Part shown: positions 1 to 37,199 of the stretch, piece by piece
How positions within the stretch are numbered: the stretch's first letter is position 1
Layout of the letters: each line of letters begins with the position of its first letter
Virus record (IMG/VR): IMGVR_UViG_3300025674_000009
Location: 1 to 37,199 of that record
Reading direction: 5' to 3' (one strand)
Origin: a virus
DNA length: 37,199 nt
The notes under the pieces: model-generated
What the model saw: the letters and a program-made list of their open reading frames with translations, nothing else
The model's database searches: none
Told to the model about the DNA's origin: nothing
Made by a program: the position numbers and the translations under genes

Positions 1-112
1 AATCTAGCTTATCTATACATAAAAGCAAGATATATTTTACATTTATTTTCAATAATATTGTAAGTGGCTAATAATTAACGAGTTAAGAAACGAAAAAAAT
101 TACGATTCCACA
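1..112. repeat. Exact 112-bp terminal direct repeat, left copy
   Basis: Bases 1-112 are identical to 37088-37199. The repeat covers the 65-bp leftward promoter/leader element, the spacer beyond it and the last 13 bases (100-112) of the leftward gene at 100-633. Because it cuts into a gene and joins the two halves of one leftward gene set, it is best read as the overlap of a circular or circularly permuted assembly. A true short terminal repeat like those of T7-type phages is the alternative, and sequence alone does not separate the two. Confidence 0.95.
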
Positions 113-633
113 TCAGTAATCTCAGCTTCAACCACTTTTTCATCTTTCAGATTAGCCAGCTCGGCTCGGATCTCATCGAGGGATAAAGATTTCTTTACCT
201 CTATAGTCTGAGTAGGTTCACCTTCATACTGGCGATGCTTGTCGATTAGGATGCCTGTGGCGATTGGTAGGACTCCGTTTGGTATCTCATCATTGTCCAG
301 CTTCTCGATCATCTTCTCGACTGCAAGCTGTGAAGCATGGCCGATCAATCCTCTCATTACTTTCTTCGATGCTTCGATCACCTCTTTCTCTCGAGACCGA
401 ACCACAGCGATAGTGTTGTGGGATACCTTCAGTTCCTTCTTGATCCGACTGACTGGTATTCCATCTGTTAGCATTTGAACCAGCTTGGCATAGTCTCCTG
501 GTCTCTTATCGAATAAACCTTGAGCGGTGTAGACCGAGGGACAAGTCTCCTCGACTGTCAGGTTAGCCGGAAGGTTATCAGCTTCAATCGTTATCCTCTT
601 TTTTTCGGTAGGCATTTCTATCGGTGCAAGCAT
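100..633 (-). CDS. Putative terminase small subunit / HTH DNA-binding protein
   Basis: A 177-aa protein. Residues about 44-80 form a helix-turn-helix-like segment (GDYAKLVQMLTDGIPVSRIK followed by a recognition-helix-like SHNTIAVV). A helical region follows, then TGILIDKHRQYEGEPTQ, which resembles the C-terminal part of phage small terminase proteins that bind pac DNA and feed it to the large subunit. The acidic Lys/Glu-rich tail would suit partner binding. It lies divergently from the large terminase gene across a 258-bp gap, which fits the role although the opposite strand is unusual. The start at 633 has no Shine-Dalgarno; an internal Met at 615 is an alternative. A transcription regulator of the leftward genes is the main competing identity. 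Family assignment is by pattern only. Confidence 0.6.
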   Translation of the reverse strand: MLAPIEMPTEKKRITIEADNLPANLTVEETCPSVYTAQGLFDKRPGDYAKLVQMLTDGIPVSRIKKELKVSHNTIAVVRSREKEVIEASKKVMRGLIGHASQLAVEKMIEKLDNDEIPNGVLPIATGILIDKHRQYEGEPTQTIEVKKSLSLDEIRAELANLKDEKVVEAEITDVES

Positions 634-639
634 TTAAAC

Positions 640-666
640 ATTTAAACTAAATAAGTATTCAGTCAA
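640..666 (-). promoter_or_regulatory. Candidate promoter of the leftward HTH/TerS gene
   Basis: Read leftward there is a TTGACT -35-like box (666-661) and a TTAAAT -10-like box (645-640), with a short 15-base spacer. The -10-like box ends exactly six bases before the ATG at 633, so transcription would begin at or next to the start codon. No ribosome-binding site is present. The short spacer weakens the call. Confidence 0.35.
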
Positions 667-715
667 GGAGAATTAGACATAATCATTATTGTGCGGTAAA
701 AATTATATAAAAAAC

Positions 716-729
716 AATGTAAAAATATA
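716..729 (+). promoter_or_regulatory. ATGTAAAATAT-like motif in the divergent terminase gap
   Basis: AATGTAAAAATATA reads toward the large terminase gene. The same core without the extra A (ATGTAAAATAT) occurs in both leftward leader repeats and again upstream of the scaffold gene. The TAAAAT inside it is a 5/6 match to a -10 box, but no good -35 is present, so this is only a candidate phage promoter element. Confidence 0.3.
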
Positions 730-766
730 ACATATCAATATTTTTATGCGATTTATGTCACAGACA

Positions 767-813
767 GGGGGGGAGGGGGGTCGGATTTGGCGGCCCGCCG
801 GTCACCGAGACCG
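767..813 (+). other. G-tract and GC hairpin, possible packaging-recognition site
   Basis: In an otherwise very AT-rich divergent gap there is a run of seven G, one A and six G (767-780). It is followed by the GC-rich CGGCCCGCCG and a perfect 5-bp hairpin CGGTC/GACCG (799-803 with 809-813, 5-base loop). Terminase recognition sites often lie beside terminase genes, and this is the most distinctive sequence between the two terminase candidates. It could equally be a structural or regulatory element. Nothing else recognisable lies in the gap from 814 to 891. Confidence 0.35.
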
Positions 814-891
814 ATTGTAGCCCATGAAAAAATTTCCACAAATTGCCCCGCCAAGTGTACCACTCGCCAATCCATCTGTTAAAATGGGACT

Positions 892-2493
892 ATGCCGCTC
901 ACCTGGACACCGCACCCCGCCTTACCGCCTCTGACAAAATCGGAGATGCTGTCCATGACCCCCGAAGCAATCCTCGCATATTGGGAGAAAAGGGAACAGG
1001 CGATTAAGGATGAGAAGGATGATCCTTATCGGCACGGCTTTGAACTGGATATATGGAAGAGGGCGGATGAGCAGTTAAGGACGCACTCAGAAATATTGAT
1101 TATGGGAGGCAACCGGAGTTCCAAGAGTCATTTTTGCGCTCGAAGGGTAGTTCAATCCCTCGTTGAAAACCCTGGTACGATTATATGGTGTCTTACAGAG
1201 ACATCAGCTAACAGCATTCAATTTCAGCAGAAATTAATCTTCGATGCTCTTCCAAAAGAGTTAAAAGGGTTAGGCAGAGGTAAGGTCGGATATCTCGTTT
1301 TTTCGTTAAAAAATGGATTTACCGCATCTAAGTTCACTCTGCCCAATGAAAGTCAGTGTATTTTCCGTAACTGGTCCCAAGACATCAGTACAATCGAAGG
1401 GGGAGAAATCGGCTCACCGCAAGATCCAGTCAACGGAACCCATAATATCGGCTATTGGGCAGATGAGCTTGTGCCGATGTCATGGGTAAATACCCTTCGA
1501 TTTCGGACCGTAACCCGCAATTCCAAAGGAATTATCAGCTTCACCGCCGTTGACGGATGGAACTCTGTCGTAAAGTCCATGCTCACGGGTGCCCGCACCA
1601 TAGAATCAACGAAGGCGGACCTATTGGACGGGGAGGAAGTCCCCCTCGTTCAGCAACCCATCCGCAAAGCGTCTTCAGTGGTTTATTTCCATACAGCGGC
1701 GAATCCCTTTGGCGGTTGGGCGGCAATGAAGAACCAGTTGGAGGGAGAGAAGCGGGAAACAATTCTATGTCGGGCATATGGAGTGCCTGTGAGGCAGTCT
1801 AGGGCAATCTTTCCCAATCTGACGGATAAAAACTTCGTTACCTCGGACAAACTGCCTGATTTTTCGGATGCCAATTGGGTATTATCGATTGATCCGGCGG
1901 GAGCAAAGCCCTGGACAATGGTATTATTTGCAATCGATCCACATGGAGTCGCATGGGCGGTAAAGGAATTTCCTGACTTCGACACCTGGGGAGGATGGAT
2001 TGATCTGACTAAGGACAAATTATCCGCCGGCGAGGCTGCCCAACCGAACGGGTACGGCCTCAAGGATTATGCCGAGGAAATAAGACGGATGGAGAAGATA
2101 TGCGGGGATAGTGAGGTCATCCGCATAATCGACCCGAGGTTAGGGGCGGCGAGCTATCAGAAAGCGGAGGGTAGTTCTAACATAATAGATGATTTATCGG
2201 ATGAAGATATTATTGTTCAGCCCGCCGAAGCACTCGACATCGAGACGGGTCTTCAGGCAATAAACAATTTACTCGCATGGGACAGGGAAAGAGAGATGGA
2301 TTTGGATAATAAGCCTAAATTGATGTTCAGCGATGAGTGCCAAAATCTCATAAGTTGTATGCAAGCATATCAGCCTGGAGATTTGAAGAATCCGAGTAAG
2401 GACTTCGTTGATTTGGCCAGGTACTTTGCGGTGGGCAATTTCGAGTATTTTGATCAGGAGGAATTAATTTCAACGGGTGGAGGATCGTATTGA
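892..2493 (+). CDS. terL: Terminase large subunit (packaging ATPase-nuclease)
   Basis: A 533-aa DNA-packaging motor. The N-terminal ATPase has a Walker A-like GGNRSSKS at residues 72-79, in which Ser replaces the usual Gly before the Lys, and a Walker B-like segment IGYWADEL. The C-terminal RNase H-like nuclease has the expected acidic clusters: WVLSIDPAG, then IRIIDPRLG, and finally DFVDLARYFA near the end. Length and domain order match phage large terminases. It pumps DNA into the prohead through the portal encoded just downstream. The start at 892 has no strong ribosome-binding site. The stop overlaps the next start (TGATG). Confidence 0.93.
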   Translation: MPLTWTPHPALPPLTKSEMLSMTPEAILAYWEKREQAIKDEKDDPYRHGFELDIWKRADEQLRTHSEILIMGGNRSSKSHFCARRVVQSLVENPGTIIWCLTETSANSIQFQQKLIFDALPKELKGLGRGKVGYLVFSLKNGFTASKFTLPNESQCIFRNWSQDISTIEGGEIGSPQDPVNGTHNIGYWADELVPMSWVNTLRFRTVTRNSKGIISFTAVDGWNSVVKSMLTGARTIESTKADLLDGEEVPLVQQPIRKASSVVYFHTAANPFGGWAAMKNQLEGEKRETILCRAYGVPVRQSRAIFPNLTDKNFVTSDKLPDFSDANWVLSIDPAGAKPWTMVLFAIDPHGVAWAVKEFPDFDTWGGWIDLTKDKLSAGEAAQPNGYGLKDYAEEIRRMEKICGDSEVIRIIDPRLGAASYQKAEGSSNIIDDLSDEDIIVQPAEALDIETGLQAINNLLAWDREREMDLDNKPKLMFSDECQNLISCMQAYQPGDLKNPSKDFVDLARYFAVGNFEYFDQEELISTGGGSY

Positions 2494-2834
2494 TGGCAAC
2501 AACTAGAAAATGGAGCGAGGAACAGCGTGAGGAAGTGGTTGAGCTTAGAAAGAGCGGGGTAAGCTGGGCGAAGATCAGTAAGCAGACGGGCATCCCGAAG
2601 GGGACTTGCATTGGATTTTGGAAGGAGTCCGCCAAGGATGATGACTTACCGGCTAAATCGGAGACAGTTATGGCGAGGGTGCTTAAACTGGTCCCCAATC
2701 CTCGTTTAATGCTGATATATTTTGATGATCAGGAGGGCATCGCTCGATGCGTTAAGCGGCCACAGGACAACCGCCCACCGAAGAGTCAGGTTTTAGTTAA
2801 AAAGGTCGAGGATGATCTGTATCGAATCGTATGA
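2493..2834 (+). CDS. Small HTH DNA-binding protein
   Basis: A 113-aa protein starting at the ATG overlapping the terminase stop, preceded by GGAGG about ten bases upstream. Residues about 8-40 (WSEEQREEVVELRKSGVSWA, then KISKQTGIPKGT) have the pattern of a homeodomain-like/Trp-repressor-type helix-turn-helix. The C-terminal half is rich in Lys, Arg and Pro and has a short beta-like end. Its position between terminase and portal suggests a role in packaging recognition (an alternative small terminase) or in late transcription. No finer family is recognised. Confidence 0.65.
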   Translation: MATTRKWSEEQREEVVELRKSGVSWAKISKQTGIPKGTCIGFWKESAKDDDLPAKSETVMARVLKLVPNPRLMLIYFDDQEGIARCVKRPQDNRPPKSQVLVKKVEDDLYRIV

Positions 2835-3045
2835 GCAGACGGAAACGAGGATCGATGCCATGCTCAGAGAGATGGTGGTCGAAGAGGGCTTGGCGGCAAT
2901 GGATTCGGGAAGGGACCCGAAAGCGTACACGCTCAAGGAAATTAGCGAATTTATCGGAGTGCCTATAGTTGCGGTTCACAGGGTGGAAAAAGAGGCACTG
3001 AAAAAATTAAAAAAAATAATGTTACAATGGGAAATCAATGAGTGA
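2812..3045 (+). CDS. Sigma-70 region 4.2-like small protein
   Basis: A 77-aa protein overlapping its upstream neighbour by 23 bases. Residues about 44-75 (YTLKEISEFIGVPIVAVHRV followed by EKEALKKLKK) align well with the C-terminal -35-binding helix-turn-helix of primary sigma factors, including the characteristic ..EKEALKKLKK end. No region 2 or 3 is present, so it cannot be a full sigma factor. It may bind DNA or RNA polymerase as a small transcription modulator. The ATG at 2812 is used; Met at residue 17 is an alternative start. Confidence 0.7.
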   Translation: MICIESYEQTETRIDAMLREMVVEEGLAAMDSGRDPKAYTLKEISEFIGVPIVAVHRVEKEALKKLKKIMLQWEINE

Positions 3046-5128
3046 AGGAAGTGGTTTAGAAGTACAGGAGTTTGACGAAAAAGGCCCTGATGTAGATGCG
3101 ATCAAGCATGAATTTAATGATGCAAAAGCAAATCTGTCGTTTTGGATGGATAAGGCTGAAGAGGCCAGAGAGTGTCGGTTCAATGAATGGGCTGGTAAGG
3201 ACGAGTCCGGCAAGAAGAATGGACCGGAGGCCTTCCCTTGGGACGGGGCAAGTGACCTCGAGCCAAACTTGGTTAACCCATTAATCGATGGGGATGTAGC
3301 CCTTCTTTCTCAGTCGCTGTCACAGGCCAACCTCGTAGCCGCTCCCGTCGAAAGTTCCGACATTGGCAGTGCAAAGATGGTAAGCGAGTTTTTGAAGTGG
3401 CGGATGAACTCAATGACGGAACTTCCTCGGGAAGCCGCCATTGGAGCAAACTATTTACTGCAAAACGGAATCACTTTTTTCGGCACTTATTGGAAAAGGG
3501 AAACCACTCGAGTATTTAAGGATATCAGCCTGGAGGAGATTGCACAGATGAGTCCCGAGCTGGCTATGGCAATTCAGGACCCTGAGATGAAAGAGGGAGT
3601 CGAGGAGATGCTATTCCCGTTATTCCCTAATCTGAAGAAGCGGAGAGTCAGGAAGATGATAAATGAGCTTCGCAATAAAGGAGTTTCAAAAGTCCCGACT
3701 GAGAAGGCGGTAGTAAACAGACCGGCAATTAAGGCATATGAGTTGGGTAGGGAAATAATCATCGATTCAAATGTGATTGATTTGGAATCTGCTCGGAGCA
3801 TTCATTGCATTCATTACTACAGCCCCGAAGCACTCATGCAGAAAGTGAATGAGGGATGGGATAAGAAGTGGATCGAGGAACTGATTGAGAACTCGAAAGG
3901 ATTTTATTCTGAGGAGAGTTATTCCACGGATCTTATGTCTTATGACACCGGTAACTTTTACGGCCAACAGGATTACGAGGGCATGGTTCGGGTAATTACG
4001 ACATATCGTAAGGAACTGGATGAAGACGATGTGCCTATCTGCACGATTACTTGCTGGGCTGATGAGGTTGAGGGTCATGGTTTTCATAGTCCGATGGAAT
4101 ATGATGAAGGTCGTTATCCATTCGTTTGTATTACAAGAGAGAACTTAAATCACCGTCTACTCGATTCAAGGGGTTACCCTGAGCTTTTAAAGAGTTATCA
4201 GATTGCGGCCAAAACCGAGATGGATGCGAGGCGTGATAGGGCATCTATGAGTACTTTACCGCCAGTTGAGCATTTGGCGGGGAGAAAGCCTGAAAGATTA
4301 GGACCAGGTGCAACTTTGGCAGTCCGCCGAAGGGGGGAAGTTGGTTTTATGGAGATACCGAGGTATTCTCAAGCATCGATGGAAGTGGAGATGCAAATCC
4401 GCCAACTCGCCAACAAGATCACCGGCAGAGCAACCTCCGCCGAGGATGCAGTTGAAGCAAACAGTATTCGCCAGCACTTGGTTAACCAGTGGTTAAATGG
4501 ATTCAAACAGATTTTAAATCGGGTATGGTGCTTGGACCGAACATATGGCGGTCCGCAAATTTGGTTCAGAGTCACCAATAATGAACAGGGTGCAATGCTC
4601 ATGCTCGATGAAACTGCCGAGGTTTATGATTTTAATATCACTTGGAACTCGATGAACCAGGACGAGGAGAAGGTTCTTCAGAAATTAGATACAGTGGGTA
4701 AATTAATGGCTCAGTATGATCGCCAAGGGGTTGGCAGATATGATGTATATCTCCGAAAAGTCCTTGAGGCTATCGATCCTAATCTTGCCGGCCAACTGAT
4801 CGCCCCAGTTGAAGAGGCAACGGATAAAGAGATTCAGGAAACTTCAGCCGACATTGCAAAGATTGCATCGGGTCAGGTTGTTAATGTTCCTCAACAGGGA
4901 GTAAATTCTCAACTCCGCTTACAGAAGTTACAGGAGTACCTCAGAGGGACACCCGAAGTACCGGCAACCGATGTTCAGCAGAGAATGCAAGAGGACGAGA
5001 ACTTCGCAAAAAGACTTCAGACATATGCGGGTCAATTGGAGATGATGCAAATGCAACAAAAGAACGCAATAATTGGCCAGCTAGGTACTGCTCCTGGCAA
5101 TGTACCAGGTACATCAGTGGCCGCTTAA
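3038..5128 (+). CDS. Portal (head-tail connector) protein
   Basis: A 696-aa protein of the size and position of podovirus portals, forming the dodecameric ring through which DNA enters and leaves. Sequence features include PWDGASDLEPNL near residue 66, which is typical of the P22/T7-like portal N-terminus; the core NHRLLDSRGYPELLKSYQIA; and a Gln/Met-rich helical C-terminal tail (GQLEMMQMQQ) like a portal barrel. It overlaps the previous gene by eight bases. Family is inferred from motif pattern and synteny with terminase, scaffold and capsid. Confidence 0.85.
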   Translation: MSEGSGLEVQEFDEKGPDVDAIKHEFNDAKANLSFWMDKAEEARECRFNEWAGKDESGKKNGPEAFPWDGASDLEPNLVNPLIDGDVALLSQSLSQANLVAAPVESSDIGSAKMVSEFLKWRMNSMTELPREAAIGANYLLQNGITFFGTYWKRETTRVFKDISLEEIAQMSPELAMAIQDPEMKEGVEEMLFPLFPNLKKRRVRKMINELRNKGVSKVPTEKAVVNRPAIKAYELGREIIIDSNVIDLESARSIHCIHYYSPEALMQKVNEGWDKKWIEELIENSKGFYSEESYSTDLMSYDTGNFYGQQDYEGMVRVITTYRKELDEDDVPICTITCWADEVEGHGFHSPMEYDEGRYPFVCITRENLNHRLLDSRGYPELLKSYQIAAKTEMDARRDRASMSTLPPVEHLAGRKPERLGPGATLAVRRRGEVGFMEIPRYSQASMEVEMQIRQLANKITGRATSAEDAVEANSIRQHLVNQWLNGFKQILNRVWCLDRTYGGPQIWFRVTNNEQGAMLMLDETAEVYDFNITWNSMNQDEEKVLQKLDTVGKLMAQYDRQGVGRYDVYLRKVLEAIDPNLAGQLIAPVEEATDKEIQETSADIAKIASGQVVNVPQQGVNSQLRLQKLQEYLRGTPEVPATDVQQRMQEDENFAKRLQTYAGQLEMMQMQQKNAIIGQLGTAPGNVPGTSVAA

Positions 5129-5143
5129 ACAAAAGGAAATATT

Positions 5144-5245
5144 ATGCCATACGGAAAAGGAACATACGGATCGAAGGTTGGAAGACCTTCTAAAAAAGCT
5201 AAAGCAATGGGTAGAAAGAAAAAAATGCTCAAGAAGAAAAAGTGA
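5144..5245 (+). CDS. 33-aa highly basic peptide
   Basis: MPYGKGTYGSKVGRPSKKAK continuing to a run of Lys at the C-terminus, so almost half the residues are Lys or Arg. AAAGGAAAT nine or so bases upstream serves as ribosome-binding site. The stop overlaps the GTG of the next gene. First of four consecutive tiny basic proteins. Proteins starting MPYGKGTYG occur in many aquatic phages next to portal genes; their function is unknown, with DNA condensation or head assembly as guesses. Confidence 0.65.
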   Translation: MPYGKGTYGSKVGRPSKKAKAMGRKKKMLKKKK

Positions 5246-5487
5246 GTAAGCCTACCAAGGTAAATTCCCCTAGAAGAATCCGAAAGGGTGAGCCAGGATA
5301 TGGGAAAAAGAAATTTGTCGTACTTGCATCGGAAAATGGCAAGACAAGGACAATTCGTTACGGGGATGCAAACATGAAAATCCGTAAATCTAATCCTGAT
5401 GCTCGTAAATCTTTTCGAGCTAGGCATAAGTGCGATCAAAAGAAATCAAAACTTACTGCCGGATACTGGAGTTGTAAAAAATGGTAG
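5242..5487 (+). CDS. Small basic phage protein with Cys-containing tail
   Basis: An 81-aa protein from a GTG overlapping the previous stop. N-terminal NSPRRIRKGEPGYGKKKFVV and the C-terminal half YGDANMKIRKSNPDARKSFR, then ARHKCD.. and a final YWSCKKW, form a pattern that I recall as conserved in uncultured phages and some large DNA viruses. Strongly positive charge. Two Cys and one His could form a metal or disulfide site. Function unknown. The Lys/Trp C-terminus is followed immediately by the next overlapping start. Confidence 0.75.
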   Translation: MSKPTKVNSPRRIRKGEPGYGKKKFVVLASENGKTRTIRYGDANMKIRKSNPDARKSFRARHKCDQKKSKLTAGYWSCKKW

Positions 5488-5636
5488 CAAAAAAGAAAAG
5501 ACCCACACCGACAAATTCTACTCTTTACTCTCGGGTAAAGTCGGAAGCTAAAAGGAAGTTTGATGTATACCCATCAGCCTATGCGAATGCCTGGTTAGTT
5601 AAGACTTACAAGAAAAGAGGCGGTAAATATAAATGA
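5481..5636 (+). CDS. 51-aa basic protein, YPSAYANAWLVKTYKKRGG family
   Basis: Short gene overlapping both neighbours. The sequence NSTLYSRVKSEAKRKFDVYP then SAYANAWLVKTYKKRGGKYK has a motif familiar from many phage and giant-virus small proteins. Predicted as a compact helical basic domain. No function is known to me. The reading frame is supported by the clean overlap chain and by its family-like motif. Confidence 0.72.
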   Translation: MVAKKKRPTPTNSTLYSRVKSEAKRKFDVYPSAYANAWLVKTYKKRGGKYK

Positions 5637-5893
5637 GTCTAAAGGATTGGTTTAATGAGGAATGGGTGGACATTGGCCGGAAGAAAAAGGGCGGTGGACA
5701 TCCAAGCTGTGGCCGAAAGAAAGCGAGTACTAAGAGAAAAGGTTACCCCAAATGCGTACCCAAAGCCAAGGCGGCTACAATGACCAAAGCACAAAAAACA
5801 TCAGCGATTCGCCGAAAGAGATCCAAGGCTCAGGGAGTTGGCGGTAAACCTACAAATGTAAAAACAATCGTAAGAAAGAAAAAGAAAAAATGA
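5633..5893 (+). CDS. 86-aa basic protein, DWF..WVDI..KKKGGG family
   Basis: Begins MSLKDWFNEEWVDIGRKKKG, followed by GHPSCGRKKAS and KGYPKCVPKAKAA, then a Lys/Arg-rich tail containing GVGGKPTNV. The HPSC...YPKC pair is a possible metal-binding knuckle. The motif set matches a conserved uncharacterised family that I recall from aquatic phages (possibly DUF5872, not verified). The charge suggests nucleic-acid or capsid-interior contact. ATG overlaps the preceding stop and its own stop overlaps the next start (ATGA). Confidence 0.75.
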   Translation: MSLKDWFNEEWVDIGRKKKGGGHPSCGRKKASTKRKGYPKCVPKAKAATMTKAQKTSAIRRKRSKAQGVGGKPTNVKTIVRKKKKK

Positions 5894-6114
5894 CATTAGC
5901 AGATGCAATCGCCGGACTAGGTGAACAGACTGAATGGTTAGTCATAAAAGATTTTATTAAAGAGCAGAGAGATATGTGCCTGGTCGATTTTCAGGATTAT
6001 ACCCATGTCGATAACCCGCAAAAACTCGCCCGTCTAAGTGGCGAGATAGCTGGACTTACTCGCATAATAGAAAGTTTAGAAAATGCCGAGCCTGACACCC
6101 CATCAGCAATTTAA
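5890..6114 (+). CDS. Small helical protein of unknown function
   Basis: A 74-aa protein, mostly helical by pattern (EWLVIKDFIKEQRDMCLVDF; LSGEIAGLTRIIESLENAEP), neutral to acidic, in contrast with the four basic genes before it. Similar short proteins often sit between portal and scaffold genes in podovirus-like genomes, but I do not recognise a family. Confidence 0.7.
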   Translation: MTLADAIAGLGEQTEWLVIKDFIKEQRDMCLVDFQDYTHVDNPQKLARLSGEIAGLTRIIESLENAEPDTPSAI

Positions 6115-6262
6115 AAACGAACATCGCGCCCTGTTAAAGCGTTGGATCGATGAAAGCGATATTGAAGATATGGAAATCGCTAAAATCGCAGTAGCCGATG
6201 TCGAGGAATGGCTGGATGAGGATGTTGTAGATTTTGAATCCGACATCCAACTCGATGACTAA
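6083..6262 (+). CDS. 59-aa acidic protein of unknown function
   Basis: Starts at ATG 6083 and overlaps the previous gene by 32 bases. The sequence MPSLTPHQQFKNEHRALLKR, followed by WIDESDIEDMEIAKIAVADV, has a basic N-terminal third and a very acidic C-terminus ending in SDIQLDD. Its stop overlaps the ATG of the next gene, which supports the frame. No family assigned. Confidence 0.6.
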   Translation: MPSLTPHQQFKNEHRALLKRWIDESDIEDMEIAKIAVADVEEWLDEDVVDFESDIQLDD

Positions 6263-6677
6263 GCGACTTGGGTATATCTACGAACAAGAATTTTTCACTC
6301 AGGCTTTAAGGCACGGCCTGGAAGTATTCACCCCGCTCGGGGATCACTTACCACAGGACTGCATTGTGGTAAATGCGGCCGGTAAAAAGTTTAATGTTCA
6401 AGTAAAGGGGACTGAAAAAGCTAAACTAAGCGATAAGACTCGAGCTATTCGGCGGTACAAGTTTTCGTGTACCACTGGCCGTGCCGTAAAGAAGCCCCTT
6501 GACTGCACAAAGGTCGATGTGGTGGCAGTCTACTGCGATGACATTCGGATTTGGTATTTGATTCCTTGCATGGCCATAGATGGGGCTGTAACAATCGCCG
6601 TCTATCCCCATGTAAAGGACTCAAAAGCTAAACACGAGAAGTTTAAAGAAAATTGGGAAATATTTAAAACTTCCTGA
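6255..6677 (+). CDS. Possible PD-(D/E)XK nuclease-fold protein
   Basis: About 140 aa from ATG 6255, whose codon overlaps the previous stop; a TTG at 6234 would add seven residues. N-terminal RLGYIYEQEFFTQALRHGLE is followed by GDHLPQDCIVV...FNVQVKGT, then VDVVAVYCDDIRIWYLIP. The order E, then (Q)D, then QVK in beta strands fits small PD-(D/E)XK folds such as Holliday-resolvase-like or homing-endonuclease-like proteins. A nuclease between portal and scaffold could be a packaging accessory. The fold is inferred; activity is not established. Confidence 0.6.
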   Translation: MTKRLGYIYEQEFFTQALRHGLEVFTPLGDHLPQDCIVVNAAGKKFNVQVKGTEKAKLSDKTRAIRRYKFSCTTGRAVKKPLDCTKVDVVAVYCDDIRIWYLIPCMAIDGAVTIAVYPHVKDSKAKHEKFKENWEIFKTS

Positions 6678-6695
6678 AAATTATTCCCGACCCCC

Positions 6696-6710
6696 ATGTA
6701 AAATATTAAT
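6696..6710 (+). promoter_or_regulatory. Candidate promoter element before the scaffold gene
   Basis: ATGTAAAATATTAAT lies about 58 bases before the scaffold ATG, in one of the few gaps of the structural block. It shares the ATGTAAAATAT core with the leftward leader repeats. A short imperfect hairpin (TGCATC/GATG) and CGCA/TGCG follow in the predicted leader. No convincing -35 box. Confidence 0.35.
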
Positions 6711-6767
6711 CGGTGCATCATACGATGTGCAGATTAACGCAAGAGTGCGAACTTTAAACGCAGAAAC

Positions 6768-7790
6768 ATGGCAGATACAGAATTAACCGAGGCTTCGGGT
6801 ACGACAACGGAAGCAGAAATACAACCAACGCAAAGCATTACAACCCTTGAGGAGTTGACAGCATCGTTTGTCGACAAAGTAGAGGAGAGTGAAGCGAAAC
6901 AGGAATCTGAAGTGGAGCCGGGTCCCGAGACCACAACCGCAGACGCAGATACCGACCAGGATAAAGATGTTCTTTTACAGTCAACCGAGTCTGAGGAATC
7001 AGAGGAGGAAACGGAGGAGATAGCTGAAGAGGAAGAGGAAACAGAGGACGAAGCTGAACCGCCCAAAGCTGTTGGCAAACTGCTTAAACAAGTCAATAAA
7101 CTGACTGCTCGAGCAAAAACCGCCGAAGAAACAGCCGAAGCATTACAAGCTCAGATTGAAGCCTTAAAATCCAATCCGCAGAAGCAATCGGAACCCAGTC
7201 AGCCAGCCTTGGAAGAAGTCCAAGATTTTCAATCATTGGAAACTTTACGAAAGGAAGCACTTGCCGCCAAAAAATTTGCACTGCATCACATTGGCAAGGA
7301 TTTTGTGGAAGTCGATGGGAGAGAGTATTCGGATGATGATATCCGGAACATTCTTACACAGGCAGACGAATACCTGACCGAGAAGATCCCCGAAAGGGCA
7401 CAATATCTTCAGTCAGCCGCACAATGGCAACAGGATACGATTAATGCTCATCCGTGGATTTCGGACAAAGTGGATACCGACCAAGCTGAAGAACGCCGTG
7501 GCGTTTTTAACCAGTTAAAGAGTCAATATTCAAATGTTCTGAACTCCCTACCGAATGGCGATTTTATTGCCGCCACACTCGTAAGAGGGGTGGAAGCGAT
7601 TAAAGCGGATCAGGCGGCCAAGACGGCCAAGCCGAAAGCCAAGAAGGTAGCCAAAGCACCTCCCCCAACGATGGGTGATTCAAGCCCACCGATTCAAACT
7701 TCAGCCACTCGAAAGACTGCAAATAAACAAAAGATTTTGGAGCGTAAAATCCTCTCGGCAAATGATCTAGCCGCATTTCTAGCGGAATAA
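6768..7790 (+). CDS. Scaffolding protein
   Basis: A 340-aa protein between portal and major capsid, the usual scaffold position. The N-terminal 110 residues are extremely acidic and low-complexity (runs such as ESEEETEEIAEEEEETEDEA). A coiled-coil segment follows (residues about 105-135, LLKQVNKLTARAKTAEETAE), then a helical middle and a basic C-terminal region (KTAKPKAKKVAKAPPP) that could contact the capsid shell. Acidic N-terminus plus basic C-terminus is the classic scaffold layout. It would direct prohead assembly and then leave. Confidence 0.82.
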   Translation: MADTELTEASGTTTEAEIQPTQSITTLEELTASFVDKVEESEAKQESEVEPGPETTTADADTDQDKDVLLQSTESEESEEETEEIAEEEEETEDEAEPPKAVGKLLKQVNKLTARAKTAEETAEALQAQIEALKSNPQKQSEPSQPALEEVQDFQSLETLRKEALAAKKFALHHIGKDFVEVDGREYSDDDIRNILTQADEYLTEKIPERAQYLQSAAQWQQDTINAHPWISDKVDTDQAEERRGVFNQLKSQYSNVLNSLPNGDFIAATLVRGVEAIKADQAAKTAKPKAKKVAKAPPPTMGDSSPPIQTSATRKTANKQKILERKILSANDLAAFLAE

Positions 7791-7824
7791 AATTTATAAA
7801 ACTTCAAAATAAGGACTCAAGAAA

Positions 7825-8856
7825 ATGGCTCTCGCAACTTCCTATAATGTAACCGCCAATAAAGGCGCTCAAACCAACCTCGAAAATGTTTTAAAGACTG
7901 TAGAACCGACAGAAACACCTCTGTATTCTACTCTTTCCCAATCCGCCGCTCCAAAGGCAACTTTAAATGAGTGGCTCGTGGACTCGCTTGCAAATCCCGA
8001 AATCGGTGGAACTATCGATGGCGTTGATTTGACACTCTCTGCTGGTGGAAGCACTTTTGCAAACTTAATAGATACTCGTGAAAGGCTCGGAAATCGGATA
8101 CAAACTTTCCGTGATTTGTTTGCAGTATCAAGACAAGCCGAGATGGTCGATGTCGCTCCTGGCGGATCTCTTTTTGCGGCTTCACAGGCTAAAAGTTTAT
8201 TGCAGTTAAAACGCTCAATCGAGACTGGTATTGGATCAGGTAACGACCAATCCGTTGGATCAAGTTCTGCCGCCGCTAAGATGTGTGGACTTGGTATATG
8301 GTCAGATCCGACTGCGACTGGAAATACTTTCGATACAAGTGCTAAACAAGCATTTCGTGCAGTAAGTGGTTCTCGTGTAAGTCTTGCAAGTTTGACTGAA
8401 TCTGCTTTCCGTGGATTACTCCAAGCTGTTTACACTGCCGCCGGTTCTAAAGGTACATATAACCTTTTCTGCGGCCCAGCAGTAATGAACAAAATTACTG
8501 ATTACACTCGTTCAACAGTTGCTGATGGTAACTTTAGCTTTGATCAGGATGTAAGTGGTAAAACTCTTGTTCGTTCGATCCTCACTTATGTTTCAGACTA
8601 TTCAACTATAAATATTATACCGGACCTCTTCTTAGGTCGTGTGGATGGTTCTGCAAGTGGTACTGATACAGTTGAGGGTACAGTTAACACAGATCGTGGT
8701 TACTTAATACCAGGTGATGACACTGTTAGCTTGAAGTTCTTGGAGGGCATCACAATTCAGGATCTTCCTGACAATGGTGCTGGAAAACGCGCATTCTCTG
8801 AGGCGATGCTTACCTTGAGGGTGACGAATCCAAGAGCATTGGGTAGTATAGTTTAA
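7825..8856 (+). CDS. Major capsid protein
   Basis: A 343-aa protein directly after the scaffold and before a strong terminator. Motifs include TPLYSTLSQSAAPKATLNEW, RERLGNRIQTFRDLFAVSRQ and a beta-rich C-terminus ending EAMLTLRVTNPRALGSIV. This pattern resembles the HK97-fold coat proteins of the SU10-like/DUF5309 type that I know from podoviruses (family number from memory). Codon use is smoother than in neighbouring genes (many GGT, CGT, ACT), as expected for the most highly expressed gene. Confidence 0.88.
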   Translation: MALATSYNVTANKGAQTNLENVLKTVEPTETPLYSTLSQSAAPKATLNEWLVDSLANPEIGGTIDGVDLTLSAGGSTFANLIDTRERLGNRIQTFRDLFAVSRQAEMVDVAPGGSLFAASQAKSLLQLKRSIETGIGSGNDQSVGSSSAAAKMCGLGIWSDPTATGNTFDTSAKQAFRAVSGSRVSLASLTESAFRGLLQAVYTAAGSKGTYNLFCGPAVMNKITDYTRSTVADGNFSFDQDVSGKTLVRSILTYVSDYSTINIIPDLFLGRVDGSASGTDTVEGTVNTDRGYLIPGDDTVSLKFLEGITIQDLPDNGAGKRAFSEAMLTLRVTNPRALGSIV

Positions 8857-8893
8857 GTTTATATAGTTTCATCTATATTTGATTAGTGTGGTG

Positions 8894-8940
8894 GGGGGAT
8901 CGAGTTTCTTTTGGTTAGCTCGGTCCCCCTTTTTCTTTTT
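8894..8940 (+). terminator. Strong intrinsic terminator after the capsid gene
   Basis: GGGGGATCGAG (8894-8904) pairs with CTCGGTCCCCC (8919-8929): 11 pairs including one G-U, with a 14-base loop. It is followed at once by TTTTTCTTTTT. The site would stop or thin out transcription after the coat gene, so that downstream tail genes are made in smaller amounts. Confidence 0.88.
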
Positions 8941-8946
8941 TAAAAT

Positions 8947-9255
8947 ATGAGTCTTAATATAATAGTAAGAGGCGGTAAGAGAAGTGGTGGGATGTCCGGC
9001 GAGGAAATGGCTCACTACTTATCGAAAAAAGTTGAGCGGGATGCCGAGCGTGAAAAAGCTGGCTATCGTAAACGCTCATTGGAAACACGCAAGGCCGCCC
9101 AACAGGTAAAAGGTTCGGGTGACTTTCGTTTAGTCTCAGCAATCGACTCAGCTACTTTTTTAAGACATGAACAGGAACGACCTGGTTGTATGTCCGATTC
9201 GGAATACCGCCGTGATTTCGCAAAAAAGAATCCCGAGACAGTCATTGGATCGTGA
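8947..9255 (+). CDS. Basic protein of unknown function
   Basis: A 102-aa, Arg/Lys-rich protein right after the terminator. MSLNIIVRGGKRSGGMSGEE and a central charged helix (KKVERDAEREKAGYRKRSLE) are visible. The C-terminus ends near YRRDFAKKNPETVIGS. No family recognised. Position between capsid and connector suggests a head-completion or internal protein. Its stop overlaps the GTG of the next gene. Confidence 0.65.
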   Translation: MSLNIIVRGGKRSGGMSGEEMAHYLSKKVERDAEREKAGYRKRSLETRKAAQQVKGSGDFRLVSAIDSATFLRHEQERPGCMSDSEYRRDFAKKNPETVIGS

Positions 9256-9890
9256 GAACTGTAACCTACACCGAGCTTAAAAATAGATTCACTTCGGCAA
9301 TCGGAGTGGACTCTTTACTTTCGGTCGAGGAAACAGCATTTAAGAACTCATTAAATGATCGGGTCAAGGGAGCATGGACACGGGCACAGTGGCCGGAATT
9401 GATGACACTGAAAGAAAAATCAGTGGCGGCAATTACCTCGCCATTGGTTGCGGATAAAGCGGTTCAGATCGACAATGACTCGGACATCATGGATGTCTTT
9501 GCGGTTTTTAATAAAAACCCATTGGCGGATCGTCAGGCTATTAAATTAGATTATCAATTAATCAATGGGTATTTGATTTTAAAAGCGGATGCCAATGACA
9601 CATCTGTATTCGTTCAGGGTAACCAGGTAACCCCGTCAAGCTACGGTGATGGAGTTGGAGAGACTTCAACACTTCCAAGATTCCTCGAGCGTTACTTACT
9701 ACTCGCAACTGTTGCAGATTTTTACAAGGCAGATGGCCAATTGGAAAAAGCGGTCCAACAGGAGCAGATGGCAGAAGAAACCCTAGCCCTAGAAATCGAC
9801 CGAGTCGAGAGGCTGGAGGGAATGAATAAAATATCGGTCAATACATACCCGAGCTACAGCTTCGGAGTAAACATTTTAACAACAACATAA
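9252..9890 (+). CDS. Putative head-tail connector/adaptor protein
   Basis: A 212-aa protein starting at a GTG that overlaps the previous stop. The early helical segment LNDRVKGAWTRAQWPELMTL resembles the W-rich helix of head-completion adaptors. A beta-rich centre (VQIDNDSDIMDVFAVFNKNP) and a helical C-terminus (YLLLATVADFYKADGQLEKA) follow. Location after capsid and before fibre and tail genes supports an adaptor linking the portal ring to the tail. Assigned by pattern and order, not by a certain family match. Confidence 0.6.
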   Translation: MRTVTYTELKNRFTSAIGVDSLLSVEETAFKNSLNDRVKGAWTRAQWPELMTLKEKSVAAITSPLVADKAVQIDNDSDIMDVFAVFNKNPLADRQAIKLDYQLINGYLILKADANDTSVFVQGNQVTPSSYGDGVGETSTLPRFLERYLLLATVADFYKADGQLEKAVQQEQMAEETLALEIDRVERLEGMNKISVNTYPSYSFGVNILTTT

Positions 9891-9895
9891 TTATT

Positions 9896-10156
9896 ATGGG
9901 ACTAGGATCAGTAAATATCGGAAATGCTATGGGAGCGGGCGGAAGTTTATACGCTAATGATACAGCCGCTCACACTGGAAATTTCACATCAATTCAATTC
10001 ACCGAGGACTCTGTTCTTTCGGCATACACCGGTAAGGTTGAGAATGTATCTGCATTAATTTCGGATGCTACATCCTTCGCACAGGGTCAGGTAATTTACG
10101 GCGAATGCACCAGCTTCACTTTAGCGAGCGGAGCCTGTTTAGCCTATAAAGAATAA
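9896..10156 (+). CDS. Small Gly/Ala-rich structural protein
   Basis: An 86-aa protein: MGLGSVNIGNAMGAGGSLYA, then a beta-rich domain (NFTSIQFTEDSVLSAYTGKV) that looks like a small head-decoration or fibre-base domain. Start lacks a Shine-Dalgarno and sits in an ATTATTATG context. Next gene overlaps its stop (TAATG). Role inferred only from composition and neighbours. Confidence 0.6.
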   Translation: MGLGSVNIGNAMGAGGSLYANDTAAHTGNFTSIQFTEDSVLSAYTGKVENVSALISDATSFAQGQVIYGECTSFTLASGACLAYKE

Positions 10157-10305
10157 TGCCCTTTAACTGTCTAGGACTTCTTATAGGTGACACCGATGCG
10201 GACAACGCAGTCGGACCAGTGCCTGTTGTAAACAATGCTTTGCTTACTGAGTCTAGGGCATTCTTGCAGACCGAAGACGGATCTTATCTTCAATTTGAAT
10301 TTTAA
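10156..10305 (+). CDS. 49-aa peptide of unknown function
   Basis: MPFNCLGLLIGDTDADNAVG through to TEDGSYLQFEF. The start overlaps the previous stop (TAATG), and only five bases separate its stop from the next start, so it fits the chain of genes. Small hydrophobic/acidic peptide with a beta-like tail; likely a minor structural or chaperone-like peptide. No family known to me. Confidence 0.5.
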   Translation: MPFNCLGLLIGDTDADNAVGPVPVVNNALLTESRAFLQTEDGSYLQFEF

Positions 10306-10310
10306 ATATT

Positions 10311-10931
10311 ATGGCTAATTCACGCATATCCTCACTTTCATCACTTGGTGCAACCCCGAACACGGCTGACATCATTCCGATTACCGATGTGTCAGACACG
10401 ACCGGTTCGCCTCAAGGGACAACCAAAAAGGTAACAGTTGCAAACCTAGTGGCGGCCGCTCCGCAAGGAGATCTCCAGGCATCCAATAATTTATCTGATG
10501 TTGCTAGTGCCGGAGCTTCGAGAAATAACTTAGGGTTGGGAGATGCGGCCACAAAGACAGTTGGAACTGCGGATACAAATGTACTAGCAGTTTCTAGCGG
10601 CACAGTCGATTTAGGCGGGAATAAAATTGAAGACTTTGATGCCAGCATTAACGATCAAACAGACAATTACACTTTGTTAGCTAGTGATAATGGTAAAGTC
10701 GTAGTTATGAATAAAGCATCAGCAGTAACTGTTACAGTTCCTAGCGGATTGGGTGCTGGGTTTAATTGTTCTTTCGTACAGAAAGGTGCAGGTCAAGTTA
10801 GCTTTAGTGCATCTAGTACTACCATTAACAACAGACAGTCCCACACGAAGATCAATGCTCAGTACGGAGTAGCTAGTTTATTAGCTTATGCCGATGACAC
10901 TTTCGTACTTGCTGGAGACACCGCTTCCTAA
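10311..10931 (+). CDS. Fibre or head-fibre protein
   Basis: A 206-aa protein. N-terminal module SSLGATPNTADIIPITDVSD, then the phage-fibre repeat LQASNNLSDVASAGASRNNL, which is typical of trimeric tail fibres, then a beta-rich C-terminal module (DNYTLLASDNGKVVVMNKAS, VTVTVPSGLGAGFNCSFVQK) found in many phage structural proteins. Ser, Thr, Ala and Gly dominate. Likely a virion surface fibre, first of three consecutive surface proteins. Confidence 0.72.
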   Translation: MANSRISSLSSLGATPNTADIIPITDVSDTTGSPQGTTKKVTVANLVAAAPQGDLQASNNLSDVASAGASRNNLGLGDAATKTVGTADTNVLAVSSGTVDLGGNKIEDFDASINDQTDNYTLLASDNGKVVVMNKASAVTVTVPSGLGAGFNCSFVQKGAGQVSFSASSTTINNRQSHTKINAQYGVASLLAYADDTFVLAGDTAS

Positions 10932-10933
10932 GA

Positions 10934-11539
10934 ATGTTCGTTCTTCCCACATTTGGTTTAGGAGTCATAGGTAGTCCTACAGTACCACCTGAGACTTTTG
11001 ATACTGCTACCTTGAGTAATGGAGGTAATGGTGCTGGTAATGATAACACTCTGACTTTCACAGTTAATCCATCTGCATCTATTAGTGCTGGTGCTACTTT
11101 AACTATAACTGGACTTACAGGATCGCAGACAGCAGATAATGCTTCATTGACAGTCGGAGGTGCTGGTGCGGCAATATTTGGATCAAGTGCAGATTGGACT
11201 CAATCAAGTGGTACATTAGTTCTTACAGTTGCTGGAGGTCAAAGCGTACCAACAGGTTCAAATACTGTAATTACTTTTACTCTGACTAACCCAGCTTCAG
11301 CAAGTGCTGGTGTCACAGGAATTACTTTAGCATCTAGTGGCTTTATAACTGCTGATATTAGCGGAACATTCTTAAATGCGATAACGCTGTTTAATGTAAC
11401 GACAAGAGATACCGAGGCTAACATTAAAGCAAGCACACCAACTAATCCGAGTGGAGAAGTTAACATTGCTTATGGAACAGATACTAATGATTTTTATATT
11501 TGGGACGGAAGTGCCTGGTACATTTTCAATAACGACTAA
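10934..11539 (+). CDS. Ig-like surface protein with C-terminal WDGSAWY module
   Basis: A 201-aa Ser/Thr/Gly/Ala-rich protein. Residues about 25-140 look like an Ig/cadherin-type beta sandwich (DNTLTFTVNPSASISAGATL). The last 30 residues (GTDTNDFYIWDGSAWYIFNN) match a short module also found at the N-terminus of the next protein. It is probably a virion surface or adhesion protein. Codon use (AAT, ACT, TCA, GCT) is more AT-ending than in the flanking assembly genes. Confidence 0.65.
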   Translation: MFVLPTFGLGVIGSPTVPPETFDTATLSNGGNGAGNDNTLTFTVNPSASISAGATLTITGLTGSQTADNASLTVGGAGAAIFGSSADWTQSSGTLVLTVAGGQSVPTGSNTVITFTLTNPASASAGVTGITLASSGFITADISGTFLNAITLFNVTTRDTEANIKASTPTNPSGEVNIAYGTDTNDFYIWDGSAWYIFNND

Positions 11540-11544
11540 TAGCT

Positions 11545-12474
11545 ATGCCTACTACAATTCCAACAACAACTTCATCCACTCGTCCAGGTAGTCCCTCGGC
11601 AGGTGATGCTTACTTTGAAACAGATACTAAGAACTACATCATTTATGACGGTTCTAATTGGTATGTCTATAACTACGATGAAACGACTGCCTTTAGTAAC
11701 ACGCTGTCACTTAGTTTCGATGGAGGGGATGACTTAGAAACTACTTACAATGCATCGACTAGCACCTTTAGTGTAAGTTTTTGGATCAAGGCATCATCAG
11801 GTACAAGTATGACACTTGGTATTGCTAGTGGAAATAATTCAGTAGGTTTTCAAGGTCCAGGGATGCTTACATCTACTACGGTTGGGAATGGTTTTCTTAT
11901 AGGGTGGAAAGGTTATAGCACAGGACACGCACCAGCAGGACTTGGAGGAACAAATGCTGCTTTAGATATATTGGACGGTGAGTGGCATCACTTGGCTTAT
12001 ACCATAAACGGAACTTCCATTAAACTTTACAAAGATGGAGGAGATGCCGCTATTAATTCAAGTAATCCATCGAATACACAGGGTTCTCCATTCGGTTCAA
12101 TGACCGCAAGTACAGCTTTAAGTGGAGCAGGGTTTAGTTCAGGTTACCCTTTCACGATTGGAAGTTTATTGAACGGCTACTTTTTTACAGGTAAAATGGA
12201 TGAACTAGCTATTTTTGAGAGTGAACTTTCGGGGTCAGATGTTTCAGATATTTATAACTCAGGCGTACCGAACGATGTTGGATCACAGGGATTAAACCTT
12301 TCACCAAGTGCTTACTTTAGAATGGGTGACGGAGCAAGTGATACAAATAGTTCAGGTGGTACACCTAGTAATACTGACTCAGTAGGTACAGTTACTTCTT
12401 TAGTCGGTGGATATACAGCCACTAATGGCTCGGCTACACAAAAACCAACCTATTCAAATGATGTACCAAGCTAA
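11545..12474 (+). CDS. LamG/concanavalin A-like adhesin
   Basis: A 309-aa protein. The N-terminal module GDAYFETDTKNYIIYDGSNW is like the end of the preceding protein. From residue about 55 comes a LamG/ConA-type lectin domain: FSVSFWIKASSGTSMTLGIA, the hallmark GEWHHLAYTINGTSIKLYKD and TGKMDELAIFESELSGSDVS. Such domains bind glycans, so this is a strong candidate receptor-binding protein. The start is in the frame chain after the previous stop but not in the same frame, so the two are not a simple broken gene. Confidence 0.8.
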   Translation: MPTTIPTTTSSTRPGSPSAGDAYFETDTKNYIIYDGSNWYVYNYDETTAFSNTLSLSFDGGDDLETTYNASTSTFSVSFWIKASSGTSMTLGIASGNNSVGFQGPGMLTSTTVGNGFLIGWKGYSTGHAPAGLGGTNAALDILDGEWHHLAYTINGTSIKLYKDGGDAAINSSNPSNTQGSPFGSMTASTALSGAGFSSGYPFTIGSLLNGYFFTGKMDELAIFESELSGSDVSDIYNSGVPNDVGSQGLNLSPSAYFRMGDGASDTNSSGGTPSNTDSVGTVTSLVGGYTATNGSATQKPTYSNDVPS

Positions 12475-12486
12475 TTTAATACTATT

Positions 12487-12744
12487 ATGAAATATATTTT
12501 ATACAGTACAGAAGAAGAGTGGGATGCAAGTAACGATGCTATGAATACTTTCTTTGGTTTACCTGACAGCCACGGAAACGAAAGGTACGCTGAAATTTCA
12601 CAAGTTACTAACGAGGATAATTCTGACTATGGAAAGTATATTTTTCCTGTCACCACTCAAGGTAGCTTCATCACAATAGATAAATTCAATGTAACCGAGA
12701 TGGTAGAATTTGATCCTACCTGGTCACCACCTGACCCTGAGTAA
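12487..12744 (+). CDS. Small acidic protein following the adhesin
   Basis: An 85-aa protein (MKYILYSTEEEWDASNDAMN to FDPTWSPPDPE), acidic with aromatic residues. It resembles in placement the small chaperone or tip proteins found after fibre genes, but I see no family signature. The start has no Shine-Dalgarno (ATACTATTATG context). The final codon overlaps the next start (TAATG). Confidence 0.58.
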   Translation: MKYILYSTEEEWDASNDAMNTFFGLPDSHGNERYAEISQVTNEDNSDYGKYIFPVTTQGSFITIDKFNVTEMVEFDPTWSPPDPE

Positions 12745-13205
12745 TGGCGACTGAGGAAAAAGAGGCGATAGATTTAGTACTTTTACTGAGCATTGCCGTT
12801 TTTTTATTTACTGGTTGTAGCGTTCGGTCTACTTACCCAACGCTGGGTGGTATAGTTGGCGGAGGAGCTGGCAGTTTAGGTGGACCAGGTACTGCGGCCT
12901 TGGGTGCGGGTGCGGGCGTTTTAGCCGGCGAAGCATTAAAAAATAAAGATGCACTGATCGAAGCAGAAGAAACAATTGATGCCCTTACGCATGGAGATGT
13001 TTCTGCTCTTGTTGCTCAAGGGATGGCGGAGCATCAAAGCGGTTTTGCTGAATTTACTTCCTACATAAAACGCATTCTAATTGGAGCGGCAATAGTCCTC
13101 GGATGCTATTTAGCGATACCCATATTTGTCGCAAAAAGATGTGCAAAGACTGAGGTTACAAAATCAAATACAAGAGTTCCTTTCCGGCCTTCCGACCTAA
13201 AATGA
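12744..13205 (+). CDS. Membrane or lipoprotein-like lysis-region protein
   Basis: A 153-aa protein with an N-terminal hydrophobic segment (residues about 10-24) ending FLFTGC. Cys25 could be lipidated, although the lipobox has Phe at -3 and the N-terminus is acidic, so export is uncertain. A Gly-rich segment (GGIVGGGAGSLGGPGTAALG) and a clear C-terminal transmembrane helix (ILIGAAIVLGCYLAIPIFVA) followed by basic residues are visible. Adjacent to two tiny membrane proteins. Spanin or holin partner are possible roles. Confidence 0.65.
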   Translation: MATEEKEAIDLVLLLSIAVFLFTGCSVRSTYPTLGGIVGGGAGSLGGPGTAALGAGAGVLAGEALKNKDALIEAEETIDALTHGDVSALVAQGMAEHQSGFAEFTSYIKRILIGAAIVLGCYLAIPIFVAKRCAKTEVTKSNTRVPFRPSDLK

Positions 13206-13318
13206 AAAACTTAATCTTACTAAAAGAAAAATTTAAAACTCTGACAAATCGGGGAAAGATGGTAACTCTGTTCGTTGGTTTAGTAATTATCATTTTCGTA
13301 CTAGACTGCTTGTTCTAA
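13202..13318 (+). CDS. 38-aa single-pass membrane peptide
   Basis: Basic N-terminal half (MKNLILLKEKFKTLTNRGKM) followed by one transmembrane helix (VTLFVGLVIIIFVLDCLF) reaching the C-terminus. It overlaps both neighbours by four bases and one base, which supports translation. Its position between the lipoprotein-like and holin-like genes suggests part of the lysis cassette. Confidence 0.55.
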   Translation: MKNLILLKEKFKTLTNRGKMVTLFVGLVIIIFVLDCLF

Positions 13319-13467
13319 TGATTGATCGAGCATCAGTATTAGGGATGAGCGGAACAGCGGCCACCTTTGGTCTGTCTACCTTTGACTCAATGATCGGAAT
13401 AGCGGTTGGCCTGGTGACATTGGTCTATATGTCGATCAAACTTTATCAGGAGGTAAAGAAGAAATGA
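13318..13467 (+). CDS. Holin-like small membrane protein
   Basis: A 49-aa protein with a short amphipathic N-terminal segment, a transmembrane helix (IGIAVGLVTLVYMSIKLYQE) and a basic C-terminus (KK). This is the layout of small class II/III phage holins that breach the inner membrane. It starts on the last base of the previous stop and ends overlapping the next gene. No endolysin is recognisable next to it or elsewhere. Confidence 0.6.
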   Translation: MIDRASVLGMSGTAATFGLSTFDSMIGIAVGLVTLVYMSIKLYQEVKKK

Positions 13468-15899
13468 GCCGATATCGATCATATGGGAAACTCGATGATA
13501 AATTCATCACTGAAGGGGATACTTTCTTCTTACGAATGAATGCTCGACTTCGCCCAAACCAGTTAAAGCCTGGTGAGGTCGCTCTGTCTAAGAATGGCCG
13601 AATGAACGATGATGGGACATGGCAACCACGAAAGGGATTATCCACTTTATTTGGATCAATTACATCGGGTGCAAATTCGATTCGATTGCCGTACACTATT
13701 CAAACGGCTCAAAGAAATAGCGGGGTTGTAACTATTGTTTTGAATGAGACACCATCGTTATCTTTCATACCAGGGGATAACATCCATGTGGCCGACCTGG
13801 ACTCCTCGGCTAACGGAACACAGACTTTAGCATCGGTAAATTTTACGACTAAAACAATTACCTATGCGAACGCCGGATCTGATACTGTATTCAGTATTAA
13901 CGGCGAGGGGGTAGGGAACACATCCGTGGTTTCTGCTGGGACTGCAATTTCGACCACTTTAAACTTTACCCTCAACGATGATGGAGTAAATGAGGTGTTC
14001 GGATCGGCAGTTTTCTCCGATGCGGCATCCGATTCCGATGATTATATTTTAACTGCAACCGATACAGTCTGTATAATCTTTCGTCTGAAGGACTCCGCAC
14101 TTTTTAAATGCCGATATGACGGGGGTGGGGAGTCGGTGGATGGACCGGTTAACCTGACTCAGGGACTTGGTAAGATGTTTATCTTTCGGACAAATCAGAC
14201 GACCCTCGAGGCATCCCCAAAAGTTAATTTAATCGAAGTATCTTCTGCCTCTCAGACTGGAAATTTAATCACAGTTAATACATCATCGTCACATGGCCGA
14301 GTGGTAAATGATTTTGTAACTCTTAGCGGATTTGGAAATTATACGGAGAATCCAAATGACTGCTATCAGATTGAGACTGTGGTTTCCCCGACAAGTTTTA
14401 AGGTAAGGAAAGAAGTCGCACAGACTGCTACTTTTAATGTGTCGGGTGCAAAGGTTGAATATTTTGATGACTTTACCAAAGTGGCAAATGGGACTTATAC
14501 CGCACCGGTATATCTAACGGACACAACTGCGACCGCCTCCAACGGAGAGGTCACAATGGATGTCACCGCTCATGGCCTATCCGCTGGGGATACTTTAACC
14601 ATTCAGGCGGGAGCATCTCCATTTGACGGGTCAGTGGACCAATCAGTCCGAGTAACATCAGTCCCCTCAGTCAATCAGTTTACATTTAATTTAAATGTGG
14701 TGGATGGATCGGCCAGTCTCACAGTATCCAAACCATTGGCAATCGGAAAAGGATTTATCCATCAGCCCGCCGCACCCTGGGGCGTTGTTCACGAAAGAAG
14801 GCTGTGGCTTCCATATTGGTACACTTCGGCCACTACGCCAGCGAATCGAGAAATTAGAGATGAAATCGTGGCATCTGATATCATGGATTTCAATACATTT
14901 GATGTAATCGGAAATCAGTTCAGACCGACTGCCGGACAAAGTGACTTCACAGTTCAGCTTACTCCATTTACAAAGGATAGCCTGGTAATCTTTAACAGAA
15001 AATCGATTCATCTGATGACTGGAATCAGCGGATCTCTAGCTGATGTAAAATCCAATGTTGTAACGACTGAAATCGGATGCTCGGCTAGAAAGACTGTCGT
15101 TCAGGTAGCCAACCAAATATTCTTTTTATCCGACCAAGGAATTTTCAGCGTGGAGTTTCTTGATGAATATAATTTGCGGGGAACAGGGACACCAATTTCC
15201 GAAACTATTCAGCCTTACATCGACCGAATAAATCAGGATTACGCTCACCTATCCAGTGCAGTTTATTTCAACAACCGGTATTGGATTGCATTGCCAATTG
15301 ACTCTTCAGTCGGTGCTGGCAATGCGACAAAACTTAACACCATAATTGTTTACAATTTCATTAACGGCGGTTTTGAGAGCATTGACACAGTTAATTCTAC
15401 TGAGTTTGCAATTCGTGAATTATTAGTCGGTAGGGAAGGCGCTCAGAATGCTTTATACCTATCTACCGAAGAAGGCGGGGTGCATAAAGTCGATGGATTT
15501 GAGGGCGGAGATGTGGTATCGCTGACTGCCGGCCAAGCGGTTTCTCAAACAATACCAGTAGTCTCACAGGTTACAACTCGCCAATATGATGCCGACCAAT
15601 TGGATCGTAAAATGTTCAGCCGTGCAGAGTTTCATATCAAGAGCGGTGAGGAAACAATTACGGATGGTAATATCAGTTTTATAACGGAAGACCCCGATTC
15701 AACCACTTCGTCCACTTTGGTCTCTTCTCTAATAGGCTCAACTTTACCGGCAAATGAAGATTCATCGATCAGATTGGGGATCAGAAAAAGAGGCTTTGGG
15801 ATTCAGGCAGATTTTCAACCAACAGAGGGCAGACCCTATCTTCGAGCCGCCAAAATAGATGCACGAATAACAGACCGCTCTACAACAAGTATTTCATAG
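13464..15899 (+). CDS. Tail tube/nozzle or stabilisation protein
   Basis: An 811-aa beta-rich protein. N-terminal LDDKFITEGDTFFLRMNARL and PGEVALSKNGRMNDDGTWQP with RKGLSTLFG resemble the start of podovirus tail nozzle proteins (T7 gp12/P22 gp10 class). The second half has propeller-like repeats: DSLVIFNRKSIHLMTGISGS, VANQIFFLSDQGIFSVEFLD, SSAVYFNNRYWIALPIDSS and NALYLSTEEGGVHKVDGFEG. It would form or plug the short tail below the connector. Overlaps the holin-like gene by four bases (ATGA). Family by pattern and length. Confidence 0.75.
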   Translation: MSRYRSYGKLDDKFITEGDTFFLRMNARLRPNQLKPGEVALSKNGRMNDDGTWQPRKGLSTLFGSITSGANSIRLPYTIQTAQRNSGVVTIVLNETPSLSFIPGDNIHVADLDSSANGTQTLASVNFTTKTITYANAGSDTVFSINGEGVGNTSVVSAGTAISTTLNFTLNDDGVNEVFGSAVFSDAASDSDDYILTATDTVCIIFRLKDSALFKCRYDGGGESVDGPVNLTQGLGKMFIFRTNQTTLEASPKVNLIEVSSASQTGNLITVNTSSSHGRVVNDFVTLSGFGNYTENPNDCYQIETVVSPTSFKVRKEVAQTATFNVSGAKVEYFDDFTKVANGTYTAPVYLTDTTATASNGEVTMDVTAHGLSAGDTLTIQAGASPFDGSVDQSVRVTSVPSVNQFTFNLNVVDGSASLTVSKPLAIGKGFIHQPAAPWGVVHERRLWLPYWYTSATTPANREIRDEIVASDIMDFNTFDVIGNQFRPTAGQSDFTVQLTPFTKDSLVIFNRKSIHLMTGISGSLADVKSNVVTTEIGCSARKTVVQVANQIFFLSDQGIFSVEFLDEYNLRGTGTPISETIQPYIDRINQDYAHLSSAVYFNNRYWIALPIDSSVGAGNATKLNTIIVYNFINGGFESIDTVNSTEFAIRELLVGREGAQNALYLSTEEGGVHKVDGFEGGDVVSLTAGQAVSQTIPVVSQVTTRQYDADQLDRKMFSRAEFHIKSGEETITDGNISFITEDPDSTTSSTLVSSLIGSTLPANEDSSIRLGIRKRGFGIQADFQPTEGRPYLRAAKIDARITDRSTTSIS

Positions 15900-15911
15900 G
15901 AGACTAAAAAA

Positions 15912-16601
15912 ATGGGAGTAATTACAACAGGACAGACTTTTAGTAGCGGGGACCAGGTAACGGCCTCCAAACTTAACGACATTGCAAACCAGGCAACATT
16001 CACATCGGCCAGTGCTACGACAGACGATTCAACTTTAACACTCGCCTCGAGCAAGCTGAAAGTAAAAGACCTTGGCATCACCTCTACACAGTTGGCGGCG
16101 GACTCCGTTATAACTGCAAAGATACAGGACAATGCTGTTACCACGGATAAAATAACAGATTCAGCGGTAACCCTAGCAAAGATTGAAAATATTGCGACAG
16201 CTAAAGTAATAGGTCGGACAACAGCCGGAACTGGAGTCCCCGAGCAAGTATCCATTTTGGATGAGGATAATATGGCATCCGACTCAAACACTTCAATTGC
16301 CACCCAGCAAAGTATAAAGGCATATATCGACACTGCGATTAGTGGACTTCCAACCTTTTACGCATTCAGTTCAGGAAGTATCACAACTGAAGCTCAACAT
16401 ACAATAAGTTACCCTGGTGCTTGGACCGGTGGAACTCCTGATAAGATAATAGTCAGCACCCGTTACCCAACAGGAGATGCCGCCTCCACTGTATTCTTTC
16501 AGTTGGTAAGTTTCAATTCAACCTCTGTTACTGTTTTTGCACAGGCTGGGGCGGCTTCATTCACCGCACATTTTTGCGACATCCTACTCGTTAAAAACTA
16601 A
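15912..16601 (+). CDS. Tail fibre/collar protein with coiled repeats
   Basis: A 229-aa protein with a clear ribosome-binding site (AGGAG). N-terminal TTGQTFSSGDQVTASKLNDI is common in phage fibre anchors. Repeats of the type SVITAKIQDNAVTTDKITDS AVTLAKI form a trimeric fibre shaft. A C-terminal beta domain (PDKIIVSTRYPTGDAASTVF) follows. A structural fibre attached to the tail protein upstream is the likely role. Confidence 0.72.
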   Translation: MGVITTGQTFSSGDQVTASKLNDIANQATFTSASATTDDSTLTLASSKLKVKDLGITSTQLAADSVITAKIQDNAVTTDKITDSAVTLAKIENIATAKVIGRTTAGTGVPEQVSILDEDNMASDSNTSIATQQSIKAYIDTAISGLPTFYAFSSGSITTEAQHTISYPGAWTGGTPDKIIVSTRYPTGDAASTVFFQLVSFNSTSVTVFAQAGAASFTAHFCDILLVKN

Positions 16602-16604
16602 GTT

Positions 16605-17900
16605 ATGAAAGAATACGAAAATTACGGACTTATCGAACGGCTTCTAAATTTTGGCGCACCAAAAACATACACCGATCAGTTCGGACGACAGGTCACAGAC
16701 TCGGGTGTACTTTTTACCGAGAGATCCGTAAAAGACCCAGGATACGATGCCGCATTAAAGGCATACGAAGCTCAAAACCTCGAGGACGAAGAATTGGCAA
16801 TGATCAATCCAGCCGAAAGAGAAATTTTAAGGATGTCAGGAGCAAGCGGTAAGATGATGGGATCAGGAATGAAATCATATGCACCTGAAGATCCATTAAA
16901 ACAAGCGGCAACTCTTCTAAATATGGCCGCCCCACAAGGGGAAGGATTGGCATACATTAACGAGGATGAGGCGGATATGCTCAAGGAAGCCGGTGGGGCT
17001 GGTGAGCCGGTAAACTCCTCGGGAGTTCCATCATTCTTTTTAAATAAATTATTTGGCGGGGGGAAAGATGCTCCCGCTTTACCTGAATTTGATGCCGGTA
17101 AATCCGCAAGGGATTATGTCGGAGCGATGGCAGACTCAGGACTTCAGGACCAATTACTTCGAGTCCGCCAGCAGTACGATCCACAGTATCAGGACTTACA
17201 GCTTAACCTGGCACAAAGAGCGGCAGATCCATTGGCAAGCCTAGCTGAAACATCTGCCCTTAGAGGGCAGGACTTCGGATCTCGTTTGGCCGAGCGTCAG
17301 GCTGGAGCGGATATATCTTTGATGAATCAGTTCGGTGCTGACTTCACTCAGGCGAGAAGAGCATCCGATCCACTCATGCAAGACCGTACCCGTCAGGCTA
17401 ATCAGTTAGCCAATCAGGCATTTCAGGAGGCTCAGATGACTGACCTATCTCCCGAGATGAGAAGGCGGGCAACTCAGTCCGCCCGTGAGGGACTGGTTGC
17501 TCGAGGGAGAGAAATGGATAATGCGGGCATAGCGGCTGAAGCGATGAGTCGGGAAGATTATTTAAGAAAGATCATAGGCGAAAATCGAGACGATGCGATG
17601 AAGTTTGGCGGGTATGCGGCTGGACTTAATCAGGCAACATATGTGGACCCATTATCATTCCTCCGAGGCGGGCAGAACTTCGCCCAGCAAGGCTTTAATC
17701 AAAGGGCGGCAATGTTTGGCATTCCACAGGAACAAGTGACAAGAATTAATCCTGATGCCGGAGTGAATATCGGAATGCAAAAATATGCAAACGATTCAAA
17801 TTACTATGCTAACACTTATGCCGCCAAGGAAAATGCGGCAAGTGGTGCGGCTCAAGGATTTATGAATATGATAGGTTCTATTGCTGGGGGTAAAGGTTAG
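16605..17900 (+). CDS. Internal virion protein candidate
   Basis: A 431-aa, Ala/Gln/Met/Arg-rich, mostly helical protein. The N-terminal part has FGRQVTDSGVLFTERSVKDP. The centre (residues about 190-300) consists of Gln/Ala-rich helices such as MNQFGADFTQARRASDPLMQ and MTDLSPEMRRRATQSAREGL. First of three large genes at the place where podoviruses encode inner-core proteins ejected with the DNA. It ends in TAG (17898-17900), but the reading frame stays open for 35 further codons, so a longer form is possible. Confidence 0.62.
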   Translation: MKEYENYGLIERLLNFGAPKTYTDQFGRQVTDSGVLFTERSVKDPGYDAALKAYEAQNLEDEELAMINPAEREILRMSGASGKMMGSGMKSYAPEDPLKQAATLLNMAAPQGEGLAYINEDEADMLKEAGGAGEPVNSSGVPSFFLNKLFGGGKDAPALPEFDAGKSARDYVGAMADSGLQDQLLRVRQQYDPQYQDLQLNLAQRAADPLASLAETSALRGQDFGSRLAERQAGADISLMNQFGADFTQARRASDPLMQDRTRQANQLANQAFQEAQMTDLSPEMRRRATQSAREGLVARGREMDNAGIAAEAMSREDYLRKIIGENRDDAMKFGGYAAGLNQATYVDPLSFLRGGQNFAQQGFNQRAAMFGIPQEQVTRINPDAGVNIGMQKYANDSNYYANTYAAKENAASGAAQGFMNMIGSIAGGKG

Positions 17901-18008
17901 CTAGGACAATCTAAAGTAAGGCAGAATAAAAATTTTGGCGGGGGAACACAGACATATCGAGGAGGCAGTGGAAATACTATGCTGACGGGCGGTTACAAAC
18001 TATTTTAA
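17901..18008 (+). other. In-frame extension beyond a TAG stop
   Basis: Directly after the TAG of the 431-aa gene the same frame runs for 35 codons to TAA at 18006-18008. The encoded segment (LGQSKVRQNKNFGGGTQTYR then GGSGNTMLTGGYKLF) has coding-like composition similar to phage structural tails and no good start of its own. It could be made by readthrough of TAG followed by CTA, by a host that decodes TAG, or it may be a decayed end of the gene. It fills most of the gap before 18013. Confidence 0.4.
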
Positions 18009-18012
18009 TATT

Positions 18013-19482
18013 ATGGCAATCGGAGATACAGTTCAGGCGGGACTAATGAGGGTGGATTCCTCACCCATACTTTTGGCGGGTCAGGCACAGGCGAAAGCTA
18101 ACCAGGCATTCGGTGATGCGATTGGGGGAGTAGTCGAAAAGTTTTATAAAAAGAAGAAGGATAAACAGGAAAGGGATGAGCGGGAACAGGCATACCTCAA
18201 AATGGGTCTTTCTTCCGAGGAGGCCAAGGCGGCAAGCCGTGATAAGGACTTAGCCAATCAATTCATTAATAAGATGAATGCTGATCGGAACTTTTTACTC
18301 GCGCAACAGGAAGTTTTAATCGAAAGTGAAAAAGAAAAAAGAGCGGCTGATTTGTTGGATTTGAAACTTGAAAAAACTGAATCAGATAATTTGGCTCGGG
18401 ATAATTTTCTGAAAAAACTTTTTACTCCAGTACCAACCGGTAAATTAAATGAAGCTGGGCAAGATAATTTACAAAGAGGTTTACAATTCTTAGCACCTAC
18501 TACGGAAGCACAAGAGAATTATAAAAACGAATTGCTCCAGACCCCTCAGTTTCAGGAGACTGAACCAGTGTTCAATATGACCGGCAATCGGTTTATTCAA
18601 CAGTTTGCGGGTGAATCTCCTGCTGTTCAAAACTTGGCATTGAATCTCATGCAATCTAGGCAGAAGGATGCTCCATCTATTGCAAGGGTGGGAAATGAAT
18701 TAAACCCACAAACTGGCGAGTATGAACAAATCGCAAGAGACAAATTTGGTAATCCCATTGCCAATTACGGTCCGCCTAAACCTTCGGGGATGTATGCAAC
18801 TCCTGAACAGCAAGCAGAGACAAGGGCTAAAACATTGTCAGTTGAGAATGCCAACAAATTTGTGAACACCCAAAGGAATGAAGCATTAGATTCTGCTAAA
18901 TCAATAAGACCCGCAACACGAGCATTAACTTTACTTGAAAAAGGTGATTTAGAGACTGGAGGTATTTCTGAATTAAAAACCAATGCAATTGCAATGCTTG
19001 ATAGTTTGGGAATCCCCATCGATAAGGAAACTATGGACAAGGTTTCAAATACTCAAAACTTTCGAGCAGAGGTTGGAAAGTTCCTTTTCGACAACATTAG
19101 CAATACAAAAGGTTCAATCTCAGAAAAAGAGATGGATATATTTGCGAAGATTTCCCCAGGTTTACAGATGACACCTGAAGCAAATAAAACTCTTTTAAAT
19201 TATGTAATAAAGAAAGCTGAAAGAGATAAGGATAAGGTTAAATTTATTCAGAAAATGAGACGGGATGGTGTGTCAATAATCGAACAAAGAAACAGACTTG
19301 AGGATTATATGTTAGATAATGATTTATCTGAAATTCTTTCACCCATTGCTGGGCAAACATCAGAACAACAAAATTTCAGAACACCTCAAGGAGAAGTAAA
19401 AGGTGAAGTTGTAGGTGTAAAGCCCGATGGCTCAAAACTTATTAAAGTTAACGAAAAAATATTCGTACAACCCGCTCAATAA
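18013..19482 (+). CDS. Internal virion/ejection protein candidate, coiled-coil
   Basis: A 489-aa protein with an Ala-rich N-terminus, a basic cluster (FYKKKKDKQERDEREQAYLK) and long helical segments at residues about 90-135. A conserved-looking core follows (RNEALDSAKSIRPATRALTL; FRAEVGKFLFDNISNTKGSI) with SEKEMDIFAKISPG, a pattern that I recall from phage structural proteins in the ejection-protein neighbourhood. The 3' two thirds are more AT-rich than the start. It ends one base into the start of the giant gene (TAATG). Confidence 0.65.
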   Translation: MAIGDTVQAGLMRVDSSPILLAGQAQAKANQAFGDAIGGVVEKFYKKKKDKQERDEREQAYLKMGLSSEEAKAASRDKDLANQFINKMNADRNFLLAQQEVLIESEKEKRAADLLDLKLEKTESDNLARDNFLKKLFTPVPTGKLNEAGQDNLQRGLQFLAPTTEAQENYKNELLQTPQFQETEPVFNMTGNRFIQQFAGESPAVQNLALNLMQSRQKDAPSIARVGNELNPQTGEYEQIARDKFGNPIANYGPPKPSGMYATPEQQAETRAKTLSVENANKFVNTQRNEALDSAKSIRPATRALTLLEKGDLETGGISELKTNAIAMLDSLGIPIDKETMDKVSNTQNFRAEVGKFLFDNISNTKGSISEKEMDIFAKISPGLQMTPEANKTLLNYVIKKAERDKDKVKFIQKMRRDGVSIIEQRNRLEDYMLDNDLSEILSPIAGQTSEQQNFRTPQGEVKGEVVGVKPDGSKLIKVNEKIFVQPAQ

Positions 19483-22400
19483 TGGACGAGCAAACTCTTA
19501 GCCTTATCCCTGCAACTGAGGAGGATTTGCAGTATTTAAATCCCGAACCTCAATCTCTTGGCTTAGTGCCAGCAACCGAGGAGGATCTTCAGTATATTAC
19601 TCCTGAAATTCGAGAGCCTACGATGCAAGAAATGACATCGGACTTTGAGACATTTAAGATGTTTAGAAAAGCCGGTGCATTTGATTCGGGCAAGACAGCA
19701 ACAGAAATGGTTACCGAAGGAATTTCGGGAATAGCATCAGACTTCGGACACTGGGCAAAAACTTTACCGGTTCGTTTTGCACAAAACTTTGCAGACGATA
19801 AGTATTCATTTAATCGCAAGGCAAAGGCTCAAGCTAAAGCAACAACGCTACAAACTCTTGGGAATTTAGAACTTGATTACAAACTAATTGGGGCGGGTAT
19901 ATCCCGAGGAGTTGATAAAGTATTTGGCGAGGCAGAGACGGAAGAGGATCTCCGTTCATCTTATGATTTTTTTAAGACTCAAGCAGACCTCGAACAGCAA
20001 CGCCAGGGCAAGGCCGCTGAAATGGTAACCGAAGGTTTTCTTGGTATGTCCCCTGAGTTTTTAACTTTAGGCATGCCCGAAGAGCAAAGGGAGTTAATTC
20101 GTAGTCAACAAGTAATGCCCGACATGAAAGCGGCAAGGGGAGGTACACTTCCAGCTGATCCTTTAAACTTTTTACCTCTCGGGGCGGCTGTTAATGTAGC
20201 AAAGGGTACTGGTCGAGCTACCCTAAAAGGTGCTGAAAAGGTTTTAATTAACGAGACTCTGCAACTTGCAAAACTTAAAGATGACATGACTAAGGCGTTA
20301 TCGAGAGTAGGGGATAACACCATTAAGAGTCGCAGACTTGCAGTTAAGCAAGCACCCGTAAAAGCGAGACTAGAGAAAGGTTTAGCCGAAGTAACTGAGA
20401 AGATTGCTGAAAACCAAGCGAAACTAAAACCACTTGCGGCCAAGCGGGATATGGCACTCACAAAACTCGCCTCTGACTTGCCGGTTGGTAATCCCTTAAA
20501 AGAGTTTCTTAATGATGCCTTAAAAGAAGTTCCAATTAAACAACCTCTTAACCTCACCAATATAGCGGGAGGGGTTGGGCTTATCGCAGTCGGAAAACCA
20601 ATAGAATATTTAGGTAATGCTTTACAGTTTATAAAGACACTCCCACAAGAAACCGCCATAAATATGCTGATGAAAGCGGGCGATAAAGTGGGCATTGAGG
20701 TGACTGAGCAACAGGCAAACGCATTAATAAAAAGCGGAGTAATGGGTGGAGTGGGCTATGGCGGATATTCGTTTGCTGGAGAGTTTACTGATAATGAACT
20801 GTATAAATTAGGCGGTGCAGTTGGTGCATTACTCGGACCGCAATTCCTTGCTCGATTCGGTAGAAATACCGCAATCCTTGGGCGGGAAACTATGAAGCCG
20901 GCAAGCGATTTACCATTCTTTACTAGACTCGCATCAAAAGATGCCGAGAAGATGACTACCCAGCTAATAGACCGAACTGCATTCGTACCGGTTGAATCAG
21001 TTGCCCGACAAGTAACAGGGGCGGCAGAAGGTAAAGTATTAAGTAGAATGTTCGGCCGTCAAGCATTCGGCAATATGTCACCAGGTGGACAAGCGGCAGT
21101 AAACTTTTTAGATCGATCAGGATTGGGTCGCTATATCGAATCTGCCGGCAGAATGGCAAAAGGAGTAGGAGCGGGAGGCGCGGTTGGCGGAGCCTTCGGC
21201 CTTGCGGCAAGTGGCGGTATGGATATGCCCGAAGCATTTTACGGCGGAATAGGGGCGGGTATGCTCTTCGGTTCTGCTGGTGCAGTAGGAGGCGAAGTCG
21301 CACGATTCTCTAATCCAATCAATCACATGGAAGCCCGGTATGGTGACTTGTACCATTATGTTGAAAATTACCTTCCAGCCGGACAGAAAGAATCCTTTAA
21401 TAAATTAAATCGAGATGTACAGATGGCAGTCGCAAATAAAATTGTAGCGAATCCAAGCCTAGCTATCGAATATGTAAGTAAAGGAAAAGATAAAGAAGGT
21501 GGATACTTTGATCGGGTAACTGGTGACATCGTTATAAATGTAGATTCTCCTCGAGCAATCGAACCATTACTTGCCCATGAATTTACCCACTACTTAGAAC
21601 AGACAGGCGGAAAGCGTAAATTTATCGACCTTCTGATTGGTAATCCAATAACAGGTAAGCCTGGTATATTTGTTCAACGAGTAACCAAGCAGAATAAATC
21701 TAAATATCCTGATCTTAAAGTAGGAGATCCAATTATGGTAGGCGAGGGGGCAAATCGTAAATTCCTCCTCAGTGATGAATTTGAAACTGCCCGATCCGAT
21801 TACGGAAAGAAGTTACAAGATACTTTACTCGACTCAGACGGAAATAAGATGTCCGACTCTGATTTGGCTAAGATAATGACCGATGAGCAGACAGTCAGTG
21901 AAATCGTAGCCGAGCATGGTACAGACTTTCTGCTTAACGATAAAAGGAAATACAGAGACAGGAATAGAGGTACAATCGGTAAGATAATGGGTGGAATACT
22001 TGATACTGAATTAGTACAAAATATACCACTCCTTCGTAAAACTCTCGCCATGATGGGCGGTACATTCCGACCTGATGGTCAACTGATTACCGATAATAAA
22101 TTATTCTCCAACCTTAAAAGATATCCGCAAATCACTGAACTGGTCAGGAAATATAATAATCAACTGGAGGGTATGAGTCCTCAGAAGAGACAAGCACAAG
22201 AAACTAGCGGACAAATACAGGGCAGAGATATTAAGTCAGGCGGTAGATCCACAAAAGAAGTAGTGGTCGATATAAAATCTGCCGAGCTTGCCAAAAGCCC
22301 ACAACTCGCTGAATTACTCCGATCCGGCACACTCTTACAAATCGATAAAGATGGTAATGTGATACCAAACCTCGCTATGACCTCTAGGGAGCAAGGTAAA

Positions 22401-24689
22401 TACAATCGCTCATTTGCGGAGAAGATGAAAGAAGCAATTGAGGAGAAGGAGGCAAATGAGGGATTGCCGGAAGGTCATGTACGCCCCGAGGTCAACCCAA
22501 AGACTGGTAAAATCCGATTTGTAGGCCGATACCTAGATGACTCTGTAATTGATAAGCTCGAGCAATCAGGCAACTGGAATAAAGAGCAGATTCAAACTCT
22601 CAGAGATGTTAATTTTAATATCCGCAACAAAGGTGGAAATGAATATTTAATATCCTACTTTAAAGCCGCCGGACAGGGTGGAGGTAAGTATGTTAATGCC
22701 AAGGTAGAGAATCATATCGAAGTACCTTATGGCTTTGAGATTACTCAAAAAAATAATATCATCCTACGCACTGTCTCGGTTAATCAGTTAGTCAAGAATG
22801 TCGATCAACTGGCAAGACAGCAACAGGCGGAACTAACTCGTTTATATGGTGCTGATGTTGCCCAGGCTAAAGTTAAACTCTTACAAGACTTAGACAAATA
22901 TCATCGCAATCATGCAGACGGCCAACCTGGTAGAACGGGATTGGATGCCAATAAGGATATCGCCAAAGCAAAAGCAGACTTTATAAATTCGGCATTTGGC
23001 AGTGGCACAAAAGCGGAAGCCGGTTCAAATCCTTGGAGAGCAAGCCTTGGAAAGAAGAACCCCCGAGATGTTTATCGTTCAAGGAGGATTGAGCGGATCG
23101 GAAAGATGGACCAGCTATCGGGAACCCGATTTATTGATTACGATAAAATCAATAAGGCATTCATCCCCAAACCCGAAGCCGATGTCACGGTGACCGACAA
23201 ACTCTTCATGCCAGCCTCCGAAGCGGGTGCGGGGAAGGGGACATCTGCTCTTGATATTTTAAAAAGCAATCAAAAGCCTGAAGGACTACCAAAGGTCCCG
23301 ACCATCTTAGAAATCGCAGAATATTTTAAAAAGGAGTTTGGCAATCCTATTGATTACAAAAAGTCTACTCCCGAACAGAATCGATTATTTGAAGATTTAA
23401 TTTATGAGGAAGTGTTATATGCACAGGAACTTCATCCTGAAGCCGCTGGATGGTATGATGAAAATCTTAGCCTGGCTCTTTCAGTCTTAGAAGAACTTGA
23501 TCCGACAATAAAACAGCCAGACAACAACTTTATCTTCAAATCAGTTTTAGCCGCCACATCGGATGGAAATAAAGTTCAACCTCAATTTGATCAAACCTGG
23601 GCCACATATAATCATTGGAAAGATACAGGCGAAATTAGCGGTAAGTTTGTCGGAGGAGACAGAATATCAAATATCAAAAACAACTTACTTCGCATTGAAG
23701 CTATTTTCCAATTAATGGGAGGTGAAGGTGCTGGCAGATGGTTGTCTCAAAAGGGGACCATCGGGGAAATTAGAAAAGCCGCACAGGATGATTTAGGTTA
23801 CACAAAGGCTGAAGCTAGTAAAATTGGGACATCAGAATTAGTCGATGAAGTTGTACCTTATGCCGTTATTCTAGGACCTAAACTAGGATCTTTCTTTAAT
23901 AATCTTTATGGAGATTACTCAACTTTTACGATGGACCGATGGTTTATGCGTACTGTTGGTAGGAATACAGGAACTCAAGTTGTACCGATTCCGCCAGCAA
24001 AGTTAAATGCCGCTAAACAAAGAGTCAGAGATGCGGTAAACTCGCTAACTCCAGCGGAACGAAAAAAAATAGGAATCACCAAACAAAGCGTAGCTGGTAA
24101 TAATGCAATCAAAGCATCAACTAAACTTGCCGGATATTTTACAAAAAAACAAAACAGAACAGGAGTTTCAGCAGAAGTCGATAATCTCAGAAGAGCGGCG
24201 AATGCACTTAATAAATTCGGTAAACCATTAAAGGAATCACCACAAACTGGGGCTGAAAGAAGATGGTTGCGGGAACGACTAGAAACAGTACAATCTAGAC
24301 TTAGAGATGTTGGTGTAAATTTAGAAAACGCTGATCTACAAGCTCTACTTTGGTATAATGAAAAAGAAATCTATGAAAAACTCGGATACAGATCGCCAAC
24401 AGGTTCAGCAGACTATGCGGGGGCGGCAGAAGCCCTCCATGCAAGAAAGGCTGGCAAGCCATCTAGAAGTTATGCAGACGGAACAGGACGAGTGGGCGAA
24501 ATCGGAAGAAGCACAAGCGAGTCTGTCCTGGGCGAAACGAATCCTAAAGAAGTAAACTTCTTACCGGCTGGAAACTTTTCTAGCCAACCCGCCAATCGCA
24601 TTACCCGACAAGCACCAGCTATGCCTGGTAATCGGTTCATGGTCCCAGCGGCTTCAGCCGGTGCAAGGCTATCTGAAAGATTCAGATAA
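19482..24689 (+). CDS. Giant multi-domain virion protein with zinc-metallopeptidase motif
   Basis: A 1735-aa protein. The N-terminus carries two copies of PATEEDLQY (residues about 9-17 and 30-38). Coiled coil covers residues about 250-320. Gly-rich hydrophobic stretches (about 355-375, 415-450 and 560-606, such as GVGAGGAVGGAFGLAASGGM) could insert into membrane. Then comes a zincin-like domain with INVDSPRAIEPLLAHEFTHY, whose HEFTH sits at residues 699-703; E807 or E811 in SEIVAEHGTDF may be the third zinc ligand. A helical domain around 1290-1480 includes LGPKLGSFFNNLYGDYSTFT. Repeats of FMPA/NFLPA/FMVPA occur at 1240, 1692 and 1719. Likely ejected into the host with the DNA; the layout recalls phage polyvalent proteins. 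Confidence 0.8.
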   Translation: MDEQTLSLIPATEEDLQYLNPEPQSLGLVPATEEDLQYITPEIREPTMQEMTSDFETFKMFRKAGAFDSGKTATEMVTEGISGIASDFGHWAKTLPVRFAQNFADDKYSFNRKAKAQAKATTLQTLGNLELDYKLIGAGISRGVDKVFGEAETEEDLRSSYDFFKTQADLEQQRQGKAAEMVTEGFLGMSPEFLTLGMPEEQRELIRSQQVMPDMKAARGGTLPADPLNFLPLGAAVNVAKGTGRATLKGAEKVLINETLQLAKLKDDMTKALSRVGDNTIKSRRLAVKQAPVKARLEKGLAEVTEKIAENQAKLKPLAAKRDMALTKLASDLPVGNPLKEFLNDALKEVPIKQPLNLTNIAGGVGLIAVGKPIEYLGNALQFIKTLPQETAINMLMKAGDKVGIEVTEQQANALIKSGVMGGVGYGGYSFAGEFTDNELYKLGGAVGALLGPQFLARFGRNTAILGRETMKPASDLPFFTRLASKDAEKMTTQLIDRTAFVPVESVARQVTGAAEGKVLSRMFGRQAFGNMSPGGQAAVNFLDRSGLGRYIESAGRMAKGVGAGGAVGGAFGLAASGGMDMPEAFYGGIGAGMLFGSAGAVGGEVARFSNPINHMEARYGDLYHYVENYLPAGQKESFNKLNRDVQMAVANKIVANPSLAIEYVSKGKDKEGGYFDRVTGDIVINVDSPRAIEPLLAHEFTHYLEQTGGKRKFIDLLIGNPITGKPGIFVQRVTKQNKSKYPDLKVGDPIMVGEGANRKFLLSDEFETARSDYGKKLQDTLLDSDGNKMSDSDLAKIMTDEQTVSEIVAEHGTDFLLNDKRKYRDRNRGTIGKIMGGILDTELVQNIPLLRKTLAMMGGTFRPDGQLITDNKLFSNLKRYPQITELVRKYNNQLEGMSPQKRQAQETSGQIQGRDIKSGGRSTKEVVVDIKSAELAKSPQLAELLRSGTLLQIDKDGNVIPNLAMTSREQGKYNRSFAEKMKEAIEEKEANEGLPEGHVRPEVNPKTGKIRFVGRYLDDSVIDKLEQSGNWNKEQIQTLRDVNFNIRNKGGNEYLISYFKAAGQGGGKYVNAKVENHIEVPYGFEITQKNNIILRTVSVNQLVKNVDQLARQQQAELTRLYGADVAQAKVKLLQDLDKYHRNHADGQPGRTGLDANKDIAKAKADFINSAFGSGTKAEAGSNPWRASLGKKNPRDVYRSRRIERIGKMDQLSGTRFIDYDKINKAFIPKPEADVTVTDKLFMPASEAGAGKGTSALDILKSNQKPEGLPKVPTILEIAEYFKKEFGNPIDYKKSTPEQNRLFEDLIYEEVLYAQELHPEAAGWYDENLSLALSVLEELDPTIKQPDNNFIFKSVLAATSDGNKVQPQFDQTWATYNHWKDTGEISGKFVGGDRISNIKNNLLRIEAIFQLMGGEGAGRWLSQKGTIGEIRKAAQDDLGYTKAEASKIGTSELVDEVVPYAVILGPKLGSFFNNLYGDYSTFTMDRWFMRTVGRNTGTQVVPIPPAKLNAAKQRVRDAVNSLTPAERKKIGITKQSVAGNNAIKASTKLAGYFTKKQNRTGVSAEVDNLRRAANALNKFGKPLKESPQTGAERRWLRERLETVQSRLRDVGVNLENADLQALLWYNEKEIYEKLGYRSPTGSADYAGAAEALHARKAGKPSRSYADGTGRVGEIGRSTSESVLGETNPKEVNFLPAGNFSSQPANRITRQAPAMPGNRFMVPAASAGARLSERFR

Positions 24690-24728
24690 TCCTTCGCTAA
24701 CCCTTGCGTTAAAAAAGGTCTAATTTAG

Positions 24729-24751
24729 TCCCATTTAGGGCTTGAATGGGA
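24729..24751 (+). terminator. Hairpin at the end of the structural operon
   Basis: TCCCATT (24729-24735) pairs with AATGGGA (24745-24751) around a 9-base loop. No T-run follows, so it may be a weak terminator, an RNA processing site or a translation control for the next gene, whose first ATG (24746) lies inside the stem. Confidence 0.3.
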
Positions 24752-25192
24752 ATAACTATGCCCATATTGTACGCAAGCGGTTTAGAAAGGATATATATGA
24801 GAAAAGGACAGAAGAAATGGGTAAACGACTTATCAGCAACATTGCACTATAAGGGCGAGACTCGTAAGTGTTTTGCACACAATTTAGAGCATATGAAGCT
24901 ACAATTGCCTAATGCCATCCATAGGAAGTGGAAAATATGGGCGAATATGAATATGGACTATTTAACTGGGGTCAGTCATAATGAATGGCATGGCTACTGT
25001 ATCGCACCAACTGGAGAACGGATCAATTATCAGATTATTGACCGAAAAGACCGCATTAAAGAGGCGGCTAGACTTTTGGGACAGATTGGTGGCCAGGCTG
25101 GCCGAGGAAAGAAAAAAGTTCGAGGTGACAGCAATTATTATAAGTTATTGCGGGCTAAACGAGAGTTGAAAAGGTGTAATAAAAATGCGTGA
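24746..25192 (+). CDS. Protein of unknown function between the structural and replication modules
   Basis: A 148-aa basic protein. If the first ATG is used the start codon lies within a hairpin; the ATG at 24758 (MPILYASGLERIYMRKGQKK) is an alternative. An aromatic-rich middle (RKWKIWANMNMDYLTGVSHN, EWHGYCIAPTGERINYQIID) is followed by a Gly/Lys-rich segment and a basic C-terminus (RAKRELKRCNKNA). A DNA- or RNA-binding role is suggested by charge only. I do not recognise the family and it does not look like an endolysin. Confidence 0.65.
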   Translation: MGITMPILYASGLERIYMRKGQKKWVNDLSATLHYKGETRKCFAHNLEHMKLQLPNAIHRKWKIWANMNMDYLTGVSHNEWHGYCIAPTGERINYQIIDRKDRIKEAARLLGQIGGQAGRGKKKVRGDSNYYKLLRAKRELKRCNKNA

Positions 25193-25247
25193 AAATTACT
25201 TGAAAAGAAGAATATGCAAATTTTTTTAAAATATTTTAATCTTTTTA

Positions 25248-25276
25248 TTGACACTTTTAACCGATATGGTTTTAAA
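25248..25276 (+). promoter_or_regulatory. Promoter of the replication module
   Basis: Perfect -35 TTGACA (25248-25253), 17-base spacer, then a TTTAAA -10-like box (25271-25276) in an AT-rich 253-bp gap. It is the best sigma-70-type promoter seen in the window. Transcription would start near 25283 and give a leader of about 160 bases before the HTH gene. Confidence 0.65.
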
Positions 25277-25291
25277 ACGGATAGTTCAGCA

Positions 25292-25378
25292 ATGGATGGG
25301 CTGAATAAGTTCTTTAAAATTACTAACAAGTACCGGCGGAAATGTATTTTGTTTCGCACAATATGCATTACGAGCTGA
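25292..25378 (+). CDS. Possible 28-codon leader peptide
   Basis: ATG 25292 opens MDGLNKFFKITNKYRRKCIL ending ..RTICITS. Its TGA stop (25376-25378) lies inside the small terminator-like hairpin at 25372-25385, and its codons cover the upstream arm of a long-range stem (25333-25342). This is the arrangement expected of an attenuation leader peptide. No ribosome-binding site is clear, so translation is uncertain. Confidence 0.3.
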   Translation: MDGLNKFFKITNKYRRKCILFRTICITS

Positions 25379-25442
25379 AAAGCTCATTTTTGCACAATAA
25401 GTAGGGAGGTTTAAATCTTTCCGCCGGTTTCACACTAACCGG
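25333..25442 (+). promoter_or_regulatory. Structured leader with mutually exclusive hairpins
   Basis: CCGGCGGAAA (25333-25342) is perfectly complementary to TTTCCGCCGG (25418-25427). The last four bases of the latter are also the start of CCGGTT (25424-25429), which pairs with AACCGG (25437-25442) across seven bases, just before the ATG at 25446. Only one of the two stems can form. A purine-rich AGGGAGG (25403-25409) lies between them. The layout suggests an RNA switch or attenuator controlling entry into the replication operon. Confidence 0.45.
25372..25391 (+). terminator. Small terminator or attenuator hairpin in the leader
   Basis: GAGCT/AGCTC with a GAAA tetraloop (25372-25385) followed by ATTTTT. 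The stem is short but the GNRA loop stabilises it. It sits within the leader and overlaps the stop of the possible leader peptide. Confidence 0.45.
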
Positions 25443-25445
25443 CAA

Positions 25446-25637
25446 ATGGAAACTAATTTAAACCAATATCACAATCTATTCCTCACCAAGAGTGAGGTCA
25501 AAGAGATTTTCAGATTAAAATCTGATAAGGCTCTCCAACTCTTTAAGAGAGAGTTTGGCATTCGTAAAAGAGGCAGATTATTTTTAGCCTCGGATGTTAA
25601 AAAAGTAATCGCCCTTTTTACAGAGGAGGCCGCATGA
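25446..25637 (+). CDS. Small HTH (excisionase/MerR-like) DNA-binding protein
   Basis: A 63-aa protein: LTKSEVKEIFRLKSDKALQL is a winged-helix-type HTH, followed by FKREFGIRKRGRLFLASDVK, where LFLASDVKKVI resembles the wing and final helix of excisionase-like proteins. First gene after the promoter and structured leader, so a regulator of early transcription is likely. Overlaps the resolvase gene by four bases (ATGA). Confidence 0.65.
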   Translation: METNLNQYHNLFLTKSEVKEIFRLKSDKALQLFKREFGIRKRGRLFLASDVKKVIALFTEEAA

Positions 25638-26092
25638 AGGTCACCATCGGGATTGATCCTGGTAAGGCTGGAGGTTACGCAATCGGTTGGGGTGGATTGC
25701 ACGATGTTAAACTGCACTCAATTGGGGAGGACTTTGAATTTGTAGAGCATATTCAGGATCTCCAAGACCACCCATTAATAACATCGCTTGAGGCAGTAGT
25801 CGAATTAGTCCCTCCGTATGTCGGAAAGAATATTCCTTCTAGTAGTTCTTTTAAATTAGGTAAGAACTGCGGATTCCTCGAGGGAGTCCTTCGGATGGCC
25901 GAAATTCCTTTCACCTTAGTTCGCCCACAGGAATGGCAAAAGGGACTAAGCGGATTGACTAAGCTGACTTCAGGTAAGCGGAAAAAGGTTCTGATGAACC
26001 ATGCAAAACAGTTTTTCCCATCGACTAAGGGTATCACCCTCAAGACAGCCGATGCGATCCTCATTTTAAGACATTTTCTTATTAATCAATAA
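25634..26092 (+). CDS. RuvC-like Holliday junction resolvase
   Basis: A 152-aa RNase H-fold nuclease. It has the N-terminal GIDPGKAGG (Asp8), a second acidic strand SLEAVVELVPP (Glu57), Ser-rich SSSSFKLGKNCGFLEG and the C-terminal TADAILILRHF carrying the last acidic residue. Length and motif order match RuvC-type phage resolvases, which cut four-way junctions during recombination or before packaging. Its place at the head of the replication operon fits. Confidence 0.85.
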   Translation: MKVTIGIDPGKAGGYAIGWGGLHDVKLHSIGEDFEFVEHIQDLQDHPLITSLEAVVELVPPYVGKNIPSSSSFKLGKNCGFLEGVLRMAEIPFTLVRPQEWQKGLSGLTKLTSGKRKKVLMNHAKQFFPSTKGITLKTADAILILRHFLINQ

Positions 26093-26134
26093 TGGGCCTC
26101 CACCCGTAAAAATGGAGATAGAAAACTAAATATC

Positions 26135-26815
26135 ATGGCAATACTACAGCAATCAAGTAACGGAAGCGGACCTATAACCGGTTGGCCTCTCACAACCCTC
26201 GCCCCCGCTGGGCAGACATTTGCAGTCTGTTTAGCAGTCAAGGACTCAATGAATATTCAGAGACCTAAGTTTGAAGATCCGACAGTTATGGAAACTAAAA
26301 ACTTCTGCCGTTTCCTCTTCGGCCTACCCGATGGAACAATGATTCAAACTGGCGAGATGACAATCAGCTTAAACGAAAAGAGTAAGCTGTTCAAAACTCT
26401 GACTTCATGGAATGGCACTATGCCATTCGGCGGTTTTGATACCGAGAGTATGGTTGGCAAAGGTGCGACATTAAATATAATCCACAAGACCAGTCAAAAA
26501 GGTCGGGAGTATGCAGACATCACTGCTATCATGCCGGTCATGCAAGGCATGGAAGCCCAAGTGCCTGACAGGTCAAGATTTGTCATCCCTACAGGAGACG
26601 AAGCACCAGCACCTATTCAACAGGCTCCCGTGGTTCAACCTGTTCAACCGATGCAAGCTCCAATTCAGCAACAGCCTATGCAAGCGACCACTCAGGTAAC
26701 TGTCGATCAGCCTCAACAAGTACCTGTACAGCAACCTGTACAACAGCCCGCTCCACAACAGCAGACAATGGGAACACAGTTTACCGGTCCAGCACCTGAA
26801 AATGTACCTTTCTAA
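26135..26815 (+). CDS. Single-stranded DNA-binding protein
   Basis: A 226-aa protein. Residues about 1-145 contain beta-rich stretches consistent with an OB-like fold (GTMIQTGEMTISLNEKSKLF; GATLNIIHKTSQKGREYADI). The rest is a flexible Pro/Gln-rich linker with repeats such as QQPVQQPAPQQQ, ending PENVPF. The end resembles the acidic tip of bacterial SSB (DDIPF) that docks replication partners. It lies between resolvase and DnaA-like genes. No direct OB family name is claimed. Confidence 0.7.
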   Translation: MAILQQSSNGSGPITGWPLTTLAPAGQTFAVCLAVKDSMNIQRPKFEDPTVMETKNFCRFLFGLPDGTMIQTGEMTISLNEKSKLFKTLTSWNGTMPFGGFDTESMVGKGATLNIIHKTSQKGREYADITAIMPVMQGMEAQVPDRSRFVIPTGDEAPAPIQQAPVVQPVQPMQAPIQQQPMQATTQVTVDQPQQVPVQQPVQQPAPQQQTMGTQFTGPAPENVPF

Positions 26816-26816
26816 T

Positions 26817-26882
26817 ATGAATCCGATAGTATTTTTATTAATGATCGGATGGGCGGCAGTAATAACTGACATGGTGCTGTGA
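26817..26882 (+). CDS. 21-aa hydrophobic peptide (tentative)
   Basis: MNPIVFLLMIGWAAVITDMV L is a single transmembrane-like peptide starting two bases after the SSB stop. Its stop overlaps the GTG of the DnaA-like gene, so it may serve mainly to couple translation. Too short to be sure it is a gene. Confidence 0.3.
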   Translation: MNPIVFLLMIGWAAVITDMVL

Positions 26883-27157
26883 GCATGACCATCGAAGATA
26901 TTAAGAGGATTTCCGCTGACACTGTGGGGGTAGAGATAAGTGATATAGATGGGCGGGGGAGAACTCAAAAAGTATCCCTCGCCCGTCAGATCGCCATTTA
27001 CTTTACCAGGCAGATTAAAGGAGTGGAGGAGACGGGAAGACTTTTTAACCGCAACCATTCCAATGTCACACACACTTGCAAACGGGTTGAGGATTTCCTC
27101 GAATGTGATCCGGAGTTTGGAGCGATAATTCGTAAAGTGGGAGAAAAGGTGAAATGA
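26879..27157 (+). CDS. Free-standing DnaA domain IV-like protein
   Basis: A 92-aa protein (GTG 26879 overlapping the previous stop; ATG 26885 is an alternative) matching domain IV of DnaA almost end to end: TIEDIKRISADTVGVEISDI, then QKVSLARQIAIYFTRQIKGV, ETGRLFNRNHSNVTHTCKRV and a final helix. NRNHSNV at residues 57-63 corresponds to the GRDHSTV box-binding signature. There is no AAA+ ATPase. It should bind DnaA-box-like DNA, either at a phage origin or at the host origin or promoters. Confidence 0.85.
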   Translation: MSMTIEDIKRISADTVGVEISDIDGRGRTQKVSLARQIAIYFTRQIKGVEETGRLFNRNHSNVTHTCKRVEDFLECDPEFGAIIRKVGEKVK

Positions 27158-27215
27158 TATACCTGAAGCGATTAATCCACCTGGTATACTTTTTATACCG
27201 ATGCGGAAAGGAGGT
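27158..27215 (+). promoter_or_regulatory. Alternative hairpins and strong ribosome-binding site
   Basis: TATACC occurs at 27158-27163 and 27194-27199, and its complement GGTATA once at 27183-27188, so the middle copy can pair with either. The downstream option is a tight hairpin with a CTTTT loop. AAAGGAGGT (27207-27215) follows six bases before the GTG at 27221, the best Shine-Dalgarno in the window. Confidence 0.45.
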
Positions 27216-27220
27216 AATCC

Positions 27221-28045
27221 GTGGCTATTCTACAGGCAAAACCGAAAAGAGGTAGTGGCGGGCATTGGTACACTTCCGAAGGGAAGGCCATGCATACTAT
27301 GCCCCTAGCCAAGGGAGATGGTGAACGGAATACAACTCTCCGAGATGCTAAGAAGTTGGGGCTGTACCCATCGGTGACAACTCTTCTTGGTTTGTTTGCA
27401 AAGCCAGGTCTTGACCGGTGGAAACAAGACCAACTACTAAATATAGCATTCAGCAATCCTCCGAAAGCTGGCGAAAGTTACGAAGATTATGCAAACCGAT
27501 GCCTTGTTGAGCATGAAAAGCCTGTCGAAGAAGCGGCAGATTTTGGCACTAAAGTTCACGATGCTATTGAGTCTTATTGGAAGGGAAAGCATATACCTGA
27601 TGAACTGTTAGAGTATATCCAGCCCGCTCTCGATTGGAAGCAAGAGCATGGATTAAACTTTATCGAGTTTGAGAAGATGCTGGTCAATAAGGATCATGGA
27701 TTTGCTGGGACTGTTGATATTGTCGGACTAGGCGGCGAAGGACAGAAGTTCATCGTGGACTGGAAAACTCGTAAGACGAAGGAAGGAGTGAAAGTGTCTC
27801 CTTACGACTTTCAGGTTCATCAGATTGCCGCTTATGCGGCGACATACTGGGGAGAAGATGAAGTTCTGAACCTTCGAGTACATGGAGCCAATTGTTTTAT
27901 CAGTTCGACCGAACCGGGCAGATTTGAAGTGGTGAAATACTCACCCGAAGAATTATCCGAAGCATGGAAAGTCTTTCGTTCGATCTGCTCGGTTTGGCGG
28001 TCCTTAAAAAACTATGACCCCCGAACCCATGCCAACAATGGATGA
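27221..28045 (+). CDS. PD-(D/E)XK exonuclease (Cas4/RecB-like)
   Basis: A 274-aa protein starting at GTG with a very strong ribosome-binding site. Core nuclease motifs are present: GFAGTVDIVG (Asp166), FIVDWKTRKT (Asp180, Lys182) and YDFQVHQIAAYAATYW, which corresponds to motif QxxxY of RecB/Cas4-type enzymes. N-terminal YPSVTTLLGLFAKPGLDRWK is typical of phage versions. It likely processes DNA ends for recombination or degrades host DNA. No Cys cluster is visible, so the iron-sulfur centre of Cas4 proper is absent. Confidence 0.82.
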   Translation: MAILQAKPKRGSGGHWYTSEGKAMHTMPLAKGDGERNTTLRDAKKLGLYPSVTTLLGLFAKPGLDRWKQDQLLNIAFSNPPKAGESYEDYANRCLVEHEKPVEEAADFGTKVHDAIESYWKGKHIPDELLEYIQPALDWKQEHGLNFIEFEKMLVNKDHGFAGTVDIVGLGGEGQKFIVDWKTRKTKEGVKVSPYDFQVHQIAAYAATYWGEDEVLNLRVHGANCFISSTEPGRFEVVKYSPEELSEAWKVFRSICSVWRSLKNYDPRTHANNG

Positions 28046-28163
28046 GGATATTTCAGACGAGTACCATGACGAACTCATTGCCGACCGCCGGAGAAGGCGG
28101 GGAGAGGGATGGCGGAATCCAAAAGAGGAGGAGGAAGAAGAAGATGAAGAGATTCAAGAGTAA
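28014..28163 (+). CDS. 49-aa charged protein
   Basis: Starts at ATG 28014 inside the end of the nuclease gene. MTPEPMPTMDEDISDEYHDE is followed by LIADRRRRRGEGWRNP and a Glu-rich end (KEEEEEEDEEIQE). It has both a basic block and a strongly acidic tail. It explains the bases up to the next gene better than the competing frame, whose N-terminal 34 residues look random. Function unknown. Confidence 0.5.
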   Translation: MTPEPMPTMDEDISDEYHDELIADRRRRRGEGWRNPKEEEEEEDEEIQE

Positions 28164-28350
28164 GAGCTATCTTCTGCCCGACTCGGTGATGGAGACTAAT
28201 ATCTGCGTGAATATGCCCGAGGTGATTAAGGAAGCTCTTAAAAAGCGATCCTACAGTCAGGAACAGGGTGTCTCCAGGTATGTATTAAATCTGATTACCG
28301 CTGACCTTCGGAAGGTTGATAAGGAAATAAAGAAATACCTCAAACAATGA
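28144..28350 (+). CDS. Ribbon-helix-helix-like small protein
   Basis: A 68-aa protein from ATG 28144, preceded by GGAGGAGG about nine bases upstream; an upstream ATG at 28042 in the same frame is less likely. The segment TNICVNMPEVIKEALKKRSY then QGVSRYVLNLITADLRK has the strand-helix-helix pattern of CopG/Arc-type DNA-binding proteins. Probable transcription regulator. Overlaps the next gene by four bases. Confidence 0.55.
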   Translation: MKRFKSKSYLLPDSVMETNICVNMPEVIKEALKKRSYSQEQGVSRYVLNLITADLRKVDKEIKKYLKQ

Positions 28351-28550
28351 ATCAGGATGCCTGGTACACTTTTCACTACGAGGTCAAACAGGCTTACGAC
28401 CTCTTTTGGACCAAGAACCAACTGGCTTATGAAAAGGGGCGGATCGTTCGGACGAAAATTCCGAGGGTCCGCCCACTAGCCAAGCATGAATTAGATTTTA
28501 GAAATAAAGGGAAAAAGAAAGATGGCGATCACTCGGGAGCAAATAGCTGA
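28347..28550 (+). CDS. Small basic protein of unknown function
   Basis: A 67-aa protein with an aromatic N-terminus (MNQDAWYTFHYEVKQAYDLF) and a basic C-terminus rich in Lys and Arg (RNKGKKKDGDHSGANS). It overlaps both neighbours (ATGA upstream; 29 bases with the next). No recognisable family. Confidence 0.6.
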   Translation: MNQDAWYTFHYEVKQAYDLFWTKNQLAYEKGRIVRTKIPRVRPLAKHELDFRNKGKKKDGDHSGANS

Positions 28551-28692
28551 AGCATATAAGCGGCTCGATATTTTAACCGCACAAATCGGAAATGCTCGCA
28601 TTCGCAAGATGCATGAAGACCCGCTGAAACAATTTATTAAGGCGGTAGAAAAGGAAATGGATGAGAAAAATAAAACAGCAGAAACAACTTAA
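28522..28692 (+). CDS. 56-aa helical protein
   Basis: Starts at ATG 28522 with GAAAAAGAAAG upstream. MAITREQIAEAYKRLDILTA and EDPLKQFIKAVEKEMDEKNK look like two amphipathic helices. It overlaps the next gene by 32 bases. No known function. Confidence 0.5.
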   Translation: MAITREQIAEAYKRLDILTAQIGNARIRKMHEDPLKQFIKAVEKEMDEKNKTAETT

Positions 28693-28810
28693 ACAGCCCC
28701 TTCACCACAAGGGCTATCTAACCAACCCACAGGGCTATAACACGCCGATTATGACAACCAAGGCTCCGGCAGTAGCACCTGAGCTTAAACCAATCAAGGA
28801 GAGGAAATGA
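28661..28810 (+). CDS. 49-aa basic peptide
   Basis: MRKIKQQKQLKQPLHHKGYL, then TNPQGYNTPIMTTKAPAVAP. Gln/Lys/Pro-rich and probably disordered. Its stop overlaps the next start (ATGA) and GGAGAGGAAATGA supplies a ribosome-binding site for that gene. Unknown function, moderate support. Confidence 0.42.
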   Translation: MRKIKQQKQLKQPLHHKGYLTNPQGYNTPIMTTKAPAVAPELKPIKERK

Positions 28811-29016
28811 AGACACAATATAAGATGGGAGTTGGCTTACCTCGAGGGGAGAAGGTAGTCGTAAAGGTGGGAAGCAGACAGGCGGATATTCTCCTCGACC
28901 TAGATAAAATGGTTTGGGCGGTGACTTTTGATTCAGACTTACCAGTCCTCGAATATCCGACTTTGCAGAATGCGGTAATGTCCGCAGAAACCATTTTAAA
29001 GGAGGATCGGAATTGA
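28807..29016 (+). CDS. Small protein preceding DNA polymerase
   Basis: A 69-aa protein with a beta-rich pattern (GEKVVVKVGSRQADILLDLD, MVWAVTFDSDLPVLEYPTLQ) and a helical end. Overlaps the polymerase start by four bases, so the two are translationally coupled. It could be a polymerase accessory protein, but no family is recognised. Confidence 0.6.
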   Translation: MKTQYKMGVGLPRGEKVVVKVGSRQADILLDLDKMVWAVTFDSDLPVLEYPTLQNAVMSAETILKEDRN

Positions 29017-30767
29017 TCGCCCTAGATGTCGAAACAGTTTGGTCGAAGAGTTACTCAGTGGCCACGATGGGACTCGACAGATATGCCAAGCACCCCGACT
29101 TCAGAGTAACCATTGTTAGCCTGGTATCCGATGACGGATTTGAATGGGTTGGAGATCCAAGGGACTTACCGGTCGACCGCCTAAACGGACAATCGATCTG
29201 CGCCCATAATGCCGAGTTTGATTCGGTATGCTGTCGAATGGCAATGGCGAGGGGACAGATGCCACAGTTCACTCCAAAGGAATGGATTTGTACGGCGGAC
29301 ATGGCAAGCTGGCATCAGTTGCCGAGGGCATTGGCGGGAGCATATAAGGAACTATTCGGCGAGGAACTAAACAAGGATGCCCGCAATGAGATGAGCGGAC
29401 TTCGCCCCGAAGAAATCCTACAGAATGAATCTTTTAAGCAGTATGCACTTGGCGATTCCCGAGCGTGTATCCGCATTTATAATGAACTGAAAATATCCTT
29501 CCCCGAAAAAGAATTTCTATTGTCCGCACTTACCCGAAGGACGGCATCCCGAGGTATGGCAATCGATCAGAAACTTTGTCAGGAATATATAAATAAGACT
29601 GAGGCGATAATGAAGGAGGTTGAAACTTTTCTCCCTTGGGTAGGACCAGGAGGAGGTGAACCCACTTCGACTGTTGCAATGGCCGCCTACTTGAAGATGC
29701 AGAATGTCGAACCTCCGAAGTCTACTCAGGAGGGCGATTCGGAATTACTTTTATGGAAGGCTCGTAATCCACAATATGCTCCGATCCTCGAGGCGATGAC
29801 AAGGTGGAGGAAAGCGAACAAGGCGAACAAAACATATACCGCCATGATCCTACGAGTCCGCCCCGATCATCGAATATCCACCCGATTGAAATATTGCGGT
29901 GCCCCGCACACCGGCAGATGGAGTGGAGCGGGTGGATTAAACTTTCAGGGCATTCCTCGGGACGAGGTTGAGGGAACTTCAGCCAAGAAATGTCTGACTC
30001 CTGGTAAAGGCCGAGTTATGGTCTCTGCCGACCTGTCGCAAATCGAGCCAAGGGTATTGGCCTATCTTTGCGGGGACTTTGATTTCTTAGGTTTGGTCAG
30101 AGGCGGGATTGACTTATACGAGGCACATGGCCGAGCGACTGGACTCTATAATGAGGATGAACCAATGAAGGATTTAGCCCCCGAACTTCGCCACTTATGT
30201 AAAGCCCGTGTTCTCGGATTGGGCTATGGTTGTGGTCCAAAAAAGTTCGGCCAAGTGGCACAGGCTTTGACCGGTGGAAAGTTAAAGATGACCGATGCAG
30301 AAAGCCGAAAACAGGTCAAAGATTTTAGAAATCAGAATCCTAAAATTGTCGAGCTATGGAAGAAGTGTGAGGACCACATCCGAGAGGTGGCCAAGCAGAC
30401 TCCCGAGTGTGCAGTCATGCACATGAGATCAGGGAATGTAATCCGATATTTCAATGTAAATGATAACGGCAAGGAACTGACCGGTCAGAAGGTAAGAGGG
30501 CAAGGGGCGATGAAATTATATGGGGGCTTACTTACCGAGAACCTAGTTCAGGCGACAGCGAGAGATATTATGGCGGATGCACTCCTCAGAATAGAGGCCG
30601 CCGGATTGCCCATCGTACTTCATGTCCACGATTCCGTAACTGTTGAAGTGGCTGAGAACGAGGGACAGGCGGCTTTAGATTTAATGATCCAACTACTAAC
30701 ACAAGAACCTCTCTATATGCCAGGGCTACCCTTGGCGGCAGAGGGGGAAATTAAAAACCATTATTGA
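29013..30767 (+). CDS. Family A DNA polymerase with 3'-5' exonuclease
   Basis: A 584-aa replicative polymerase of phage type (no 5' nuclease). The exonuclease has LDVET (Asp5, Glu7), AHNAEFDS and GDSRA. The polymerase domain has GRWSGAGGLNFQG, motif A VSADLSQIEPRVLAYL (Asp340), motif B RHLCKARVLGLGYG (Lys397, Tyr405) and motif C LHVHDSVTVEV (Asp540). The residue four after the motif B Lys, equivalent to E. coli Phe762, is Leu401, and motif C has HDS instead of HDE. It uses a TTG start overlapping the previous stop. Replicates the phage genome with the primase and helicase downstream. Confidence 0.93.
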   Translation: MIALDVETVWSKSYSVATMGLDRYAKHPDFRVTIVSLVSDDGFEWVGDPRDLPVDRLNGQSICAHNAEFDSVCCRMAMARGQMPQFTPKEWICTADMASWHQLPRALAGAYKELFGEELNKDARNEMSGLRPEEILQNESFKQYALGDSRACIRIYNELKISFPEKEFLLSALTRRTASRGMAIDQKLCQEYINKTEAIMKEVETFLPWVGPGGGEPTSTVAMAAYLKMQNVEPPKSTQEGDSELLLWKARNPQYAPILEAMTRWRKANKANKTYTAMILRVRPDHRISTRLKYCGAPHTGRWSGAGGLNFQGIPRDEVEGTSAKKCLTPGKGRVMVSADLSQIEPRVLAYLCGDFDFLGLVRGGIDLYEAHGRATGLYNEDEPMKDLAPELRHLCKARVLGLGYGCGPKKFGQVAQALTGGKLKMTDAESRKQVKDFRNQNPKIVELWKKCEDHIREVAKQTPECAVMHMRSGNVIRYFNVNDNGKELTGQKVRGQGAMKLYGGLLTENLVQATARDIMADALLRIEAAGLPIVLHVHDSVTVEVAENEGQAALDLMIQLLTQEPLYMPGLPLAAEGEIKNHY

Positions 30768-30768
30768 T

Positions 30769-31617
30769 ATGAAATTTTTGAAAAATTTAGATTACACAGA
30801 TGTGCAAGATGGGGAATGGGAATCGTATTATGCAAACCTTGAATATGCTGTAAGAAATTGGATGAGTAAAACCGATGCTCATATCGGCCTTACTTCTTTT
30901 TTTTCAAAACGCTATCATGTTAAATTTGGTGAGCAGATTGTAGTACAAAAAGAAGTTTCAGATGATCTTAATAAAACTGATTTACAAGAAATTACATTTG
31001 AAGAACTACCCGTATTAAATGAATCCTTAGAGTTTTATTTTGAAGACCCCAAATTAGGTACTTTCCTGTTAAATCTTGCCAGTCCTGAGCAATTAATAAC
31101 TGCTGTCGAGGGACAATTTAAGCTCCCTAATTTTGAATATACAAGGATGGGAATTTTTTCCTATACAAATCAAGAGGAGGACGGAGTGCTGACTTTCAAG
31201 ATTAAGGGTAATATAAGTAAGCAGACTTTGAAAGAGGATACAGATGATGAAACCCTTTCCGAGTTAGTAGATATGGCATTCCTTTGCTTTAAGGTTTTGA
31301 TCTATGCATCGATACCTAAACTTACACCTAAGAGGATAACAAAAAAGCAATTAAAGTTTGGAGGGAAACCTAAAGTAAAAGGCCGCCCAAATCTTCCAAT
31401 TAATCGAGTGGTTTATTTACCTCGGGCAGAAATAATGAGCGGCCAAGGAATTACCGAGGATACTGGTAGAGTTAATAATTTCTATGGCCGGCGAGGGTTT
31501 ATGAGAACTTACAGGCATGATCGATATAAAAAGATGAAGGGTAAGATTCAATACATACCACCAGTGGTCGGAACTAAGCCAAAACCTAAAACAACTTATA
31601 AGGTAGTTCACGCATGA
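30769..31617 (+). CDS. Protein of unknown function with basic C-terminal motif
   Basis: A 282-aa protein starting one base after the polymerase stop. The N-terminal 190 residues have no recognisable motif. The C-terminus is basic: PKVKGRPNLPINRVVYLPRA, then GRRGFMRTYRHDRYKKMKGK and IQYIPPVVG. The H-x-R-Y-K-x-M-x-G-K...IPP pattern resembles the tail of widespread small nucleic-acid-associated phage proteins. Codons are clearly more AT-rich than in the polymerase before and the kinase after, which suggests separate acquisition. Confidence 0.6.
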   Translation: MKFLKNLDYTDVQDGEWESYYANLEYAVRNWMSKTDAHIGLTSFFSKRYHVKFGEQIVVQKEVSDDLNKTDLQEITFEELPVLNESLEFYFEDPKLGTFLLNLASPEQLITAVEGQFKLPNFEYTRMGIFSYTNQEEDGVLTFKIKGNISKQTLKEDTDDETLSELVDMAFLCFKVLIYASIPKLTPKRITKKQLKFGGKPKVKGRPNLPINRVVYLPRAEIMSGQGITEDTGRVNNFYGRRGFMRTYRHDRYKKMKGKIQYIPPVVGTKPKPKTTYKVVHA

Positions 31618-31733
31618 AACTCCTCGAAACAATCGGATTTCTCGTTCTGTTCGTCCTGGCAACGCTGATGTTTTTTTACATCGTCGCCGCAGTCATTTTA
31701 ACACTAATCGACTCACTATTCTACACATCATGA
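31614..31733 (+). CDS. 39-aa membrane peptide
   Basis: MKLLETIGFLVLFVLATLMF followed by FYIVAAVILTLIDSLFYTS is hydrophobic nearly throughout, with one long or two short membrane helices. Overlaps its neighbours by four bases on each side (ATGA), which supports translation. A lysis-inhibition, superinfection-exclusion or membrane-anchor peptide are possibilities. Confidence 0.55.
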   Translation: MKLLETIGFLVLFVLATLMFFYIVAAVILTLIDSLFYTS

Positions 31734-32233
31734 AACCAAAAATTATCGGCCTATGCGGCCCGAAGGGCGTGGGTAAATCAACCTACGCCAAAACAATCGA
31801 GGGAGCGGTCATTCTATCCTTCGCCACTCCTATAAAAGAAATGCTGAAGGTCATACTACCTGGGGAAAAGTATTTAAATTTTAAGGAAGAACCAATCCCC
31901 CAATTTCCGGCAGAATTAAATGCCCGAAAACTTTTACAGTCTCTTGGCACGGAGTGGGGTAGGGAAAGAGTTTATCCGAATGTATGGGTGGATATAGCCT
32001 ATAAAATAGCCAAGCCTTACATCGGGAAGAAAACAATTGTATTCGATGACATCCGCTTCCCAAACGAAGCATGGGCGATCAGAAGATGGGGGAATGCCCA
32101 CGAGGTCCTCACATCCCTAATCCATATTTCCAGGAAAGGATATGAGCCGGATAAAAGTGATACCCATGTGTCCGAAGCGGGACTTCCAAGCGGTATGATC
32201 GATGAATGGGTGAGTGTGGAGGATGGCAGATAA
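31730..32233 (+). CDS. Deoxynucleoside monophosphate kinase-like protein
   Basis: A 167-aa P-loop kinase. Walker A GPKGVGKST is at residues 10-18, the substrate-site/Walker B-like strand is KTIVFDDIRFPNEAWAIRRW, and the C-terminal HVSEAGLPSGMIDEW is typical of T4 gp1-like phage dNMP kinases. It would convert dNMPs released from host DNA to dNDPs for phage replication, consistent with its place between polymerase and primase. Confidence 0.8.
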   Translation: MKPKIIGLCGPKGVGKSTYAKTIEGAVILSFATPIKEMLKVILPGEKYLNFKEEPIPQFPAELNARKLLQSLGTEWGRERVYPNVWVDIAYKIAKPYIGKKTIVFDDIRFPNEAWAIRRWGNAHEVLTSLIHISRKGYEPDKSDTHVSEAGLPSGMIDEWVSVEDGR

Positions 32234-32435
32234 TACCATCCAAAAGATGGCGGTGGATGCCAAGCTGAAGAATATGCTTCAGAAAGTACCCGACGACCAC
32301 GAGGGATTCTCCCAACGGGAACTGGCGGAAAAGGCGGGGATTCACAGAAAGACTATTCAGCAGATTGAATCTCAGGCGATAGGTAAAATTACCGACTACA
32401 TCGCTCAGTTTCTAAAAGAGGAAAGTAAGGACTAA
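32223..32435 (+). CDS. XRE-type HTH regulator
   Basis: A 70-aa protein from ATG 32223 (GTG 32214 is an in-frame alternative). The domain GFSQRELAEKAGIHRKTIQQ, followed by IESQAIGKITDYIAQFL, is a textbook Cro/CI-type helix-turn-helix. It overlaps the kinase end and abuts the primase gene. A Cro-like early repressor is a reasonable role, although no CI-type partner with a dimerisation or peptidase domain is seen. Confidence 0.75.
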   Translation: MADNTIQKMAVDAKLKNMLQKVPDDHEGFSQRELAEKAGIHRKTIQQIESQAIGKITDYIAQFLKEESKD

Positions 32436-33289
32436 TGGCTATCCTATCCGCAGATATGGCGGGGTTCTTCGACCGACTCCCGCAAGGAGACTTTGGCCAT
32501 CATCTCTTTATTGCCCGACTAACCCTCCGAGTGGCAACCCATCAGTCAGACTTTGAGAAAGCACATGACTACTGCCTCGAGGTAGCCAAGGAATTTACCC
32601 GCCGACCACTACAGCCTAACGAGATCCGAAACGCTCTGACCGGTGCATATCAAATCCTTTCAGGTGAGAAGATTATCAGCCCAACCAAGAAAGTATCAAT
32701 TGATACTGGAATCTCAAAAAGCTCAAAAGGTAAACCCGAAGACCTCGAAATGCTTCAACTACGCTCCTCCGCCATTCCTTTGAATGCGGAGGAGGCTGTT
32801 TCCAAGCTGTTCAAGCCCGACCAATGGATAAACATCCAGGCGGATAAATATAATACCATGATCAAGTCAGCGGGCGATTGGGGGATATCGCAAGGGGTAG
32901 GGCAGATGGAATTTATCAGTTATAATCCATTCAAGGATATCGGTCCTCGGGTAAAGGAGAATGCCGGTGAGCGGATGTATTTGGTCCATGAAATCGATGA
33001 TCCAACCTGGACCAAGGCAGAACAGATTGGACCGGCACTTGCCCTCGAAGCAATTTGCCCCCTCAAGATGATAGTCGATAGTGGAGGTCAGAGTCTTCAC
33101 TGCTGGTACGATTGGATACCTGGTAAGGCCGATCAGTTTAAACATATGAGTATGAAGCTCGGAGCCGACCCATCGATTTATAACTCTCCCCTCGGATTAG
33201 TCCGACTCCCTTGGGGGACGAGAAAACCGAAGACTGAGAAGGGAGAGAAGTATTCCGCCATTCAACCCATTCTATTTTGGCGGGAATGA
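32435..33289 (+). CDS. PrimPol/archaeo-eukaryotic-type primase
   Basis: A 284-aa protein. The AEP catalytic motifs are present: YLVHEIDDPTW with E186-I-D188-D189 (metal-binding acidic motif I), VDSGGQSLHCWYDWIP with His222 (motif II, SxH) and LGLVRLPWGTRKP (motif III region). The N-terminal 120 residues are helical with FTRRPLQPNEIRNALTGAYQ. It likely makes primers for the PolA. Next to the helicase it forms a primase-helicase pair like the separate RepB'/RepA of RSF1010-type replicons. Confidence 0.78.
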   Translation: MAILSADMAGFFDRLPQGDFGHHLFIARLTLRVATHQSDFEKAHDYCLEVAKEFTRRPLQPNEIRNALTGAYQILSGEKIISPTKKVSIDTGISKSSKGKPEDLEMLQLRSSAIPLNAEEAVSKLFKPDQWINIQADKYNTMIKSAGDWGISQGVGQMEFISYNPFKDIGPRVKENAGERMYLVHEIDDPTWTKAEQIGPALALEAICPLKMIVDSGGQSLHCWYDWIPGKADQFKHMSMKLGADPSIYNSPLGLVRLPWGTRKPKTEKGEKYSAIQPILFWRE

Positions 33290-33296
33290 TAATTTT

Positions 33297-34082
33297 ATGA
33301 AAAATATATTAAGTTTAGGTGCGGGTGTCCAATCATCCGCTATGGCATTAATGGCAAAACATGGTGAGATCACACCCATGCCCGACTGTGCAATATTTAG
33401 CGATGTGGGTGCAGAACCAAAAAGTGTTTATGAATATCTCGATTGGCTAGAGGGTGAGCTTCCTTTCCCTGTGTATCGAGTGATGGAGAAGGATGGTTTA
33501 CTCGTTGATGTGGAAAAAGGAATTAAGGGGAGCAGGTGTTCAAACCCTCCATTCTTCACAGAGACCGGTTTACTCATGCGGACTTGTACCACAGACTTTA
33601 AGATTCGACCCATTAATCGAAAGACTAAAGAGATTGCTGGATGGAAAGGCAAAAAGCCTAAAGAACCAATCGTCACCACTTGGATCGGAATTTCTAAGGA
33701 TGAAATTCAAAGAATGAAAGAATCACAAGAATCATGGATTCAACACAGATGGCCTTTAATCGAAATGGATATGCATAGGCATCATTGTCTTAAATGGATG
33801 AAGGATAATGGATATCCTAAACCTCCACGCTCTGCCTGTTGGTTCTGCCCATACCACAGCAATAAAGAATGGAGAAGGCTTAAGGAGGAAGAGCCTGAAG
33901 AATATGCAAAAGCTGTAGACTTGGATAAGCGAATTAGAAACGGGGTATATAATACCACACAAAAGTTATATCTTCACCGATCTCACCAGCCACTGGATGA
34001 AGTTGACCTCCGAACTGACACCGAAAAAGGTCAAAAAGAATTTGGATTTGCTGATGAATGCGACTCAATATGTGGACTTTAA
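33297..34082 (+). CDS. PP-loop ATPase of the PAPS reductase/DndC-like superfamily
   Basis: A 261-aa protein. ILSLGAGVQSSAMALMAKHG at the N-terminus is a PP-loop (SxGxxSS). SRCSNPPFF and RTCTTDFKIRPINRKTKEIA match the PAPS reductase-family pattern R-x-C-T...K-x-x-P-I, and SACWFCPYHSNKEWRRLKEE is a Cys-rich helix start. Family members adenylate a substrate or activate sulfur. In phages they are linked to nucleic-acid modification or sulfur metabolism, but the substrate cannot be read here. No DndD/E partner is nearby. AT-rich codons compared with the primase. Confidence 0.75.
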   Translation: MKNILSLGAGVQSSAMALMAKHGEITPMPDCAIFSDVGAEPKSVYEYLDWLEGELPFPVYRVMEKDGLLVDVEKGIKGSRCSNPPFFTETGLLMRTCTTDFKIRPINRKTKEIAGWKGKKPKEPIVTTWIGISKDEIQRMKESQESWIQHRWPLIEMDMHRHHCLKWMKDNGYPKPPRSACWFCPYHSNKEWRRLKEEEPEEYAKAVDLDKRIRNGVYNTTQKLYLHRSHQPLDEVDLRTDTEKGQKEFGFADECDSICGL

Positions 34083-34105
34083 CGAGATGGAAGACAGGGT
34101 GGCAG

Positions 34106-34210
34106 ATGAATATTAAGGTATATAAACTTCATATCTGTATTCAGGATATCCCCAGTAAATTTAATACTAATAGGTATCGGTGGAGCGTTTCTGTGGACTG
34201 GCGGGAATGA
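34106..34210 (+). CDS. 34-aa peptide (tentative)
   Basis: MNIKVYKLHICIQDIPSKFN to SVSVDWRE. Starts after the PP-loop gene and its stop overlaps the ATG of the next gene (ATGA), which matches the gene-packing style here. Otherwise weak support and no function. Confidence 0.35.
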   Translation: MNIKVYKLHICIQDIPSKFNTNRYRWSVSVDWRE

Positions 34211-34410
34211 CGAATACCCTACTTCAGGCAACCATCGTACGACGGTTTATTAGATTAGGTATTAAACCAGTCAAGGCGATGGATATGGTTAAGCGGATGA
34301 ATGAGGGCGATGCTATATTCATTGTCAGAAATCACATAAATTTAAAGCCCCTAATAATTTTAACATTAATCAAAAATCACATAAAACCAAATAATACAGA
34401 TGAGACCTGA
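34207..34410 (+). CDS. Small basic protein of unknown function
   Basis: A 67-aa protein from ATG 34207 (an in-frame GTG at 34180 would add nine residues). Helical and basic: LLQATIVRRFIRLGIKPVKA, MVKRMNEGDAIFIVRNHINL. AT-rich codons shared with the preceding two genes. It overlaps the helicase start by 11 bases. Unrecognised. Confidence 0.55.
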   Translation: MTNTLLQATIVRRFIRLGIKPVKAMDMVKRMNEGDAIFIVRNHINLKPLIILTLIKNHIKPNNTDET

Positions 34411-35557
34411 AGACGACCCATACTATAAAGCACAATTAAAAGCCATAGAACTCGAGTATATGCTCGACTCTCCAACTGTCACCAACATGCCAAACCGATC
34501 AATCGAGGTGAGGAATGACGATCCCAAACCACTTCCCGACATCATGTCATTCGGCCAGTGCATGGAGTTTGCCACTAACCCCGCCAATGAGCTTGAGGAG
34601 ATTATCGAGGGATGCCTCCACGAGGGATGTAAGATGATTATCTCGGGGTCCTCGAAAGCCGGTAAAACATGGTCCTTGATTAACTTGGCCATCGCCGCAT
34701 CCAATGGGATGCCGTGGCTGGGGATGCCGGTTAAGCAGTCGAAGGTTCTATATCTGGACTTCGAGCTTAAGAAATACTTTGGTACGGATCGAATAAAACG
34801 AGTGGCCAAGGCGATGTTTAAGGGAGAAATACCCAGTAACCACTACCTGGACTATTGGCCACTACGAGGTCACCGAACAGAATTGTTGGATCTCCTAACC
34901 AAGATACGAGTGGAAAAGAGGAACTACGAACTCATTATCCTCGACCCATACTACAAGCTGGCAACAGGTATAGACGAAAACGATGCCAGGGCGGTAGGCG
35001 AAATTGTCAATCTGATCGAGGATTTCTCCGAGGAAACAGGAGCCGCCATAGTATTTGCCCACCACTTCTCAAAGGGTAATAAGTCAGAAACGGATCATAT
35101 CGACCGAGCGAGTGGTTCAGGGGTATTCGCAAGAGATCCCGATGCCATCCTAACCCTAACCGCTCACGAAGAAGAGGAGCATCTTATCCTCGAAACCACT
35201 TCCCGAAACTGTCCATTCTTACCCCCAAAAGTCCTCGAATTTTCCGCTGAAACCTTCCCCCTTTTCGAGCATAAGCCCGACCTCGAGGCTAAGTTCAGAA
35301 AGCCAGGTCAAACCTCCTCAATCCAAAAAAAGATCAATGAGGCCTTATGCGATAAGTTCCTCGAGCTGTTAAAGGATAAGCCGATTGCCGGAAAAAACAG
35401 AGCAATTGAACTACTCCAAAAGCAAACCAATAACGAGGTCACCAGGGAAAGATTTGATAAGATTTTGAAGATGACGAAAGACCAAATTGAGGTCGAAAAG
35501 AATGGTCCGAACAATTCAAATACCTATTCTCTAAAGCTGAAGCTAAAAGCGGAATAG
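34400..35557 (+). CDS. RepA-like hexameric replicative helicase
   Basis: A 385-aa RecA-fold ATPase. Walker A GSSKAGKT is at residues 83-90, followed by IAASNGMPWLGMPVKQSKVL and YLDFELKKYFGTDRIK. Walker B is LIILDPYYK (Asp182), and AAIVFAHHFSKGNKSETDHI with DRASGSGVFARDPDAILTL is the sensor/arginine region typical of RSF1010 RepA-like helicases (AAA_25). The C-terminal part is a helical domain (INEALCDKFLELLKDKPIAG) probably for DNA or primase contact. Unwinds the template for PolA with primers from the gene at 32435. Confidence 0.88.
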   Translation: MRPEDDPYYKAQLKAIELEYMLDSPTVTNMPNRSIEVRNDDPKPLPDIMSFGQCMEFATNPANELEEIIEGCLHEGCKMIISGSSKAGKTWSLINLAIAASNGMPWLGMPVKQSKVLYLDFELKKYFGTDRIKRVAKAMFKGEIPSNHYLDYWPLRGHRTELLDLLTKIRVEKRNYELIILDPYYKLATGIDENDARAVGEIVNLIEDFSEETGAAIVFAHHFSKGNKSETDHIDRASGSGVFARDPDAILTLTAHEEEEHLILETTSRNCPFLPPKVLEFSAETFPLFEHKPDLEAKFRKPGQTSSIQKKINEALCDKFLELLKDKPIAGKNRAIELLQKQTNNEVTRERFDKILKMTKDQIEVEKNGPNNSNTYSLKLKLKAE

Positions 35558-35581
35558 TGCAATTAAATAGTCAGAAGAGTG

Positions 35582-35739
35582 GTAGTGTGTGCCCTTATAA
35601 TATAAAACACACACTACTCCTAGTAGGTGGAAAGGCTGTTAGTAGTGGGACGCTTGCGCTTAGCCTGTGGCCTTTAGCAGGCCACACAGGCAAAGCCCAT
35701 CCGCTGAAGCCGGCACACCTCCCACTACATTGCCAGCCT
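35582..35739 (+). ncRNA. Candidate structured RNA or cruciform element
   Basis: Dense perfect complementarity. Hairpin 1 is GTAGTGTGTG (35582-35591) with CACACACTAC (35608-35617). A long rod contains AGGCTG/CAGCCT (35633-35638 with 35734-35739), GTAGTGGGA/TCCCACTAC (35642-35650 with 35720-35728) and a 14-pair apical hairpin GCTT.GCCTGTGGCC (35658-35672 with 35680-35696, one mismatch and a 2-base bulge). A perfect TATAAT lies at 35596-35601 in the first loop. GTAGTG and CACTAC occur twice each, so alternative pairings are possible. An open frame crosses it, but its translation looks non-protein-like. RNA regulator, origin or packaging structure are options. Confidence 0.5.
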
Positions 35740-35766
35740 ACAAGCTCACTCGATTGGGAGAATAAA

Positions 35767-35997
35767 ATGAATCATCAGCTTAACCGATTAACCGGTGGAA
35801 CAGATATCACTCAGCCTACCCATTCACTCGTTATAAATCCTATGCCGTCTAAGAGGTATAAAGATAACCATCAGATAACCGATAAGAATACACTATCAGC
35901 AATCACAGCAAATCGGGCATTCAGAGGAATGGCGGGATTGGCGGTCTTATACCTTAGTATGGTAGATTGTATAGGTTGGAGGCTAAAAACGCTCTGA
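35767..35997 (+). CDS. 76-aa protein after the structured element
   Basis: From ATG 35767 with GGGAG about seven bases upstream: MNHQLNRLTGGTDITQPTHS, then KRYKDNHQITDKNTLSAITA and a hydrophobic helix (GMAGLAVLYLSMVDCIGWRL). The frame is open back to 35557, but the upstream part overlaps the palindromic element and has low-complexity translation, so the internal ATG is preferred. No family. Last rightward gene before the convergent leftward set. Confidence 0.42.
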   Translation: MNHQLNRLTGGTDITQPTHSLVINPMPSKRYKDNHQITDKNTLSAITANRAFRGMAGLAVLYLSMVDCIGWRLKTL

Positions 35998-36022
35998 GCG
36001 TCCTCTACGGGGCTTTAAGAGG
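35989..36022. terminator. Tandem hairpins between convergent genes
   Basis: ACGCT/AGCGT (35989-35993 with 35997-36001, 3-base loop), then CCTCT/AGAGG (36002-36006 with 36018-36022, 11-base loop), occupy exactly the gap between the rightward and leftward genes. Lack of a T-run makes classical intrinsic termination uncertain. Confidence 0.35.
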
Positions 36023-36223
36023 CTATTCTGTCTTACTACCTTCAGCCCACTCGTCAATGATTTGTCCGGCAGATAATTTCTTCTGCTCGGAGAGATGTTT
36101 AATCTGATCCCTGGTAGCTGGATCAATCATGCAATGAAATTGGACTCGTTTGACTCCTTTGCGGTTCGGAGGTCTGCCTGTTTGGTTTGGGCGTTTTCCA
36201 CCCCATTGTTTTTTATCGGTCAT
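36023..36223 (-). CDS. Ribbon-helix-helix-like regulator
   Basis: A 66-aa protein. N-terminal basic GGKRPNQTGRPPNRKGVKRV is followed by QFHCMIDPATRDQIKHLSEQ and KKLSAGQIIDEWAEG, the strand-helix-helix arrangement of CopG/Arc-type DNA-binding proteins. The GxxGRPPN arm could contact DNA backbone or minor groove. Last gene of the leftward operon; start overlaps the previous stop (TAATG). Confidence 0.65.
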   Translation of the reverse strand: MTDKKQWGGKRPNQTGRPPNRKGVKRVQFHCMIDPATRDQIKHLSEQKKLSAGQIIDEWAEGSKTE

Positions 36224-36477
36224 TAATTTATCTCCTCCTCTTTGGATACTCGCTGGAGATAGGAGACAATTGTCGTGACAATACTGGAATGCTCTTCAGG
36301 CATCCGTTCTGCCAACTCTTTCACATTGCCCATGAAAGATTCATCGGCTCGGCTCATAAGCATATTGAAGAATAAACCTTCGACATCATTCTTTGGAGCG
36401 GCCTTGGTTGCAAATACAACCTCCGAGTCAATATCGGCGATTGTTTTGATGAAACTATGTATTGGGTTATCGGTCAT
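36223..36477 (-). CDS. Acidic helical protein of unknown function
   Basis: An 84-aa protein (MTDNPIHSFIKTIADIDSEV; DEFM-free helical core ESFMGNVKELAERMPEEHSS; acidic tail). Translationally coupled to both neighbours in the leftward operon (ATGA upstream, TAATG downstream). Possible partner of one of the adjacent basic proteins, as in small regulator pairs. No family. Confidence 0.6.
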   Translation of the reverse strand: MTDNPIHSFIKTIADIDSEVVFATKAAPKNDVEGLFFNMLMSRADESFMGNVKELAERMPEEHSSIVTTIVSYLQRVSKEEEIN

Positions 36478-36701
36478 AGTAAAGGTTTCCTTTTAGGCAT
36501 TCTAGCAATTACATTTGAAATGAGCCTGTCGAGTTTAGCTTGAGTAGCGTTTAAAGATTCTAGCGCTTCAGCTTTTTCCGAATCGGATTTAGCATTATCA
36601 TAAATATCGGAATAATAATCTCGAAGCTCAATATAATACTTTCTGCGTCTTCGAGTATTAACCGAAGGGTTAGTTGATCTCTTTAAAGTCGGTCTGTTCA
36701 T
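36474..36701 (-). CDS. Basic helical protein of unknown function
   Basis: A 75-aa protein directly downstream of the second leader repeat. Basic N-terminus (MNRPTLKRSTNPSVNTRRRR) followed by a long helix (RDYYSDIYDNAKSDSEKAEA; SLNATQAKLDRLISNVIARM), which would suit a DNA-binding arm plus coiled-coil dimer. No Shine-Dalgarno; the -10-like box ends seven bases before the ATG. Confidence 0.6.
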   Translation of the reverse strand: MNRPTLKRSTNPSVNTRRRRKYYIELRDYYSDIYDNAKSDSEKAEALESLNATQAKLDRLISNVIARMPKRKPLL

Positions 36702-36708
36702 GCTTTTA

Positions 36709-36773
36709 AATCTAGCTTATCTTTACATAAAAGCAAGATATATTTTACATTTATTTTTAATAATGTTGTAAGT
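36709..36773 (-). promoter_or_regulatory. Leader/promoter repeat, second copy
   Basis: 62 of 65 bases match positions 1-65 (37088-37152). Reading leftward it contains ATGTAAAATATAT, then TTGCTT (-35-like), a 16-base spacer and TAGATT (-10-like), which ends seven bases before the ATG at 36701. The whole block is conserved right up to the -10 and the gene sequences after it differ, which marks it as a promoter plus operator. Confidence 0.65.
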
Positions 36774-36796
36774 CGTTACTCATGTGGTTGGTCTCC

Positions 36797-37081
36797 TTAG
36801 TTAAGTTCAAGTAAGTTGTTGATTTCGTTCTCAAATTTAAATGCAATGGCATAGACGGCATCAGTTTCAAGAATACCTTCCTTAGTGGTAACCTTTGGTG
36901 GTCTACCAGTAACAATATCCTCAGTTGATCTCAACTGGTGGCAGATTTCTTTTATCGTATAATCTAAGTCTTCATGTTCAAGCCATTGTTTGACTGATGC
37001 GTAGATTGCTTTGTGGCGAAGATTATTGTCCTCGTCATTAGGTAATTGGAATTGTTGGTAAATATTTAATTTGTTGTTCAT
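36797..37081 (-). CDS. Small regulatory-type protein of unknown function
   Basis: A 94-aa protein: MNNKLNIYQQFQLPNDEDNN, KAIYASVKQWLEHEDLDYTI and KEICHQLRSTEDIVTGRPPK. A possible helix-turn-helix spans residues about 38-58 (DYTIKEICHQLRSTEDIVTG), but it is not a strong match. Headed by the first copy of the leader repeat. GAGGG lies just before the ATG, too close for an ordinary ribosome-binding site. Confidence 0.6.
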   Translation of the reverse strand: MNNKLNIYQQFQLPNDEDNNLRHKAIYASVKQWLEHEDLDYTIKEICHQLRSTEDIVTGRPPKVTTKEGILETDAVYAIAFKFENEINNLLELN

Positions 37082-37087
37082 ACCCTC

Positions 37088-37152
37088 AATCTAGCTTATC
37101 TATACATAAAAGCAAGATATATTTTACATTTATTTTCAATAATATTGTAAGT
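37088..37152 (-). promoter_or_regulatory. Leader/promoter repeat, first copy
   Basis: Same element as 36709-36773, identical to bases 1-65. The TAGATT box (37093-37088 leftward) ends exactly six bases before the ATG at 37081, with TTGCTT 16 bases further up. TATCT and AGATA arms flank the -35-like box and could be a weak operator palindrome. Confidence 0.65.
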
Positions 37153-37199
37153 GGCTAATAATTAACGAGTTAAGAAACGAAAAAAATTACGATTCCACA
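37088..37199. repeat. Exact 112-bp terminal direct repeat, right copy
   Basis: Identical to 1-112. In the circular reading these are the same physical bases, which places the leftward gene at 37081-36797 directly downstream of the leftward gene at 633-100. The unique length is then 37,087 bp. Confidence 0.95.

Follow-up and report, generated by a model that had tools for sequence, protein, structure and literature searches.

The replication origins of PICI and SaPI phage satellites consist of iterons and an AT-rich region lying immediately 3' of the initiator gene, a layout that has been called unique to PICIs (PMC6092414). SaPI Rep and Cch2 both bind their iterons through the C-terminal domain, and in the Cch2 origin of SCCmec the AAGTG iterons lie, together with inverted repeats, behind the helicase gene (PMC7581432). 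In RSF1010, iterons are recognised by a separate protein, RepC, before RepA-type unwinding, and RepB' primes at ssi hairpins (PMC4234260). Finally, pRN1 carries a stem-loop of ~100 nt, conserved in structure and not in sequence, directly downstream of its replication-protein gene, and the pRN1 initiator has a C-terminal winged helix (PMC4234260). Our literature search found no paper on origins of Verrucomicrobiota phages, and the description of one lytic Verrucomicrobiota phage mentions neither a helicase nor a replication origin (PMC4642752).

Here we analysed a 37,199-base IMG/VR virus record (the window) from a virus whose host group is the Verrucomicrobiota bacteria. The window encodes a terminase, a major head protein/capsid, a DNA polymerase A and a replicative helicase. 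A first-pass annotation had noted a highly structured, probably non-coding element just after the helicase gene (stop at 35557) and before convergent, leftward genes (starting at 36023), and this placement and the stems, repeats and TATAAT that it listed are all present. The element opens 24 nt 3' of the helicase stop codon with H1 (35582–35617), a perfect 10-bp inverted repeat, GTAGTGTGTG (35582–35591) and CACACACTAC (35608–35617), arranged as GTAGTGTGTG-CCC-TTATAATATAAAA-CACACACTAC. The loop contains the AT-rich core TTATAATATAAAA (35595–35607), a putative melting site, and within it the TATAAT (35596–35601). Next comes E2 (35633–35739), an imperfect palindrome closed by a stem, P1 (AGGCTG/CAGCCT), that encloses the 9-bp inner stem P2, GTAGTGGGA (35642–35650) and TCCCACTAC (35720–35728), and further internal stems; the conserved 3' flank ACAAGCTC (35740–35747) follows. 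The third claimed stem, of 14 pairs, was found at 35655–35699 (GCCTGTG..CACAGGC and extensions) but is interrupted, with no clean 14 bp.

GTAGTG and its complement CACTAC each occur twice in the element, as had been noted, and we refer to these four copies as iterons. Copies 1 (GTAGTG, 35582–35587, + strand) and 2 (CACTAC on the + strand, hence − strand, 35612–35617) lie in the two arms of H1, inverted around the core; copies 3 (GTAGTG, 35642–35647, + strand) and 4 (CACTAC on the + strand, 35723–35728, − strand) lie in the 5' and 3' arms of P2. They make up 4 of the 13 copies counted in 37 kb, and nowhere else in the window are copies packed as closely. The fold of the element (201 nt) exceeded that of shuffled sequences on both strands (z = −3.85 on the + strand, −5.09 on the −), with 0/200 shuffles as good. 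H1 is also the window's sole hairpin combining arms of at least 8 bp with a TATA loop. Of four other near-full-length contigs, three likewise have such a lone hairpin where the helicase gene ends, G001 being the exception. GC skew along the window tracks gene direction and gave no clear origin signature.

The helicase (34400–35557, + strand; 385 aa) matches Pfam AAA_25 (E 3e-28), and its best PDB matches by Foldseek, 1nlf and 1olo (E 2e-11), are RSF1010 RepA, a replication helicase; Pfam found no primase domain in the protein. AlphaFold2 predicted a C-terminal domain of three helices and a two-stranded wing (residues 307–380, codons 35318–35539; pLDDT about 84–91), with a recognition helix at residues 349–358 (codons 35444–35473). 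Winged-helix regulators stand on top of its structural neighbours, matches that by themselves are not significant. The C-terminal ~90 residues are thus predicted to include a winged helix, a putative origin-binding domain.

How does this locus compare with the described origins? Like the SaPI/PICI rep-ori, it has iterons and an AT-rich region directly 3' of the putative initiator gene. In contrast, the window, which has genes for a terminase, a capsid and a polymerase, represents a phage and not a satellite, its initiator would be an AAA_25 RecA-fold protein of RepA type whereas SaPI/PICI Rep proteins are DUF927 or D5/Primase_Cterm, and the iterons and core are followed by the large structure-conserved palindrome E2. 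Because the initiator family differs and the window is no satellite, we do not class it as a SaPI/PICI-type member. The Cch2/SCCmec origin likewise has iterons and inverted repeats behind a helicase gene, but its helicase is D5-type and it belongs to a chromosomal cassette, not a phage. RSF1010 oriV shares the RepA-type hexameric helicase fold, iterons and hairpins nearby (ssiA/ssiB), but there RepC is separate, whereas the window helicase itself seems to bear the DNA-binding domain; no RepC was found among the window proteins scanned, which cover part of the ORFs. E2 resembles the pRN1 stem-loop in its large size, its place behind the replication gene and its conservation of structure but not sequence. 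Unlike the window, pRN1 lacks iterons, and its initiator is a fusion of a primase-polymerase with an SF3 helicase; in the window, the hairpin comes after iterons and an AT-rich core, and the helicase has a RecA fold. By analogy, E2 could be a single-strand initiation site, as ssi in RSF1010, or a structural part of the origin, as in pRN1.

Helicase-based scans yielded several hundred loci, and our comparison set consisted of 92 distinct downstream sequences. An H1-like region ~20–30 nt past the helicase stop, followed by an E2-like palindrome, was found in each of them; in L050, whose helicase frame is broken, the H1-like region lies further from the stop, and the arrangement in L159, L203 and L204 differs from the rest. 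Across families the core stays near CCTTATATA or CTATATATA (only 13 bp in the window, which is short for an origin core, and longer in the L015 group only) while the arms turn over, their types including GTAGTGTGTG, GAGTGGTAGTAGTAG, GTAGTAGTCGTTG, ACCACCACCCC, ACTACTAGTGCAC and a short CCGAA/TTCGG. Similarly, the length of E2 varies between 56 and about 153 nt, P1 being kept and P2 replaced many times, and the 3' flank recurs in all families except the L066-like one. Arms nevertheless match their own partners: H1 arms pair at 10.7 within a genome against 6.7 with the arms of other genomes (58 distinct pairs), and P2 arms at 9.3 against 6.2 (38 distinct pairs), with 0/5000 permutations as good in either case. 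The check on homologues that the first-pass annotation had proposed came out in favour of a functional, non-coding element, with stems that stay paired despite full arm turnover and an open frame that is not conserved. Two loci, L264 and L265, are natural recombinants that join one family's H1 to another's E2 within tens of bases. A phage DNA similarity search with the element returned short chance matches only; most matches in a pattern scan with AGCCTACAAGCTCG were also chance, and the genuine-looking ones have the whole element. Altogether, the comparison establishes a fixed position, iterons beside an AT-rich core, and arms that turn over fully while their pairing is kept. We conclude that the element is real, conserved, functional DNA, most probably the replication origin.

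Does the helicase change with the repeats? We compared 622 pairs of helicases, which are non-independent, with AAA cores at least 95% identical, and found that the C-terminus (last ~90 residues) had a median identity of 94% when the H1 type was the same (n = 132) and 67% when it was different (n = 490). Thus, L066 and L063 are 99% identical over the N-terminus and core and 55% over the C-terminus; the window and L010, 99% and 67%. The differences centre in or just before the predicted recognition helix, the part of the protein most dependent on iteron type: its columns differ in 74–87% of different-type pairs and in <20% of same-type pairs, while AAA core columns mostly differ in 0–2%. The strongest positions include R351, E346, F352, T348 and E350 (the numbering of the column comparison runs 5 above these residue numbers). 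H1 and the C-terminus are adjacent, so linkage contributes part of this association. Discordant pairs, in which few lineages are involved, appear to separate H1 from E2: L239 and L264 have H1 in common and C-termini 93% identical with unrelated E2, the C-terminus of the L264 recombinant comes from the same family as its H1, and in the 39 pairs that combine near-identical E2 with different H1, median C-terminal identity is 62%. Within this alignment, then, H1 repeat type changes together with the predicted recognition helix while the helicase core remains constant.

In distant relatives (37–45% helicase identity), repeats and an AT-rich core again lie 3' of the helicase stop in all except L354, which has a long hairpin w/o a TATA core. 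The layout is looser, and the arms are direct repeats (GTGTCA, CTCAAA, GGACAA) beside a TATATA core. The viral L374 (~37% identity) carries three GTGTCA and one inverted TGACAC around CCTTATATATATA, and L405 and L412 share the GTGTCA motif; L357 has five CTCAAA/TTTGAG, L384 has GGTCCA repeats, and five GGACAA (L356) or five AACTTC (L355; AACTTC/GAAGTT) surround CCTTATAG. An AT-rich core with iterons on both sides, placed behind the initiator gene, therefore seems to be commoner than the precise hairpin that H1 forms in the window. Against shuffles, many genomes showed a modest iteron excess and several (e.g. L008, L064, L063, L197, L254, L204) showed none. In L374 and L405–L420, a GC-rich hairpin around GGACTCCTTAGTCC stands just past the AT-rich core, at the place of E2, which suggests an E2 counterpart in distant phages. 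L066-like loci have an extra direct repeat, TGTCTCAACTCTGTCTCAA, ahead of H1 within the first 40 nt past the helicase stop; this repeat and the TGTCTCA/TGAGACA repeats of L357 may be two iteron generations coexisting. A scan of a genome collection found only four relatives, all from Verrucomicrobiota assemblies. L353 has the full element, and L355 and L356 are larger contigs with tyrosine-integrase genes nearby. In both contigs (L355 6929–11696, L356 44–5210) a few kb contain the same origin type together with a related helicase and a tyrosine integrase, and these regions are possible small integrative elements or phage satellites.

Could the element act as RNA? The first-pass annotation had offered a regulatory RNA as one of three readings, and a structured non-coding RNA, regulatory or trans-acting, on either strand, with stems kept by compensatory change, would account for the very strong conservation of pairing and the low folding energy on both strands; the A-rich run ahead of E2 would read as a U-tract in a minus-strand transcript. 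A minus-strand RNA was in fact favoured at first, since the + strand showed A-C mismatches in 23 contexts and G-T in 6, and the minus strand had 23 G-U columns vs 5, and was dropped when shuffles reproduced the same strand difference. Moreover, wobble pairs are depleted relative to shuffles on both strands (1.6% vs 9.0% on +, 7.3% vs 16.7% on −). The helices are thus Watson-Crick on both strands, pointing to DNA symmetry rather than RNA. The repeated arms track the DNA-binding domain of the helicase, and in distant relatives the inverted arms give way to direct repeats, neither of which fits an RNA. None of 4227 Rfam models matched at gathering score, permissive matches being at chance level, in line with the annotation's remark that no known RNA family could be recognised; scans found no sigma-70-type promoter and no terminator in the element. 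The mutually exclusive folds that had been proposed fared no better: a 3' tail that competes for the H1 arm occurs in the L066-like subfamily (p<0.0005), and in the family of the window the test gave p=0.68. Since the competing tail is confined to that subfamily, a general RNA switch is not supported. We therefore consider a structured RNA very unlikely.

What, then, would the element do? The best explanation of these patterns is an iteron/AT-rich origin that directly follows the gene for its own initiator helicase and is accompanied by the structure-conserved hairpin E2. We think it highly probable that the element is the phage replication origin and is recognised by the helicase encoded just upstream; this, too, was among the three readings first offered, and the co-variation of iterons and helicase, the iterons of distant relatives and the uniqueness of H1 in the window support it. 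In the mechanism we propose, the C-terminal winged helix would bind the short iterons (GTAGTG/CACTAC) on either side of the core TTATAATATAAAA, and the RecA-fold hexamer would melt this core and load there. The GC-rich E2 could then become accessible as a single-strand hairpin at which priming starts or the replisome assembles. TATAAT is better read as one version of the TTATATA/CCTATATA core, for which a melting region fits better than a promoter. More broadly, these helicases may form a previously undescribed class of RepA-type (RecA-fold) phage initiators that carry their own winged-helix origin-binding domain and so do the work of both RepC and RepA in a single chain, with recognition helix and iterons exchanged together between near-identical phages to give compatible and incompatible replicon types, a proposal for and against which we hold the case to be evenly balanced.

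The same co-variation of iterons and winged helix would be expected if the helicase bound the repeats as an operator, for autoregulation and not for the start of replication, and the core does resemble −10 boxes (TATAAT, TATAGT). However, the site lies behind the helicase gene and not before it, a hexameric replicative-helicase fold, an AT-rich core and an adjacent conserved hairpin suit an origin better, and the published cases of such a layout are origins; an operator is to our mind more improbable still than an RNA. Least probable of these is a 3' untranslated or terminator region kept only to stop or protect transcripts: it would suit the gap that separates the rightward operon from the leftward genes, but no terminator was found in the element by the scan, E2 lacks a U-tract on the + strand, and both the match of arm type to helicase DNA-binding domain and the iterons around an AT-rich core would be left unexplained. 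Coding is rejected because the open frame that crosses the element in the window (35557–35997) is interrupted within the element by stop codons in most relatives, with indels that are not multiples of three, and the packaging-related cruciform also suggested at first is not indicated, as the element keeps to the helicase gene while the terminase gene is elsewhere.

Beyond the element, a short open frame occupies window positions 35767–35997 and the corresponding site in relatives such as L012, L036 and L252, and in many close relatives it ends in ...RGMAGLAVLYPSVVDYIGWRLKTL. Ahead of this end, the modules INPMPSKR, YKDKVRSITA and RAFDINPMPS are shuffled, duplicated and lost between near-identical phages, usually in frame, and the start codon is not conserved; the frame either encodes a small protein that is hypervariable or marks a hot spot of recombination. 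Further on, a 75-nt direct repeat, 91% identical (36709–36783 and 37088–37162), precedes two leftward genes and looks like a duplicated promoter/operator region. The leftward genes gave no convincing protein-family match.

It is rare for the origin of an uncultured phage to be located. In this case a probable origin is narrowed to ~160 bp and matched with the protein domain expected to read it, and because nature supplies about 19 swapped versions of the recognition helix with its repeat, a protein-DNA recognition code becomes directly testable. The locus also carries a caution, as inverted protein-binding repeats that turn over together can mimic strong 'RNA covariation'. The comparison suggests that a layout described as unique to phage satellites also occurs in ordinary phages and in integrated Verrucomicrobiota elements. 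If its function is confirmed, the phages studied here would be a counter-example to a PICI-only layout, and the shared layout bears on the source of satellite replicons.
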